Source: Myxococcales bacterium
GTDB taxonomy: Bacteria > Myxococcota > B64-G9
NCBI GenBank assembly: GCA_012798435.1
Contig: JAAZNF010000043.1
Span: 1-64,000, forward strand
Direction of reading: 5' to 3'
Length of the DNA: 64,000 nt
Numbering within the stretch: position 1 is the first letter of the stretch; the number at the start of each line of letters is the position of its first letter. Under the pieces are notes generated by a model, which worked only from the letters and a program-made list of their open reading frames with translations, was not told the origin of the DNA and made no database searches. Shown here piece by piece: positions 1-64,000 of this stretch. Both the position numbers and the translations under genes were made by a program.

Positions 1-656
1 CCCCGCCCCCCGCCCGGCCCGCCGCTTCCCGCAACGGACGCGCCGTCGGAGAGCATCTGACCGGCGCCGCCGGAACCGTCCAGCACGCCATCGACGCGAA
101 GCTCTCCGCAGGCGAGGAGCACCAGCGCGTTGGGGCCGGTGACCCACAACCGGGCGCCAGCCTCGATTCGAACGGAGCTGAAGGCGATAACCGCCAGAGC
201 AGGCGCGCCTGCGATTTGGAATTGGATCCGAAATCGCTCCGGGGTGAGATCGCTGTCGCGAAACTGCACCTTTCCGCTCGCGGTATCCAGCGTGGCGTCA
301 GAAGATACGACGAGCTTCTGCGAGCCGGAGCACAGAAATGCCTTGGACGCCGGCTCCAGGTTGGAGGGATCGAGCAGATAGCAGCGGTTCGGGCGGGCGT
401 CGGCGTTGCAGCCCAGGGCGCACTCGATGGCGACCTCGGCCCCGGTGGCGTCGTGGGTGATCAGACGGTCGCCGCGGCACACCCGATCGTCGGCCGAGCC
501 GTTGGGGATGCACCGGTCCGCCTCGACCAGACAGGTGTATCCGGGGAGGCAGCGCCCGTCCTCGTCGCACCTCTTGTTGTCGAGGTAGCTCGGCTCACAC
601 CCGACAAACACCCACACCCAAGCGATGGTGATCAGAGGCGAGGCACGCGCCTTCAT
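1..656 (-). CDS. Putative lipoprotein, partial (runs off window edge)
   Basis: Reverse-strand reading from ATG at 656 stays open to base 1: MKARASPLITIAWVWVFVGCEPSYLDNKRCDEDGRCLPGYTCLVEADRCIPNG...; lipobox-like VFVGC and Cys-rich N-terminus. Absent from the ORF track because it has no stop in the window. Confidence 0.75.
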   Translation of the reverse strand, partial: MKARASPLITIAWVWVFVGCEPSYLDNKRCDEDGRCLPGYTCLVEADRCIPNGSADDRVCRGDRLITHDATGAEVAIECALGCNADARPNRCYLLDPSNLEPASKAFLCSGSQKLVVSSDATLDTASGKVQFRDSDLTPERFRIQFQIAGAPALAVIAFSSVRIEAGARLWVTGPNALVLLACGELRVDGVLDGSGGAGQMLSDGASVAGSGGPGGGR

Positions 657-712
657 GGCTCGATTATACGCACATCCTTTACAGGGCCGCCATACTCGGC
701 TAGAAGACCGCC

Positions 713-1351
713 ATGGGAATCGTGGAAAGAATCGCGCTGTGGGCCACCGCCCTGATGAACTCCGCCGGCTACCCGGGGCTGTTCGTCCTCATGACCATGG
801 AAAGCATGGTGTTTCCCGTGCCCAGCGAGGCGGTGATGCCCTTCGCCGGGTTCCTCATCGTGTCGGACCGCTTCAGCTGGGCCGGCGCCATCCTGGCCTC
901 CAGTTTGGGCACCATGACGGGCTCTCTGGCGTCCTACGCGCTGGGCCGGTGGGGCGGCTACCCCTTCGTGCTGCGTTTCGGCAAGTTCTTCTTGCTGGAC
1001 CGTGAGCACCTGGACTTCACCGTGCGCTGGTTCTCGCGCCGGGGCGAGCTGACCATCTTCGTCTCGCGCTTCATCCCGGTGGTGCGCCATCTCATCTCCA
1101 TCCCGGCCGGCGTGGGCCGCATGAACGTGTGGAAGTTCTCGCTGTACACGCTCCTGGGCGGCACCTTGTGGAACACCTTTGTCTTGTTCTGCGGGGTGTG
1201 GCTGAAAGAGCGCTGGAGCGTGGTCCAGAGCTACACCCACGAGATCGACCTCGCCGTGCTGGTCTTGCTCGTGCTCGGCGCCGCCTGGTGGTTCGTGCGC
1301 CAGGTCCGCCGCCGCCGCAAGAAGGCCGTGGCCCTACCCCCGGCCCCCTGA
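713..1351 (+). CDS. DedA family membrane protein
   Basis: Multi-TM protein with DedA features (ESMVFPVPSEAVMPFAG, FVSRFIPVVRHLISIPAGVGRM). Confidence 0.88.
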   Translation: MGIVERIALWATALMNSAGYPGLFVLMTMESMVFPVPSEAVMPFAGFLIVSDRFSWAGAILASSLGTMTGSLASYALGRWGGYPFVLRFGKFFLLDREHLDFTVRWFSRRGELTIFVSRFIPVVRHLISIPAGVGRMNVWKFSLYTLLGGTLWNTFVLFCGVWLKERWSVVQSYTHEIDLAVLVLLVLGAAWWFVRQVRRRRKKAVALPPAP

Positions 1352-2725
1352 ATCGCTCGGTTCCCCTCCGCGGTCAAGGGCGCGCTGGCGCTCCCGCTCC
1401 ACCAGCGAGGCGGGCTTCAGCGCCGCTGGCAACACCTTGAGCAGCAGCGGCAGCAGCACTGCGCCGCCGGGTAGCGAGAAGATGGCCAGGCTGGGCACGG
1501 TGCGCAGCACGTCCAGCAGCCCGCGCCGCAGGCGGGCCCGCTCGGCGCCGCCCAGCCGCTCGCCCAGGCCCCAGCGTTTGACCAGGTCCGCCAGCTCGCC
1601 GGTGGAGCGCACCTCCGCGGCGATCACGCCCAGGTTCTCCTGGATGGCCCGCTGCAAGCGGGATAGCAACTGTTGCCGGTACGACTTCACCGCGGTGCTC
1701 ACCATGAAGGCGTCGAGGTACGCCTTGTGCGACTGGTAGAAGTCCACCACCCGCGCCTCGCGCACCGCCAGCTCGGCCGGCGGAACCCGCAGCAGGCCAG
1801 CCAGCCGACCGATGTACAGCGACTCGCTCTCGCTGAAGTGGCCGTCCAACACGGCGCCCAGGATGACCTGCTCCAGCAAGAAGTCCCCGAAGCGCTCGTT
1901 CTTCACCGCCTGCGCCACCACCTCGGCGGGCGCCGGGTGACGCAGTAAGCGGCGCAGCCTCCAGCGGTTGCACCAGGACAGCCCGGCCGCGCGGATCTGC
2001 GCTCGAACGATGCGGCGTACCTCGCCACTGGCGGGGCGCTCGGCCAGGTTGAGCCCGATCAGGCCCTCCATGAGCATGCGCCGTTCCTCGTCCTGGTGAT
2101 CGAGCACCCGCCGCACCGCCCGGGGATCCACTCCGCCCCGCTCGAAGTAGGCCACGGCCAGCCTGCCCAACGTCTTGGCGTCGATGTAGTTGAAGCCGTT
2201 GTGCACTGGCAGCCCGATGAGCGGGTTGCCGGCCAGATAGGCCCGCCGCTCCACGTGCCGGCCCACCCGCCGCGCCAGAGCGAGCAAAAAGGCCGGGGCC
2301 GGACCATCCTCGGGGAGCTCGCCGATGCGGCGGTGGATGGTCCGGGCCAGGCGCAGCTTGCGCCCCAGCAGGGCGAAGCACACCATAAGCTCCGCCACGC
2401 GCACCCATCCGCGCGAGCAATGGGACACGGTGCAGCCCACCTCCATGGCCAGGTCCGCCTCGACACGCAGGATGGCGAAGAACACTGCTCGTCGGCGCGC
2501 CAGATCCGAGCGGACGCCCTGCGTCACCTCCTCTTCCGAGACCAGTGGCGTGCCATACACCACGCCGGCCTGGCGCAGGCGGAACTCGACCCAGCGGCGC
2601 ACCAGCTCCTTGATGTCATAGTCGGGGTGATCGCGGCGGAAGTTCTCCAGGCGGGCCTCGGCCTCCAGGTCGGAGAACTTGGCCACCTCGTCCGCGAGCA
2701 GGGAAAAGAAAAAATCGCTCCCCAT
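1334..2725 (-). CDS. Uncharacterised protein with TerB-like and LETM1-like segments
   Basis: Helical FGDFLLEQVILGAVLDGHFSESESLYIGRLAGLLRV (TerB-like) and C-terminal LLDVLRTVPSLAIFSLPGGAVLLPLLLKVLP (LETM1-like). Confidence 0.55.
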   Translation of the reverse strand: MGSDFFFSLLADEVAKFSDLEAEARLENFRRDHPDYDIKELVRRWVEFRLRQAGVVYGTPLVSEEEVTQGVRSDLARRRAVFFAILRVEADLAMEVGCTVSHCSRGWVRVAELMVCFALLGRKLRLARTIHRRIGELPEDGPAPAFLLALARRVGRHVERRAYLAGNPLIGLPVHNGFNYIDAKTLGRLAVAYFERGGVDPRAVRRVLDHQDEERRMLMEGLIGLNLAERPASGEVRRIVRAQIRAAGLSWCNRWRLRRLLRHPAPAEVVAQAVKNERFGDFLLEQVILGAVLDGHFSESESLYIGRLAGLLRVPPAELAVREARVVDFYQSHKAYLDAFMVSTAVKSYRQQLLSRLQRAIQENLGVIAAEVRSTGELADLVKRWGLGERLGGAERARLRRGLLDVLRTVPSLAIFSLPGGAVLLPLLLKVLPAALKPASLVERERQRALDRGGEPSDSGGRG

Positions 2726-2816
2726 GCGCCTTTCCTATCCCGGACGCGCCCCGATGGCAAACCTCGCGTGCTGCGGATTTGACGGGCCCCGGGGTGCATG
2801 GCTAGCCTGCCATCGC

Positions 2817-3908
2817 ATGGAACTTAGCCGCCCCGACCGCCTCCGTCGCCGCCTGCTGGCCTGGTTCCGCGTTGCGCGCCGCGATCTCCCCTGGCGGCGC
2901 AGGCACGACGCCTACTCCATCTGGGTCTCGGAGGTGATGCTACAGCAGACGCGGGTAGAGACCGTCATTCCGTATTACCGGCGCTTCCTGGCGATCTACC
3001 CCTCGCTGCGGCAGCTCGCCGACGCCGATCTCTCACGGGTTCTCAAGGCCTGGGAGGGGCTGGGATACTACGCCCGAGCCCGCAACCTGCACCGGGCCGC
3101 GCGGCAGGTGATCGACCAGCGCGCCGGACGCATCCCGCGTCGGTACTCGGATTTCGTCAGGCTGCCGGGCGCCGGTGAGTACCTGGCGGCGGCGGTCACC
3201 AGCATCGCCTTCGGCGAGCCTCGCGCGGCGGTGGACGGCAACGCGCGCCGGGTGCTGGCCCGGCTGCTGGCCCTGGAAGGAGCGGTGGAGCGGGCGCCAC
3301 TGGCCAACACGCTCCGAGCGCAGGCCCAGCGCCTGCTCGACCCGCGCCGCCCCGGCGACTCGAACCAGGCGCTCATGGAGCTCGGGGCGCTGATCTGCAC
3401 ACCGCGCGCCCCCGCCTGCGCGGATTGCCCGCTGGCCGGGGCGTGCCAGGCGAAGCGCCGAGGGCTGCAAGAGAGCATCCCCCGCCGGCCGCCTCGACGG
3501 GCCCCGGAGGTACGGCATGCCGCCGCCGCCATCATCGAACGCCGCGGGCGGTGGCTGTTCGTGCGCCGGGAGGAGCGCGGCCTGCTCGGCGGGCTGTGGG
3601 AGCTGCCCGGCGGTTTCGCCGAATGGGGCGAGACCCCCGCCGCGGCCTGCCGGCGCCACCTGCGGGAACGACTGAACCTGCGCATCGAGACGGGGGCGCC
3701 GGCGGCCCGGGTGGTGCACGACTACACCCACTTTCGGTTGGTGCTGACGGTGTTCCGTTGCCGTGAGATCGGGGCGCGGGCGCGTCTTGCGAACGGGGCC
3801 GGGCGCCGCTGGGTTCGCCCTCGGGACATCGACTCGCTCGCCTGCCACCGCGCGGTCCACCGGGCCCTGGCGCAGGCGGGATGCCCGCCGGCCGGAGACA
3901 AGGGTTGA
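2817..3908 (+). CDS. mutY: A/G-specific adenine glycosylase
   Basis: IWVSEVMLQQTRVETVIPYYRRF, LPGAGEYLAAAVTSIAFG, VDGNARRVLAR, 4Fe-4S Cys motif CTPRAPACADCPLAGAC, C-terminal Nudix-like domain. Confidence 0.93.
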   Translation: MELSRPDRLRRRLLAWFRVARRDLPWRRRHDAYSIWVSEVMLQQTRVETVIPYYRRFLAIYPSLRQLADADLSRVLKAWEGLGYYARARNLHRAARQVIDQRAGRIPRRYSDFVRLPGAGEYLAAAVTSIAFGEPRAAVDGNARRVLARLLALEGAVERAPLANTLRAQAQRLLDPRRPGDSNQALMELGALICTPRAPACADCPLAGACQAKRRGLQESIPRRPPRRAPEVRHAAAAIIERRGRWLFVRREERGLLGGLWELPGGFAEWGETPAAACRRHLRERLNLRIETGAPAARVVHDYTHFRLVLTVFRCREIGARARLANGAGRRWVRPRDIDSLACHRAVHRALAQAGCPPAGDKG

Positions 3909-3963
3909 ATCACGTCCCGGCCGCGTCCGTCTCTCGCCCGCGATTTTCATGAAGGAGATCTCG

Positions 3964-6510
3964 ATGACCAAGATGGCAGGTGGATTCGTCCTGTTGTGCT
4001 GGGGGGCCTCGGCCCTCCTGGTGGCGGGCTGCCCCGCGGGCGACTGCGAACCCCACGCGGGCATCTTTTGCACCGACGAGGCCGATACCTACTGGGTGGA
4101 CAGCTGCGGCCACCTGGAGGAACGGATCGAGCACTGCGCCTGCGGTTGCGCTCCCGCGCGCGATGGGTGTCTGGACTGCCCCTGCACCGAAGGGGATCTG
4201 ACATGCAACGGCTCCTGGGTCCAACGCTGCCAGGACCAGTCCTGGACCCCGGTCCAGGACTGCGCCGCCCTCGGGCTCCCCTGCCAAAACGGCCAGTGCG
4301 GCGCCGGCCAATGCACCGACGGGGACAAACGTTGTGTGGGGACCGTGGCGGAACTGTGCGTGGGGGGAAGCTGGCGCACCTCGGACTGCGCCACCACCGG
4401 AAAGATCTGCCGCGGCGGCGACTGTCTGGACCCCTGCAGCGCGGGCCAGAGCCGTTGCAGCGGAGATTGGATCGAGAGCTGCCAGGATGGCGTGTTTGCC
4501 GCTCAAACCGACTGCGCCGCGCTCGGCAAGACCTGCCAGGAGGCGCAGTGCCGCGACGGCTGCTCTACGGGCGCGCGGCGTTGCCGGCAGGCCGTGGTCC
4601 AGGAGTGCCGCTCGGGAAACTGGATCGATGTGACCGACTGCGGCTCGGCCGGCCTGAGCTGTATCGATGGCTCCTGCCGCGGCGGCGTCACCGGGGTGCT
4701 CCACGCGGGAACGGCCGACATCCAGTTCAACGAAGCCGCGGTCGGGCTGTCCCACAAGCGCGACGTGGACGCGGCCGAAGACGGTTGCCTGGTGCACATC
4801 GACCTGGCCCTCTCCCGCGGGGGCAGCTGCCAACTGGAGCTCTCGGCCGGCGAGCGTTACCGCTGGCAGGGCGGACTCGTATTGCTCGAGGCCCGCTTCA
4901 CCGCGGACTCTTTCTGTCCTGACTTCCCGGACAGCGCCGAGGGGATCTACACCGGCACGCTGGGGCTCACCCTCGGGGAGATCGAGCCTGGCCTGCGCAA
5001 GGTTCCCGATCGCAACGCAGCCACCAGCCGGTTCGTGACCACCCTGACGGTACGCCTGCAAGGCGTCCTGACCCGCGCCGACGGCGCTCAACTGGCGATC
5101 GCCTCTTCCACTCTCACCGTCTGGGACGAGTTCGTGTCGTACGGCTCCACCTCGGTGTCCTGCCCATGCGAGCCCGACTGCAACGCGCGGGCCTGCGGCG
5201 ACGATGCGTGCGGCGGGAGTTGCGGTGAGTGCCCTACCAACGAGATCTGCACACCCCTGTTCACCTGCGCCGAGTCCTTCTGCGGCGATGGCCGCATCAC
5301 CGGGACCGAGCAATGCGACGGCGCCGACCTCGGCGGAGAAGGTTGCGCCGATCGCGGCTACGACGCCGGCGCGCTGGCCTGCGATCCGGCGACCTGTCTT
5401 GTCGATACTCGCGGTTGTTACCAGCGCCTGGTGCCGCAAGGCACGGAGACCCAGACCGACTTCGGCGCGGCCCTGGCGCTGGACGGCGACCTGCTGGCCG
5501 TGGGAGCGCCCCGGGCCGGAGCCACCGATCCCGGGGCGGCCTGGATCTTCACCCGGGACGCTGAGCGGCGTTGGAGCCTCACCACCCGGCTGGATCCAAA
5601 CTACTCCAGCAACTACGATCGGTTCGGCGCGACCCTGGCGCTGAACGAGCGTCACCTGCTGGTGGGGATGCCAGGTCACGATGCGACCCTCTCTGGAACG
5701 CTGTACACGGACTGGGGGAGCTCCTTCTACTTCGACGGAAGTTCTGGAAGTTGGGCCCTCAGGAACGCCTACTACGACATCAGCCTGCAAAACTCATTCC
5801 TGCGGCAGGGCGCATCGGTGGCCTTGCGTGGAACCGACCTACTGGTGGGCGCGCCAAGCGCCGGGATGAGAGCGGGCCTGGTGCTGCGGATCGACCGAGC
5901 CGCTTCACAGCCTCTGCAACAGCCGCTGAAACCCGCGATCGGCTCGAGCAGCGACGAGTTCGGCGCCAGCCTGGCGTTCTGGGGAAGCGACGAAGCCGTG
6001 GTGGGCGCACCCGGATGGGGGAGCAAAGGCGCCGTCTTCGTATTCCGCAATTGGGTCGAAGCCACGCGCTTCGTACCGGAGGCAGAAGCCACCCGCTTCG
6101 GCATGACGCTGGCCACCTCGGGAGACACCCTGGTGGTCGGTTCGAACGGGGCCGCCTTCGTGTACCTGAAGGAGGACTTTGGCAACTACTCCCTCCAGGC
6201 CCGTCTGGTCGGCGACGACACGCAAGCCGCGGATGGTTTCGGCAAGAGCGTGGCCATCCATGGCGACGCCATCCTGGTGGGTGCGCCCCAGGCCAGCCCT
6301 GCCGGGATCACGAACCAGGGCGCCGCCTACCTGTTCATCCGAAACAGCGGGGTCTGGACGCAGGCCCGCCGCCTGGTATCCGAGAGCCCGCTCGCCAACG
6401 ACAACTTCGGAGCGGCGGTAGCCCTCGACGATGCCCACCTGGTGATCGGAATTTCTCAGACCGCCGCCTCCGGCGCCGCCAGCGGCGTGGTGCGGGTGTA
6501 CGAACGCTGA
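3964..6510 (+). CDS. Secreted lipoprotein with Cys-rich tandem repeats and FG-GAP repeats
   Basis: Lipobox LLVAGC; about four CxGxW..C..DC..C..C repeats; C-terminal repeats FGAALALDGDLLAVGAP / FGKSVAIHGDAILVGAP. AAGGAG spaced properly before ATG 3964. Confidence 0.8.
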   Translation: MTKMAGGFVLLCWGASALLVAGCPAGDCEPHAGIFCTDEADTYWVDSCGHLEERIEHCACGCAPARDGCLDCPCTEGDLTCNGSWVQRCQDQSWTPVQDCAALGLPCQNGQCGAGQCTDGDKRCVGTVAELCVGGSWRTSDCATTGKICRGGDCLDPCSAGQSRCSGDWIESCQDGVFAAQTDCAALGKTCQEAQCRDGCSTGARRCRQAVVQECRSGNWIDVTDCGSAGLSCIDGSCRGGVTGVLHAGTADIQFNEAAVGLSHKRDVDAAEDGCLVHIDLALSRGGSCQLELSAGERYRWQGGLVLLEARFTADSFCPDFPDSAEGIYTGTLGLTLGEIEPGLRKVPDRNAATSRFVTTLTVRLQGVLTRADGAQLAIASSTLTVWDEFVSYGSTSVSCPCEPDCNARACGDDACGGSCGECPTNEICTPLFTCAESFCGDGRITGTEQCDGADLGGEGCADRGYDAGALACDPATCLVDTRGCYQRLVPQGTETQTDFGAALALDGDLLAVGAPRAGATDPGAAWIFTRDAERRWSLTTRLDPNYSSNYDRFGATLALNERHLLVGMPGHDATLSGTLYTDWGSSFYFDGSSGSWALRNAYYDISLQNSFLRQGASVALRGTDLLVGAPSAGMRAGLVLRIDRAASQPLQQPLKPAIGSSSDEFGASLAFWGSDEAVVGAPGWGSKGAVFVFRNWVEATRFVPEAEATRFGMTLATSGDTLVVGSNGAAFVYLKEDFGNYSLQARLVGDDTQAADGFGKSVAIHGDAILVGAPQASPAGITNQGAAYLFIRNSGVWTQARRLVSESPLANDNFGAAVALDDAHLVIGISQTAASGAASGVVRVYER

Positions 6511-6647
6511 CGGGGCAGGGAACCATCTATCCCATGGCCAGGCTCACCGCCCGCTTGCGCAGTTGGCCCGGCAGCCGCTCGAACCAGGAAATCCCCTGGT
6601 TGAGCGTGTTGCGTTGCGTCGCCACGGCCGTCGTGCTCTGCGACAGA

Positions 6648-7361
6648 TCAAGGTGACAGCGGCTTGAACTCCGCCCGCCGGTTTCGCGCGAAGGCTTCCT
6701 CGCTCTGGTCTGGATCGGCCGGCCGCTCCTCGCCGTAGGAGATGACCTCCATCCGGTCCGGCGCAACGCCCAGTTTCACCAGATAGGCCTTGACCGACAG
6801 CGCCCGGCGCTCGCCCAGGGCCAGGTTGTACTCGGTGCTGCCGCGGTTGTCGCAGTGGCCCTCGATCTGCACCTTGGTGTCGGGCCGCCGCGCGAGGTAG
6901 TCGGCGTTCTGGGCCAGGGTGGCACGGGCCTCCTCGGTCAGGTCGGAGGCGTTGAACGGAAAGTACACCGTCCCCATGGCGGCCGGCCCCGCGGGTTCGG
7001 CGGGCGGAGGCACCTCGGCCGCGCGGGAGGCGGCCTGCGCTTCCGCGGCCTTGCGCCGCGCCTCGGCCTCCTCCTGCTCGCGTTTCTTCTGGCACTCGGC
7101 GTCGGCCTTGGCGGCCTGGTTGCGCGCGGCCAGCAGCGCGGTCTTGGCCTCCTCGTAGCGCTCCTCCTTGAGCAGCGCCTGGGCCCGGTCGTAGAGCTGC
7201 CGGGCCGCCGCGTAGGCCAGCGGAGCGCAGTCCTTCTTGGATTCCAGGTCGTTCATGTCCTTCTTCGCGGCGTCGATCTCCGGCTGGGGGATCTGCTTGG
7301 GACAGCCGGCGATGACGAGGCCGGCCAGCAGCGCACCCAGGACGAGCAACAGGCGGTTCAT
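6648..7361 (-). CDS. pal: Peptidoglycan-associated (OmpA-family) lipoprotein
   Basis: Lipobox VIAGC; OmpA-C domain VYFPFNASDLTEEA...VQIEGHCDNRGSTEYNLALGERRA; adjacent to tolB. Confidence 0.88.
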   Translation of the reverse strand: MNRLLLVLGALLAGLVIAGCPKQIPQPEIDAAKKDMNDLESKKDCAPLAYAAARQLYDRAQALLKEERYEEAKTALLAARNQAAKADAECQKKREQEEAEARRKAAEAQAASRAAEVPPPAEPAGPAAMGTVYFPFNASDLTEEARATLAQNADYLARRPDTKVQIEGHCDNRGSTEYNLALGERRALSVKAYLVKLGVAPDRMEVISYGEERPADPDQSEEAFARNRRAEFKPLSP

Positions 7362-7370
7362 GGTTCCCCC

Positions 7371-8693
7371 TCAGCGCGGGTTGTCGAACCAGGGGCTGAA
7401 ACGCGGCGTGGAGTACTCCCCCTTGCCGCGCGAGATCAGGCGTTGGTTGGTGCCGTCGGCGTTCATCAGGTACAGCTTGCTCTCCCCGCTGCGGGTGGAG
7501 GAGAACACCACGTGACTGCCGTCCGGGCTGAAGCAGGGCTGCTCGTTGTCCCCCTGATCCTGCGTCAGGCGCACGATCTCGCCCTTGTCGGGATTGACCT
7601 TGAAGATGTCGAACACCCGCCGCTCGTCGCGGGCGGTGAACAGGATCCAGTCGCCGCGGGGCGACCAGGAGGGCGTGGTGTTGTAGTTGCCTTGGAAGGT
7701 GAGGCGGCGCACCCCGCCGCCGTCGGCGTTCATCACGTAGATCTGCGGCGAGCCGGCCCGATCGCTCACGAAGGCGATGCGTTTGCCGTCCGGCGACCAC
7801 GACGGCGTGGTGTCTGCACCCCAGTCACGGGTGAGACGGCGCTTGCCCGAGCCGTCGGGATTCATGAGGTAGATCTCCGAGTTCTCGTCCCGGCTCAGCG
7901 TCGCCGCCACCAGCTTGCCATCGGGAGAAGGAGCCGCCCCGGTATTCAGGCCGGTTTCTCGGGAGATGGAGGTGATCTTGCCCGAGGCCAGCTCGAGCAG
8001 GTAGAGGTGGGGGCCGCCGTGCAGGTACGAGGAGTAGTAGATGCCGCTGCCGTCATACGACCAGGAGGGCAGCAGGTTGATGGCGCCGTTCTGCACCACG
8101 CACCGCTCGTTGGCGCCGTCGAAGTCCATCAGGCAGATGGACTTGGCCTCGTTGCCGGTGCGCTTGGCGAACACGATTTGCGTGAAGAAAATGCCGCGGG
8201 TGCCGGTGTAATACTCCACGATGGCGTCGGCCAGGGCGTGCACCATGTGGCGCAGCTTCTTCTCCGGGCCCGACAGCGTCATGGGTTTCTTGGGCACCAG
8301 ATCTTGCCCGGAGGCCACGTCGAAGAGGTGGCCCTCCAGCTTCACGTCCTCGCCCACCTTGGCGATGCCCACCTTGACCAGCCCGGCCGCACCCACGTTG
8401 CTCCAGTCGGCGAAGTTGATGGAGGCCCCGGACAGCCCCTCCTTGCGCGGATCGGCGATGTAGGACCGTGGGTCCAGGATCTTGAACATCCCGGCGATCT
8501 CCAGATCGTTTCGCAGCACCTCGGTGCACAGGGCGGCCTGGGGGCCGCTGTTCTGGCCGGTGAGATCCTTGCAGTCCGGCACGGCCAACGGGTAGGGGCG
8601 GAATCCGGGCTCGTCGATGTTGATGTAGTCGCGCGCCGCCACGGGCCAGGCAAACAGCAGGAGCAACCAACACGGCAGCAATCTTCTCATCAT
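7371..8693 (-). CDS. tolB: Tol-Pal system beta-propeller protein TolB
   Basis: Signal peptide, repeated TPSWSPDGKRIAFVSDRAGSPQIYVMNADG blades; immediately upstream of pal. Confidence 0.92.
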   Translation of the reverse strand: MMRRLLPCWLLLLFAWPVAARDYINIDEPGFRPYPLAVPDCKDLTGQNSGPQAALCTEVLRNDLEIAGMFKILDPRSYIADPRKEGLSGASINFADWSNVGAAGLVKVGIAKVGEDVKLEGHLFDVASGQDLVPKKPMTLSGPEKKLRHMVHALADAIVEYYTGTRGIFFTQIVFAKRTGNEAKSICLMDFDGANERCVVQNGAINLLPSWSYDGSGIYYSSYLHGGPHLYLLELASGKITSISRETGLNTGAAPSPDGKLVAATLSRDENSEIYLMNPDGSGKRRLTRDWGADTTPSWSPDGKRIAFVSDRAGSPQIYVMNADGGGVRRLTFQGNYNTTPSWSPRGDWILFTARDERRVFDIFKVNPDKGEIVRLTQDQGDNEQPCFSPDGSHVVFSSTRSGESKLYLMNADGTNQRLISRGKGEYSTPRFSPWFDNPR

Positions 8694-8884
8694 CGAACTC
8701 CTCTCGGGCTCGCACGGCCCGCTCGACTCGGCAGGAATACCACAACCGGCGAGCGGCGCGCAAAATTTCCATGCCGCCTTCGTCCAGCGGAGAGGCTGGC
8801 GCACCAGGAAAAATTCTCTTGATGGTGGAGGAAAACCGGTGTACCGTTCTCCGCTTGAGCGACGAGGACAGGCCGAGCCGAACC

Positions 8885-9604
8885 ATGAGCGACAAGAAGC
8901 CAATCCAGGCCGATATCTCCACCAACGCCGTGGAGGAAGCCCTGCGCGCGGTCGAAAAAACGCGCCCGGCTCCGTCCAAGCCCACCGTCCCGGAGACCGG
9001 CGGGGTGGAGATCCAGGTGGAGGGTGCCGCGTCCGAGGAGGAGCGGGGGCCCTCTCGCGAGGAGCTTCACCAGACCATCGAGAAACTGCGGGAGGAGGCC
9101 AAGGCCGCGCGCGAACGCATGCTGCGAATCGCCGCCGATGCCGACAACACTCGCAAGCGCGCCCTGCGGGAGCGCGACGAGGGGATCCGCTACGGCAACG
9201 AGGAGCTGCTGCGCGAGCTCCTGCCGGTGGCCGACAACCTGGAACGCAGTCTCTCCGCCATCTCCAACGACGGCGCCAACCAGAACGCAACCGCCGTCCG
9301 CAAAGGGGTGGAGATGATCTACGATCAGCTCCAGGCCCTGCTGAAGAAGTTCCAGGTGGAAGGGTTCTCGGCGCTAGGCCAGCCGTTCGATCCCAATTTG
9401 CACGAGGCGATCTCGCGGGTGGAGTGCGCCGACCGGGCCCCGGGAACGGTGCTCAGCGAGATCCACCGCGGCTACCGCTACCGCGATCGGCTGCTGCGCC
9501 CGGCCCTGGTGACGGTGGCCTGCGCCCCCGCCGCCGCCGGTGCCGGTGCCGCCGATCCGCCCGCGGCGAAAGTTCCGGAGGCAAGTGAGCCCAAGGCACC
9601 CTAG
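8885..9604 (+). CDS. grpE: Nucleotide exchange factor GrpE
   Basis: ELLRELLPVADNLERSL, GFSALGQPFDPNLHEAISRVE, GYRYRDRLLRPALVTVA; upstream of dnaK. Confidence 0.92.
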   Translation: MSDKKPIQADISTNAVEEALRAVEKTRPAPSKPTVPETGGVEIQVEGAASEEERGPSREELHQTIEKLREEAKAARERMLRIAADADNTRKRALRERDEGIRYGNEELLRELLPVADNLERSLSAISNDGANQNATAVRKGVEMIYDQLQALLKKFQVEGFSALGQPFDPNLHEAISRVECADRAPGTVLSEIHRGYRYRDRLLRPALVTVACAPAAAGAGAADPPAAKVPEASEPKAP

Positions 9605-9650
9605 AAAACCTTGAACGAGACAGACATGAACTCAGGGGAGTGAACACACC

Positions 9651-11474
<1,824 letters not shown>

Positions 11475-11486
11475 CCCATTCACCGC

Positions 11487-12383
11487 GTGAAGAGCGACCC
11501 GTACCGGCTCCTGGGGGTTGCCCCCTCGGCCTCCCTCGAGGAGATCAAGCGCGCCTACCGCCACAAGGTGCAGCGGTTGCACCCCGATCGCAACCCGGAC
11601 CCGGCCGCCCACGAGCGGTTCATCGCGGTCAGCGAGGCCTACCGCGCCCTGTGCGACGCCAGGCGCGCCGAGACCGCGAGCGACCCGGAAGAAGCACCTG
11701 GCTCGGACGATCCCGCTCCGGGACGAGACCTCCTGCTACCGGTGTCGATCTCCCTCCGGGAAGTCGCCCTGGGGGGACGGGTGCGGCTCCAGTATTCACG
11801 CCTCGGCGTTTGCCCCGGCTGCCGCGGGACAGGGCGCGGCACGCGAGGCGGCTGCGCCTTGTGCCGCGGTGCGAGCGTGGTGCGCGATCAGACGACGCTG
11901 GAGGTGCGCATCCCCCCGGGCGTCGAAGATGACAGCCGCATCCGCATCGACGGCGCCGGAGACGCCGGCGCCCACGGCGGCCCGGCCGGGAACCTGCTCC
12001 TCTCCGTGCGCGTCTCGCCCCATCCGTTGCTGCGTCGGGACGGCGGTCGCCTCCTCCTCGATCTCCCGCTGCCCGCTCCCCTGGCCGCCCTGGGCGGGCG
12101 GGTCCGCGTCCCCACGCCGACGGGGAGTGCCGAACTCACCATCCCCCCCGGGACCCAGGATGGCGAGGTGCTGCGCCTGGCCGGCCAGGGGCTGCCCCGG
12201 CTCAACGGCCGGCGCCGCGCCGAGCTTCAAGTGCGGGTGCGGCTGGAGACGCCGGTCCGGCTGAACGCCGAGGCCCGCGCGCTGCTGGCCCAGTTCTCCC
12301 AAGCGGCCGGTGAGCGGGCCTTTCCCCGCTATCTACGCTACCGCGAGATGCTGCAACGCACGCCGGAAAACCAGCGCAGCTGA
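11487..12383 (+). CDS. DnaJ-like co-chaperone with shortened zinc-binding region
   Basis: J domain with HPDRN (YRHKVQRLHPDRNPDPAA); only CPGCRGTG...CALC in the zinc region; DnaJ-type C-terminal domains. Confidence 0.88.
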   Translation: MKSDPYRLLGVAPSASLEEIKRAYRHKVQRLHPDRNPDPAAHERFIAVSEAYRALCDARRAETASDPEEAPGSDDPAPGRDLLLPVSISLREVALGGRVRLQYSRLGVCPGCRGTGRGTRGGCALCRGASVVRDQTTLEVRIPPGVEDDSRIRIDGAGDAGAHGGPAGNLLLSVRVSPHPLLRRDGGRLLLDLPLPAPLAALGGRVRVPTPTGSAELTIPPGTQDGEVLRLAGQGLPRLNGRRRAELQVRVRLETPVRLNAEARALLAQFSQAAGERAFPRYLRYREMLQRTPENQRS

Positions 12384-12420
12384 AGCGAGCTTGCTGCGCG
12401 AACCATTGCCGACAAGAATG

Positions 12421-15027
12421 TCAGAAGCCTCCGCTGGAGTCGGGGGCCTCGGCCGGCTGCATGTCCGAGAGCAGCTTCTTGCACTTCTCGTAGGCCCGGG
12501 CGGTGGGCGGCACGATCTGCAACACGGTGCGGCACAGGCCCTGGGCGCGCTCGGCGTCCGAGGACTTCACCACGTAGGCCGTCTCGAACATGCGGTTGGC
12601 CTCGGTCTCGAGCGCCTTCAAACGCTCGCGGGCCATGTCCAGGTCCGGTTTGTAGGAGAGAGCCTTGTTGAAGCAGCGGTAGGCCTCGGGCAGGTTCTTG
12701 CCGTTGTAGGCATCGGTCCCTTTGAGGAAGAACACCTTGCCCAGGCGAGCCTTGAGCTCGGCGGTGAACTTCCCTTGCCCACCCCCCAAACGCCGATCGA
12801 GCTCCTGGGCGTCCACCAGGGCCAGGGTGATCTCTTCCACCTGGCCGCCCTGCCCAGCCACCTTGGCGGTCTTCTGGTAGAGCTCGTCGAAACGCCGCAA
12901 GCTGTCCTGCGCGGCCGGCTCCGCCCCGGCCCGGGCCCGATCGAGGTTCCCCTCGCGGTACGCGGCCAGGGCGTCCCCGGAAAGCAGCAGCCCGCTGCCG
13001 GTCTTCGGTTTGGGCCTGGGCGGTTTTCTCTTCTTTCTCAGCTCTTCCCGCCGGCGCTCGCGCTCGGCGCGCCGCTCCTCCTCGCGCAGGGCACGTTCGG
13101 CCTGCTTCTTGAGATCGCGCGCGACACTATCGACGGGATCGCGAGCCAGGATGCTTTCCGCCAAGGCGACCACCTCGGAATACCGCCGCTCCTGCAACGC
13201 CTTGCGCAGTTCGCCGAGCTGGTGCTCGCGGGCGGCCTGCTCGATCTTCTGGCGAAGCTCCGGCACCAGGTGGGCCTGCAGGCTCTCGGCCGGCACCTTG
13301 CCGAGCTCGCCGAGCGCGGCGGAAAAGTCGTTCCGCTCGAGCTGCTCTCGCGCCGCCTGGAGGGCGGCGACGGCAGCAGCCTCGCGCTCCACCGTCTCCC
13401 CGTACTCCTTCACCCGCGGGTCCTCCGGCCACTCCTGGACCAGGGTGCGCACCGGCTCCAGCGCTTCCTTCCAGCGCTCCTCGCGGGTGAGATGCTTGAG
13501 CCGTTCGAGCACCGCGTCCCGCTCGGCGGCGCGACTCGCTTCCTCCGCCCGGGCCAGCTCCTGCGGCGAGGGCGGCGGCGGCGGGCGGGGGCGGAGCTGC
13601 ACCTTGACGATGCCGAGCACCCCGATCAACGCCACCACCACGCAGGCGAGGTACAGAAAGCGCCGCCGCGAGCGCACGGGACGCAGGACCCGTCCCTCGC
13701 CGGTGGGTTCCGGCGTCTCACCCTCCGGCCGGCGGCCGACGTCCGGCGCCACGAACACCACCGTGCTGGAACCCAGGCTGATGATGTCGCCGTCGAAGAG
13801 GCGAGCACGCTGGATGCGCTCCGTGTTCAAGAACGTCCCGTTCCCCGAGCCCAGGTCAACCACCACCCAACCCTCGTCGGCAAGCTCCACCCGGGCGTGG
13901 CGGCGGGAAACCCCGGGATCCGGCAACACCACGTCGCACTCCGCGGCCCGACCCATCACGCAATCGTCGTCATCCAGCTCCCGCTCGAAGCTCTGACCGC
14001 CGACTTCCACCGAGAGCACCGGCCGGCGCACGCTGTCCTTGAGGATGACGGTGTGGGGCACCACCGGCGCTGGGGGGGGAGCTTCTTCCGGTTCCGGCTC
14101 CGCTTCCGGCTCGGGCGCGGAGTGGGCCCTGGGGCGGGAGGGACGCGGCGCCGGAGGTTGAAAAGCCACCTCCTCCGAGGTCTCTTCGCCCTCGACCAGC
14201 GGCCCCTCGCCGTCCTCCGGTGGCAAGCGGGGCGGGTCGTGCTCCACGATGGTCCCGCTGGTCTCGTTCGGGATCTCCTCGTCTTCCGGGCCCGTCTGCA
14301 CCGCGGGGATCCCCTCCAACGGCGTCTTACGGGCCGCCGCCTCCGTCACGGCGAGCGGGACGTGCTCCTCGATCGTCGTCTGTCCTTCGGTCTCCTCGTC
14401 CTCGACCTCCTCTGGCCCGGTGTCGATTGGAGCCCCGGCTCCAGGACGACGGGAGAGCTCGGGGCGGGTGGTCTTCTTCTCCCGCTCCATATCAGGCCCG
14501 CTCCAATTCACCACGGCCAGCTCTTCGTCGGCCACCTTGGGCGTATCCTCGAACTGCGCCTCCCGCGCGGCCGCGATGAGCTCCGCTGCCTTCTGTGGTT
14601 CGATCTCCAGGGTGGAGTCGATCCCTACGGGCGGTTCCGCCGCCGGCGCATCCCGCAGGCCACGCTGCACCATTTTCTCGACCAGGGCGGAGGCGTCCAC
14701 CGTCGGGCGCTCCTCGTCCTCCTCGTCCGGGGGGGTGGCAATGGCCTGCTGCAAGACCTTGTCGCGCGACAGCGGCTCCTCGTCGGGAAGATCCGACACT
14801 TCCTGAGCCTCGGAGAGCGTCGAGCGGGGTGTATCCTCGGAAAACTCCGCCGGGCGAGGGATCTCCTTTTCGGAGAGGATTTCGCGGATCTGGTTGGCGT
14901 CGAGGGTGTGGGTCTCGGGCTCGTGCTCCTCATCCTCCTCATCCAACCGGGGGTCTTCTCCGGCCGTGGACGATGGCACGTCTTGCAGGCCCGAGTCGCT
15001 CGGGGGTTGGCGTTTTTCGCTACCCAT
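12421..15027 (-). CDS. FHA-domain protein with TM segment and C-terminal coiled-coil/TPR-like region
   Basis: FHA core VMGRAAECDVVLPDPGVSRRHARVEL...DLGSGNGTFLN; TM RFLYLACVVVALIGVLGIVKV; acidic low-complexity N-terminus. Confidence 0.8.
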   Translation of the reverse strand: MGSEKRQPPSDSGLQDVPSSTAGEDPRLDEEDEEHEPETHTLDANQIREILSEKEIPRPAEFSEDTPRSTLSEAQEVSDLPDEEPLSRDKVLQQAIATPPDEEDEERPTVDASALVEKMVQRGLRDAPAAEPPVGIDSTLEIEPQKAAELIAAAREAQFEDTPKVADEELAVVNWSGPDMEREKKTTRPELSRRPGAGAPIDTGPEEVEDEETEGQTTIEEHVPLAVTEAAARKTPLEGIPAVQTGPEDEEIPNETSGTIVEHDPPRLPPEDGEGPLVEGEETSEEVAFQPPAPRPSRPRAHSAPEPEAEPEPEEAPPPAPVVPHTVILKDSVRRPVLSVEVGGQSFERELDDDDCVMGRAAECDVVLPDPGVSRRHARVELADEGWVVVDLGSGNGTFLNTERIQRARLFDGDIISLGSSTVVFVAPDVGRRPEGETPEPTGEGRVLRPVRSRRRFLYLACVVVALIGVLGIVKVQLRPRPPPPPSPQELARAEEASRAAERDAVLERLKHLTREERWKEALEPVRTLVQEWPEDPRVKEYGETVEREAAAVAALQAAREQLERNDFSAALGELGKVPAESLQAHLVPELRQKIEQAAREHQLGELRKALQERRYSEVVALAESILARDPVDSVARDLKKQAERALREEERRAERERRREELRKKRKPPRPKPKTGSGLLLSGDALAAYREGNLDRARAGAEPAAQDSLRRFDELYQKTAKVAGQGGQVEEITLALVDAQELDRRLGGGQGKFTAELKARLGKVFFLKGTDAYNGKNLPEAYRCFNKALSYKPDLDMARERLKALETEANRMFETAYVVKSSDAERAQGLCRTVLQIVPPTARAYEKCKKLLSDMQPAEAPDSSGGF

Positions 15028-15199
15028 CGAAGGCCGCACTCCCATCACCCGACCGGCGGGGCGCTCGCAAGTTGATATCGCGCGGGCGGGGGGTTCTCCA
15101 GGTGCCAAGTTTTACACGGGCGAGACAGAGGGTCAAATTCCCGCCATGGACTTTTCCGTCCTTGCGGCGGGCGGTTCTTCGGGTGTAACCAAGACCATC

Positions 15200-16387
15200 A
15201 TGTCGCTCCAGAACGTGACGGGTTTCGCCGGATGCTTGCTGTGGCTGGTTTTTTCGAGTTCGGCGTGCCGTGAGGGCCCGCCGGTCGACCCCGTCGACCG
15301 AGATGCCGCCCCGCCCCCCGTGGAGCTCGAACCACAGGCGCGGCCGTTGCTCTCGGCGGCCCTCGCCGAGGAGCTGGTGCGCCTCTCCCTCGACTGCGTG
15401 GACCGCGAATACCCCAACAAGCCCGGCCACGTGCTGGAAACGCCGGCCCAGGTCCGGCCTCACCGGGAAGACACGCCCACCTTCTTCGGCTGTTTCGACT
15501 GGCACTCGGCGGTCCACGGCCACTGGGCCATGGTGCGCGTGCTCCGGCTCTTTCCCGACATCCCGTGCAGCGCGGAGATCGTGGCCCGGCTGGACCGACA
15601 CCTGCGTCCCGACCTGATCGAACGCGAGCGGAGCTTCTTCGAGCAGCCGCGCGCGCGGACCTTCGAGCGGCCCTACGGTATGGGCTGGCTGCTGCGGCTG
15701 CGCGCCGAGCTGGAGACGCTCTCCCACCCCAGGGCCGCGGACTGGCGGCGCGCGCTCGACCCGCTGGCCCGAGCCATCTCCCGCAGACTGGCCGACTACC
15801 TGACGCGCCTGAGCGTGCCGGTGCGCGACGGGACGCACCAGAACACGGCCTTTTCGCTGATCCACGCCCTGGACTACGCCTGCGTCTGCGACGATCCCGC
15901 CCTGGCGGATGTGGTCCGGCGTCGCGCCCGAGACTTCTACCTCCAGGACCGCGCCTGCCCGACCGCCTTCGAACCCTCGGGCGAGGACTTCATCTCACCG
16001 TGCCTCGCGGAGGCGGATCTGATGCGGCGGATCCTGACCACGAAGGAGTATCTCTCCTGGCTGGAAGCCTTCCTGCCGCCGCCGCAAGACGAACGCTTCC
16101 GGCCGCTTCGCGCCCCGGTCGAGGTGCGCGATCCCCAGGATCCGCGCATCGGCCACCTGATCGGTCTCTCGTTCCAGCGCGCCGCCTCGTTCGCTGGCAT
16201 CGCTGCGGCCCTGCCGCCGGGACATCCCTGGCGGGCCGTCTACACCACCCTCGCCGCCCGTCACCGCACCGAGGCGTTGACGCAGATGTTCGACGCCGGC
16301 TACGGCGGCGAGCACTGGCTGGCCAGCTTCGCCCTGCTGGCCCTCTCTCCCGACGAGACGATGCCGTGTCCTCAACGCCAACCTTGA
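15200..16387 (+). CDS. DUF2891-like protein
   Basis: TPTFFGCFDWHSAVHGHWAMVRVLRLFP and CLAEADLMRRIL...WLEAFLP match the recalled DUF2891 pattern; N-terminal lipoprotein-like signal (SSSAC). Confidence 0.7.
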   Translation: MSLQNVTGFAGCLLWLVFSSSACREGPPVDPVDRDAAPPPVELEPQARPLLSAALAEELVRLSLDCVDREYPNKPGHVLETPAQVRPHREDTPTFFGCFDWHSAVHGHWAMVRVLRLFPDIPCSAEIVARLDRHLRPDLIERERSFFEQPRARTFERPYGMGWLLRLRAELETLSHPRAADWRRALDPLARAISRRLADYLTRLSVPVRDGTHQNTAFSLIHALDYACVCDDPALADVVRRRARDFYLQDRACPTAFEPSGEDFISPCLAEADLMRRILTTKEYLSWLEAFLPPPQDERFRPLRAPVEVRDPQDPRIGHLIGLSFQRAASFAGIAAALPPGHPWRAVYTTLAARHRTEALTQMFDAGYGGEHWLASFALLALSPDETMPCPQRQP

Positions 16388-16463
16388 GACGAACCGGGTC
16401 TTCCCGATCGGCTTCGCGTCTGCCAAGCCTGACCCGCCAGCCGGCCGGGGCGAGCGAGGCCGG

Positions 16464-17642
16464 CTAGATCTCGATGTCCGAGGCCCGTGCCTCGCCGGAC
16501 GAGCCCGCCGGCGAGGTGGCCGTCGACAGGCGAACCGTGAAGGTGGAGCCGACCCCTGGCTGGCTCTCGACCTGCACCGCACCACCGTACAGGTGGGCCA
16601 GGCGCTTCACGATGGACAGGCCCAGGCCCGAGCCCAGGATGTTGCGGGTGTGCTCGTTCTTGATCCGGGAGAACTCCAGAAACAAGCGTCCGGTGTCCTC
16701 CGGCGCGATGCCGATGCCGCTGTCCGCCACTTGCAAGACGGCCTGCCCCGCCTCGGCGCGGCAGCGTACCTCGACCGTCCCGCCGGCCTTGTTGTACTTC
16801 ACCGCGTTGGAAACCAGGTTGTTGAGGATGATCTCGATCTCGCCGGGGTCCGCCTGGAGAACCACCGGCGCCTCGGCCACCAACGAGATCGACACCCCCT
16901 TGTCCCGCGCCGCCGGCTGCGCCGTCTCGATGGCGCGTCGAGCGACCTCGACGGCGTCCACCGGCTTCAGCGTACGCTGCTTCTGTCCCGACTCGATGCG
17001 GGTAAGATCGAGAAGATCGAAGATGAGCTTGCTCATGCCCTCCAGGCGAACCAACGAGCGCTCCACCATGCGCCGGGTGCTCTCGGGATCGGATGCCAAC
17101 TTTTCGTCCTGCAGGATGCGCAGATACCCCTCCACCGCCGCCAGCGGGGCCTTCAGCTCGTGCGCCAGCACCGAGAGGAACTGGAAGCGGATCTTCTTGC
17201 GCTCCTCGGCCAGGTTGCGCGCCTGACGCTGCAGGATGTGGTGGCGCACCGCCTTGCGCACCACCGTTTTCATCTCCTCCGGCGTGAAGGGCTTGGCCAG
17301 GAAGTCGTAGGCCCCGAGCTTGGTGGCCTGGACCGCCGTCTCCAGCGAGGCGTAGGCGGTGATCATCACCACCAGGATGTCGAGCCGCTTTTCCAGGATG
17401 CGGTTGAGCACGTCGATGCCGGTGATGCCGCCGAGCTTGTAGTCCAGGAGCATGAGCTCGGGCGGGGCGGCAGCGATCTTGGCCAGCGCGTCCTCACCCG
17501 ATTCGCTCAGCTCGACCCGGAAGGACACCTCGGCATCCGCCTCCTCCACCCGGCACACGAAGTTGCGCAACGCCCTCTCCACCGCCAGGCGCATGCCCTC
17601 CTCGTCGTCCACCACCAGGATTCGCAACGCTTCCTTGGCCAT
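16464..17642 (-). CDS. Soluble hybrid: N-terminal receiver plus histidine kinase
   Basis: Receiver ILVVDDEEGMRLAVE...LMLLDYKLGG...FLAKPF; H-box LSVLAHELKAPLAAVEGYL; N/G boxes NNLVSNAVKYN, DSGIGIAPED, GSGLGLSIVKRL; no TM segment seen. Confidence 0.9.
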   Translation of the reverse strand: MAKEALRILVVDDEEGMRLAVERALRNFVCRVEEADAEVSFRVELSESGEDALAKIAAAPPELMLLDYKLGGITGIDVLNRILEKRLDILVVMITAYASLETAVQATKLGAYDFLAKPFTPEEMKTVVRKAVRHHILQRQARNLAEERKKIRFQFLSVLAHELKAPLAAVEGYLRILQDEKLASDPESTRRMVERSLVRLEGMSKLIFDLLDLTRIESGQKQRTLKPVDAVEVARRAIETAQPAARDKGVSISLVAEAPVVLQADPGEIEIILNNLVSNAVKYNKAGGTVEVRCRAEAGQAVLQVADSGIGIAPEDTGRLFLEFSRIKNEHTRNILGSGLGLSIVKRLAHLYGGAVQVESQPGVGSTFTVRLSTATSPAGSSGEARASDIEI

Positions 17643-17654
17643 GCACTCTCGCCT

Positions 17655-19658
17655 CTACCCCGCCTTGAGTTTCCGGGGCAGCGACACCCGGAAGACCGTG
17701 CCGGTTGGCCCCGTCGCCGGATCGCAGTTGGAGCTGAGCGAGATGTCTCCCCGGTGCATCTTGACGATCCCGTACACCACCGCCAGACCCAGGCCGGTGC
17801 CTTTGCCCATCTGCTTGGTGGTGAAGAACGGCTCGAAGATCTTTTTGAAGTTCTCCCGGGGGATGCCAATCCCGGTGTCCTCCACCTCCAACACCACCCA
17901 GTTCTCGTCCGCGCGGGTGCGGACCGTGAGCGTCCCCCCCTGGGGCATGGCGTCGTAGGCGTTGGTGACCAGGTTCGTCAGAATCTGGACCACCTGGTCG
18001 CGGTCGATCTCCGCCGTGGTGTCCGGGGAGTCCTGCTGCACCACGACCTGCACGCCCTGGGGGGGCGGCAGCGCCTGCATGGAGCGGGCCACCAGCGCTC
18101 CCAGCTCCGTGGCCTCGTGCGTCACCTTGTTCTGCCGCGCGAAGTCGAGCAAGCCCGAGACGATCTTCTTGCAGCGCGAGGCCTGCTCCGCGATCATCTC
18201 CAGGTCTTTTCGCACCGGTGAGTCGGGCGGGCATTCCTCCAGCAGAAGGTGGGCGTACATGAGCACGATGCCCAGCGGGTTGTTCACCTCGTGGGCCACG
18301 CCCGCGGCCAGCTGCCCCATGGAGGCCAGGCGCTCGGAGTGCATCAACGACTCCTGGGTCGAAGCCAGCTGCTGGTTGGAGAGGGACAGCTCGCTGACGG
18401 TGGTCTTGAGCTCCTCGACGATGAAGGGCAGGCACATCTCGCTCTCGGCCAGTCCGTGGTAGATGGCGATGGCGTGCTCGCGGCAGGTGAGGTAGCCGCA
18501 GCTGCCGCAGTTCAGCTCGTCGGCCTTGGACTTCTTCCCCATGCGCGCCAGGATGCGGGCGACTTCTTCCTCGGGCGGGGCCTGGATGCGCCGATCGCGC
18601 GGAGCGAAGCCGCGGGACAGGTTCAGGTTGGCGAGCCGGTTGGTGGTGCGCTGCCAGGTCTCCTCGTCGAAGCTGCCCATGCGAAACCGCACGTAGCGCG
18701 ACACCTGCGAGCGCCGCTTGAACAACGTGTCCTTGCTGGTAAGGGCCGGACCGGCGATGCAGCCGTGGCAGGCCAGCATCTCGACCAGGTTGGCCTCCAG
18801 CGCGCCCACGGCCAGCTCACCCACCGCGCAGGTGAAGTTGGTCTTGCCCTCGGTGGCCACCACCTCTCCGGTCATCAGATCCTCGGCGATGTTGGCGGCC
18901 TGCAGCATCCCGCCGGTGATGGGGAACAGCGCCCCCTGCCCGGGATGCGGCGGATCGAAGTCGCTGGGCTCGACAGTTTCGGGCGTGACCCCCCGAGCGG
19001 CAAACATCTGGCGCAGCTCCTCGAAGGTGATGGCCACGTCGACGTTGCCCGGCACCCGGCTGTCCGAGGCCTCCACCTTCTTGGCGATGCAGGGCCCGAT
19101 GAACACGACCTTCAGATCGGCCCCCTCCAGGGCGCGCAGGGCCCGGGCCATGGCCACCATGGGGGACACGATGGGCGCGAGCCGCGGGGTGAGCTCCGGC
19201 TGGTATCGCTCCACGAACCCCACCACCGCCGGGCAGGTGGTGGCCACGTACTGCGCGCCCTTCTTGCGTCCGGCCATGAGCTGACGGTAGCGCTCGGCGA
19301 CCAGATCTGCGCCGAAGGCCACCTCGCACACGAGCGAAAACCCCAGGGCGCGGACCATCCCCACCAACACCCGGAAGTCCACCTCGTGGAGGAACTCCAC
19401 CGGGAAGCTCGGCGCCAGGATGGCGGCTGCCCGCTGGCCACTGCGCAGGATCTCCTCGACGGGTTCCAGGGTCGAGATGACCTCCTTGGCCCGTTGGGAG
19501 CACACGCGGTAGCAGCTGCCGCAGCCGATGCAGCGCTCGGGGATGACCTCGGCCTGGCTCTTGGACATGCGGATGGCCTTGGCCGGGCACTTGAGCACGC
19601 AGGTGAAGCACAATCGGCAGCGGTTCTTGATGGTCTTGACGAAGCAGGTTTCGTCCAT
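17655..19658 (-). CDS. Ferredoxin/[FeFe]-hydrogenase H-cluster-like/4Fe-4S/histidine kinase fusion (HydS-like sensor)
   Basis: Two ferredoxin motifs (CRLCFTCVLKCP; CIGCGSCYRVC); hydrogenase-like TTCPAVVGFVE, PCIAKKVEA, EMLACHGCIAGPA; CGSCGYLTCREHAIAIYHGLAESEMC; H-box GVAHEVNNPLG and ATPase GKGTGLGLAVVYGI. RBS GGGGAGGA before ATG. Confidence 0.9.
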   Translation of the reverse strand: MDETCFVKTIKNRCRLCFTCVLKCPAKAIRMSKSQAEVIPERCIGCGSCYRVCSQRAKEVISTLEPVEEILRSGQRAAAILAPSFPVEFLHEVDFRVLVGMVRALGFSLVCEVAFGADLVAERYRQLMAGRKKGAQYVATTCPAVVGFVERYQPELTPRLAPIVSPMVAMARALRALEGADLKVVFIGPCIAKKVEASDSRVPGNVDVAITFEELRQMFAARGVTPETVEPSDFDPPHPGQGALFPITGGMLQAANIAEDLMTGEVVATEGKTNFTCAVGELAVGALEANLVEMLACHGCIAGPALTSKDTLFKRRSQVSRYVRFRMGSFDEETWQRTTNRLANLNLSRGFAPRDRRIQAPPEEEVARILARMGKKSKADELNCGSCGYLTCREHAIAIYHGLAESEMCLPFIVEELKTTVSELSLSNQQLASTQESLMHSERLASMGQLAAGVAHEVNNPLGIVLMYAHLLLEECPPDSPVRKDLEMIAEQASRCKKIVSGLLDFARQNKVTHEATELGALVARSMQALPPPQGVQVVVQQDSPDTTAEIDRDQVVQILTNLVTNAYDAMPQGGTLTVRTRADENWVVLEVEDTGIGIPRENFKKIFEPFFTTKQMGKGTGLGLAVVYGIVKMHRGDISLSSNCDPATGPTGTVFRVSLPRKLKAG

Positions 19659-19704
19659 GGGTTCCTCCCCGGCGCTCGCACCGGGGGACGGGGCCACCTA
19701 CCGC

Positions 19705-20094
19705 TCAACGGTCCAGCAGGCGATGCACCTCGGCGCGCAGTTGCTCCGGCCGCACCGGCTTGTTGAGGAAGGTGTCCGCCTTGATCCAGGAGCGCACCTC
19801 GGGCGACGGCGAGGAGAAGTTCAGCCCGGTGGCCGCGGCGACGGCGGTCAGGATGATCACCGGGGTCTCGGGGTACAGGCGCTTGACGTGGTGGCACAGC
19901 ACGAACCCCGAGTCCTTGTTCTCCATCATCAGGTCGAAGATGGCCAGGTCCGGGATGGCGGTGAGCAGCGCCTCCTCCGCCTCCTCCTGGCTGTGCGCGC
20001 CCAACACCTGGTAGCCCTCGCCCTTCAGGAGCAGCGACACCTGCTCCAGGATGTCGGGGTCGTCGTCCGCGATCAGGATCTTCTTCTGGTTCAT
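19705..20094 (-). CDS. Single-domain response regulator in the hydrogenase operon
   Basis: ILIADDDPDILEQVSLLL...LAIFDLMMENKDSGFVLC...FLNKPVRPEQL; no output domain. Confidence 0.88.
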   Translation of the reverse strand: MNQKKILIADDDPDILEQVSLLLKGEGYQVLGAHSQEEAEEALLTAIPDLAIFDLMMENKDSGFVLCHHVKRLYPETPVIILTAVAAATGLNFSSPSPEVRSWIKADTFLNKPVRPEQLRAEVHRLLDR

Positions 20095-20104
20095 GGCCGT
20101 ATCC

Positions 20105-21832
20105 TTATAGCAGAACGTTGCGTTCGTGGTAATGGGTGTGCAGCAGGTGGTGGCTGCGCTCGCCCAACGGTTTGCCCAGGAATTCGGCGTACAGGCGCTG
20201 CACCATCTTGTTCTTGTGGCTGACCCGCAGCGTCTCGTCACGGTCGATCTGGTAAAGGGCGTTCATGCGGGCCCGGACCGCCTCCATGTCGGTGCCCAGA
20301 GGCTGGCCGCCGCCGTTGATGCAACCGCCGGGGCAGGTCATGACCTCGATGAAGGCCAGATCCTTGCGGCCGGCGCGGACCTCGTCGAGCAGCTTGCGGG
20401 CGTTCCCCAGCGAGCTGGCGACCGCCGCGCACAGCTCGAGATCGCCGATCTTGACCCGCGCCTCCTTGATGCCCTTGAGGCCGCGCACCTCCTGGATCTT
20501 GAGCTCTGAAAGCTCAGAGCCGGTAATGAGGAAGTAGGCGGAACGGATGGCGGCCTCCATCACGCCGCCGCTGGCGCCGAACAGCTTGCCGGCGCTGGAG
20601 CGCTCGCCGAACGGGGTGTCCGCGCCCTCGGGTTCCAGGGCCGCCGGGTCCACTCCGCACAGGCGGAACAGGTCGGCCAGCTCCCGCGTGGTGAGCACGT
20701 AGTCCACGTCGGGAACCATGTTCTGGTTCATCTCCGGACGCTGCGCCTCGAACTTCTTGGCGGTGCAAGGCATGATGGAGACCGAGACGATGCTGCGCGG
20801 GTCCCGGCCCTCGCGCTCGGCGAAGAAGCTCTTCACCAGGGCGCCCATCATCTGCTGAGGGCTCTTGCAGGTGGACAGGTTGGGGATGAAGTCGGGGTAG
20901 AACTGCTCCACGAACTTGATCCAGCCCGGCGAGCAGGAGGTGAGCATGGGCAGCACCCCGCCCTGCTGGATGCGTTGCACCAGCTCGGAGCCTTCCTCCA
21001 TGATGGTGAGGTCGGCGGTGAACGAGGTGTCGAACACCCGGTCGAAGCCGACGCGGCGCAGCGCCGCCACCATCTTGCCGTCGAAGTCCACCCCGGGCTT
21101 CATGCCGAACTCCTCGGCGATGGTCACCGACACCGCCGGGGCGTGCTGGCACACCACCATCTTGTCCGGATCGTTGAGGGCGGCCAGCACCTCGTCCACC
21201 GAGCGCTGCTCGTGCAGGGCGCCGGTGGGACACACGTTGACGCACTGCCCGCAGTTGATGCACGAGGAGACGTTGAGGCCCTTGTTCAGTGCGGTTCCGA
21301 TGAAGGCGCGGCTGCCACGCTCGATGAAGTCGATGGCGGCCACGCCCTGGATCTCCTCGCACACGCGCACGCACTTGCCGCACAGGATGCACTTGTCGGG
21401 TTCGCGTGCGATGGCAGGGCCGGAGACGTCCCGCTCTCGATGCACCGCCTTGCCGCGGAACACGCGCTGGGTGACGCCGTGCTCGCGGGCCAGCCGCTGC
21501 AAGTCGCACTTTCCGTTGCGGATGCAGTACAGGCAGTCGTCCGGGTGGCTGGAGAGCAGGAGCTCGACGATGGTGCGGCGCGCCTGGATCACCTCCGGCG
21601 AGCGGGTGTTCACCTTCATGCCTTCGCTCACCGGGAACGAGCACGACGGCACCAAGCCCGGCGCGCCCTCCACCTCCACCACGCACATGCGGCAGGCGCC
21701 GGAGGGCAGCAGATCCTCCATGTAACACAGGGTAGGGATGGGGATCCCCGCCCGCCGGCAGGCGGTCAGGATGGTGTCGCCCTTGCGCGCCTGGACCGCC
21801 TGGCCGTTGACCTGGATATTGACGTTGCTCAT
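20105..21832 (-). CDS. hydA: [FeFe]-hydrogenase catalytic subunit, group A-like
   Basis: N-terminal 2Fe-2S, His-Cys cluster, two 4Fe-4S motifs (CILCGKCVRVCEE; CINCGQCVNVCP); canonical H-cluster motifs TSCSPGW, MPCTAKKFE, EVMTCPGGCINGGGQP; C-terminal SHKNKMVQRLYAEFLGKPLGERSHHLLHTHY. Confidence 0.96.
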   Translation of the reverse strand: MSNVNIQVNGQAVQARKGDTILTACRRAGIPIPTLCYMEDLLPSGACRMCVVEVEGAPGLVPSCSFPVSEGMKVNTRSPEVIQARRTIVELLLSSHPDDCLYCIRNGKCDLQRLAREHGVTQRVFRGKAVHRERDVSGPAIAREPDKCILCGKCVRVCEEIQGVAAIDFIERGSRAFIGTALNKGLNVSSCINCGQCVNVCPTGALHEQRSVDEVLAALNDPDKMVVCQHAPAVSVTIAEEFGMKPGVDFDGKMVAALRRVGFDRVFDTSFTADLTIMEEGSELVQRIQQGGVLPMLTSCSPGWIKFVEQFYPDFIPNLSTCKSPQQMMGALVKSFFAEREGRDPRSIVSVSIMPCTAKKFEAQRPEMNQNMVPDVDYVLTTRELADLFRLCGVDPAALEPEGADTPFGERSSAGKLFGASGGVMEAAIRSAYFLITGSELSELKIQEVRGLKGIKEARVKIGDLELCAAVASSLGNARKLLDEVRAGRKDLAFIEVMTCPGGCINGGGQPLGTDMEAVRARMNALYQIDRDETLRVSHKNKMVQRLYAEFLGKPLGERSHHLLHTHYHERNVLL

Positions 21833-21856
21833 GGTCGAAGACCTCTCTTTTCGCTC

Positions 21857-24800
21857 TCAGGCCGGCTGGGTGAAGTCGATGTCGCAGCGCAGGCAGCGGC
21901 GCGCCTCGCACAGCGCGTCCCGCTCTTGCACCGCCAGCTCGACCTCGCGGAAGTTGCCCTTGCGGGACTTCGCCGGCAAGTGGATGGCCGACAGCCGGGC
22001 CGCCGCCTCGCCTTCCTCCTCGGCGGAGGCCAGCGGCTCGATGTACACGCTGGGCAGGCGCACCCGCGGGATGACCTTGAGCTGCTTGCCGCTCAAGTAA
22101 CGGTGGATCATCTCGGCGGCGTTCTTGCCCGCAGCGATGGCCTGGATGACCGTGTTCGGGCCAGTCACCACGTCGCCGCCGGCGAAGACGCCCGGCTGCC
22201 CGGCGGAGCACGTCTCCTCGTTGATCACCAGGGTGCCGTTCTTGGAGACGGTGAGGCCCTGACAGACGCTGGTGTCTGGATCTTCGCTGATGGCCACGAT
22301 CAGGGTATCCAGCGGCACCTCGTACTCGCTGCCCGGCACCGGCACCGGCCGCTGGCGCCCGCTCTTGTCGCGCTCGCCCAGCTTGTTCTTGACGAAGCGC
22401 ACGCCGCTGAGCTTCCCAGCGCGGGACAACACCTGCACCGGCGCCACCAGCGTCAGGAGCTCGATGCCCTCCTCCAGCGCCGCCTCGATCTCCTCGGCGT
22501 GCGCCGGCATCTCGTCGCGGGTGCGGCGGTAGAAGATGGTCACGCTCTCGACGCCCTTCTGGCGCACCGCCACCCGCGCCGCGTCGATGGCGGAGTTGCC
22601 GCCGCCGATGACCCCTACCTTGCCGCGGGCCTTGGCCTCGCCGCGCAGGTTGAAGGCCTTCAAGAACTCGATCCCCGGCAGCACCCCCTCCGCCTCCTCT
22701 CCCGGGACGCCGAGCTTCTTGGAGCGGTGCGAGCCCAGCGAGAGGTAGATGGCGCGGAAGCCCTGCTGGCGCAGGCCTTCCAGATCGAAGTCGCGCCCCA
22801 GCACCGTGTTGCAGCGCAGCTCGATGTTCTCGTTGAGCAGGGCGTTGATCTCCTTCTGCAACACGTCGCGGGGCAGCCGGTATTCGGGGATGCCGCACAC
22901 CAGCATGCCGCCGGGCTTGCACTCCTTCTCGAAGATCGTGACCCGGTACCCCTGGAGCGAGAGCTGGTGGGCGGCCGTCAGGCCCGCCGGCCCGGCGCCG
23001 ATCACCGCCACCCGCGGCGCGTCCGGAGCGGCGCGCTTCACCACGAACTTGTAGGCCGAGGGGTCCACCCGGTCCACCGTGAAGCGTTTCAAGGTGCGGA
23101 TGGCGATGGGGTCGCCGCCGGTGGTGCCGGCGCGGCAGCTCTTCTCGCAGGGATGGTTGCACACCCGGGCGCAGGCCGAGGGGAAGGGATTGGCCTGGCG
23201 GATGACCCGGTAGGCCTCCTCGTACTCGCCGCGCCCGATGTGGGCCACGTAGCGCCACACCTCGGTGCCCACCGGACAGCCGTTCTGGCAGGGGGCGCCG
23301 GTGAGCTCCTTGCAGCCCCCGGCCGGGCAGCGCCGCTCGTAGATGTGGGCCTCGTACTCGTCGCGGAACCAGCGCAGCGTGGACAGCACCGGGTTGGGCG
23401 CCGTCTTGCCCAGCCCGCACAGCGAGGTCTTGCGGATCACCTCGGCCAGCTCCTGGAGGTACATCACGCCCTGGAAGCGCTCCAGCGCGTCGTTGTCTTC
23501 CTCCTTGCGGCGCGGGCGGGTGATGGCCTGCAGGATCTCCAACATGCGCCGGGTGCCGACGCGGCAGGGGATGCACTTGCCGCAAGACTCCTTCTGGATG
23601 AACTCCATGAAGAACTTGGCCAGGTCCACCATGCAGGTGTTCTCGTCCATCACTACCAGGCCGCCCGAGCCCACGATGGCGCCCAGGGACTGGAGCGACT
23701 CGTAGTCGATGGAGACGTCCAGTTGGCTGGCGGGGATGCAGCCGCCGGAGGGCCCGCCCATCTGGGCGGCCTTGAACTTCTTGCCGCCGGCCACGCCGCC
23801 GCCGATGCCCTCCACGATCTCCCGCAGGGTGGTGCCGAAGGCCACCTCCACCAGGCCGATGTTGTTCACCGCTCCCACCAGCGAGAACACCTTGGTGCCC
23901 TTGGACTTCTCGCTGCCGATGCCGGCGAACCAGGCCGCGCCCTTGTTGATGATGTGCGGCACGTTGCACCAGGTCTCGACGTTGTTGATGTTCGAGGGCT
24001 TGCCGAACAGGCCCGACTGGGCGGGGAACGGCGGCCGCGGGCGGGGCATGCCGCGCTTGCCCTCGATGCTGTTCATGAGGGCCGTCTCCTCGCCACACAC
24101 GAAGGCGCCCGCGCCGACCTTGACCGTCATGTCCAGGTTGAAGCCGGAGCCCAGGATGTCCTGGCCGAGCAGGCCGCAAGCCTTGGCCTGCGCGATGGCC
24201 TTGTGGAGCTGTTGGATGGCCAGCGGGTATTCGGCGCGGCAATAGATGTAGGCCTTGCTGGCGCCGATGGCATAGGCGCCGATGATCATGCCCTCGATCA
24301 TCAGGTGGGGGTTGCCCTCGATCTCGGAGCGGTTCATGTAGGCGCCGGGATCGCCCTCGTCGGCGTTGCAGATGATGTACTTGGTGTCGCCCGGCTGCTG
24401 CCGGCACATCTCCCACTTGCGGCCCGTGGAGAAGCCGGCACCGCCGCGGCCGCGCAGCCCCGAGGCCTTGACCTCGGCGATCACCTCCTCGGGGGTGAGC
24501 CGGGTCAGGGTCTTGGCCAGGGCGGAATATCCGCCGATGCGAATGTAGTCGTCGATGGAGGTGGGATCCAGGTGGCCGTTCTCCGACAGGATGATGCGCA
24601 TCTGCTTCTTGTAGAAGGGCACGTCCTGTTCGCGCAGGATGCGCTCGCCGCTGGCGGGATCTACGTACTGCAGGCGCTCCACCACGCCGTGCTCCACGCA
24701 GGTCACCCGCACCAGCTCGTCGGCGTCTTCGGCCTTCACCCGCACGTAGAAGATGTTCTCGGGACGGACCACCACGATGGGGCCGCGCTCGCAGAAGCCG

Positions 24801-25006
24801 TGGCAACCCGTGACCTTCACCTCGATCTTGTCCTGCAAGGCGTATTTCTTCACCGCCGCCTGGAGCGCCTCGACCAGCGAGACGGAGCCCTGGGCGTTGC
24901 AGCCCGTGCCGCCGCACACGCAGATGCGGACCTTGGAGGGATCGTGGGCGGCGATCAAACGCTCGCGGTAGGTGGTGAGCTGTTTTTCGTTTTCGAAGCG
25001 CATCAT
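21857..25006 (-). CDS. Fusion of a NuoF/HydB-like NADH-binding flavoprotein with a GltD/NfnB-like FAD/NAD(P) oxidoreductase
   Basis: N-terminal thioredoxin-like 2Fe-2S (CVCGGTGCNAQGS...CHGFCERGP), NuoF (GLRGRGGAGFSTGRKWE, NADEGDPGAYMNR, ESCGKCIPCRVGT), then GltD-like CPAGGCKELTGAPCQNGCPVG, VAVIGAGPAGLTAAHQLSLQGY, VGVIGGGNSAIDAARVA. One continuous 1049-aa frame. Confidence 0.93.
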   Translation of the reverse strand: MMRFENEKQLTTYRERLIAAHDPSKVRICVCGGTGCNAQGSVSLVEALQAAVKKYALQDKIEVKVTGCHGFCERGPIVVVRPENIFYVRVKAEDADELVRVTCVEHGVVERLQYVDPASGERILREQDVPFYKKQMRIILSENGHLDPTSIDDYIRIGGYSALAKTLTRLTPEEVIAEVKASGLRGRGGAGFSTGRKWEMCRQQPGDTKYIICNADEGDPGAYMNRSEIEGNPHLMIEGMIIGAYAIGASKAYIYCRAEYPLAIQQLHKAIAQAKACGLLGQDILGSGFNLDMTVKVGAGAFVCGEETALMNSIEGKRGMPRPRPPFPAQSGLFGKPSNINNVETWCNVPHIINKGAAWFAGIGSEKSKGTKVFSLVGAVNNIGLVEVAFGTTLREIVEGIGGGVAGGKKFKAAQMGGPSGGCIPASQLDVSIDYESLQSLGAIVGSGGLVVMDENTCMVDLAKFFMEFIQKESCGKCIPCRVGTRRMLEILQAITRPRRKEEDNDALERFQGVMYLQELAEVIRKTSLCGLGKTAPNPVLSTLRWFRDEYEAHIYERRCPAGGCKELTGAPCQNGCPVGTEVWRYVAHIGRGEYEEAYRVIRQANPFPSACARVCNHPCEKSCRAGTTGGDPIAIRTLKRFTVDRVDPSAYKFVVKRAAPDAPRVAVIGAGPAGLTAAHQLSLQGYRVTIFEKECKPGGMLVCGIPEYRLPRDVLQKEINALLNENIELRCNTVLGRDFDLEGLRQQGFRAIYLSLGSHRSKKLGVPGEEAEGVLPGIEFLKAFNLRGEAKARGKVGVIGGGNSAIDAARVAVRQKGVESVTIFYRRTRDEMPAHAEEIEAALEEGIELLTLVAPVQVLSRAGKLSGVRFVKNKLGERDKSGRQRPVPVPGSEYEVPLDTLIVAISEDPDTSVCQGLTVSKNGTLVINEETCSAGQPGVFAGGDVVTGPNTVIQAIAAGKNAAEMIHRYLSGKQLKVIPRVRLPSVYIEPLASAEEEGEAAARLSAIHLPAKSRKGNFREVELAVQERDALCEARRCLRCDIDFTQPA

Positions 25007-25491
25007 GACGCCATCTCCTTGGGCTGCTTTTCTTGCGCGGCCCGGCGGCACTCGTCGAGGACCTTGGCGATCTTGGCCTGGGTCACCTTGGGATAGAAGG
25101 TGCCGTTGACAGTGATGGTCGGCGACAGGGCGCAGGCCCCCAGGCACGCCACCACCTCCAGGCTGAACAGGCCGTCCCGGGTGGTCTGGCCGGGTTCGAT
25201 GTGCAGCGCCTTGATGAGGGTCTCGAGCGTCTTGGCCGAGCCCTTCACATGGCAGGCCGTGCCGCGGCACACCATGATGTGGAACTTGCCGCGGGGGCTG
25301 AAGCGGAACATGTTGTAGAAGGTGGCCACCCCGTAGATCTTGCTGGCCGGGAGCTTCAGCCGGCGGCCGATCTCGGCGATGGCCTGCGGCGAGATGTAAC
25401 CCTGGTCTTCCTGCACCTCTTGCAGGATGGGGATCAAGGCGTCCCTTCCCGCGCCGGGGTGCCCCTGGAGGATGGCGTCAATTCCTTTCAT
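25003..25491 (-). CDS. NuoE/HydC-like 2Fe-2S subunit
   Basis: YGVATFYNMFRFSPRGKFHIMVCRGTACHVKG, VVACLGACALSPTITVNG; stop overlaps the start of the NuoF-GltD fusion (ATGA). Confidence 0.93.
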   Translation of the reverse strand: MKGIDAILQGHPGAGRDALIPILQEVQEDQGYISPQAIAEIGRRLKLPASKIYGVATFYNMFRFSPRGKFHIMVCRGTACHVKGSAKTLETLIKALHIEPGQTTRDGLFSLEVVACLGACALSPTITVNGTFYPKVTQAKIAKVLDECRRAAQEKQPKEMAS

Positions 25492-26134
25492 GTTCGTCGG
25501 TCCCTTTCTCCCTTGAGTGTTTCTGTTGGGCGGCGAAGTAGGCCACTTTCTCGAGCGACATGGTCACGTCGAGGTTCTCGACGAAGATCCCGGCCGGCAG
25601 GCGGAGCTTGGTCGGGGCGAAGTTCAGGATCCCCCGCACCCCACCAGCCACCAGTTCGTCGGCGACGTCCTGAGCGGCGGCCGCGGGCACCGTGATGATG
25701 CCGATGGAGACGCGCTGCTCGCGCAGGATCTCGGAGAGGCGCGCCATCGGATAGACCTTGCACCCGTGCAGGATGCGGTCGAACTTCTCCGGGTTCGTGT
25801 CGAAACCGGCGACGATTTCGAGGCGGGGCAGCCTGCCGGGGAAGAACGAGAGCAGCGCCCGGCCGAGGTTCCCGATGCCGACCAGCACCGCTCGCTGGCC
25901 CTCTTTCGACTCGATGAGATCGATGGTCTTCTTGAGAAGCTCTTCGATGTCGTAACCACGCTTGGGGCTCCCGGTAAAACCGATCTTCATGAGGTCGCGG
26001 CGCACCGAGGCGGAACTGGCATGGATGTGCTTGGCGATCTCGTGGGAGAAGACGAAGTGCTCTTTACGTGCCAGGCGCTCTTCGAGGAACCTTCGCATCA
26101 GGATGATCCTGGCTATGGTCGCATCTGAAAGCAT
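25478..26134 (-). CDS. rex: Redox-sensing transcriptional repressor Rex
   Basis: N-terminal winged helix (SSASVRRDLMKIGFTGSPKRGYDIEEL), Rossmann VLVGIGNLGRALLSF, FDTNPEKF, NFAPTKLRLP. Confidence 0.94.
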   Translation of the reverse strand: MLSDATIARIILMRRFLEERLARKEHFVFSHEIAKHIHASSASVRRDLMKIGFTGSPKRGYDIEELLKKTIDLIESKEGQRAVLVGIGNLGRALLSFFPGRLPRLEIVAGFDTNPEKFDRILHGCKVYPMARLSEILREQRVSIGIITVPAAAAQDVADELVAGGVRGILNFAPTKLRLPAGIFVENLDVTMSLEKVAYFAAQQKHSREKGTDEHERN

Positions 26135-26150
26135 AAAGCTTCTCGATTCT

Positions 26151-26185
26151 CTGTGAAAATATTCACGCTGTGAATTTCTTCACAG
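26151..26185. promoter_or_regulatory. Two adjacent Rex-like operators
   Basis: CTGTGAA-AATA-TTCACGC (26151-26168) and perfect-arm CTGTGAA-TTTC-TTCACAG (26168-26185), close to the recalled Rex consensus TTGTGAAN4TTCACAA, directly upstream of rex. Confidence 0.72.
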
Positions 26186-26214
26186 TATGTACAAAATAAA
26201 TGTACATCAGTCAA
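26186..26214 (-). promoter_or_regulatory. Candidate sigma70-like promoter of the rex-hydrogenase operon
   Basis: Minus strand TTGACT (26214-26209), 17-nt spacer, TACATA (26191-26186); AT-rich region in a GC-rich genome. Confidence 0.45.
26187..26207. promoter_or_regulatory. Perfect inverted repeat ATGTACA-N7-TGTACAT of unknown regulator
   Basis: Plus strand atgtaca aaataaa tgtacat within the proposed promoter spacer. Confidence 0.55.
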
Positions 26215-26267
26215 GAGAAAAGTGATTGCCAAGTCGAAGAATTTCTCTTTAGAACAACTTATTGTTT

Positions 26268-27347
26268 TTATTTTATTTTTTTGCTTCCAGGACCTGTGCC
26301 TATTTTTCTTCCAAGAAAGTTTATCCTGGTTTCCAAGGTGGTTCTCAGGAATTCTGCAGTCTCGTGAAGACAGGCCTTGTTGGGATAGATCTCGTAAAGT
26401 GAACGGTAACGTTCGGGTGTCAGGTTCGGCATCACCACGTTCGCCCCGCGAAGAAGCCCGAGATCCCGGCCTTCCTCGTTCGCCAGCGTCGCCAGCGCGG
26501 TCGTGCTCGGAATGTTTGCGAACGGACAGACCAGACGCGTCAGGGACAGAACGCGGTACGTCATGTCGGCGTCGTTCGGGACTTGCTCGGAATCCGGCAG
26601 CAGGAAGTGCCCGGGTCGGTACCCCAGCGGAGTGTGCGGGTGCGGCAGGTACGGCCCCACCCCGATCATGTCGAGATCCAGCTTCCGAAAGGCGAGGATG
26701 TCGTCGGCAAGGCTCTGGTAGCTTTGACCGGGGATTCCGATCATCACCCCGCTGCCCACCTCGTACCCGAGCGCGCGCAGCGTGCCGAGCAAGGCGAAGC
26801 GATCGGGCCCCTCCGGGTCTGCCGCGGGATGGATGCGCCGGTAGAGCGCGGCGTCGGAGGTCTCGAAACGCAGCAGGTACCGGTCGGCCCCCGCCTCGCG
26901 CCAGCGCGCGAGGTCATCGCGGCTGCGCTCGCCCAGGCTCAAGGTGACGGCCAATCCCGTCCTGCGTTTGATCTCGGACACGAGCCCGGCGACGTAGGGC
27001 CCGGTGAGCTGCGGATCCTCTCCAGACTGGAGCACCAGCGTGCCGAAACCCGCCGCCCTCGCCTCCTCCGCGGCGGCCAGGATCTCGTCCTGCGTCATCC
27101 GGTAGCGTCGCAAGGCACGGTTGGGCGCGCGGATGCCGCAGTAGGCGCAGCGGCGCCGGCAGTGGTTGGAGATCTCGACGAGCCCCCGCAGGTGGACCTC
27201 GTCGCCGACGGTACGGCGGCGAACCGTGTCCGCGGCAATGAAGAGCCGCTCCAGCTCTGCCGGCTCGGTCGTGCGCAGCCAGGACAGGATGGCCTCGCGC
27301 TCGAGAGACGAAAAGCGATCGAGGCCGCGGTACAGGTCAGCCATCAT
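26268..27347 (-). CDS. hydE: [FeFe]-hydrogenase maturase HydE (radical SAM)
   Basis: Radical SAM CRRRCAYCGI; LQSGEDPQLT, GSGVMIGIPGQSYQSLADDI, GPYLPHPHTPLG; next to hydF and hydG. Confidence 0.93.
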   Translation of the reverse strand: MMADLYRGLDRFSSLEREAILSWLRTTEPAELERLFIAADTVRRRTVGDEVHLRGLVEISNHCRRRCAYCGIRAPNRALRRYRMTQDEILAAAEEARAAGFGTLVLQSGEDPQLTGPYVAGLVSEIKRRTGLAVTLSLGERSRDDLARWREAGADRYLLRFETSDAALYRRIHPAADPEGPDRFALLGTLRALGYEVGSGVMIGIPGQSYQSLADDILAFRKLDLDMIGVGPYLPHPHTPLGYRPGHFLLPDSEQVPNDADMTYRVLSLTRLVCPFANIPSTTALATLANEEGRDLGLLRGANVVMPNLTPERYRSLYEIYPNKACLHETAEFLRTTLETRINFLGRKIGTGPGSKKIK

Positions 27348-28581
27348 GGCGGGTGCGGCCCGAAAGTTTTCGGAAGAGTTCGAGCGCCGCAGGGAACGGC
27401 GACAGCGCCCGCTCGAAGATCCCCAGGCTGTAGGCGATGGCCAGGCCATAGTTGGTGATCGGCACCCGGGCTCGCTTGCAGCGCTCGATGCGGCTCAGCA
27501 CCTCCCGGCGGTTGAGCATGCAGGCGCCACAGTGGATCACCAGCCGGTAGCGGGACACGTCGTCGGGGAAGTCGCGGCCCTGCACGGTGGTGAAGTCGAG
27601 CGCCCCGCCCACGACCTGGGCAAGCCAGCGCGGGATCTTCACTCGCCCGATGTCGTCACCGATGGGGTGGTGGGTGCAGGCCTCCGCCACCAGCACCGGG
27701 TCGCCGGGCCGCAGCCGAGAAACGGCGAGGGTTCCCTCCACCTGGGTCAGCAGATCTCCACGGAACCGCGAGAACAATATGGAAAACGACGTCAGCGGCA
27801 CCTCGGGCGGCGTGTCCGCGGCCACCTTCGAGAAGGCCTGCGAGTCGGTGACCACCAGCTTCGGCCGCCCGCACAGCATCGAGAGAGCGCCGCGTAGCTG
27901 TTGGTCCTTGACCACCAGCGCGCAGGCGTCGCCGTCCAGAAGATCGCGGATGGCCTGCACCTGCGGCAGTATGATCCGTCCCCGCGGCGCCTCCTTGTCG
28001 ATGGGCACGACCAACACCGCGCACCCGTCGGGCCCGACCAGGTCCGAGAGGATCACCGGTTGCTCGATGAAGTCGGCCGGGGCGATGGCGAGCAGCCGCT
28101 CTCGCAGAGCGTCGATCCCCTCGCCGCGATCGGCCGCGGTCTCGACCCAGGGCACCTCTCGCTCCCGCAGCTGCAGCAGGACCGTCTCCGCCGGCCGGCC
28201 CCGGTCGCGCTTGTTGAAGGCCACCAGCGCCGGGACCTTGCGGGCCAGGAACTCCCCGAGCAGCCGCTCCTCGAACTCGCCGAACTCGCCCGCGGCGGCC
28301 ACCAGCACCGCCAACTCGGTGCGCTCGATGGCAGCTCGGGACTTCTGGATGCGGGCCTCTCCCAGCGCCCCCACGTCGTCGAGGCCGGCGGTGTCGATGA
28401 ACAGCACCGGCCCCAGCGGCAGGAGCTCCATGGGCTTCTCCACCGGGTCGGTGGTGGTGCCGGCCACCGGCGAGACGATGGACACCTGCTGGCGGGTGAT
28501 GGCGTTGAGCAAGCTGGACTTGCCCACGTTCCGGCGCCCGAAGATCCCGATGTGCAACCGCATGCTCTTGGGGGCGCGCAC
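27337..28581 (-). CDS. hydF: [FeFe]-hydrogenase maturation GTPase HydF
   Basis: GTPase GRRNVGKSSLLNAI, DTAGLDD, NKRD; C-terminal CTHHPIGDDIGRVKIPRWL and HCGACMLNRREVLSRI. Confidence 0.95.
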   Translation of the reverse strand: MRAPKSMRLHIGIFGRRNVGKSSLLNAITRQQVSIVSPVAGTTTDPVEKPMELLPLGPVLFIDTAGLDDVGALGEARIQKSRAAIERTELAVLVAAAGEFGEFEERLLGEFLARKVPALVAFNKRDRGRPAETVLLQLREREVPWVETAADRGEGIDALRERLLAIAPADFIEQPVILSDLVGPDGCAVLVVPIDKEAPRGRIILPQVQAIRDLLDGDACALVVKDQQLRGALSMLCGRPKLVVTDSQAFSKVAADTPPEVPLTSFSILFSRFRGDLLTQVEGTLAVSRLRPGDPVLVAEACTHHPIGDDIGRVKIPRWLAQVVGGALDFTTVQGRDFPDDVSRYRLVIHCGACMLNRREVLSRIERCKRARVPITNYGLAIAYSLGIFERALSPFPAALELFRKLSGRTRHDG

Positions 28582-28616
28582 CGCGACCTCCTGTTCAGCG
28601 GACGATGCCTGAAGAT

Positions 28617-30014
28617 CTATACATAGACGTCCCGCTCGCCGGCGCGTACCCGCTCGAGCATCTTCTGGGCGGCCTGGGCCACAGGTTTCGCCATGTCGCC
28701 CAGCGCCCGCTCGATCAGCAGCTCCCCCACCCGCCGCGTCTCGGGCGAGGCGTAGTCGAGCAGGTACTCCTGGAAGGTGGACAACGCGTTCGGATCGCAG
28801 TGGGCCTTGATGGCCCCGGGTTTCGCGAGATCCATGAAGTCCTGCCCGGTGCGGCCCAGCCGATAGCAGGCGGTGCAGAAAGACGGGATGTAGCCCAGGC
28901 CGGCCACGTCGCGGATGACCTCGTCGAGCGGGCGGTGGTCTCCCAGCGAGAACTGGGCGGCCTGCTCGATCTCCTGCTCCGAGTAGCCGCCCGGGTTGGT
29001 GCGCGAGCCGGCCGAGATCTGGGACACCCCCAGCGCGAAGGTCTCCGAGCGCATCTTGGCCGACTCGCGGGTGGACAGGATGATGCCGGTGTACGGCACG
29101 GCCAGGCGCAGGATGGCCACCAGTTTGCGGAACTCGACGTCCGAGACCGGCTTGGGCGGGTGGGAGGCCATGTCCGAGCCCACCGCCGGCTCCAGCCGGG
29201 GCACGCTGATGGTGTGCGGCCCCACGCCGAAGCGGCGCTCGAGGTGCCGGGCGTGCTGCATGAGCGCCAGGATCTCGAAGCGCCAGTCGAACAGGCCGAA
29301 CAACACCCCGATGCCCACGTCGTCGATGCCGGCCTGCATGGCCCGGTCCATGGCCCCGAGGCGCCAGTCGAAGTCGCGCTTCTTGCCGCTAAGGTGCACC
29401 GCCAGGTAGGTCGGCCGGTGGTAGGTCTCCTGGAAGAGCTGGTAGGTGCCGATGCCGGCCTGCTTCAGGCGCCGGAACTCCTCGATCTCCAGCGGGGCCA
29501 CGTTCACGTTGAGGCGGCGGATCTCGCCCCGGCCCTTCTTGACCGCGTACACCGTCTCGATGGAGCGCAGCACGTAGTCGAATCCCTCGCGCGGGTACGA
29601 CTCGCCGGCTACCAGCAGCACCCGCTTCTGGCCCTGGTCCACCAGGATCTCCACCTCGCGGCGGATGAGGTCCTGAGTCAGCGAGCGGCGCTGCACCTTC
29701 CGGTTCCGCGCGCGGAAGGCGCAGTACAGACACTCGTTGGCACACAGGTTGGAGATGTACAGCGGGGCGAACAACACCAGCCGCCGCCCGTAGATGCGCT
29801 CCTTGACCTCCCGGGCGGTGCGGAACAATTCGCCGAGCAGCTCCGGATCGCTGACCTCGGCCAGCACCGCCACCTCGGGCAACGACAGCCCCTTGGCCTC
29901 GGCGGCGCGGGTCAGGATCTCCCGCACCCGCCCGCTCCCGGCCCCGGCCGCCCGGGACAACGCCTGCTCGATCTCGGCCTCGTCGATGAAGTTTTCGAGC
30001 GAAGCTTCAGCCAT
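28617..30014 (-). CDS. hydG: [FeFe]-hydrogenase maturase HydG (radical SAM, ThiH-like)
   Basis: YISNLCANECLYCAFRARNRKVQRR, C-terminal CTACYRLGRTGQDFM; RBS GGGAGG before ATG 30014. Confidence 0.95.
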   Translation of the reverse strand: MAEASLENFIDEAEIEQALSRAAGAGSGRVREILTRAAEAKGLSLPEVAVLAEVSDPELLGELFRTAREVKERIYGRRLVLFAPLYISNLCANECLYCAFRARNRKVQRRSLTQDLIRREVEILVDQGQKRVLLVAGESYPREGFDYVLRSIETVYAVKKGRGEIRRLNVNVAPLEIEEFRRLKQAGIGTYQLFQETYHRPTYLAVHLSGKKRDFDWRLGAMDRAMQAGIDDVGIGVLFGLFDWRFEILALMQHARHLERRFGVGPHTISVPRLEPAVGSDMASHPPKPVSDVEFRKLVAILRLAVPYTGIILSTRESAKMRSETFALGVSQISAGSRTNPGGYSEQEIEQAAQFSLGDHRPLDEVIRDVAGLGYIPSFCTACYRLGRTGQDFMDLAKPGAIKAHCDPNALSTFQEYLLDYASPETRRVGELLIERALGDMAKPVAQAAQKMLERVRAGERDVYV

Positions 30015-30402
30015 GCCGGCCTCCCTTTTCGCCCGATGCGCCGGCACCCAGCGCCTGCAAGATGGCGGCCGGGTCGAGCGGCTTCTGGAACACCGCGCTG
30101 ATGCCGAGCTGCCGCGCGTCGGCGTATTGCTCCAGCCCGGCGCCCACCGAGCTGAGCAAAAAGATGGGGATCTCCGCGCGCGCCGAGCGCATCTTCCGCA
30201 CCAATGTAAGCCCCGTGTCCGCCGACTCCATCATGAGATCGCAGATGACGAAGTCGGGCCGAACCCGCTCGAATTTTTCGAGCGCCTCCGCGCCCGACGA
30301 GGCTCGCTCGACTCGAAACCCGCGGGACGAGAGCAGTGCCGCAAGCGAGTTCAGGATGTCCTCGTCGTCATCGATGCACAGGACGAGCTTTTTTGCCGCC
30401 AT
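30007..30402 (-). CDS. Single-domain response regulator at head of the maturase operon
   Basis: LVLCIDDDEDILNSLAALL...FVICDLMMESADTGLTL...VFQKPLDPAAIL; overlaps hydG start; RBS GGAG. Confidence 0.88.
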   Translation of the reverse strand: MAAKKLVLCIDDDEDILNSLAALLSSRGFRVERASSGAEALEKFERVRPDFVICDLMMESADTGLTLVRKMRSARAEIPIFLLSSVGAGLEQYADARQLGISAVFQKPLDPAAILQALGAGASGEKGGRHG

Positions 30403-30614
30403 GACTCCTCCGTACCCCGCCACAGCGGGATCGAAGCAGAACTAGCCCCCGGCTCGCGCCGTGTCAAGGACGCCCGCCAGGGCCACAACGCGAAGCTCGC
30501 CTGTTCGACGGCACCGGGACCTCGCGACATCCCTCGCCAGGCGCGGCCCGGGCATTTTCTTTTCCGCCCGCTTGCTCTAGACTCGCTCTGTCCGCGACCA
30601 CGAAAGGATTTCCC

Positions 30615-33218
30615 ATGCGCAAGATCCTCCCGCTGGCCTTCCTGGCGCTCGCCCTGGCTGCACCGGCGCGGGCGGCCGAGCGGCCGGTCCGCTTCCTCGC
30701 CCTCGACCGACTCCTCACGCCCGAGCAGGCATCCGCCATCGGCGTGCGCGTGCTCGAGGTGGCGCCGGGGCGAGGCGCCTGGGTGGAGGTGCTGGACGAA
30801 GCCGCGCTGGAACAAAATGGCGCGAGGATCGCGATCCCCGCCTGGGCCGAGAAGCTCTCGCCCGGCCTACGGGAGCAGCTGGGGGCCGCGGCGGACTCGG
30901 CAGGCCCTCTCATGTTGCGGGCGGTGACCGCGCGGGGGCGTTCGGCCAGATCCGCCGAGGCGGCGCTTCGCTCCCGAGCCGACGTGCGCGCCGAGCTTGC
31001 GGCGTGGGACGACTCGGTCGGCCGGGGCTACCTGTGGCTGCGCGCGGATTCAGCGGCGGATCTCCACCGGGCGTCGCAGGAGCTGGCCTCGCGCCCTGAA
31101 GTCGTGCGCGTGGAGCTGTACCGCCTGCCGGTCTTGAAAAACGACAACTCCTCCTGGCTGATCCAGTCCGGCTCCGAGGCATCCAGCCGCTCCATCTGGC
31201 GCCACGGCATCACCGGCTTCGGCGAGGTGATCGGGGTCGCCGACAGCGGGCTGGACGCGGACGCCTGCCAGTTCCGTTTCTCCGCCGACCGCGCCTCGGT
31301 CACCCTGGCGGTGAACGCCCCCCAGCCGCCGGGCGCCGTGGTCGATCGGCCGGAAAACAAGGTGCTCACCTACTACGTCATCGGCTCGGCCGAGGCCTAC
31401 GACGACGCCTCGGGCGACTTCCACGGCACGCACACCGTGGGCGACGCCGCCGGCGACAACTACGCCAACCTGGCCACCGCCACGGCCGCCGGGCACGACT
31501 CCCAGGACGGCATGGCCCCCGGGGCGCGGGTGGTGTTCCAGGACATCGGCGACTCGGCGGGCTACCTGAGCGGCCTGATGAACGTCTCCATGGCGGACCT
31601 CTTGCGCCAGGCCTACGACACCGGTGCGCGCGTGCACAACAACAGCTACGGCTTCGAGGGCCTGATGACCGGCTACGACATGGACTCGGCCTCCATCGAC
31701 GCCGCCACCTGGAAGCTCAACGACCTGGTGGTGGTGTTCGCGGCCGGCAACGCCGGCGCCGACGACCAGGGGCGGCTGGTGCCGCAGAGCCTGGGCGGCA
31801 CCGGCAGCACCGCCAAGAACACCGTGGTGGCCGGCGCCTCCGGCCCGGTCGAACTCGACATCTACGGCAGCATCTACCACCTGCAGGACGATCTCATGTT
31901 CTTCTCCAGCCAGGGCCCCACCGCCGACGGGCGCATCAAGCCCGACCTGGTGGCGCCGGGGCTGGTGTTCTCGGCCACCTCCGACCGGCGCACCGCCATC
32001 GACCTCGGCTGCTGCGACGCCTACAACAACCGAAAGCGCGCAAGCAATAACGAGGACGACAACTGCAACGTGGACACCGGCTGGCCTACCATGGGCACGA
32101 GCTTCTCCTCCCCCATCACCGCCGGGGCCGCCGCGCTGGTGCGCGAGTACTTCCGGGACGGGTTCTGGTACGCGGGCCGCGCCGACGCCAACCACGCCTT
32201 CAACCCCTCGAGCGCCCTGGTGAAGGCCATGCTGCTGAACGGCGCCGCACCGCTGGCCGGGCGCATCGTGGGCATGGGCGCGGACTACGATCTCACCTCG
32301 GTGCCGTCGTTCGAGCAGGGCTGGGGGCGGCTGCACCTGGAGGGCTCCTTGTGGTTCGAGGAGGATCAGCGTCTCACCATCGTGCTCAACGACACCCCCA
32401 ACCCGGCGCCCGACAACCCCATGTTGTCGGGCTCCCCCGCTCCCTTCCCGGGGGCGCTGCCCGCCCTGCACACCGGGGACGAGGTCTCCTGGGACCTCCC
32501 CGTGGCCGACCCCGCCGAGCCGCTGCGCATCACGCTGGTTTGGGCGGACCCCGCGGCCGCGCCCGGCGCCACCCCGGCCCTGGTGAACGACCTGAACCTA
32601 AAGCTCGTCGACCCGCACGACAACCTGTACCTCGGCAACATGAACTTCGGCGGTGGGCGCTCCTACCCGGTGTTCAGCCCCGACTCCGACCGGCGCAACA
32701 ACGTCGAATCCATCATCCTGGATCCGCCAGAGGCGGCGAGCTACCGGCTCACCGTCAAGGCCGCCGCGGTCCCGGGTAACGGCGAGACCGGCAGCGACGG
32801 CCAGGGGTACGCTTTGGTGATCTCGGGGACCTTCCGCGCGCCGACGCCGAGCGCCATCGAACCCGCCCGGGGAAAGCCCGGCGAGACGCTGAGCCAAGTC
32901 ACCGTGCGCGGCGAGAACTTCGTCCCCGGCATGACCCTCGAGCTGGGCGAGGGCGTGACCGCCAGCGGGATCGAGGTCCTGGACGGACAAACCGCGCGCA
33001 TCGGCTCGCTCGCCATCGACGCCCAGGCCACCGAGGGGAAGCGCGACGTCACCGCCCGGCTGTTCTACAACCTGGCCGGAACCGGCGCCAACCTGTTCCA
33101 GGTCGGCGGCGGTGGGAGCGGCGGGTGCGGCTGCGGCGCGGCGCCCCAAACGAGCCTGGCGTGGCTCCTTCCCGCGGGGTTCCTCTACCTTCTCCGTCCG
33201 AGGCGGCGCAACGGGTGA
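30615..33218 (+). CDS. S8 (subtilisin-like) serine protease with C-terminal sorting-like tail
   Basis: Signal peptide; catalytic-type motifs GVADSGLDADA, DFHGTHTVGDAAG, GTSFSSPITAGAAALV; tail GGCGCGAAPQTSLAWLLPAGFLYLLRPRRRNG. Confidence 0.9.
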   Translation: MRKILPLAFLALALAAPARAAERPVRFLALDRLLTPEQASAIGVRVLEVAPGRGAWVEVLDEAALEQNGARIAIPAWAEKLSPGLREQLGAAADSAGPLMLRAVTARGRSARSAEAALRSRADVRAELAAWDDSVGRGYLWLRADSAADLHRASQELASRPEVVRVELYRLPVLKNDNSSWLIQSGSEASSRSIWRHGITGFGEVIGVADSGLDADACQFRFSADRASVTLAVNAPQPPGAVVDRPENKVLTYYVIGSAEAYDDASGDFHGTHTVGDAAGDNYANLATATAAGHDSQDGMAPGARVVFQDIGDSAGYLSGLMNVSMADLLRQAYDTGARVHNNSYGFEGLMTGYDMDSASIDAATWKLNDLVVVFAAGNAGADDQGRLVPQSLGGTGSTAKNTVVAGASGPVELDIYGSIYHLQDDLMFFSSQGPTADGRIKPDLVAPGLVFSATSDRRTAIDLGCCDAYNNRKRASNNEDDNCNVDTGWPTMGTSFSSPITAGAAALVREYFRDGFWYAGRADANHAFNPSSALVKAMLLNGAAPLAGRIVGMGADYDLTSVPSFEQGWGRLHLEGSLWFEEDQRLTIVLNDTPNPAPDNPMLSGSPAPFPGALPALHTGDEVSWDLPVADPAEPLRITLVWADPAAAPGATPALVNDLNLKLVDPHDNLYLGNMNFGGGRSYPVFSPDSDRRNNVESIILDPPEAASYRLTVKAAAVPGNGETGSDGQGYALVISGTFRAPTPSAIEPARGKPGETLSQVTVRGENFVPGMTLELGEGVTASGIEVLDGQTARIGSLAIDAQATEGKRDVTARLFYNLAGTGANLFQVGGGGSGGCGCGAAPQTSLAWLLPAGFLYLLRPRRRNG

Positions 33219-33445
33219 GCGCCGGGGCACGACCGGGCCGACCGGGGAGGGCGCGGCTCGACGAACCTGCGCTGCTGGAACGTCTGGCCGCGATGCCGAA
33301 AGAGCGAGCGCGGCCAGACGAATGTGCAATCCTGGAGCTGCCCCGGGGTCCCTGGCACCACGCAAGGCACCACGCAAGCGATGCGAAAGGACGCCGTTTT
33401 GACGGCCGCCGCGCCTGCGGCTAGCATGTCTGGCCAGGAGCCACG

Positions 33446-35293
33446 ATGCGCGAAGCCCGCGGGAACCTGCTGCGCCTGGCCTGGTTCGTCCTGTTCCTCG
33501 GCCTGCTTCTCACCATGTGGCGCCGCCACGGGGACTCCCCCCTGCTGTGGCTCGATACCCTCAACGACGATCACCTGGTGCGTGGCTGTCTCGAACACGA
33601 TGAATGCCGCACCCGCGGGGCCACCGTGTCCTTCGGCACGCTGGTCCAGGGCGGGAGTTGGCACGAGCTGCGGGCCGCGGTCTGGGCCCTGGGTATCGAA
33701 CGCACCGGCCTGCACCGGCTGCTGCTCATCCTGGACGCGCTCGCGCTGCTGCTCATCGCCGTGACCGCCTCGAGGCTCGCCGGCGTCGGCGCGGCCGTCC
33801 TGGCGGTCGCCGCGTGGCTGGCGCTCGACGACATCGCGCAGATGCCGGGAGAGCTCTTGTGGAACTACCGCCCTATCCTGTGGCTCGCCGCGATCACGAC
33901 GGCACTCGGGCTTCACCTTATCCGCGGCGCAGGCCCGGGCACGGCGGCCTTGACAGGCGCGCTCTCGGCCGTCCTCACCGGCTGCCACCTGCTGGGCCTC
34001 ACCCTGGCGGGGCCGCTGTTTTGGGCCACGCTCTGGTCATGCAAACGGCGCCTGGCCGGAGCGGGAGCGTTTGTCGCCGCCTTCTTGGCGGTGGCCGCCG
34101 CGAGTTCCTTCGAATCCTGGTCGGTCAACCTCGGCTCTCTCGGCGCCATCGGCGCTCACCCGTCCGGCGCGAGCGGGGCCGCGACAGGCGGAGCGATGGT
34201 CCCCTGGCTTCTCACCGCGTTGTGTGCGCTCGGGCTCTGGCTCGGCCCGCCAGAGAGACGCCGCGATTTCGCACACCTCACCTTGCTGGCCGGGTGCCCG
34301 TTGCTTACCGTTCTGCTCGTAGGCAAGCTGTCCTCGCTGCCGACACCTCCCACCTACCTGACTGCCGCATTCCCGGCGCTGGCGATCGGTTCTGCCGCGG
34401 GCATCGTCTTGCTCGCCCGGCGCTGTTGGGGAACGTGGCGGCGTGCGACCCCAGCGCCGGCGGCTCGCGCCGAGCCCGCGCACGCACCTGCGGCCGCCCT
34501 CGCTCTGTTCGGGATGGTGATTGCCACGCTGCCCCATGCCCGCACCCACACCCTGGCTCACATCCCGCACCCGTCGTTCGCCGACATCGCGGAGGTGGTA
34601 GGCCGCTTGCGGGCCGAGGGGTGGACGCGGGAAGAGCTGTTTGCGGGGCTGAAAGGCCCCATGGCCCCGCTCGTCATCGAGGCCATGGCACACGATTTCC
34701 CGCCCGGCTCCGCGGATCGGCGCCGGGCCTATCTTCTTCCGCTGGTGACGCGCCCAGAGCCCTTTCCGGCCGCCTGGAGGGAGTTCGGCCACCACGCGCT
34801 GGTTGAGACTCCAGGCGTTATCGACTGGACGCGCCTGCAAGCCTGCGCCGACTGCCAGGAGTCCGAGTGCCGGGAGGCGCCGCTCGTCCCCGCGCCGTTC
34901 GAGTTCGAACGCCTGTCGACCACCATTTCGGGGATGCCGGACATCGGTTCCGGCGAACGCCGACCCTTCTGCCTGCGTTTCCCACTCGACGAGCGGGCCG
35001 CGGCCGTGAACGGCATCCATGTGTTGGCCTTCCCCGACCTCGACTTCGTCTGCCAGGGCCGCATCGTCGCCGTGCCCTCGGGCGGGCTCGTGCTGGACGG
35101 CGGACGCCGGGCGTTGCTGTTGACCCCCAACGCTGGCGGCGAACTCTGGATCCGCTACGAACCGGGCTCCACCGGCTGCCCGCTCGAAAGCCTCTGCGCG
35201 TTTCCACCTTTTTTGCTGGAGGGACCCGAACCCGAGGTGGCCCTGATGCAGTTGGCTCTCTCGCCGACGACCAAGATCGGAAAAGCGAAATGA
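33446..35293 (+). CDS. Multi-pass membrane protein, uncharacterised
   Basis: Continuous 615-aa frame with about ten hydrophobic segments followed by a soluble C-terminal domain. Confidence 0.6.
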   Translation: MREARGNLLRLAWFVLFLGLLLTMWRRHGDSPLLWLDTLNDDHLVRGCLEHDECRTRGATVSFGTLVQGGSWHELRAAVWALGIERTGLHRLLLILDALALLLIAVTASRLAGVGAAVLAVAAWLALDDIAQMPGELLWNYRPILWLAAITTALGLHLIRGAGPGTAALTGALSAVLTGCHLLGLTLAGPLFWATLWSCKRRLAGAGAFVAAFLAVAAASSFESWSVNLGSLGAIGAHPSGASGAATGGAMVPWLLTALCALGLWLGPPERRRDFAHLTLLAGCPLLTVLLVGKLSSLPTPPTYLTAAFPALAIGSAAGIVLLARRCWGTWRRATPAPAARAEPAHAPAAALALFGMVIATLPHARTHTLAHIPHPSFADIAEVVGRLRAEGWTREELFAGLKGPMAPLVIEAMAHDFPPGSADRRRAYLLPLVTRPEPFPAAWREFGHHALVETPGVIDWTRLQACADCQESECREAPLVPAPFEFERLSTTISGMPDIGSGERRPFCLRFPLDERAAAVNGIHVLAFPDLDFVCQGRIVAVPSGGLVLDGGRRALLLTPNAGGELWIRYEPGSTGCPLESLCAFPPFLLEGPEPEVALMQLALSPTTKIGKAK

Positions 35294-35826
35294 AGCACGC
35301 CATCGCCTTCACGACCTGGTGGATCCTCGTCGCCACTTTTCCCCCCTCGAATGTGGCGGCCAGCGCGCCGGAGCCCAGCCCCTGGTGTCTCCCCCCGGAA
35401 ACTGGGCAGCGGCTCAGGACGGTGGTGGAGTCGGAGAGCGTGCATGCCGTGTTGGGGGAGGCGTTCGCGCTCGAGCGCGCCGACATCCAGGGCGCGGTGG
35501 TCGAGCTGGAGATCCGGAGCGACTCGGGAGAGTTCGCCAAGGCCCGGCTCCGCCCCGCCCGACCGGGACCGGAGCCGGGTCGCTGGTTCGAGGTGCAAGC
35601 GAAAGAATCCTCCTCCCCGCAAGCCACCGAGGTGATGGAGAGGCTTGCCGCAATTTTCAATGAAGGTTTTTTTAAAAACCCCTTCGTCCCGTGCCACCGC
35701 GCCGGCTCTCGCCCTGGGATCCCGCGTTGGTGGTATCTTCTGTCGGGAGTGTTCCAGTGGCTGCTCCTGGCCATCGGCCTGGCGGCGGCGTTTCGCCGGC
35801 CACCGCTCGAAGGCCCGCGGGATTGA
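35290..35826 (+). CDS. Hypothetical secreted protein with C-terminal TM
   Basis: ATGA overlap with the upstream gene; N-terminal signal and C-terminal WWYLLSGVFQWLLLAIGLAAAF. Confidence 0.6.
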   Translation: MKHAIAFTTWWILVATFPPSNVAASAPEPSPWCLPPETGQRLRTVVESESVHAVLGEAFALERADIQGAVVELEIRSDSGEFAKARLRPARPGPEPGRWFEVQAKESSSPQATEVMERLAAIFNEGFFKNPFVPCHRAGSRPGIPRWWYLLSGVFQWLLLAIGLAAAFRRPPLEGPRD

Positions 35827-35869
35827 CCGGCCCGAGCCCTACGTGCAAGATCAGGCCGGGAGGCCACCC

Positions 35870-36691
35870 ATGAGAGACCTGAAGGACTACCTCGCCATCC
35901 GCAAGCCGGTGATCCGGCGATTCCACCGGCGCAACTGCGCGCCCACCGTCACCATCGACATGGATGTGGACATCGCACCGGCCCTGGCCTGGAAGAAGAA
36001 GCTGGAGAGCGCGCCCGAGGCGAAGGAGGCCAAGCCCACGCTCAACGCCATCATCCTCAAGGCCACCGCCAACGCGCTTCGCCAGCACATCTTCTTCAAC
36101 TACGACTACGACGGCCGCTACGGCATCATCCCCAACGAGCGTATCTGCCTGCGCTCACCCATGGACATGGGGGATTTCCCGCTGCACATCGTGGTCGAGG
36201 ACACCGACCGAAAGAACGTCTTTCAGATCGCACGCGAGTACAAGGAGAACGCGGACAAGGCCCGCGCGCTGATTGAAAAGAACCTCCCCAAGTACCTGCG
36301 CTTCCACCGGCTGCCGCTGCTTCCGCGCATCTCGGGCGGGCTCACCGACCTATACCGCGCCATCCAGCCGTGGGTGCCGCCGCTGGAACGATTGGCGTTC
36401 CGCATGTCCCACAAGGTCATCGGCACCTTCATGGTGACCAACCTGGGCAGCCTGGGCGTGACCGCCTGCCATGGCCAACTGGTGAAACCCAGCATCGCGG
36501 CGCTGCTGGTGCTCGCCATCCGCGAGGACGTGGTGTACCAGCCGGATGGGACGCCGGCGGTGCGAAAGATCCTGCCGCTGGCGCTGGAGTTCGACCACAA
36601 GGTGGCGGACGCGGGCTTCTCCTCGCGCTTCCTCGCCGACATCAAAAAGAACCTGGAAAACCCGGAGAGCGGCTGTGCGAATCGTGGATGA
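35870..36691 (+). CDS. Lipoyl-less 2-oxoacid dehydrogenase E2-like acyltransferase domain protein (copy 1)
   Basis: Catalytic-domain features KPTLNAIILKATANAL, GTFMVTNLGSLGV, LALEFDHKVADAGFSSRFL (HxxxD present); no lipoyl or E3-binding domain. Confidence 0.8.
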   Translation: MRDLKDYLAIRKPVIRRFHRRNCAPTVTIDMDVDIAPALAWKKKLESAPEAKEAKPTLNAIILKATANALRQHIFFNYDYDGRYGIIPNERICLRSPMDMGDFPLHIVVEDTDRKNVFQIAREYKENADKARALIEKNLPKYLRFHRLPLLPRISGGLTDLYRAIQPWVPPLERLAFRMSHKVIGTFMVTNLGSLGVTACHGQLVKPSIAALLVLAIREDVVYQPDGTPAVRKILPLALEFDHKVADAGFSSRFLADIKKNLENPESGCANRG

Positions 36692-37502
36692 CCTCGTCGG
36701 TTTTATCAACAGCCGCCGGGCCTTCGTCGGCGCCTTCGACGGGCGGCGGGTCGGCCCCACGGTCCACGCCAACGTGGAGGTGGATCTGGCGGCGGCGCTG
36801 GCCTTTCGCAAGCGCTTCAACCAGAAGAACCCCGACGCCCGCTGCACGCTGAACGACATGATCGTCAAGGCCGCCGGCAACGCCCTGGTGAACCACCGCC
36901 TCTACACCTGCACCTACAACGGGCGCTACACCCTGTACCCGGCCGAGGCCATCGACATCCGCTTCCCGGTCGACCTGGGCTTCTTGCTGGGCTGGGGCAT
37001 GGTGCGCAACGTCGAGCGAAAGACGCTGCGCCAGGTGGCCCTGGAGTCCGAGGCCAGCAAGCAGCGGGCCCAGCGGGAGACGCCCGTGCGCATGGCGCGC
37101 TTCGACCGGGTGCTCAAGCGTCACCCGGCGCTGGGGACGGTGCTGGATCTGGCGGTGGAGGGTTTCCAGTTGCTGAACCGGCTGCTGCCGCCGCTCGAGC
37201 GCGCCTGGCGGGCCAACCAGCGCAAGCGGCGTGGCAGTTTCCTCATCACCAACGTGGGCCCGGCGGGGATCACCCGCATGGAAGGCCCCATCGTGCACCC
37301 CGACATTCTCCACCTCATGATCGCCGCCTCGCGCCAGGTGCCGGTGCTTTGCGACGGCAAGGTTGAGGTGCGCACCCGCATGCCGCTCATCGCCAAGTTC
37401 GACCATCGCATCACCGACGTGGGCGGGGCGGCGCGCTTCTTGCTCGAGGTGAAGGCCAACCTGGAGGACCCCGAGCACCGGCTCGGTCCATACGACGCCT
37501 GA
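36675..37502 (+). CDS. Lipoyl-less E2-like acyltransferase domain protein (copy 2), GTG start
   Basis: CTLNDMIVKAAGNALVNH, GSFLITNVGPAGI, MPLIAKFDHRITDVGGAARFL (HxxxD present); overlaps copy 1. Confidence 0.78.
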   Translation: MRIVDDLVGFINSRRAFVGAFDGRRVGPTVHANVEVDLAAALAFRKRFNQKNPDARCTLNDMIVKAAGNALVNHRLYTCTYNGRYTLYPAEAIDIRFPVDLGFLLGWGMVRNVERKTLRQVALESEASKQRAQRETPVRMARFDRVLKRHPALGTVLDLAVEGFQLLNRLLPPLERAWRANQRKRRGSFLITNVGPAGITRMEGPIVHPDILHLMIAASRQVPVLCDGKVEVRTRMPLIAKFDHRITDVGGAARFLLEVKANLEDPEHRLGPYDA

Positions 37503-37567
37503 GACTGAACCGAGGGTTCCACGTTCCGGGTTCCAGGTTCCACGTTCCGAGTGCCAGGGTTTTTCGG

Positions 37568-37588
37568 CAAGGGGGTTTCGCCCCCTTG
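37568..37588. terminator. Hairpin downstream of the E2-like pair
   Basis: CAAGGGGG-TTTCG-CCCCCTTG, 66 nt after the stop codon; no clear U-tract. Confidence 0.4.
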
Positions 37589-37735
37589 AGCCCCCAGGGA
37601 AAAACCCCGGGGAAAACCTGCTGACAAGGTAAACCCGCAAAGCTGAATGTCCTCTTCATCGAATAGGAGCATGCCCGCATGCTCCTCATATTCGGGATTC
37701 CAGCCGAAGCTCGGTCGCTGTGAAGCAGCCGCGCC
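37583..37735 (+). repeat. Intergenic repeat element, copy 1 (hairpin-containing)
   Basis: Matches the reverse complement of 40971-41154; core 37651-37735 about 91% identical by hand count (8 mismatches in 85); perfect stem AGGAGCATGC-CC-GCATGCTCCT. Confidence 0.8.
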
Positions 37736-37765
37736 CTGGGGCTTCGAGCGCAGCTGAGGATGGCG

Positions 37766-39832
37766 TCAGGGATTCTTCTCGCCGCGGGCGGCCTTGAGGA
37801 TCTCCTTCACCGCGGCGGCGTCGGGCGCATCCGGCGCGCGGGTGAGGTATCCCTGGTAGGCGGTCACCGAGAGCGAGGACTTGCCCAGCGCCGCGTAGCA
37901 CGAACCCATGGCCCGGTGGGGGTGCGGGAAGGCGGGGTCGAGCCGCACCGCCTGCTGGTACTCCAGGATGGCGTCCTCGAAACGCCCCTGGTAGGCCAGG
38001 TGGTTGCCCTGGGCGTAGTGCTTCATGGCCTCCTCCCGCGCCCGCGGCTCCGCCGGCGCGGGGGTGTTGGCGAGCAGCTTCCCTTGCAAACCCTTGGTGG
38101 GGAAGTCGGCCACCGCGTCCGTGCCGCCCGAGGAGCGCAGCCACCAGATGAACACCAGGGCCGCCACCGCCAGCACACCCAGCACCGCGGCCAGGATCGG
38201 CGGCGAGGACAGCCGGGAGGCAAGACGAGTGCCAGCCGTCGGCTTGGTCGACTTGGGCTGCGCTTCCGGCGCACGCGTCTTCTGGATCTCCACGCTGGCC
38301 TGCCGCGCCCACGACTCGCCGGCCTGCGGGGAGACGATGACCTTGGGCGCCGGGATCTCTTCCACCTCCCCGTCGTCCAGCATCAGGATGTCCGAGTCCG
38401 ACACCTCCACCTCGGCCGGCCCGCTCACCGGGGCCGGGGCCTCGACGGGGGCCGGGGCGGCCTGCGCCGCGGCCTGGCTCGCCCCGGGTACACTCGCCCC
38501 CGGAGGTTGGGAGTCGCTGCGGATGAAGGCCGGCATGTCCTCGGCCTTGAAGCCCCCTTCCGCCCAACGACGCGCCGCCTCGGCCCAATCCTCGGTGGCC
38601 GCCAGGCGGGCGAACGGTTTTTCCGCGGCGGGCGCCGGGGCCGTCGCCGGCTGGATCTCACCGAGCGGCGTGGAAGCGTCGGTGGGCGCGAGCGAGCCGG
38701 CCTCGGGTGCTTCGGCCTGGGGCACGGCCGCATCCCCATCCAGCGCCGACAGCGGCAACCCCGCCTCGAACTCGCCCGTGGCGCTCCGCGGTGCCAGCAA
38801 GGCGGCGCTGTCTTCTTCTGAAACAGCCGGCGCGGCCTGCTCCGGGCCTTGTTCCGCCGCCATGGCGCCGGCTTCCAGGGTTTCCTCGGGGCTATCGCTG
38901 AGATCCGGCAATGGTTCGCGCGGCGCCTCTTCCGGCGCTCCATCTGCCGCGGGTGGTTCCTTGTCGAGCTCGGAGATGTCCTCCGCTTCGGCTGCGGCCG
39001 GCTGCGCCGTGGCCGCGACCAGAGAGGCGTGCAGCTCCACCGTGGGGTGATCCTCGTCGAGCGAGCCGAGATCATCACCGGGAGGGATGGCGGCCGGCGG
39101 CGGCTCCGTGTCCGGCGGAAGCTGCATGCGCTCGGTAGGGCCCCGCTCCTCGCCATCACCTCCCAACGCCTCGTCGGGGAGTCCGCCGAAGAGATCCTCG
39201 GCCGCCTGCTCGGCCCGCGCCACCGACTCGGCCCGAGGGGTCTGCTGAAGCTCGGCCAGCTCCGGCAGGTTGATCTGCAGGGTGTCGCCCCATCCACCCG
39301 TGTCAGAAGAGCCCGCGCCGGCCTCCGACTCCGCCGCGGGATACTCCGAGTTTTCCTCGGCGGCTGGCTCGGCCGTGTCGACGTCCGCTGGTTCAGCTGA
39401 CTCGGCTTCTTGTTCGGGTTGGCGGCCGCGCGGCTCGGTGATCTCGCGGGTGTCTTCCTCCCAGGCCCGGTTGGGCGCCTGGGGGATGGGCGGCTCCTGC
39501 ACCACCAGCGGCCGGTTGCAGCGGGGGCACAGGGCCGGGTTGCCGGCCTCGATGTACTCGCGATCGATCTTGAACTTCTTCCGGCAGGCGGGGCAGTGGG
39601 CGTCCAGCTCATCGGGTAGTTGCGGCTGCGGCCGGGGCCGCTCCGGGTCCAGCACCCGCGTCGGATCGACCCTGGGATCGCGGCTCGCATCCGCCGCTCC
39701 GGCCGAGGACCGGGCCGCGGCCGGGAACACCAGATCCAGCAAGCAGTGGGGGCACTTGGCCTTCCCGCCCATCTGCAGAAACTCGTCGCCGATCTCGTAG
39801 CTGCGGCTACAGGAAGGGCAGGTGCCTTTCAT
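37766..39832 (-). CDS. Zinc-ribbon protein with Pro/Ala/Glu-rich linker, TM segment and TPR-like tail
   Basis: N-terminal CPSCSRSYEIGDEFLQMGGKAKCPHC and CPACRKKFKIDREYIEAGNPALCPRC; TM ILAAVLGVLAVAALVFIWWL; C-terminal TPR-like repeats. Confidence 0.78.
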   Translation of the reverse strand: MKGTCPSCSRSYEIGDEFLQMGGKAKCPHCLLDLVFPAAARSSAGAADASRDPRVDPTRVLDPERPRPQPQLPDELDAHCPACRKKFKIDREYIEAGNPALCPRCNRPLVVQEPPIPQAPNRAWEEDTREITEPRGRQPEQEAESAEPADVDTAEPAAEENSEYPAAESEAGAGSSDTGGWGDTLQINLPELAELQQTPRAESVARAEQAAEDLFGGLPDEALGGDGEERGPTERMQLPPDTEPPPAAIPPGDDLGSLDEDHPTVELHASLVAATAQPAAAEAEDISELDKEPPAADGAPEEAPREPLPDLSDSPEETLEAGAMAAEQGPEQAAPAVSEEDSAALLAPRSATGEFEAGLPLSALDGDAAVPQAEAPEAGSLAPTDASTPLGEIQPATAPAPAAEKPFARLAATEDWAEAARRWAEGGFKAEDMPAFIRSDSQPPGASVPGASQAAAQAAPAPVEAPAPVSGPAEVEVSDSDILMLDDGEVEEIPAPKVIVSPQAGESWARQASVEIQKTRAPEAQPKSTKPTAGTRLASRLSSPPILAAVLGVLAVAALVFIWWLRSSGGTDAVADFPTKGLQGKLLANTPAPAEPRAREEAMKHYAQGNHLAYQGRFEDAILEYQQAVRLDPAFPHPHRAMGSCYAALGKSSLSVTAYQGYLTRAPDAPDAAAVKEILKAARGEKNP

Positions 39833-39856
39833 GAAACGCTCCGGTCGCCGGCTGTC

Positions 39857-40615
39857 TCAGAAGTCGATGTCTTCCTCTTCCTCGTCATTCGCCGGAAGCT
39901 GGGTCTTCCCGGGCGCCGGGCCGCGCTTGGGCGGCGTGGCGTCGTCACCGGCGGGCTTCTTCTCCTTCTTTTCGAACGGCAGCGCCTCGTCCTCCTGGCC
40001 CGGCAGGAAGTCGTCGTCCTTGGCGCCGCTCTTCTCCTTGCCCTCCATGGCCTTGCGCTTCTTGGTGAGATCGCCGGTGGCCTCCCACGGCAGGAGGTCC
40101 TCCTTGTCGGACTTGCCCTTGCCGCCGCTCTCGGGGAACAGCTCCTGCTTGGGCTTGGCCTCGCGCTTCTTGAGGACCTCTAGCGCGTACAACCGCTCCA
40201 CGAAGGCTTCCACGCTGCGCTCCACCTCCTCCCGGTTGCCCTCGGGGATGATCAGGAAGTACTCGCGGGCGGTGGTGGCGCGCGACTGGGTGGCGTCGAT
40301 CTCGGCCGCGGTGAACCCCCAGGCGTTGTCGGGCTCCTGCTCCTCGAAGTCGCCGGCCTCGCGCGAGACATACTCGAACCCCACCCGCATGGCACGGTCG
40401 TAGCCGTCGATCTCGACCTTCACGCCCTCGCGTTGGAGCTGCATGTTGTTGACGAACTTGAAGCCGTAGGGCTCGAGTTTCACCTGGATGAGCCGCGCCG
40501 CCTCGTCCTCGGACATGACGTTGGGGCTGGCGCGGTGGCGCACCGCGCCGGGGCGGTAGTAGCAGCCGGCGGCAAGCGCAAAACACAGCGAAACGGCGAC
40601 GAGCGGAAATCTCAT
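39857..40615 (-). CDS. Hypothetical lipoprotein with charged C-terminal tail
   Basis: Lipobox ALAAGC; acidic/lysine-rich tail ending DEEEEDIDF. Confidence 0.65.
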   Translation of the reverse strand: MRFPLVAVSLCFALAAGCYYRPGAVRHRASPNVMSEDEAARLIQVKLEPYGFKFVNNMQLQREGVKVEIDGYDRAMRVGFEYVSREAGDFEEQEPDNAWGFTAAEIDATQSRATTAREYFLIIPEGNREEVERSVEAFVERLYALEVLKKREAKPKQELFPESGGKGKSDKEDLLPWEATGDLTKKRKAMEGKEKSGAKDDDFLPGQEDEALPFEKKEKKPAGDDATPPKRGPAPGKTQLPANDEEEEDIDF

Positions 40616-40735
40616 GCGGGCCTCCGCGGAGTCGGCATATCCAGGCTGTATAGTACCCCAAGATCCAGAGTGTCAACAATGCCCGCAACACGCTCGATTG
40701 ACGCAAGACGCGGCTGCTTTCCGACTGGTCCTCGC

Positions 40736-40846
40736 ATAGCCGCCACCCGACCTGTGCTGTCAATGACCTTCGGTAACCTTGTTAGCCTTCGCCCGACCTA
40801 TGCCGTCAAGGGTTTTCAATCGCTTCGCGACTCGCTTCGCTAATCC
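40736..40846. repeat. Two adjacent copies of a ~65-bp dispersed intergenic repeat
   Basis: 40736-40780 and 40782-40846 align with 53950-54013: 34/40 and 48/60 identical positions by hand. Confidence 0.7.
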
Positions 40847-40970
40847 TCGGATAACGCGAACAGATGGCCGGAACCGCGGCTGCTTGACGGCGGATCCTCC
40901 TAACTGCTCGCCGCCGAGCCGGCTCCGCTGCATGGAGGACCCGCCTGGCGCGCCGCGAACGTGTGGCCGG

Positions 40971-41154
40971 AGGCGCGGCTGCTTCACAGCGACCGAGCTT
41001 CGGCTGGAATCGCGATTATGAAGAGCATACGGGCATGCTCCTCTTCTTCGAAGAGGGCATATAGCCTTTCCGCCGTTCTACCCAGTAGGAGGTTTCCTCC
41101 CAGGATTTTTTCGGGGGTTTCCTTGTCAGCAGGTTTGGGGGTTCTTTCTCAAGG
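40971..41154 (-). repeat. Intergenic repeat element, copy 2 (inverted relative to 37583-37735)
   Basis: Reverse complement shares AAACCTGCTGACAAGG and the core CCTCTTC...AGCATGCCCG...GATTCCAGCCGAAGCTCGGTCGCTGTGAAGCAGCCGCGCC. Confidence 0.8.
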
Positions 41155-41156
41155 GT

Positions 41157-41846
41157 TCAACCCGCCGGCGGCAGCAGCCGGCGGGCCAGCTCCAGGTCCT
41201 CGGCGAAGGTGATCTTGATGTTGAAGCGCCCGCCGTCCACGATGAGCGGCCGGCGGCCCAGGCGCAGCGCAAGCTGCACGTCGTCCCCAGCGTCGCGGAT
41301 GCCGTCGGCCAGCGCCCGCTCGTGGGCCTCGCGGATCAGGCTCATGCGGAAGCCCTGCGGGGTCTGCACGGCGTACAGCCCCTCGCGCTCCACCAGTTCC
41401 CGCACCGCCCCGTCCGCGGCCCGCACCATGGTGTCCGCCACCGGCACCGCGGCCGTGACCACCTCGGCCTCGGAGAGGCGCCGGGTGACCTCCTGGATGA
41501 CCTCGGGCGACACCAGCGGCCGGGCCGAGTCGTGGATCAGCACCCGCTCCACCTCGTGCCGGGAGAGGAACTCCAGCCCGGCCCGCGAGGAGGCCTGGCG
41601 GGTGGGCCCGCCGGGGATGATGGCCATGAGCTTGCGGTATCCCTCGCGGATGGCCAGGTGGCGCGCGGTCTCGATCCAGGTAGGGTGGCTCACCAGGAGC
41701 AATCCGTCCACGCAGTCCGCCTGCTCGAAGCGCGACAGGGCGTGCGCCAGGATGGGTTTCTCGCCCAACAAGGTGAACTGCTTGGGCTGGCCGCCCCCCA
41801 TTCGCGAACCCTCGCCGCCGGCGAGCACGATGGCCACGGTCTTCAT
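41157..41846 (-). CDS. ispD: IspD-like cytidylyltransferase
   Basis: VAIVLAGGEGSRMGGGQPKQF, IHDSARPLVSPEVI, AAVPVADTMV, YAVQTPQGFR, FNIKITFAEDLELA. Confidence 0.85.
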   Translation of the reverse strand: MKTVAIVLAGGEGSRMGGGQPKQFTLLGEKPILAHALSRFEQADCVDGLLLVSHPTWIETARHLAIREGYRKLMAIIPGGPTRQASSRAGLEFLSRHEVERVLIHDSARPLVSPEVIQEVTRRLSEAEVVTAAVPVADTMVRAADGAVRELVEREGLYAVQTPQGFRMSLIREAHERALADGIRDAGDDVQLALRLGRRPLIVDGGRFNIKITFAEDLELARRLLPPAG

Positions 41847-41936
41847 ACGTCCATCCTTTCTCCAGGCGGCACAAGCCCACCCGAACTCGGCCCGCGTGTC
41901 AAGGGCTGCTTTCGATCCCGTCGAGGGACAAGAATG

Positions 41937-42602
41937 CTACCCGCTCAAGGTCCCGGCGAGCACGCGCTCGGCGAAGTCCAGGATGCTCGAGACGGTCTCG
42001 ACGCCGGGGAAGCGCTCGAGGAACTGCTCGCGCGAGAAGATGCCCACCATGCCCACGAAGGGCACCTTGCAGGAAGCGGCCCGCTCGCCGTCCTTGAGCG
42101 AGTCGCCACAGTAGAGGATCTCCGCGCTCGTTACCCCGAACGCCTGCTGGATGCGCTCGAAGTGCGGCCGGCCCTTCTCGAGGCCCTGGCCGTCGAACCC
42201 CAGCGAAAGGTCCATGGGCATGGCGGGGTTTTCCGAAAGCCACCTATCGAGCAGGTGCTGGAAGTTGTTCGAGGAGACGGCCAGCTTGATCCCGGCGCCA
42301 CGCAGCAGGCCCAGACCCCGGATGGTCTTCTCTTCGGGGGCGCAGGAAAAAAGCCCCTCGGTCTTTCGGGCCTCGAACTCCGCCGCGCAGGCCTCGTTCT
42401 TGGGGCTTTGGGGCCGGATGATCTCGAGCTGCTGGAAGAAGGGGATGCCCGAGGTCGCCAGGTACTGGCGGTGGCCCTCCTCGAAGGGGATGCCGTGGTG
42501 CTTGCGCATGACGTCGGCGGCGATCTTGGCGTAGCCCCACATGGTGTCGATGAGGGTACCGTCGAAGTCGAAGGCGCACACCTTGGGTCGCGCGCGGGGC
42601 AA
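41937..42602 (-). CDS. HAD-superfamily phosphatase (TTG start)
   Basis: AFDFDGTLIDT, LAVSSNN, ILYCGDSLKDGERA. Confidence 0.82.
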   Translation of the reverse strand: MPRARPKVCAFDFDGTLIDTMWGYAKIAADVMRKHHGIPFEEGHRQYLATSGIPFFQQLEIIRPQSPKNEACAAEFEARKTEGLFSCAPEEKTIRGLGLLRGAGIKLAVSSNNFQHLLDRWLSENPAMPMDLSLGFDGQGLEKGRPHFERIQQAFGVTSAEILYCGDSLKDGERAASCKVPFVGMVGIFSREQFLERFPGVETVSSILDFAERVLAGTLSG

Positions 42603-42612
42603 GGGCGTCTCT

Positions 42613-43350
42613 TCAGTCGCGAGCGGGCTGGGCGGCCAGCCATTCCTCGGCGTGTCCGAGCATGGCCGGGGTGTCCACGTCCTGCCAGAAGAGGTCCCCG
42701 ATGTCCACCACCCGGGCCCGCCCTTCCCGCGCCATGGCGCGCACCGCGTCCGACAAGCTGCAGTCTCCGTTCACCATGGCGCTCTCGAGGAAGGAAAACA
42801 CCGCCGGCGGACACACGAAGAGCCCGGTGTCCACCGCGTCGAACTCCAAGAGTTGCTTGCCGATGTCCACGATGCGGCCGTCGCGCGTCCTCACCTTGGT
42901 GGCGTCATCCATGTCGAAGATGCTCCCGAGCTTGCGATCCACCGCCAGGTACAGGCTGTCTTCCTGGATGGCTCCGGCCGCCAACGTGCGAACCATCTGT
43001 GCCGCGTACAGGTGATCCGACATGGACAGGAAGAAACGGCCGTCCAGCTTGCCGCGCGCTTGGTACAACGACACACCGTTGCTCTTCTTCCATTCCGGGT
43101 TATCAACGAAGTCGAGGCGCAACCCCTTCGGGCATGCCGCCTGGATCCCGGGCACCGTTTCTTCTCTGGCGAATCCAACCACCACGAACATCTCCTCCAC
43201 GCCGGCCTGGTGCAACGCGCGCATCGCCCAGCCGATGAGCGGCCGCCCGCGTAACGGATACAGCGGTTTGGGGTAGTCCTGATCGTCTCGCCGCAGGCGA
43301 GTCCCCTGCCCCGCGGCCAGGATCACGGCTTGCCGAATGTTCGATGTCAT
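42613..43350 (-). CDS. NTP-transferase, IPCT-like (inositol-phosphate cytidylyltransferase candidate)
   Basis: AVILAAGQGTRLRRDDQDYPKPLYPLRGRPLIGWAMRAL, MSDHLY; adjacent to a CDP-alcohol phosphatidyltransferase and near an Ino1-like gene. Confidence 0.78.
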   Translation of the reverse strand: MTSNIRQAVILAAGQGTRLRRDDQDYPKPLYPLRGRPLIGWAMRALHQAGVEEMFVVVGFAREETVPGIQAACPKGLRLDFVDNPEWKKSNGVSLYQARGKLDGRFFLSMSDHLYAAQMVRTLAAGAIQEDSLYLAVDRKLGSIFDMDDATKVRTRDGRIVDIGKQLLEFDAVDTGLFVCPPAVFSFLESAMVNGDCSLSDAVRAMAREGRARVVDIGDLFWQDVDTPAMLGHAEEWLAAQPARD

Positions 43351-43423
43351 GGCGTCTTTTCCTCGTTCGGTCTGCAAACGATACCACCGGCGAGTTGCGA
43401 TTCGCAAAAGATCGTCGCGGGCA

Positions 43424-44188
43424 TCAGCCGGGCTTCTGATCGAGCCTTCGCATCTGCACGCCCCGCCACACCAGCGTGCCCAGCAGCCCAGCCACGCGTG
43501 TCCCGGCCAAGAGGTAGAGCATCCAGTCCAACCGCCCGACGATCAGCGCGATGCCCACCCAGAAGAAGTAGTCCACCTCCTCGAACAGGAAGATGCGCAG
43601 CAAGGAGTCGAAGAACCACACCACCCACTGGCCGGCGGTGCGCTGCGGCACCTTGTGCCTGTCGGCCGCGCCGGGGACGGGCGCGTTGCCCTGGACGCGC
43701 AGCCGCTGCGTCTCCACCAGCCACTTGCTGTAGCCGCCGATGGTCTCGGCGATGACCAGGACCGCGGCCACGACGATGAGGTGCGGATCGTCCGGCTGGG
43801 CGCGGTAGGCGAGCCAGCCGAGGCTGAGGAACATGGCCGAGATGCCCAGGTAGTCCGAGATCTTGTCGTAATAGAACCCGAAACGGGTACCGCAATCGCG
43901 GTAGCGCGCCAGCGTGCCATCCATGTTGTCGAACACGAGGTGCAGGTTGAGGAGGACGGCGGCCCAGATCCACTGGTCGAGCCACAAGCAGGCGATGCCG
44001 CCGGCCATGAACAGGTTGGCCACGCTGGTGAGCAGGTTGGGCGTCACCCAGGGGACGTCGGCCACAGGATAGAGCAACGCGATCGCCAGCGGCCTGGCGA
44101 ACAGCCGCGCCCAGAAGTCGTGCGACTGCCAGTTGCGAAGCCTGGTGAACTTCGACGGTGGTACGGGTTGTGTTTGAACATCCGACAT
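43424..44188 (-). CDS. CDP-alcohol phosphatidyltransferase family protein
   Basis: Exact motif D-x2-D-G-x2-A-R-x8-G-x3-D-x3-D: DNMDGTLARYRDCGTRFGFYYDKISD; RBS GGAGG before ATG 44188; multi-TM. Confidence 0.9.
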   Translation of the reverse strand: MSDVQTQPVPPSKFTRLRNWQSHDFWARLFARPLAIALLYPVADVPWVTPNLLTSVANLFMAGGIACLWLDQWIWAAVLLNLHLVFDNMDGTLARYRDCGTRFGFYYDKISDYLGISAMFLSLGWLAYRAQPDDPHLIVVAAVLVIAETIGGYSKWLVETQRLRVQGNAPVPGAADRHKVPQRTAGQWVVWFFDSLLRIFLFEEVDYFFWVGIALIVGRLDWMLYLLAGTRVAGLLGTLVWRGVQMRRLDQKPG

Positions 44189-44344
44189 GTCGGCACCTCC
44201 GCTCGGCATAGAAAGCTCACGAGCGCGGAAGGCAATTTCGTACATCTTGGTCAACAATGCAATCCATTCGCCTCATCGCGTCATCGGATGGACGAGCGGC
44301 TAAAAAACCTTGATTAGAGGCACGGCATTTGCTAGATATTTGTC

Positions 44345-45103
44345 ATGAAAAACAACCTGTTGCACTCATTCTTCAAAAAACTACGGTTCAAAGGGTACAC
44401 CAACAATTTCAGGAGACGGGAGGAGTGCGAGACGCTGATTGGATGGCTCGGGGCCTGCCGGGGTGAGCGCATCCTGGACATCGGCTGTGGCAACGGAGAT
44501 CTGGACTATCGCATCTCAAAGACCGGCGCTTACGTCGTCGGGATCGATGTCAACCGCGACACCTTGGCGGTTGCAAATGCCGCGAACGTCACCGATCGGA
44601 CCGAGTTTCTCCATATGAACGCGCAGACGTTGGATTTCCCGGACCGGTCGTTCGACAAGGCCATCAGCTTCTGCGTCATCGAGCACTTCGAACACGAAGA
44701 CAAGGCTCTCTCGGAGATTGCGCGGGTACTCAAGCCGGGAGGGCTGTTCGTGTTCTCGGCCGACAGCCTCTCCAATCCAGAGGTCACCGGCGAAGAACGC
44801 GCGCTCCACCGGACCCGGTATTCCGTAAACACCTTTTACACGCGCGAGAGCGCGATCCGGAAGTTGCACTCCGCCGGCTTCGACGTTGTCCGCGCACGGT
44901 ACATCCTGACCCACCCAATCTCCCTCTGGCTCGCGAGGATGACCTGGAAGATGGACGATCTGCGACAGGGGACGGACTTCGTCGCCGACGCCGGGCACTT
45001 CGTGGCCAATTTCCTCGGGTTGACCGTCGCCAACCTCGCGGAGAAGGTCGGCCGGCGCGAGGACAGCGGACTGACCCTGCTGGTCATGGCCAGGAAGCGC
45101 TGA
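44345..45103 (+). CDS. Class I SAM-dependent methyltransferase
   Basis: ILDIGCGNGDLDYRI, VGIDVNRDTLAVA, FCVIEHFEHEDKALSEIARVLKPGG. Confidence 0.88.
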   Translation: MKNNLLHSFFKKLRFKGYTNNFRRREECETLIGWLGACRGERILDIGCGNGDLDYRISKTGAYVVGIDVNRDTLAVANAANVTDRTEFLHMNAQTLDFPDRSFDKAISFCVIEHFEHEDKALSEIARVLKPGGLFVFSADSLSNPEVTGEERALHRTRYSVNTFYTRESAIRKLHSAGFDVVRARYILTHPISLWLARMTWKMDDLRQGTDFVADAGHFVANFLGLTVANLAEKVGRREDSGLTLLVMARKR

Positions 45104-45357
45104 ACGAGAAGTCGCTGAGTCGTCCCTGCACGCGCTCGCCCGGGGGGATGATCTCGCCGCGTGCGGGCGGCTCGCGGCCGCGGCCGCCTCCATCGTCATC
45201 GAGGGCCGCGGCGGAACCGAGCTGTGTCGCCTCGGTGAAGCTCGCCTTCGGGCAAAGAACATCTCTGTCAGATGAAAAACATGATTCATGTCAGATTGCA
45301 GACAGATAAGTGTATGTTCTTGCTAAAAAAAGAACATTGACAAAAATGTGCTATTTC

Positions 45358-45384
45358 TCGTCATTTTGCCGTGCAAAATGACGA
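45358..45384. repeat. Perfect 12-bp inverted repeat (hairpin)
   Basis: TCGTCATTTTGC-CGT-GCAAAATGACGA in the AT-rich convergent intergenic region, 46 bp from the Ino1-like stop. Confidence 0.75.
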
Positions 45385-45429
45385 CGAGGCATCCCAGATT
45401 CGCGGGAGAAGCGGGGGGGCGAGCAGAAA

Positions 45430-46761
45430 TCAGAAGTTGTAGTACTCGTTGCCCAGGTGGGTGATGAGCGACTCGCCCTTGAGGTAGCGCAGGGTGTTCT
45501 TGAACTTCATGAGCTGGATGAAGAGGTCGTGCTCGGGGTACAGCCCCGGCGCGGTCATGGGGCTCTTGTAGAAGAACGACAGCCACTCCTGGATGCCCTT
45601 GAGGCCGGCGCGCTGGGCGAGGTCGGAGAAGATGGCCAGATCCAGCACCACCGGCGCGGCCAGGATGCTGTCGCGGCACAGGAAGTTCACCTTGATCTGC
45701 ATGGGGTAGCCGAGCCAGCCGAAGATGTCGATGTTGTCCCACGCCTCCTTGGCGTCGCCGCGCGGCGGGTAATAGTTGATGCGGACTTTGTGGTAGAAGT
45801 TGCCGTACAGCTCGGGGTAGGCCTCCGGCTGGAGGATGTACTCGAGCGAGCCGAGTTTGCTCACTTCCTTGGTCTTGAACGAATCGGGGTTGTCCAGCAC
45901 CTCGCCGTCGCGGTTGCCCAGGATGTTGGTGGAGAACCAGCCCGCCAGGCCTAGCAGGCGCGCCTTCATCCCCGGGGCCAGGATGGTCTTCATCAGGGTC
46001 TGGCCGGTCTTGAAGTCCTTGCCCGAGATGGGCGCGCCGGTCTTGTCGGCCAGCTCCCACATGGCCGGGATGTCCACGGTGAGCCCGGGGGCGCCGTTGT
46101 TGAAGGGGACGCCGAGCCGGAGCGCGGCGTAGGCGTACACCATGCTGGGGGCGATGTCCGGATCGTTGTTGCGCAACCCCTTCTCGAAGGCGGCCAGCGA
46201 GCGGTGGACGGGCTTCGCCTGGATGTATTTCTCCGTGGAGGCGCACCACACCACCACGGCCCGGTCGCACTTCTCGCGCTTCATAAACCCCTCGATGTCG
46301 CGCATCAGGGCTTCGGCCTTGGCCATGAGGCTCTTTTGCAACTTTACGTTGGAGATGTCGCCCTTGAGGTTCTTGATATAGCGGCCGTCGAAGACCGCGC
46401 TCATGGGCTTGATCTTCTTCAGGAAGGGCTTGATGGCGTCGATGTGGTCGCGGCTCAGCACCTCGGCCTTGCGGGCGGCCAGGTAGGCGTCGTCGTGGTA
46501 GGGGTCCCAGGCGCCGAAGCGCAGGTCCTCGAGGCGAGCCAGCGGCACGAACTGCCGGATGAGGGGGTTCTTCTTGTCGGTGCGCTTTCCCAGCCGGATG
46601 CGGCCCATCTGCGAGAGCGAGCCGAAGGGCTTGGCGATCTTTTGCCGCGCGAGCTCAACCCCGGCCATGAAGGTGGTAGCCACCGCCCCGAGTCCGGGGG
46701 TGAGGACAGCCAAGCGGCCCTTGGCGGGGGCGATGCGGACTCTTTCCTGACGGTTCGGCAT
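45430..46761 (-). CDS. ino1: myo-Inositol-1-phosphate synthase-like protein
   Basis: VVVWCASTEKYI, GVPFNNGAPGLTVDIPAMWELADKTGAPISGKDFKTGQTLMKT, LGNRDGEVLDNPDSFKTKEVSK, RINYYPPRGDAKEAWDNIDIFGWLG; RBS AGGAGG. Confidence 0.88.
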   Translation of the reverse strand: MPNRQERVRIAPAKGRLAVLTPGLGAVATTFMAGVELARQKIAKPFGSLSQMGRIRLGKRTDKKNPLIRQFVPLARLEDLRFGAWDPYHDDAYLAARKAEVLSRDHIDAIKPFLKKIKPMSAVFDGRYIKNLKGDISNVKLQKSLMAKAEALMRDIEGFMKREKCDRAVVVWCASTEKYIQAKPVHRSLAAFEKGLRNNDPDIAPSMVYAYAALRLGVPFNNGAPGLTVDIPAMWELADKTGAPISGKDFKTGQTLMKTILAPGMKARLLGLAGWFSTNILGNRDGEVLDNPDSFKTKEVSKLGSLEYILQPEAYPELYGNFYHKVRINYYPPRGDAKEAWDNIDIFGWLGYPMQIKVNFLCRDSILAAPVVLDLAIFSDLAQRAGLKGIQEWLSFFYKSPMTAPGLYPEHDLFIQLMKFKNTLRYLKGESLITHLGNEYYNF

Positions 46762-46817
46762 AGGATTCCTCCTGGGGTGAAAAGTCGGCGCCATCATCCG
46801 CGCCTTGCGCCGGGTTG

Positions 46818-47774
46818 TCAACGGCAATGTGCGGCTCCGGCGAGCAGGGCGCAGAGGTCCTCCGGCAGCGGGGCCTCCAGGCGCAAGTTCGCGCCGGTGG
46901 CTGGGTGGGCGAGTTCGAGGATGTTCGCGTGCAGGGCCTGGCGGGTGTGGCCCAGGCGCATAAGATCCGCCTCGCCGAGCCGATCGCGGATCATGGCGAG
47001 ATACGGTCTTCCGTCCTCCAGGTACAGCTTGTCGCCCAGCACCGGGTGCCCGGCGGAAAGGAGGTGCAGCCGGATCTGGTGCTGCCGGCCGGTGTGCGGC
47101 ACCGCCCGCACCAGCGCCCGATCGGCGCGCCGCTCGAGCACCTCGAAGTCGGTGATGGCCTTCTGCCCGCGCTCCGGATCCACCTTCATGCGGCACAGGA
47201 TGGGAAAGGACCGGTCCAGCGAAAGCGGCGCATCGACGCGGATGCGGTCCCAGGCGGGGGCGCCGCGCACCAGAGCCAGGTATTCTTTTTTCACCCGGCG
47301 CGAGGCGAAGGCGTCCATGAGGGCGCGCAGCAGCTCCGTCCCTTCAGCCAGCAGCAGCACCCCGCTGGTCTCGCGATCCAACCGGTGGGCGAGCTGGAGG
47401 TTCGGCCGGCCGAGTTCCTCGCGCAGCCGGGTGAGCACGGTGCGGGTGCGAAAGCCGCGCACCGGGTGCACCGGCGCCCCCGGGCCCTTGTCCACCGCCA
47501 CCAGCCACTGGTCCTGGAAGATGATCCGGTAGCGCACTTCCACCGCGGGCTCGGGCCGCACCTCGCTGTGTACCACCACCACGTCGCCCGAGCGCAGCCG
47601 GTGCGACCAGCGTAGCGGCCGTCCCCCTCCATCGAACACGCAGCCCGAAAGGCGCTCGGTGAGCGAGGTGCGCGAGCGGCGAAACTTGTGCGACAGGAAC
47701 ACGTCCAGGCGCCGGCCGGCGTTCTCGGCGCCGACGGGGAAACGGAACTCGCCGACTTTCCTGGGTAGCGGCAT
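46818..47774 (-). CDS. RluA-family pseudouridine synthase
   Basis: LAHRLDRETSGVLLLAEG, VPHTGRQHQIRLHLLSAGHPVLGDKLY. Confidence 0.9.
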   Translation of the reverse strand: MPLPRKVGEFRFPVGAENAGRRLDVFLSHKFRRSRTSLTERLSGCVFDGGGRPLRWSHRLRSGDVVVVHSEVRPEPAVEVRYRIIFQDQWLVAVDKGPGAPVHPVRGFRTRTVLTRLREELGRPNLQLAHRLDRETSGVLLLAEGTELLRALMDAFASRRVKKEYLALVRGAPAWDRIRVDAPLSLDRSFPILCRMKVDPERGQKAITDFEVLERRADRALVRAVPHTGRQHQIRLHLLSAGHPVLGDKLYLEDGRPYLAMIRDRLGEADLMRLGHTRQALHANILELAHPATGANLRLEAPLPEDLCALLAGAAHCR

Positions 47775-47784
47775 GCGCCCCGGC

Positions 47785-49371
47785 TCAGGCGCGCATCGAA
47801 AGCTCGAGCGCGCGCGCGCAGGCACGCTCGACGAGGTCGGGAAAAGGAAACGTCTCGACGGACGGCGCGAGCGCGGGCGCGCCCGGGCGGGGCTCGGCGG
47901 CCAGCACGGCCGCGGCGGCCCCCAGCACAACCCGCCCGGCGCCGTCGGCCGGTCCGTTGAGAGCGCATACCAAAGGCTTTCCGAGTCGCCGCACAGATTC
48001 GCGCAACGCATCGAGTGCCGCGCCCTCGGGCCCGGAGGCGAAGGCGTCGCGCCCGAAGCCGGTGAGCACCGCGGCCCGGACACCGGCATCGGCGCGGCAG
48101 GCGGACAAGTGCCGCTCGAGCTCTCCACAGATCTTGTCGTCGAGGGTGTTTTTACGCAGGGGGTCGCGGATCTCGAGCACCGCGACCGCGCCGCGATCGC
48201 TTCGACGCACCAAAGGCAGCTCGAAGGGCCGGCCGGCCGCGGCCTGGCGCCGCAGGCACTCCGGCACCGGGAACGGCGGGTGCGCCGCCGCGTACTCCTC
48301 CACCAACCGCAGCGACTCGCGGACTCCCAGCTCGTTCATGAAGGCGTACGGCGGCCGGATGTCGAGCGCGGCCCGCAGCAAGAGATCGTGGTCCGCGATG
48401 TCGATGATACCGGCGTCCAGGATGTGGCATACCAACCCGAAGTTCGCCCCGCGCAGCTTGCGCACGATCGTCTCCCGGCGCTCCGGCTCGACGTTCACCG
48501 TCTCGCCGCGGGCGGGCACGTCCCAGGGCTTTCCGAGCTCGAGCTGGCGCTTGAGGAGCGCCGGAGAGCGGAACCAGCCGCAAAAGCGCCGCCCGCACTC
48601 GGAAAGGCCGTGGTCGATGAGCGGGTTGCCGCCGGCCAGGTTCATGGCGGTGAACGAGCCCACGGTGGCGCCGAGGGCCTCGCGCGAGACGGCGTCCACC
48701 TCCTTCACCGTGCCCAGCCCTTCCTCCACGCACAGGGCGGCGGCCAAAAACTGTCCTTCGAAGATGGGATCCACCGCGTAGCCGTATCGGCTACCCACCC
48801 GGATGGGGAGCTTGCCGAGCCATTGGTAGAGGAGCAGCACGTCGCTGGCGAGGCCCGGGTCGGTCTTTGCGCCGGCGACGACCTCGACCATGGGGTTGCG
48901 CTCGGCCGGGAAGAAGTAGTGCACCACCAGGCCGCGCTCGGGGTGCGAAAGACCCAAAAACATCTCCTCCGGCGTGAGGTGGGACGAGTTCGAGATCAGC
49001 GCCGCTTCCGGCCCGAGCCGCCCGCGCAGATCGGCAAAGATCCGCCGCTTGAGCTCGAGGTTCTCCGAGGCCGCCTCGACCACCAGCCCGGCGCCGGCAA
49101 GCTCTTGGTAGTCGCTGGTGAAGCGGGTGAGCTCCCGCACGGCGGCCGCGGCCTCGGTGGAGAGGCGTTTGCCCTGCACGTCCTTCTCCAGCTTGCGCTC
49201 GAGCTTGGTTCGCCCTTGCGCGAGCGCCTGCTCCGACACGTCGACCACGGTGACCCGCACCCGGTACGGCCACAGCTCCCGGGCGAAATGCAGGGCGATG
49301 TCGGGGCCGATCTGGCCCGAGCCGATCACCCCCAGGTGAGACAGCGACAAGGAACGAAACTCAAGTGTCAC
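47785..49371 (-). CDS. 3-hydroxyacyl-CoA dehydrogenase with C-terminal enoyl-CoA hydratase-like domain
   Basis: LGVIGSGQIGPDIALHFA, ISNSSHLTPEEM, VVHYFFPAERNPMVEVVAG; C-terminal AVAVLEIRDPLRKNTLDDKICGELERHL...AVLTGFGRDAFASG crotonase-like. Confidence 0.82.
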   Translation of the reverse strand: MTLEFRSLSLSHLGVIGSGQIGPDIALHFARELWPYRVRVTVVDVSEQALAQGRTKLERKLEKDVQGKRLSTEAAAAVRELTRFTSDYQELAGAGLVVEAASENLELKRRIFADLRGRLGPEAALISNSSHLTPEEMFLGLSHPERGLVVHYFFPAERNPMVEVVAGAKTDPGLASDVLLLYQWLGKLPIRVGSRYGYAVDPIFEGQFLAAALCVEEGLGTVKEVDAVSREALGATVGSFTAMNLAGGNPLIDHGLSECGRRFCGWFRSPALLKRQLELGKPWDVPARGETVNVEPERRETIVRKLRGANFGLVCHILDAGIIDIADHDLLLRAALDIRPPYAFMNELGVRESLRLVEEYAAAHPPFPVPECLRRQAAAGRPFELPLVRRSDRGAVAVLEIRDPLRKNTLDDKICGELERHLSACRADAGVRAAVLTGFGRDAFASGPEGAALDALRESVRRLGKPLVCALNGPADGAGRVVLGAAAAVLAAEPRPGAPALAPSVETFPFPDLVERACARALELSMRA

Positions 49372-49616
49372 GACGCACCTCCCCGATCACAGGCCAACCA
49401 TGCCTTTCGGGCAGGCCAGCGCACCTGGCTGCGTGGGCCCTCATCATCCCGCCACCAGGCGATCCGATGCCGCATCGCGCGCGAACGCGCTGGCCGTGTG
49501 GGCCCCGCGTTCGTGCGACGGGTCAAGAGATCGCCTCCGGCCCCACCGCAGGCGAACGTCACGGCAAACAGCAAGCGCTCCTTGGATGAGACCACCGTCC
49601 GCACGAGTTCGGGCCG

Positions 49617-50669
49617 CTAGCGTCCCTCGCCCCCCGCCGGGGGCGGAGCGGGCGGCGAGGGCGGTGTGGGCGGAGTCGGTGGAGTCGGCGCCGTGGGCGC
49701 TTGTGGCGGGACGGGTGGCGTCTCCGGCGGCGGCTCGCACAGCGCCTTGAACTGGTCCTGCACCACCTGGGAGCTCTTCACCGAAAGCTCGCGGGCCCGG
49801 GCAAAACGCGCGCGCGCCTCGTCGCACAGGGTGAGCGTGGTGAGCACGACCGCGGCGTTGTGCTGCGCCTCGGGGAACTCGTCCTTGAGCCGGATGGCCG
49901 AGAGGTACTCGCGGGCGGCATCCTCCAGCCGGTCGGCCTTGGTGAAGGCCAGCCCCAGGGTGTAGTGGGCCACCGCCGAGGTCGGGTCCTGGCTCACCGC
50001 CTTCTCCAGCTCCGCGATGGCCTCGGGGAGCTTCCCGGCCTGGGTGAGGAACAGCCCCAGGTTGTTGCGCGCGTTGACGTCGTCGGGCTTCAGCTCCACC
50101 GCCTTCTGCCCGGCGGCGATGGCTTCCTCCAGCCGCCCCTGGCCGAAGAGCGACAGCGACAGCTGCGCCCAACCGACGGCCGAGGCGGGATCGGCCTCCA
50201 CCAGGGTACGCAGCTCACGCTCGGCCTCCTCGCGCTTTCCCAGCTTGCGCAGCAGCCCCGCCAGGGACAGGCGTACCTCGGAGGCGTCCTTCTTCCACAT
50301 CAGGGCCTTGCGGTAGGACTCCACCGCCGATTCGCGATCGCCGCGCCGCTCCAGGGCCTGGGCCATGTGGAGGTGGATGTCCGGGTTGTCGGCCTGGGCC
50401 GCCAGGGCCTTGCGCAGGTGCGCCAGCCCCTCGGGCAGCGTGGCGTCCTTCTGGCACAGCAAGAAGCCCAGCCGGTGCTCGACGTCCATGTCCTTGGGGT
50501 AGAGCTTGAGAAAGCGGCGGCAGGCCTCGACGCCGTTCTTCTCTCCTTCGTCGAGGCACTTCTCCCGGATGGTCTGGTAGGCGGGGACGACCCCCTCCTC
50601 CTCCACGGGCTTGACCCCGGCGCAGCCGCACACCCAACCGACGAGCAGCAAACATCCGATCGTCCTCAT
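49617..50669 (-). CDS. TPR-repeat lipoprotein with proline-rich C-terminus
   Basis: Lipobox GWVCGC; tandem TPRs (DIHLHMAQALERRGDRESAVESYRKALMWK; NARNNLGLFLTQAGKLPEAIAELEKAV); tail PPTPPTPPSPPAPPP. Confidence 0.85.
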   Translation of the reverse strand: MRTIGCLLLVGWVCGCAGVKPVEEEGVVPAYQTIREKCLDEGEKNGVEACRRFLKLYPKDMDVEHRLGFLLCQKDATLPEGLAHLRKALAAQADNPDIHLHMAQALERRGDRESAVESYRKALMWKKDASEVRLSLAGLLRKLGKREEAERELRTLVEADPASAVGWAQLSLSLFGQGRLEEAIAAGQKAVELKPDDVNARNNLGLFLTQAGKLPEAIAELEKAVSQDPTSAVAHYTLGLAFTKADRLEDAAREYLSAIRLKDEFPEAQHNAAVVLTTLTLCDEARARFARARELSVKSSQVVQDQFKALCEPPPETPPVPPQAPTAPTPPTPPTPPSPPAPPPAGGEGR

Positions 50670-50826
50670 GTTCTCTCTCCCTGAAAAGAGCCTGCCGAAG
50701 CTATGCCAGGGCCGCGGCCCTGTCAAATGGCGGCAATCGCCTTTTTGCTTGACGAACCTCCTCAAGTCTGGTTTGCTCCGCCCATTATTCACGTAGGCCC
50801 ATCAGGGCCGAATCCGGAGGAAAACC

Positions 50827-51231
50827 ATGAGAAAGTCCCTGACCCTGGCGGTGTGCATCATCGCGGCGCTCTCGCTCGCGCTCTCGTTCGGCTGCTCCAA
50901 GAAGGCGAGCTCGGATCCCGGCGAGTTCATGGTGAGCTACACCAAGGACATGCTGAAGATCATCAAGGACAACAGCGGCGACTGCGACAAGGCCATCAAG
51001 GAGCTCCAGGCCTTCGCCGACAAGAACAAGTCGGCCATCGAGGACATGAAGAAGGCCGCCCAGGAGATGGAGTCGAAGATGTCCGACGAGGAGAAGAAGG
51101 CCTACGGCGAGAAGATGATGCAGAAGCTCCAACCCATCATGCAGGAGAGCATGGGCACCATCATGGAGTTCAGCCAGAAGTGCCCCGAGCAGGCCCAGAA
51201 GCTCGGCGAAGTGATGGGCAACCTGAAGTAG
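50827..51231 (+). CDS. Small helical lipoprotein
   Basis: Lipobox ALSFGC; Lys/Glu/Met-rich helical 134-aa protein; RBS GGAGG upstream. Confidence 0.75.
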   Translation: MRKSLTLAVCIIAALSLALSFGCSKKASSDPGEFMVSYTKDMLKIIKDNSGDCDKAIKELQAFADKNKSAIEDMKKAAQEMESKMSDEEKKAYGEKMMQKLQPIMQESMGTIMEFSQKCPEQAQKLGEVMGNLK

Positions 51232-51232
51232 T

Positions 51233-51865
51233 GTGACCCGCAGAAGAGAACGCCAACAAGATCTTCTCTCTGCCGCGGTGGAGGTGTTTGCCCGCAAGGG
51301 CTACCACGCCTCTACCATCTCCGACATCATCGCCATCGCCGGGGTGGCCCGGGGGACCTTCTACCTCTATTTCAAGAGCAAGCGGGCCATCTTCAGCCGC
51401 CTGCTCGCCGACCTGTTCGCGGAGTTGGAGGGGAAGGTGCACAGGCTCGACGAGCGCCGCTCGGCGCAGGAGAACCTCGATCTGCTGCGCGCGAACATCC
51501 GCGAGGTCATGGGCTACCTGCTCGAACGCCCGGCGCTGCTGCGGATCCTGCTGTGGGAGGCGGTCGGGCTGGACTCGGAGTTCGACTCCCAGCTCGGGGC
51601 GTTCTACCGCCGCCTGACGGATCTCATCCAGCGCTCGCTGCGGCTGGGCATCGCCATGGGGCTGCTGCGGAAACTGGAGCCGGGAGTGGTGAGCCTGAGC
51701 GTGCTGGGCTCGATCCGGGAAGTATTGTTTCGAGTGTCGCTGGGCGAGCGGCTGCCGGGGCTCGATGCCCTGGTGGACGAGATCCTGCGCTTCATCGTGC
51801 ACGGGCTCTTCGTGCCCCAGGTGGCCGCCTCGCTCGAATCCGCAGGATTGGGAGGTGCGCCGTGA
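51233..51865 (+). CDS. TetR family transcriptional regulator (GTG start)
   Basis: LLSAAVEVFARKGYHASTISDIIAIAGVARGTFYLYFKSKRAIFSRLL. Confidence 0.92.
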   Translation: MTRRRERQQDLLSAAVEVFARKGYHASTISDIIAIAGVARGTFYLYFKSKRAIFSRLLADLFAELEGKVHRLDERRSAQENLDLLRANIREVMGYLLERPALLRILLWEAVGLDSEFDSQLGAFYRRLTDLIQRSLRLGIAMGLLRKLEPGVVSLSVLGSIREVLFRVSLGERLPGLDALVDEILRFIVHGLFVPQVAASLESAGLGGAP

Positions 51866-52539
51866 AAAGTACCATGAGCTTTTCGTGGTTGGTCCTGCTG
51901 GCCGCTCTGGCCATGACGGACTGCAAGTGTGAGAAGAGCGAACTCGGCAAGATCATCAACACCTTCGGAAAACTAGGCATGGGAGAGGACGAGCCCGAGG
52001 AGAAAAAGCCCGCGAAGCCGAAAGACTTTCGCCTGCGCCACTGGCAGCAGGACATCGACGGCGGGCGGACGCGGGCGCTGGCCGAGATCGAGGTGGAGTA
52101 CGCCATCGACCGCGACCGGCTGGAGAAGACCCTGCGGGACGCCTGCCATGACGACGATCTGTTGCGCGGCGCGGCGGTGGTCAAGGTGGTGGCCTGGCCG
52201 GGCTCCATCGAGCGGCTGGCCCGGCCGCTGGGGACCTCGGTGTTCGCGCGCGACGGCCACGGCTGGGAAGGGGATCGCGTCAGCTACGAGAGCATCGAAG
52301 TCTACCTGCCCAGCCCGGCCCAGCTGCAGCAGCAGAAGATCGCGCCCATCTCCGAGAAGGAGTACCTGCAGATCCTGGGGGTCGATCGGCTGCTACGAGA
52401 GGGAAAAACCGAGGCGGAGGCCGTGGCCGCCACCGCGGAGCGCCACAACGTCTCGCCCGAAGAGATCCGCGCCTCGCTGGATCACGCCTCCCGGCTGTGG
52501 GGCCGTCCCGCCCCCAAGAAGCCCCCCCAAAACCCCTGA
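51862..52539 (+). CDS. Hypothetical protein (GTG start)
   Basis: GTGA overlap with tetR; N-terminal signal-like segment FSWLVLLAALAMTDC. Confidence 0.6.
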   Translation: MKSTMSFSWLVLLAALAMTDCKCEKSELGKIINTFGKLGMGEDEPEEKKPAKPKDFRLRHWQQDIDGGRTRALAEIEVEYAIDRDRLEKTLRDACHDDDLLRGAAVVKVVAWPGSIERLARPLGTSVFARDGHGWEGDRVSYESIEVYLPSPAQLQQQKIAPISEKEYLQILGVDRLLREGKTEAEAVAATAERHNVSPEEIRASLDHASRLWGRPAPKKPPQNP

Positions 52540-52778
52540 CCCCGCCCCGTGTTCCGTTGCTCACGGACACCCGCTCCTGCCCTGGCCTGCCAGCACATGA
52601 GGCTGGCTTGTTCGGCGGGTAGATCGTTCCGATGGCCGGATGGGATATCGCGCGTGAACGCGCTGGCTCTCTCGGCCCCGCAACCAGGCGAGCCTTCGCA
52701 TCCCCAGCACGGTCTTCGGAGAGAATTCACGACCCCAGCGAACGAAGATCCGATGCCGGGGAGAGTCTCCTGGCGGGC

Positions 52779-53837
52779 TCAGAAGTCCTCGTCGGTCCAG
52801 TCGTCGGACTTGCGGGCCGGCGCCTTGGCGGGCTCCTCGGCCGGCTTGTCGGCCTTCTCCGGCGCGGGTTGAGCGGCGGGCGCCGAGCCGGTGAGCCTGG
52901 CGTAGGAAACCCACTCGGCCAGATCGATCTCGGCGACGTAGGTGTCGTCGTTCTTCTCGCCCAGCAGCACCGAGGTGATCTTGAGCTGGACGCTCACCGC
53001 TCCCCGCTTTTGCAGGCGCACATAGCGCATGACGGGTTTGTTGGAAAAGGAGATGTCGACCTTGTCACCGTACAGCCCCAGGCCGAGGTCGGCCTCGAAA
53101 TCCACCTGCCCCTCGGCATCGTAACGGTCGGAGGAGGTCTCGACGGTGAACTCACCGCGGTGCAACCGGTTGTTGTCCTTCCACTCGCGCGGGGAGCGGA
53201 AGTTCCCGTGCAGCACACCGGCCAGCCCCAGGTCCACCGGCCGCCGAAACTCGATCGTCACGGTCTCGTCCACCCCGGTGCCATCGGCGCCCTCGGCCCA
53301 AGCGGTGCGCAGGTCCTGATCGAAAGCGTGCTCAGGCTTCACCCCTTCGTGCTTGAGGGTCGAGGAGGCGGTGACCTTCGCTTCGGCGAAGGGGCTCTCG
53401 GGATCCTGTCGCAGGAAGAAGTCTTTCGAGCGAACCAGCGTGCGGGGAAAAGTCTTGACGCCCTGGGGGCCGGTCTGCACGAACTCGATGCTCAGATCCC
53501 GTCCCGCCACGGAGGCCTTCTTGGGGTACACCGACTCGAAGAAGAGGTGCAGCAAGACCTTCCAGTCGGCACCCATCGGCGACAGCACCAGCAGGCCGCC
53601 GGCCTGGTTCACCGCGTCCTCGGCTTCCCGGTACAGCACCAGCGTGTCGCTGCGTCCATCCCCGTCCAAATCGCCCTGGGTCACGGCGCTCACCACGAAG
53701 TGGGCCGAGATGCCGCGGAAGAACTGCGAACGCTTGAAGTCCTCCTCCTCGGCGCGGGCGGTGCCCGAAGCGCACAGCCAACACCCGCACCATACGGCCC
53801 ATAATGACAGCAGCGACTTCACGGCCTGCCACTCCAC
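52779..53837 (-). CDS. Secreted protein with discoidin/NADase-type glycan-binding-like domain
   Basis: Signal peptide; VKPEHAFDQDLRTAWAEGADGTGVDETVTIEF...MRYVRLQKRG; FG-GAP-like GDLDGDGRSDTLVLY. Confidence 0.62.
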   Translation of the reverse strand: MEWQAVKSLLSLWAVWCGCWLCASGTARAEEEDFKRSQFFRGISAHFVVSAVTQGDLDGDGRSDTLVLYREAEDAVNQAGGLLVLSPMGADWKVLLHLFFESVYPKKASVAGRDLSIEFVQTGPQGVKTFPRTLVRSKDFFLRQDPESPFAEAKVTASSTLKHEGVKPEHAFDQDLRTAWAEGADGTGVDETVTIEFRRPVDLGLAGVLHGNFRSPREWKDNNRLHRGEFTVETSSDRYDAEGQVDFEADLGLGLYGDKVDISFSNKPVMRYVRLQKRGAVSVQLKITSVLLGEKNDDTYVAEIDLAEWVSYARLTGSAPAAQPAPEKADKPAEEPAKAPARKSDDWTDEDF

Positions 53838-53949
53838 GGTACGTCCAGGGCGAATCGGGCCCCCGGTAATCCCGAGTGCATGCTATTGCACAGAACGCAA
53901 CCTGTCAATAAAACAGCATGTTTGCGGCCCGCGCGACCAGTGTAGTGTG

Positions 53950-54013
53950 ATAGCCTCCGCCCGACATGTGCTGTAAATGGCCTTCGGTCGCTTCGCGACT
54001 CGCTACGCTCGCC
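53950..54013. repeat. Dispersed intergenic repeat, third copy
   Basis: ATAGCCTCCGCCCGACATGTGCTGTAAATGGCCTTCGGTCGCTTCGCGACTCGCTACGCTCGCC; aligns with 40736-40846. Confidence 0.7.
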
Positions 54014-54068
54014 ATGGACAGCGGTCGGGCTGCGGCTGGACCTCCGCTCGGCATGTCCTGACGGCCAT

Positions 54069-54446
54069 TCAGATCTTCAGCAATTCGCGGACGCAGCGGA
54101 TGACCTGGGAGGCCTGGATGGGCTTGGTGATGTAGGCGTTGGCACCCAGGTTGAGCGCGCGCTGGCGGTCCTCGGCGGCGCCCTCGGTGGTGATGATCAC
54201 GATGGGGATGCCCTTGTGCACCTCGTCGCGACGCACCAGGCTCACCAATTTCAACCCGTCCATGACCGGCATGTTGATGTCCGTGATCAAGATGTCGAAT
54301 CGTGATCCGGCCAGCTTCTTGAGCCCGTCCACGCCGTCATCGGCCTCGACCACGTCCAGGCCCTTGATGCGGCGCAGGGCGAAGCCGATGAGCTGACGCA
54401 TGGTGGGCGAATCTTCGACGATCAGGGCACGAAGGTTTTCCGACAT
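54069..54446 (-). CDS. CheY-like response regulator
   Basis: ALIVEDSPTMRQLIGFAL...ILITDINMPVMDGLKL...AYITKPIQASQV. Confidence 0.92.
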   Translation of the reverse strand: MSENLRALIVEDSPTMRQLIGFALRRIKGLDVVEADDGVDGLKKLAGSRFDILITDINMPVMDGLKLVSLVRRDEVHKGIPIVIITTEGAAEDRQRALNLGANAYITKPIQASQVIRCVRELLKI

Positions 54447-54456
54447 CGCGGCCACC

Positions 54457-55371
54457 TCAGGGTTTGGCCTCTTGCACAAGTCGCGACCAGACCGCCTTGC
54501 CATCCCAGCGCTGGCTTCCCGCGGGTGCGGCGCCCAGCCAGGCCGCTTGCAGCGCCACGGCCGCGTGGCCCGCCAGCAAGCGGAACAACTCCTGGTCGAG
54601 CTCGGTCACGCTCGGTTTCTGCACCAGGAAACTGTATATGACGAACATACCCAGCAGCTCATCCGAAAGCACCAGCGGAATGCACACCCGGGGGTGCAAC
54701 ACCACGGAGCCCCGTGCCGGGGGCGCCCCCAGATACACCAGGCGTCGCTGCGCCGCCCGCCCGGTCACCCCCCGCCCCGGCCAGATGGGCGGCAAGCGGC
54801 CGAGCTCTCGGCCCTCGGCCCGTGCCGGGAGCAGGCGCCGGCCGACCCGCAAGTAGAGGGCCAGATCGCGGGTGCCGACCAGGTTGACCAGGATCTCGAA
54901 GCAGTGATCGATCACCCGCTTCAGATCGAGGGTCGAGTGCAGCGCGAAGCTGGCCACGTACAGGTTGGCCAGGCGGTTGTTCTCCTCCTCGATCTCCTGG
55001 TAGCGCTGCACAAAGTCGCGGTTCTCTTCCTCGACGGCCCGAAAGCGGTCCAGCAACTGGTTGCGCTCGTTCTCGACCGAGCGCATGCGATCGATGAGCT
55101 CCACGTAGGACACCGGAGAAACCGCCTGCCGCGCCAACTGGCGGTTCTCTTCCTCGAGCTGGACCAGTCGGAAGCGCAGCCGCTCGTTCTCCTGCAACAG
55201 CTCCTCGGTGAACTCCACCCCGCGCCGGAACATCTGGAGCAGCTCGTCCTTGCGGGACTCGCGCGCGCCTTGCGAGGACGGCGTGGCCGGGGCATTCGCC
55301 GGAGCCATCGAGTGGATCTGGGACACGGGCCTGGCTTTTCCACGTCGGGCCACCCGGACATCCTTTCGCAT
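54457..55371 (-). CDS. Coiled-coil plus GAF-like domain protein of the chemosensory cluster
   Basis: Long heptad-rich ENERLRFRLVQLEEENRQLAR...; C-terminal GAF-like LDLKRVIDHCFEILVNLVGTRDLALYL. Confidence 0.7.
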   Translation of the reverse strand: MRKDVRVARRGKARPVSQIHSMAPANAPATPSSQGARESRKDELLQMFRRGVEFTEELLQENERLRFRLVQLEEENRQLARQAVSPVSYVELIDRMRSVENERNQLLDRFRAVEEENRDFVQRYQEIEEENNRLANLYVASFALHSTLDLKRVIDHCFEILVNLVGTRDLALYLRVGRRLLPARAEGRELGRLPPIWPGRGVTGRAAQRRLVYLGAPPARGSVVLHPRVCIPLVLSDELLGMFVIYSFLVQKPSVTELDQELFRLLAGHAAVALQAAWLGAAPAGSQRWDGKAVWSRLVQEAKP

Positions 55372-55434
55372 CTGCCCGCGGTCCCACAGCGACCAGTGAG
55401 GGCGCGGGAAATGTAGCACGACACAGCGCGCTCT

Positions 55435-56520
55435 TCAACTCTGGGATCCATTCTGGATCTTTTTCGAGAAGCGCTCCACCTCGGACGGAATCTCATCCAG
55501 GCGCAGCACCCGATCCACCAGCCCGGCGTCGATGGCCTCGCGCGGCATGCCGAAAATGACCGCGGTCTCCTGGCTCTCCGCCACCGTCCGCCCACCCCGC
55601 TCACGCACGCGGCGCATGCCCAGACACCCATCGGAGCCCATGCCCGTGAGCAAGATGGCCAGCGTCCGTTCGCCCAGGGCCTCCGCCGCGCACGAAAACA
55701 GCTCGTCGATGGAGGGCACGTACTTGGCCCGCTCCGGTGCCGGGCGAACCTCCAGGACCAAGCGGTCGGCGCTCCAGCGCAGGCGGAGGTTGCGTCCTCC
55801 GGGGGCGATGTAGGCCCGCCCGGGCAGCGCCTCCTCTCCGTCCTCGGCCTCCTTGACCGGCAGGCCGGTGTAGCGGGCCAGTCGCTCGGCGAAGGCCTGG
55901 GTGAACTTCTCCGGCATGTGCTGGGCCACCAGGTAGGAGAGCGGCAGCCCGCGCGGCAGGCTCTGGAACAACCGTTGCAGGGCCGGCGGCCCTCCGGTCG
56001 AGGCCCCGATGGCCACCAGCCCCGTCTGCAGCGCGCGCCCGGCGGCGCCGGCCGGGGTGGTTCCCGGAGCACCGTCGATGGCGAGCGGCCTGCGCCCGAC
56101 CCCGAAGGACAATTGCCGCACCATGAGCACCTTGGACAGAAGCTCGCTGGCGATCTCGGACAGCTCCGGCGAGATGTGGTGGGTGGGCTTGGCGATGAAG
56201 TCCAGCGCGCCCAGCTCCAGGGCCTTGAAGACGTTCTGCTTGCGGCTGTAGGAGCTGATGATGATCACCGGGGTGGGCTGGCGCTCCATCAGGATGCGCA
56301 GGAAGGTGAACCCGTCCATGCGCGGCATCTCCAGGTCCAGGGTGATGACGTCCGGCTTCAGCTCGAGCGCCAGGCGCAGCCCCTCCTCGCCGTCGGCGGC
56401 GCGGCCCACCACCTCCACCTCCTGGCTCTCCTCGAGGATCTGGGCGATGGTGGCCCGGTTGTAGGCCGAGTCATCGATCACCAGCGCGCGCACCCGGGTC
56501 TTGGGAGGGACGGCGTTCAT
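55435..56520 (-). CDS. cheB: Protein-glutamate methylesterase CheB
   Basis: Receiver LDLEMPRMDGFTFLRILM; VAIGASTGGPPALQRLF, VAQHMPEKFT, LTGMGSDG. Confidence 0.95.
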   Translation of the reverse strand: MNAVPPKTRVRALVIDDSAYNRATIAQILEESQEVEVVGRAADGEEGLRLALELKPDVITLDLEMPRMDGFTFLRILMERQPTPVIIISSYSRKQNVFKALELGALDFIAKPTHHISPELSEIASELLSKVLMVRQLSFGVGRRPLAIDGAPGTTPAGAAGRALQTGLVAIGASTGGPPALQRLFQSLPRGLPLSYLVAQHMPEKFTQAFAERLARYTGLPVKEAEDGEEALPGRAYIAPGGRNLRLRWSADRLVLEVRPAPERAKYVPSIDELFSCAAEALGERTLAILLTGMGSDGCLGMRRVRERGGRTVAESQETAVIFGMPREAIDAGLVDRVLRLDEIPSEVERFSKKIQNGSQS

Positions 56521-57383
56521 CAGCGCACCTCGCTCCAGTCGGTAATCTCCGGCCGGCGGTAGACCATGTCGTTCTTGAGATACACCAGCTCGAAGTCCGT
56601 GCTCACGTTGACCAGCGACTCCGAGTGGCCCAGCAGGAGGTAGCCCCCCGGCCGCAGCTTGCGGTGGAAAGTACGGATCACCTTCAGGCGGGCCGCCTTG
56701 TCGAAGTAGATGAGTACGTTGCGGCAGAACACGGCGTCCACCGGCCCGATCAGGTCCAGCATCTCCTCGTCCAGCAGGTTGAGGTGCCCGAAGCTCACCA
56801 GCGAGCGCAGGCTGTCGTCGATCTGGAAGCGGTTGTTCTCCAGCGGTTTGAAGTACTTGCGCATGATGTCCGGCGGCGTGGCGCGGAAGGACGACTTGCC
56901 GAAGATCCCCCGGCGGGCGATCTGCAACACCCGGCGCGAGATGTCGTTGCCGAAGATCTCGACGTTCCAGCCGGAGAGCAGCGGGCTTTCCCGGACCAGG
57001 ATGGCGATGGTGTAGGCCTCCTCGCCCGAGGAGCACCCGGCCGACCAGATACGCAGCCGCCGATCGAGCGCGCGGCGCCGAATCAGGTCGGGGAGGATCT
57101 CCTCGGTAAAGGCCCGGAGCTGATATTCCTCGCGGAAGAAGTAGGTCTCGTTGGTGGTGAGCAGCTCGACGATCTGTTCCAGCTCCACCCGGCGTTCGGA
57201 CCCGAAGCGCAGGTAGCGGTAGTACTCGCTGAAGGTACCGGCGCCGCGCTCGGCCAGCCGGGGATGGAGCCGCCGCTCCAGCAGGTACTTCACGTCGTCG
57301 TGGAAGAAGATTCCGCAGTGCTCGTAGACGAGATCCCGGATCAGCCGGAACTCCTCCGGGGACATCGACGTGCGCTCGCTCAT
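56520..57383 (-). CDS. cheR: Chemotaxis methyltransferase CheR
   Basis: LLTTNETYFFRE, IWSAGCSSGEEAYTIAI, FCRNVLIYFDK, LLGHSESL. Confidence 0.95.
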   Translation of the reverse strand: MSERTSMSPEEFRLIRDLVYEHCGIFFHDDVKYLLERRLHPRLAERGAGTFSEYYRYLRFGSERRVELEQIVELLTTNETYFFREEYQLRAFTEEILPDLIRRRALDRRLRIWSAGCSSGEEAYTIAILVRESPLLSGWNVEIFGNDISRRVLQIARRGIFGKSSFRATPPDIMRKYFKPLENNRFQIDDSLRSLVSFGHLNLLDEEMLDLIGPVDAVFCRNVLIYFDKAARLKVIRTFHRKLRPGGYLLLGHSESLVNVSTDFELVYLKNDMVYRRPEITDWSEVR

Positions 57384-57415
57384 GGGACCCATGTGCTCCC
57401 CGGTCCGGCCGGACC

Positions 57416-59449
57416 TCAATCGCCGAGGCGGCCCGCGTCCGGGGCCAAGGTTCCCTGTAGGGCCTCCCGCACCAGCGCGTCCTCCTCCACCCCGGCACGC
57501 TGCAGCAGCAGGCGCAGCACCTCCGGATCGCGGAATTCGCCCGCCACCCGCACCGCGGCCAGGCGCACGTCCCAGCGTGGGTGCGCCAGCGCCCAGGCCA
57601 GGGTGGCGCGCGAACGTTCCGGGCTCAGCCGGCGGCAGCCGGCCAGCAGTTCCTTCAGCACCTCGGGATCGGGATGGCGGGTCGCCTGCGAAAGCACGCC
57701 GTCGTCGAGCGGCCAGCGCCAGCCGTTCATGACCCGCACCGCCTGGAGCGCCACCGCGCCGTCGGGGTGGGCCAGGAGGGGCGCCACCAACGCCGCGTCG
57801 CCGGGGCCTCCCTGACGACCCAGCCCGGCCAGGGCCTCGCGGACCACCGCCGGATCAGAATCCGTCAGCGCCACGCGCAGGGTTTCCAGCACCCCTGGGT
57901 CGTCCCGCAACGAGAGCGCTCGCACCGCCTGCTCGCGCACTTTTGCGACCTCATCGGCCAAGGCCACGCGCAGGCGGGCCAATTGCTCCGGGGTGCCCAC
58001 TCTGCCGGCGGCCTGCACCGCCAGCGCCCGCACCGTGGCGTCACCGTCTCCCAACAGGGGGAGGATGTCCCCCAGATCTTCGCGACGCGCCACACCGCAC
58101 ACCACCTCGGCCGCCAGGCGGCGCAGGGCGAGATCCGCTGAAGCGAGCAGGGGCTTCACCGAAAGCAGCACCTCGCGGGGGCAGGCACCGCCCAGGTGCA
58201 ACAGGGCGCCCACCGCCCCGGACGCGGCGCCCCGGGCCTCGCGCTGCAGCAGATCGACCAGGGCCGGCACCGTCTTGGCATCGGCGAGCTGCCCCAGCGC
58301 CCGCTGGGCGGCCGCGGCAACTTCCGGGTCCTCTCCGCGGCACAGGTCGATCAGCCAGGAGACGGCGGCGCCCTGGCGAAAGTGGCCCAGCAGCTCGACG
58401 GCCAGGATTTGGCCCGCGGCATCCAACTCGGGCAGCAGCCGCCCCAGCTCATCCACCGCGCGCGGCCCCATGGCCGCCACTGCCTCGAACACCGCGTCTC
58501 GCAGCCGCGGGTCAACCCCCACCCTCACCAGATCGGGGATGAGATCGGTGCGCCCCACCCAGCCGAGCAGGACCACCGCCGCAAAGCGGCTCTCCTGCTC
58601 TCCCTGCGACAACATCTGGCGCAGGGTGCCGATCAACGCTTCCCCCGCCTCCTGCCGCACCGCCACCCGCGCCGCCACCTGGCGCTGCACATCGACCCGC
58701 CGGTGCCAGTCGGCTAGCGCCCGCGCCGCGGCGGCCTGCTCACCGCGTTGGCGCACCGAGAGCCCCGCTTGCAGGATCGGCAGCACCCGATCGTCCGCCA
58801 GGCGAGACAGCAGGCGGTACAGGGCCGGCCGCAATGGGCCCCGCTCCAGGTGGACCGACAGCTCCTCGAACGGGACCTCGGCCGCCAGGCGTTCCAGCGC
58901 GGAGAGACACGAGAGCTGGACCAGCAACCCTTCCCGAGCCAGCGCCTGGCGCAGCGCCTGCACCACCCGCTCTTGCGAGAAGGCCCCCAGCGCCTCGGCG
59001 ACCGCGGCGCGGACGTTCTCTTCGGGATCCTCGATGGCGCGCAGCAGCGGCTCGACCCCCGCCGGCCGGCCGATGGCCCCCAGGATGTCGGCGGCGAACT
59101 TGCGCAGGTCCTTGTCGGGCGAGGCGAACAGCGAGCTCACCCCTGGGATGGCGGGCTCCCCCAACCGCACCAGGGCCTCGGTGGCGGCGTTCCGCAGCCC
59201 GGCGTTGGCCTCGTCCCCCAGCGCCTGCAGAAGCGCCGTGAGCAGGTCGGGCCGAGCTCCCACGCGCTCCGCCACATCCACCGCGCACTTGCGGACGCGC
59301 CAACTCCCGTCCCCCAGGGCCCGCAGCAGCGGCTCCACCGGCACCTGGCTGCCGAAGGCCTCCGCCAGCCGACTCACGGCTTCGCAACGGACCTGCTCCG
59401 TGGGGCTGGCCAGGGCCGCCAGGATCCTCTGTGGCTCAATCGGGCTCAT
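57416..59449 (-). CDS. HEAT-repeat protein within the chemosensory operon
   Basis: 677 aa of repeated [25 protein letters not shown]-type units. Confidence 0.85.
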
Positions 59450-62027
59450 GACGCTCTTGCTCCGCCAGCCGCCCGAGCTGCCCCAGGCGCTCGGCGAGCG
59501 CCCCGAAACCCCCGTCGAGGCGGGAGAAAGTCTCCCCCAGATCGGACAGGTCGGCGCGATCCTGTTGCAGGCGATCCCGGATCTCCTCGGCGACCCGCGC
59601 CACGTGGCCCACGCCCTGGGCCTGCTCCCCCAGGGCCTTGCCGATGAAGGTGATGGATTCGCTGATGCGCTCCATGTTGCTGGACACGCTCCCCACCGCC
59701 TGCACCTGCTCGTTGGCGGACCGGAATACGAAGCGGGCTCCCTCCTGGAGCTGCTCCGAGATGCGCGCCAGCCGGGCCGTCTGTCGCCCCTCCTCCTCCA
59801 TGGCGCGGCGCATCTCGCGCATCTGGGCCACCAGCGAGGTCAGCGCCTGGGTGACATTGCGGGAGATGGCGGCGTGCTCGGCGGTGCCCTTGGCGATGGC
59901 GCCGGTCATCTCGCTGGAGGCGCGCACCGCGTCCAGGATCTCCTGAAGCGCCTCCCCGGCGGCGTTGGCCAGGGCCACGCCGCGCTTCACGCTGCCGGTG
60001 CCACGCTCCATGGCTTCCACGGCCCGGCGGGACTCGGCCTGCACCGACTTGATCAGACCGGCGATCTCCTTGGTGGAGGAGGCGGTCCGGTCGGCCAGGT
60101 TCTTGATCTCGTCGGCCACCACGGCGAACCCCTTGCCGTGCTCACCGGCGCCGGCGGCGATGATGGCCGCGTTGAGGGCCAGCAGGTTGGTCTGCTCGGC
60201 CACGTCTCCGATCACGGTGAGGATCTTGCCCACCGCCTCGATCTGGCTCCCCAGCCGATGGATCACCTGCCGGGCCTCGTCCGTCACCTGCTGGATGTCG
60301 CCGATGCCGGAGATGGTCTGGCGCACCGACTCCGCTCCTCGGCTGGCGATCTCGGACATGTGCCCGGACAAGCGCCGGGTCTCGTTGGTGCTCTCCTCCA
60401 CCTGACGAATGGCCGCGTCCATCACCGCGAAGGAGGCCATGGCGCCGTCCGCGGAGCGGGCCAACACCTCCACGTTCTTGCCCATCTGGCGGCTGCTCTG
60501 CTGGATCTGGGTCATGGCGGCGCCGCCGTCCTCCACCAGGTGCTGCAGGTTGTCGGCCGAGCCGGCCACCTCGCGCACGCTGCGATCGATCTCGAACATG
60601 GAGGAGGTGCAGTCCGCCGCGGTTTCCCGCAGGGCGTTGAACTGCTCCGAGATGTGCTCCAGCGAGGAGCGCATCTGTTGGACCGAGGTGGCCGTCTGCT
60701 CGACCAGCTGTGCGCGCTGGTCGGCCGAGGATCCGATGCGCCCCAGCTGGGCCCGAAAGGCCTCCCGGATGCGTTCGAGATCCACCATGGTGTCGGCCCC
60801 GGAGAGACGGGGGATGGTATCCACCAGGCGGTGGAACAGCCGCGTCAACTCCCCGAGCGGGTCGTCGCCGTCGAAGCGCACCTCGGCGAACGGGGCCAAC
60901 TTCGCCAGGACGCGCGAGAAGTGCTCCCCCTGGCGCGCCAGGGGGCGCAGCACCAGCCGGACCAGGGACGCGGACAACACCAGCACCAGCACCAGCGTGA
61001 GCCCCAGTCCGGCCAGCGCCCCCAGGGGCCACCCCTCCTCATCCAGGACCAGCCCCGCCGGCGGGCCCTGCCAGATGACATGCTCCCCCCCGGAGAGCGT
61101 TCCCGACAAGAACACGAATGGGGCGCGCAGATCCTTCCAGGAAGCGGCTTCGAGCTCGTGGATGCGGGCCCACCACGCCGGCGCGCCATCGAGGTTCTTG
61201 GCGCAAAACAGCTCGCGCCCATCCGGCGCGAGCACCACCAGCCGCGCGGAGAACCGTCCCGAGCTGTCTGCCTTCTCCAGTGCGTGGGAAACCTCGCCAG
61301 TGGAGAATTCGCCGGGCTTGCGAACGCGGTCCAGGCTGGCCAGCATGGCGTGAAACGCGGCCTCGTGGCGTTCCACCTGTACCGCCACCCCGCGGGTGCG
61401 CATCCAGCTCACCCACACCAGCGACACCAGGCACAGGGTGGCGACCACCACCGTCGCCTGCACCAAAAGCAGCCAGCGCGCCAGGCGTCCCCGGGACGAA
61501 TCGGTCCCGAAGGCGTCCGGGTACCGCGCCCGCCAGGCGTTGCGCTGCGCATCCAGGTCATCGATGGCGGACAGGCCCTGGAGGATGACGTCCACCCCGC
61601 CGCCCAGCACGGTCAAGACAATCACGGTGAGGGCCTGCCAGCCGGTGAGCCGCCCGCTGAAAGAGAGGGTCACCAACACCACACACGCTCCGAGCAGCCA
61701 CATCCCCGCGGTGAGCCAGAAGACCTGCCGGGGCAAGCGGGCCAGGATCGCCACGACCCGCTGGACCCGCTGGACCGACGGCGGAGACTGCGCCTCCTCC
61801 CGCTCCAGCTCGAGCAGCGGACGCTGCAGGTAGCGGGCACCGGCCTGCCAGACGAACACCCCCACCACCGCCACGGTCAGCAACCCCGCCGCGAGCCACA
61901 GCACGAGGTCGTTGAGCTCGCCCGTGCTCCAGGCGATGCCGGAGAGCAGCAGGAGCACCCAGGCCAGGGTTCCGACCCGGCTGCGGATGGGCCTCGGATC
62001 GCTCTCGGGTTGAAAGGTCTGGGCCAC
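59436..62027 (-). CDS. Methyl-accepting chemotaxis protein
   Basis: Signalling-tip region [29 protein letters not shown]; several N-terminal TM segments. Confidence 0.93.
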
Positions 62028-62030
62028 CGT

Positions 62031-62531
62031 TCATTCCTTTCCGGTCGCGTCGCCCGCGCTCGTGTCGTCCAGCTCCAGGAACGCCGGCGCCAGGACTTTT
62101 TTCAAGTCCAGCAGCAAGAGCAGGTTCTCCTGCCACTGGCACATCCCGACCACCAGCCCCTGTTCTTTGCGGCCGGCCATGCCCGGGGCTGGTTTGAGCA
62201 TGGAGCGTGGAAGGCGGACCACCTCCAGCATCTCGTCCACGATGATCCCCATCAGGCGCCGGTCCAGTGACACGATGACGAACTTGGTGGTCCGGGTGCG
62301 CGGCGCTGGTGGCAGAGCGAAGCGTTTGCGCAGATCCAACATGGGAATGATGACGCCCCTCAGGTTGATCACACCCTCGATGAGCGGCGAGGTGCCCGGC
62401 ACCGCGGTCAGCTTCTGGGGGTTCACGATCTCCCGGATGCGCATGATGTCGATGACGTAGCCCTGATCGCCGACTCGGAAGGCCGCCAGTTGCACGATAC
62501 GATCATCGCCGGCTGCGCGCGGCTCAGCCAT
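62031..62531 (-). CDS. cheW: CheW-like coupling protein 1
   Basis: QLAAFRVGDQGYVIDIMRIREIVNPQKLTAVPGTSPLIEGVINLRGVIIPMLDLRKRF. Confidence 0.93.
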   Translation of the reverse strand: MAEPRAAGDDRIVQLAAFRVGDQGYVIDIMRIREIVNPQKLTAVPGTSPLIEGVINLRGVIIPMLDLRKRFALPPAPRTRTTKFVIVSLDRRLMGIIVDEMLEVVRLPRSMLKPAPGMAGRKEQGLVVGMCQWQENLLLLLDLKKVLAPAFLELDDTSAGDATGKE

Positions 62532-63168
62532 GGCGCACCTCTCTCGGCCGCGCCCCGCCCAGGATCTCCGGAGAAACGAGGGAATTGATCTGGAGCAGGG
62601 TGTACATCTCTCCCTCGTACCGCCCCACGCCCAACAAGTGCTCGCTCTCGCCCCGCCCGAACACCGCCGGGGGCGGCTCGATCTGGTCGGGGCGGAAGCG
62701 GATGACGTGACGCACCTCGTCCACCAAAAAACCGATGGGCTCCTCCTCGATGCGCACGATCAGCACCCGGTTGCGCCGCTCGCGCGGGCCGTCGGGCAGG
62801 TTCAGGCGCCGCCGCAGATCCAGGATCGGCACCACCATTCCGCGCAGCGAGAGCACGCCCAGGACCACCGGCGGCACCCGCGGGACCGGCGTGATGGAGG
62901 GCGGCTTGATGATCTCGCGGATGTGTTCGATGGGGATGGCGAAGTCCTCGCCGGCCAGACGGAAGCTCAGGTACTCCCGCTGGTCCTGCGCCCCGCGAGC
63001 GACCGCCGGGCCCGTACCCGTGGCGGCCTCCTCCGACTGGAACGACGCCTCGGCCGCGTCGGCGAAGAACTCCCGGAGCGCCTCCTGAAAGGCCGCCTCG
63101 GCCGGCGGCTTGTCGGCCTTCGGGGGAGACACGGCGTTCTCTGGGGGGTCCTTTCGCACCATGGCCAC
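62524..63168 (-). CDS. cheW: CheW-like coupling protein 2
   Basis: YLSFRLAGEDFAIPIEHIREIIKPPSITPVPRVPPVVLGVLSLRGMVVPILDLRRRL. Confidence 0.93.
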   Translation of the reverse strand: MAMVRKDPPENAVSPPKADKPPAEAAFQEALREFFADAAEASFQSEEAATGTGPAVARGAQDQREYLSFRLAGEDFAIPIEHIREIIKPPSITPVPRVPPVVLGVLSLRGMVVPILDLRRRLNLPDGPRERRNRVLIVRIEEEPIGFLVDEVRHVIRFRPDQIEPPPAVFGRGESEHLLGVGRYEGEMYTLLQINSLVSPEILGGARPREVRHG

Positions 63169-63180
63169 GCCCCGACCCGG

Positions 63181-64000
63181 TCACTCCCGGGCCAGGGCCT
63201 CCTCGATGAGCTCGCCCACGTCCAGCACCAGCACCGTCTGCTGGTTGGCCAGGTGGGTGGCGCCGGCGATCCCCGGCACGTGGGACATGAAACGGCCCAG
63301 CGACTTGATCACGATGTCCTGCTGGCCCTGCACGCTGTCCACCACCAAGCCCATGCGGTTCTGGGCCAGGCCGACCACCACCACGAACAGGTTGTCCCCG
63401 GCCGCCTCTCCCGCCAGTTGGAACAGATCCGCCAGGCGGATGAGCGGCAGGGTCGCTCCGCGCAGCTCGATGACCTGGCGCCGCTCGATGGTGCGGACCC
63501 TGGACGCGGGTACGCTCAGGATCTCCAGCACCGCGTTCAGCGGGATGGCGTACACCGACTGGGACACCCGGACGATCAGCGCGCGGATGATGGCCAGGGT
63601 GATGGGGAGGGTGATGGTGAAGCGCGTGCCCTGGCCGGGCGTGAAATCCAGGTCGATCATGCCACTCAGGTTGGCGATGTTGGTCTTCACCACGTCCAGG
63701 CCCACGCCGCGCCCGGAGAGCTCGGTCACCTGACGGCTGGTCGAGAGGCCGGGCAGGAAGATGAGGTTCATACGGTCGCGCGGGGTCAGATCGGCCAGAC
63801 GCTCCGGCTCCACGAGGCCCTTCTCCATGGCCACCTGGCAGATGCGATCGAGATCCAGGCCGCGGCCGTCGTCGGCGATCTCGATCACCACGTGGTTGCC
63901 CTTCTGGTAGGCGTTGATGCGGATGGTGCCGGTGGACGGCTTGCCGGCGGCGGCGCGCTCGGCGGGCTCCTCGATGCCGTGGTCGATGCTGTTGCGCAGG
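63181..64000 (-). CDS. cheA: Chemotaxis histidine kinase CheA, partial (C-terminal part; N-terminus beyond window)
   Basis: Frame stays open to base 64000: LRNSIDHGIEEPAERAAAGKPSTGTIRINAYQKGNHVVIEIADDGRGLDLDRI...LIFLPGLSTSRQVTELSGRGVGLDVV; C-terminal CheW-like domain. Confidence 0.93.
   Translation of the reverse strand, partial: LRNSIDHGIEEPAERAAAGKPSTGTIRINAYQKGNHVVIEIADDGRGLDLDRICQVAMEKGLVEPERLADLTPRDRMNLIFLPGLSTSRQVTELSGRGVGLDVVKTNIANLSGMIDLDFTPGQGTRFTITLPITLAIIRALIVRVSQSVYAIPLNAVLEILSVPASRVRTIERRQVIELRGATLPLIRLADLFQLAGEAAGDNLFVVVVGLAQNRMGLVVDSVQGQQDIVIKSLGRFMSHVPGIAGATHLANQQTVLVLDVGELIEEALARE

Follow-up and report, generated by a model that had tools for sequence, protein, structure and literature searches.

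A histidine kinase fused to a sensory-type [FeFe]-hydrogenase-like domain with a conserved CxxC cysteine pair, encoded beside HydABC in a Myxococcales bacterium

The window analysed here is a stretch of 64,000 nucleotides of contig JAAZNF010000043.1 (assembly GCA_012798435.1, Myxococcales bacterium). It contains a gene row in the order Rex-HydC-HydB-HydA-REC-sensor kinase-REC/HisKA/HATPase, closely preceded on that strand by the genes of the maturases HydE, HydF and HydG. The features and the evidence for them are as follows.

16464..17642, minus strand: hybrid REC-HisKA-HATPase protein (Pfam; conserved neighbour)
17655..19658, minus strand: histidine-kinase-fused sensory [FeFe]-hydrogenase-like protein, CxxC variant, 667 aa (ORF and translation, Pfam/NCBIfam domains)
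17655..18331, minus strand: kinase core of this protein, HisKA (His456) and HATPase_c (Pfam, aa 447-509 and 552-663)
18432..18509, minus strand: C-terminal cluster motif Cx2Cx4Cx16C, PF04060 (Pfam and motif reading)
18747..18770, minus strand: shortened motif 3, CHGCIAGP, i.e. CxxC; the residue equivalent to G501 of CpI is missing (alignment to CpI)
18747..19430, minus strand: H-domain Fe_hyd_lg_C (PF02906), aa 77-304, with Cys142, Cys190, Cys297 and Cys300 (Pfam, alignment, AF2 model, PDB fold matches)
19500..19619, minus strand: two 4Fe-4S ferredoxin motifs, CxxCxxCxxxC twice (Pfam Fer4_10 and motif reading; conserved among homologues)
19705..20094, minus strand: single-domain response regulator, REC (Pfam; conserved neighbour)
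20105..21832, minus strand: HydA, NADH-dependent [FeFe]-hydrogenase of group A6 (NCBIfam NF040763, 836 bits, over the cut-off)
21857..25006, minus strand: HydB (NuoF-like) fused to a GltD-like FAD/NAD(P) domain (Pfam; start inferred from the sequence)
25003..25491, minus strand: HydC, NuoE-like 2Fe-2S protein (Pfam)
25478..26134, minus strand: Rex redox-sensing repressor (NCBIfam)
26268..27449, minus strand: HydE maturase (TIGR03956, 309 bits)
27337..28581, minus strand: HydF maturase (TIGR03918, 535 bits)
28617..30047, minus strand: HydG maturase (TIGR03955, 546 bits)

The coordinates 17655-19658 given for the sensor-kinase gene in a preliminary description of the locus are right, and the minus strand, absent there, is added here; the gene starts with ATG at 19658 (alternative GTG at 19697) and its stop lies at 17655. 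Pfam and motif reading bear out the combination in one protein of ferredoxin motifs (CRLCFTCVLKC at aa 14 and CIGCGSCYRVC at aa 43), an H-cluster-like domain, a CxxCGYxTC region and a HisKA/HATPase module. The H-domain matches Fe_hyd_lg_C with E=5.9e-45 and carries the motifs TTCPAVV (aa 140), PCIAKKVEA (aa 189) and CHGCIAGP (aa 297). The Cx2Cx4Cx16C motif, defined in PMC8163306 and found in TamHydS and TmHydS, starts at aa 384 (CGSCGYLTC...C) within a Pfam FeS match spanning aa 382-411. In the kinase core, the H-box HEVNNPLG (aa 456) with the phospho-acceptor His, the N and G boxes and the ATPase motifs DTGIGI and GTGLGL are present. The whole source genome (5.05 Mb, 97% complete) encodes only two PF02906 proteins, namely, this sensor kinase and the HydA of the same operon, whose motifs read TSCSPGW, MPCTAKK and TCPGGC.

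Structure prediction, proposed in the preliminary description for the cofactor pocket, yielded a confident [FeFe]-hydrogenase-like AF2 fold for aa 5-425 (26-row CxxC alignment; mean pLDDT 92.9, pTM 0.91). For a CxxxC control, the model was of poor quality (pLDDT 74.6). The best 50 PDB fold matches (Foldseek) are all [FeFe]-hydrogenases, with CbA5H, TmHydABC and DdH at the top (TM about 0.7). At the end of the model, a helix leads out of the C-terminal cluster domain in the direction of HisKA; neither a PAS nor a HAMP domain intervenes.

An important question is whether the H-domain site is degenerate, as it had been called, or a variant in its own right. In the alignment to CpI, equivalents of C300, C355, C499 and C503 are all present; Thr stands at position 299, the place of the proton-relay Cys, Gly replaces Met353 and Leu replaces Met497. 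The same Gly is known from TmHydS and the same Leu from TamHydS (PMC8163306), and each exchange occurs in 76 of the 77 aligned CxxC proteins. The reported change of TSCSPGW to TTCPAVV is indeed there; what did not stand is its peculiarity, as it is the norm of groups C and D. All sensory group C/D relatives compared lack Cys299 and keep C300, the residue at 299 being mainly S/P/T/A and also D/N, with no proton-relay Cys; only 17% of sensory hydrogenases have Cys at this position (PMC10055695). TTCPAVV was also considered as a sign of an inactive site and was rejected, since it is common to H-cluster-binding proteins of these groups. PCxAKKxEA is retained, as stated previously, and its PCxAK Lys (CpI 358) is found in 76 of 77 CxxC proteins. 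At the positions where CpI contacts the 2Fe unit, the pocket has the same residues as in the H-cluster-binding sensory sisters. By alignment, the shortened cysteine pair is thus the single real peculiarity of the site, and the TTCPAVV change is ordinary for groups C and D.

The difference between the CxxC of the third motif and the CxxxC (TCPGGC) of the same-operon HydA holds, and its fixed spacing in 77/77 proteins excludes chance. The comparison with group C/D sensors suggested earlier places 77 CxxC proteins against 34 CxxxC sensory relatives: the G501 position is deleted in 77/77 of the former and 0/34 of the latter, i.e. only in the CxxC clade. Decay or sequencing error as the source of CxxC was rejected because the same spacing is found in 77 proteins from independent genomes. 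The term 'degenerate' is accordingly misleading for a protein group in which the H-domain cysteines are invariant, the kinase His nearly so and the PCxAK Lys almost always kept; as far as the sequences tell, the CxxC site is a conserved variant, without decay.

The relatives come from an H-domain scan of 84,980 species genomes and comprise 80 loci, 44 of them CxxC (the nearest relatives, two partial) and 36 CxxxC. Of the six scan patterns, one (EMLACHGC) is biased toward the CxxC form, and the A1 profile likewise derives from CxxC proteins; even so, the phylum profile surveys also returned CxxxC relatives, with a clean score separation among the matches whose loci were read. CxxC proteins occur in at least six phyla, including Acidobacteriota, Planctomycetota, Caldisericota, Bacteroidota, Ignavibacteriota and Latescibacterota. 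Whole-genome profile surveys found carriers in five other genomes of the window's own phylum (195 searched), in about 20 of 392 genomes in the phylum of G007 and in about 26 of 396 in that of G014. All 45 sequences of the scan set (window included) have the same spacing, and the four H-domain cysteines are invariant in them; the Fer4 and Cx2Cx4Cx16C cysteines are invariant wherever the region is present, except for one Fer4 Cys in one sequence, and the kinase His is found in 41/45 (three gaps, one other residue). A maximum-likelihood tree from which the motif columns were left out puts the 61 CxxC rows on one side of one branch (SH-aLRT 89). This branch is sister to the CxxxC sensors and groups with PAS-type sensory proteins apart from the HydA outgroup (support 100). 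Judged by this tree, the CxxC spacing has a single origin. The Pfam-checked CxxC proteins, with one exception (L038, see below), end in HisKA/HATPase, whereas their Pfam-checked CxxxC relatives end in PAS.

The gene neighborhood was compared between 29 CxxxC loci and 31 CxxC loci, the latter with flanks longer than 2.5 kb in either direction. HydA, HydB and a small REC protein each accompany 28/31 CxxC sensors and a REC-kinase hybrid 26/31, versus 2/29 for HydA and 0/29 for the REC pair at CxxxC loci. Most CxxC loci, across phyla, preserve the order HydC-HydB-HydA-sensor kinase-REC-REC/HK, which is also kept in a single-contig Bacteroidota-group genome (L175) and several others. In four Bacteroidota-group loci (L178, L183, L184 and L185), the CxxC sensor and REC proteins have a complete HydABC set on either side, the two sets being of different type.

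Which known class does the protein belong to? In place of motif 1 of group A (TSCxPxW, in which Cys occupies CpI 299), the protein has TTCPAVV; motif 2 (PCxxKK) is present as PCIAKKVEA; and in place of motif 3 (ExMxCxxGC, CxxxC), the sequence is EMLACHGC (CxxC). The score against the curated group A model TIGR02512 is 93.6 bits, versus a cut-off of 405.95. Since motifs 1 and 3 are missing, the name H-cluster [FeFe]-hydrogenase should not be applied to the protein. It does have the sequence features of the sensory histidine-kinase-linked class (HydDB C1/C3, BfuT): PF02906 with N-terminal 2x4Fe-4S, Cx2Cx4Cx16C, a fused kinase and placement in group C/D. Architecture, operon and conservation support the earlier suggestion that a modified Fe-S site may let this sensor kinase respond to H2 or redox, and the protein would work like a sensory hydrogenase kinase.

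Such proteins are not new as a kind. HydDB recognizes HK-linked group C hydrogenases (PMC5037454), and a kinase-fused group C3 protein, 'BfuT', has been described beside BfuABC in Hydrogenedentota sub-type V and Caldithrix abyssi (PMC11406978). BfuT resembles the window protein as an H-domain-histidine kinase fusion directly beside a group A HydABC and as a proposed H2 sensor, but the main text of that study reports no CxxC; the study hardly found H-cluster motifs in its group C1 proteins. BfuT may itself be a member of the clade of the window protein. TmHydS (Thermotoga maritima, group C, M2f) and the PAS-type relatives (L043-L080) share the two Fer4 motifs, the missing C299, Gly for M353 and Cx2Cx4Cx16C; they differ in having PAS for HisKA/HATPase, and the relatives are CxxxC in 34/34 aligned and adjoin HydABC in only 2/29. 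TamHydS (Thermoanaerobacter mathranii, group D, M2e) shares Fer4, the H-domain, Cx2Cx4Cx16C and Leu for M497, and its gene, like that of the window sensor, is near a bifurcating HydABC and a kinase gene; however, it has no fused kinase and binds a normal H-cluster (PMC8163306). The group A6 HydA of the operon has the H-domain fold and cluster cysteines in common with the sensor but differs by CxxxC, Met353/Met497 and catalysis. ZraS/AtoS-type sensor kinases, of which ZraS gives the best PDB match, agree in the HisKA/HATPase core and have a periplasmic or PAS input instead of an iron-sulfur H-domain. In the searchable open text, no description of CxxC or a shortened motif in sensory hydrogenases was found. 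Thus, the kind is already known, and the conserved CxxC clade is, within that literature, apparently undescribed.

The reading that we prefer, and to which we give an even chance, is that of a cytoplasmic sensor histidine kinase with a sensory-type [FeFe]-hydrogenase input, the 2Fe site in an altered geometry, tuning HydABC; it is probably a gauge for the neighboring hydrogenase rather than an H2-making enzyme. The four invariant H-domain cysteines would hold the [4Fe-4S] cube, and the 2Fe unit would most likely still be taken up via the second Cys of the CxxC, HydEFG being available in the same cell. Its altered geometry would make the site slow or non-catalytic. The H-domain cluster would respond to H2 or to a redox state that HydABC sets. 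H2 binding, or an attached redox change, could then alter the H-domain and the C-terminal cluster domain, and the latter, through the helix to the HisKA dimer, might set autophosphorylation. In TamHydS, H2 does not reduce the C-terminal cluster but does change the secondary structure (PMC13104023), which makes a simple redox relay to the kinase doubtful and favors a conformational route over an electron relay. The phosphate would pass to the neighboring REC protein and to the REC-HisKA-HATPase hybrid. Together with the NADH-sensing Rex, this output may adjust the HydABC operon. The operon in the window encodes no DNA-binding output protein other than Rex. In one genome (L173, G544), the gene after a CxxC sensor reads as an NtrC-like sigma-54 activator, and this adjacency makes a transcriptional output plausible.

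How much weight can be placed on the shortened pair? The preliminary description held that catalytic H-clusters need the CxxxC pair; this is a generalization from the enzymes characterized so far, and our literature search found neither a published test of a spacing one residue shorter nor a characterized H-cluster protein with CxxC. The missing residue has its place between the two Cys which, in known enzymes, bind the cube and form the bridge to the 2Fe unit, and this position of the deletion counts against 2Fe uptake. The main rival reading is a sensor whose H-domain has lost the 2Fe unit and in which, besides the accessory clusters, there is only a [4Fe-4S] cube, the redox state of which, or its damage by O2 or NO, reports ferredoxin/NADH pressure to the kinase, so that the protein would resemble an Fe-S redox kinase, not a hydrogenase. 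We regard this as plausible, if rather less than evenly probable. CxxC loops commonly bind 4Fe-4S cubes; the deletion at the bridging-Cys motif is fixed in 77/77 proteins and, having arisen once, suggests that the function changed a single time; and HydG and HydF are absent from some apparently complete genomes that carry the sensor. The intact 2Fe-contact pocket argues in the opposite direction, as does the location of the CxxC gene, which is nearly always beside HydA, with HydEFG usually in the genome. Eukaryotic Nar1/NARFL keeps PCxxKK and CxxxC and has no 2Fe unit; therefore, pocket and motif residues are not diagnostic either way. The broader proposal that a cross-phylum clade re-engineered its H-cluster site by a fixed deletion and senses redox or H2 beside the ancestral-type enzyme with a different cofactor (4Fe-4S only or a differently linked 2Fe) is tentative, in our estimate a little short of even.

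The distribution of maturases was also considered. HydF scores over the cut-off in 33/44 CxxC genomes, and a few others have fragments of it or a divergent copy; HydG was found in 30/36 and group A HydA in 35/36, and HydG in 18/28 genomes of a second Bacteroidota-group set. Because the near-constant HydA needs the same maturases, their presence or absence does not discriminate 2Fe uptake by the CxxC domain. Three apparently complete genomes (L178, G787, a single contig of 3.74 Mb; L179, G957; and L180, G795) combine a canonical HydA, HydABC operon(s) and a CxxC sensor with missing maturases: genome searches found HydE and no match for HydF and HydG in G787, and a divergent HydF beside the operon and neither HydE nor HydG in G957 and G795. 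The absence of HydG has been reported for clostridial acetogens (PMC9431212). The genome with the sigma-54 activator (G544) has two CxxC sensors, HydG and HydE, and a genome search for group A HydA found none.

The two remaining explanations fare worse. That of an ordinary catalytic hydrogenase with a kinase, in which the shorter motif is structurally neutral and H2 is turned over at normal rates, can appeal to the four retained ligand cysteines, but it is very improbable given the missing proton-relay Cys at CpI 299, the score far under the group A cut-off and the slowness of the characterized sensory relatives (PMC8163306, PMC10055695); the window protein probably does not turn over H2. Least credible of all is a decaying, non-functional H-domain with the kinase driven by another input, for which the shortened motif alone speaks, as every H-domain cluster Cys is invariant at 41-61% identity to the window protein, across phyla, with synteny preserved.

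The protein bears on the problem of how [FeFe]-hydrogenase-type sensors pass on the H2 signal. Neither TmHydS nor TamHydS carries a kinase on its own polypeptide; in the protein described here, the H-domain is fused straight to the kinase, which makes the signal output assayable in a single chain. The one-residue deletion is a natural probe of how far the loop that binds the H-cluster tolerates change, and it would set hydrogen-binding and cube-only forms of the same fold side by side. Should the 2Fe unit have been lost, many genes annotated as 'group C hydrogenase' in genomes of Planctomycetota, Bacteroidota and Acidobacteriota would have to be left out of tallies of H2-active enzymes.

Several minor observations concern the neighboring genes and more distant relatives. 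In the TSCSPGW of the window HydA, Cys aligns at CpI 299 and Ser at CpI 300, a cluster ligand in CpI; A. woodii HydA1 (structure 7q4v) carries the same motif, which is thus a natural variant. The window HydB (21857-25006, minus strand) joins NuoF to a GltD-like Fer4_20/Pyr_redox_2 module, which suggests a second FAD/NAD(P) site; fusions of similar type adjoin some CxxC sensors, not all, and are included among the published BfuB types (PMC11406978). Among the 36 genomes with CxxxC PAS-type sensors (L043-L080), 14, mainly Spirochaetota, have no HydF over the cut-off, one of them with a fragment (G045, G047, G048, G054-G056, G060, G061, G065, G066, G070, G072, G074 and G077); these sensors may lack the H-cluster, or the MAGs may be incomplete. 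The exception L038 (7995-9842, Marinifilum fragile) is CxxC with PAS in place of the kinase and has PCVASK for PCxAKK, the PCxAK Lys being lost. The gene downstream reads as a SpoIIE-type phosphatase, and at this locus the CxxC form may have drifted further, toward a phosphatase-linked arrangement.
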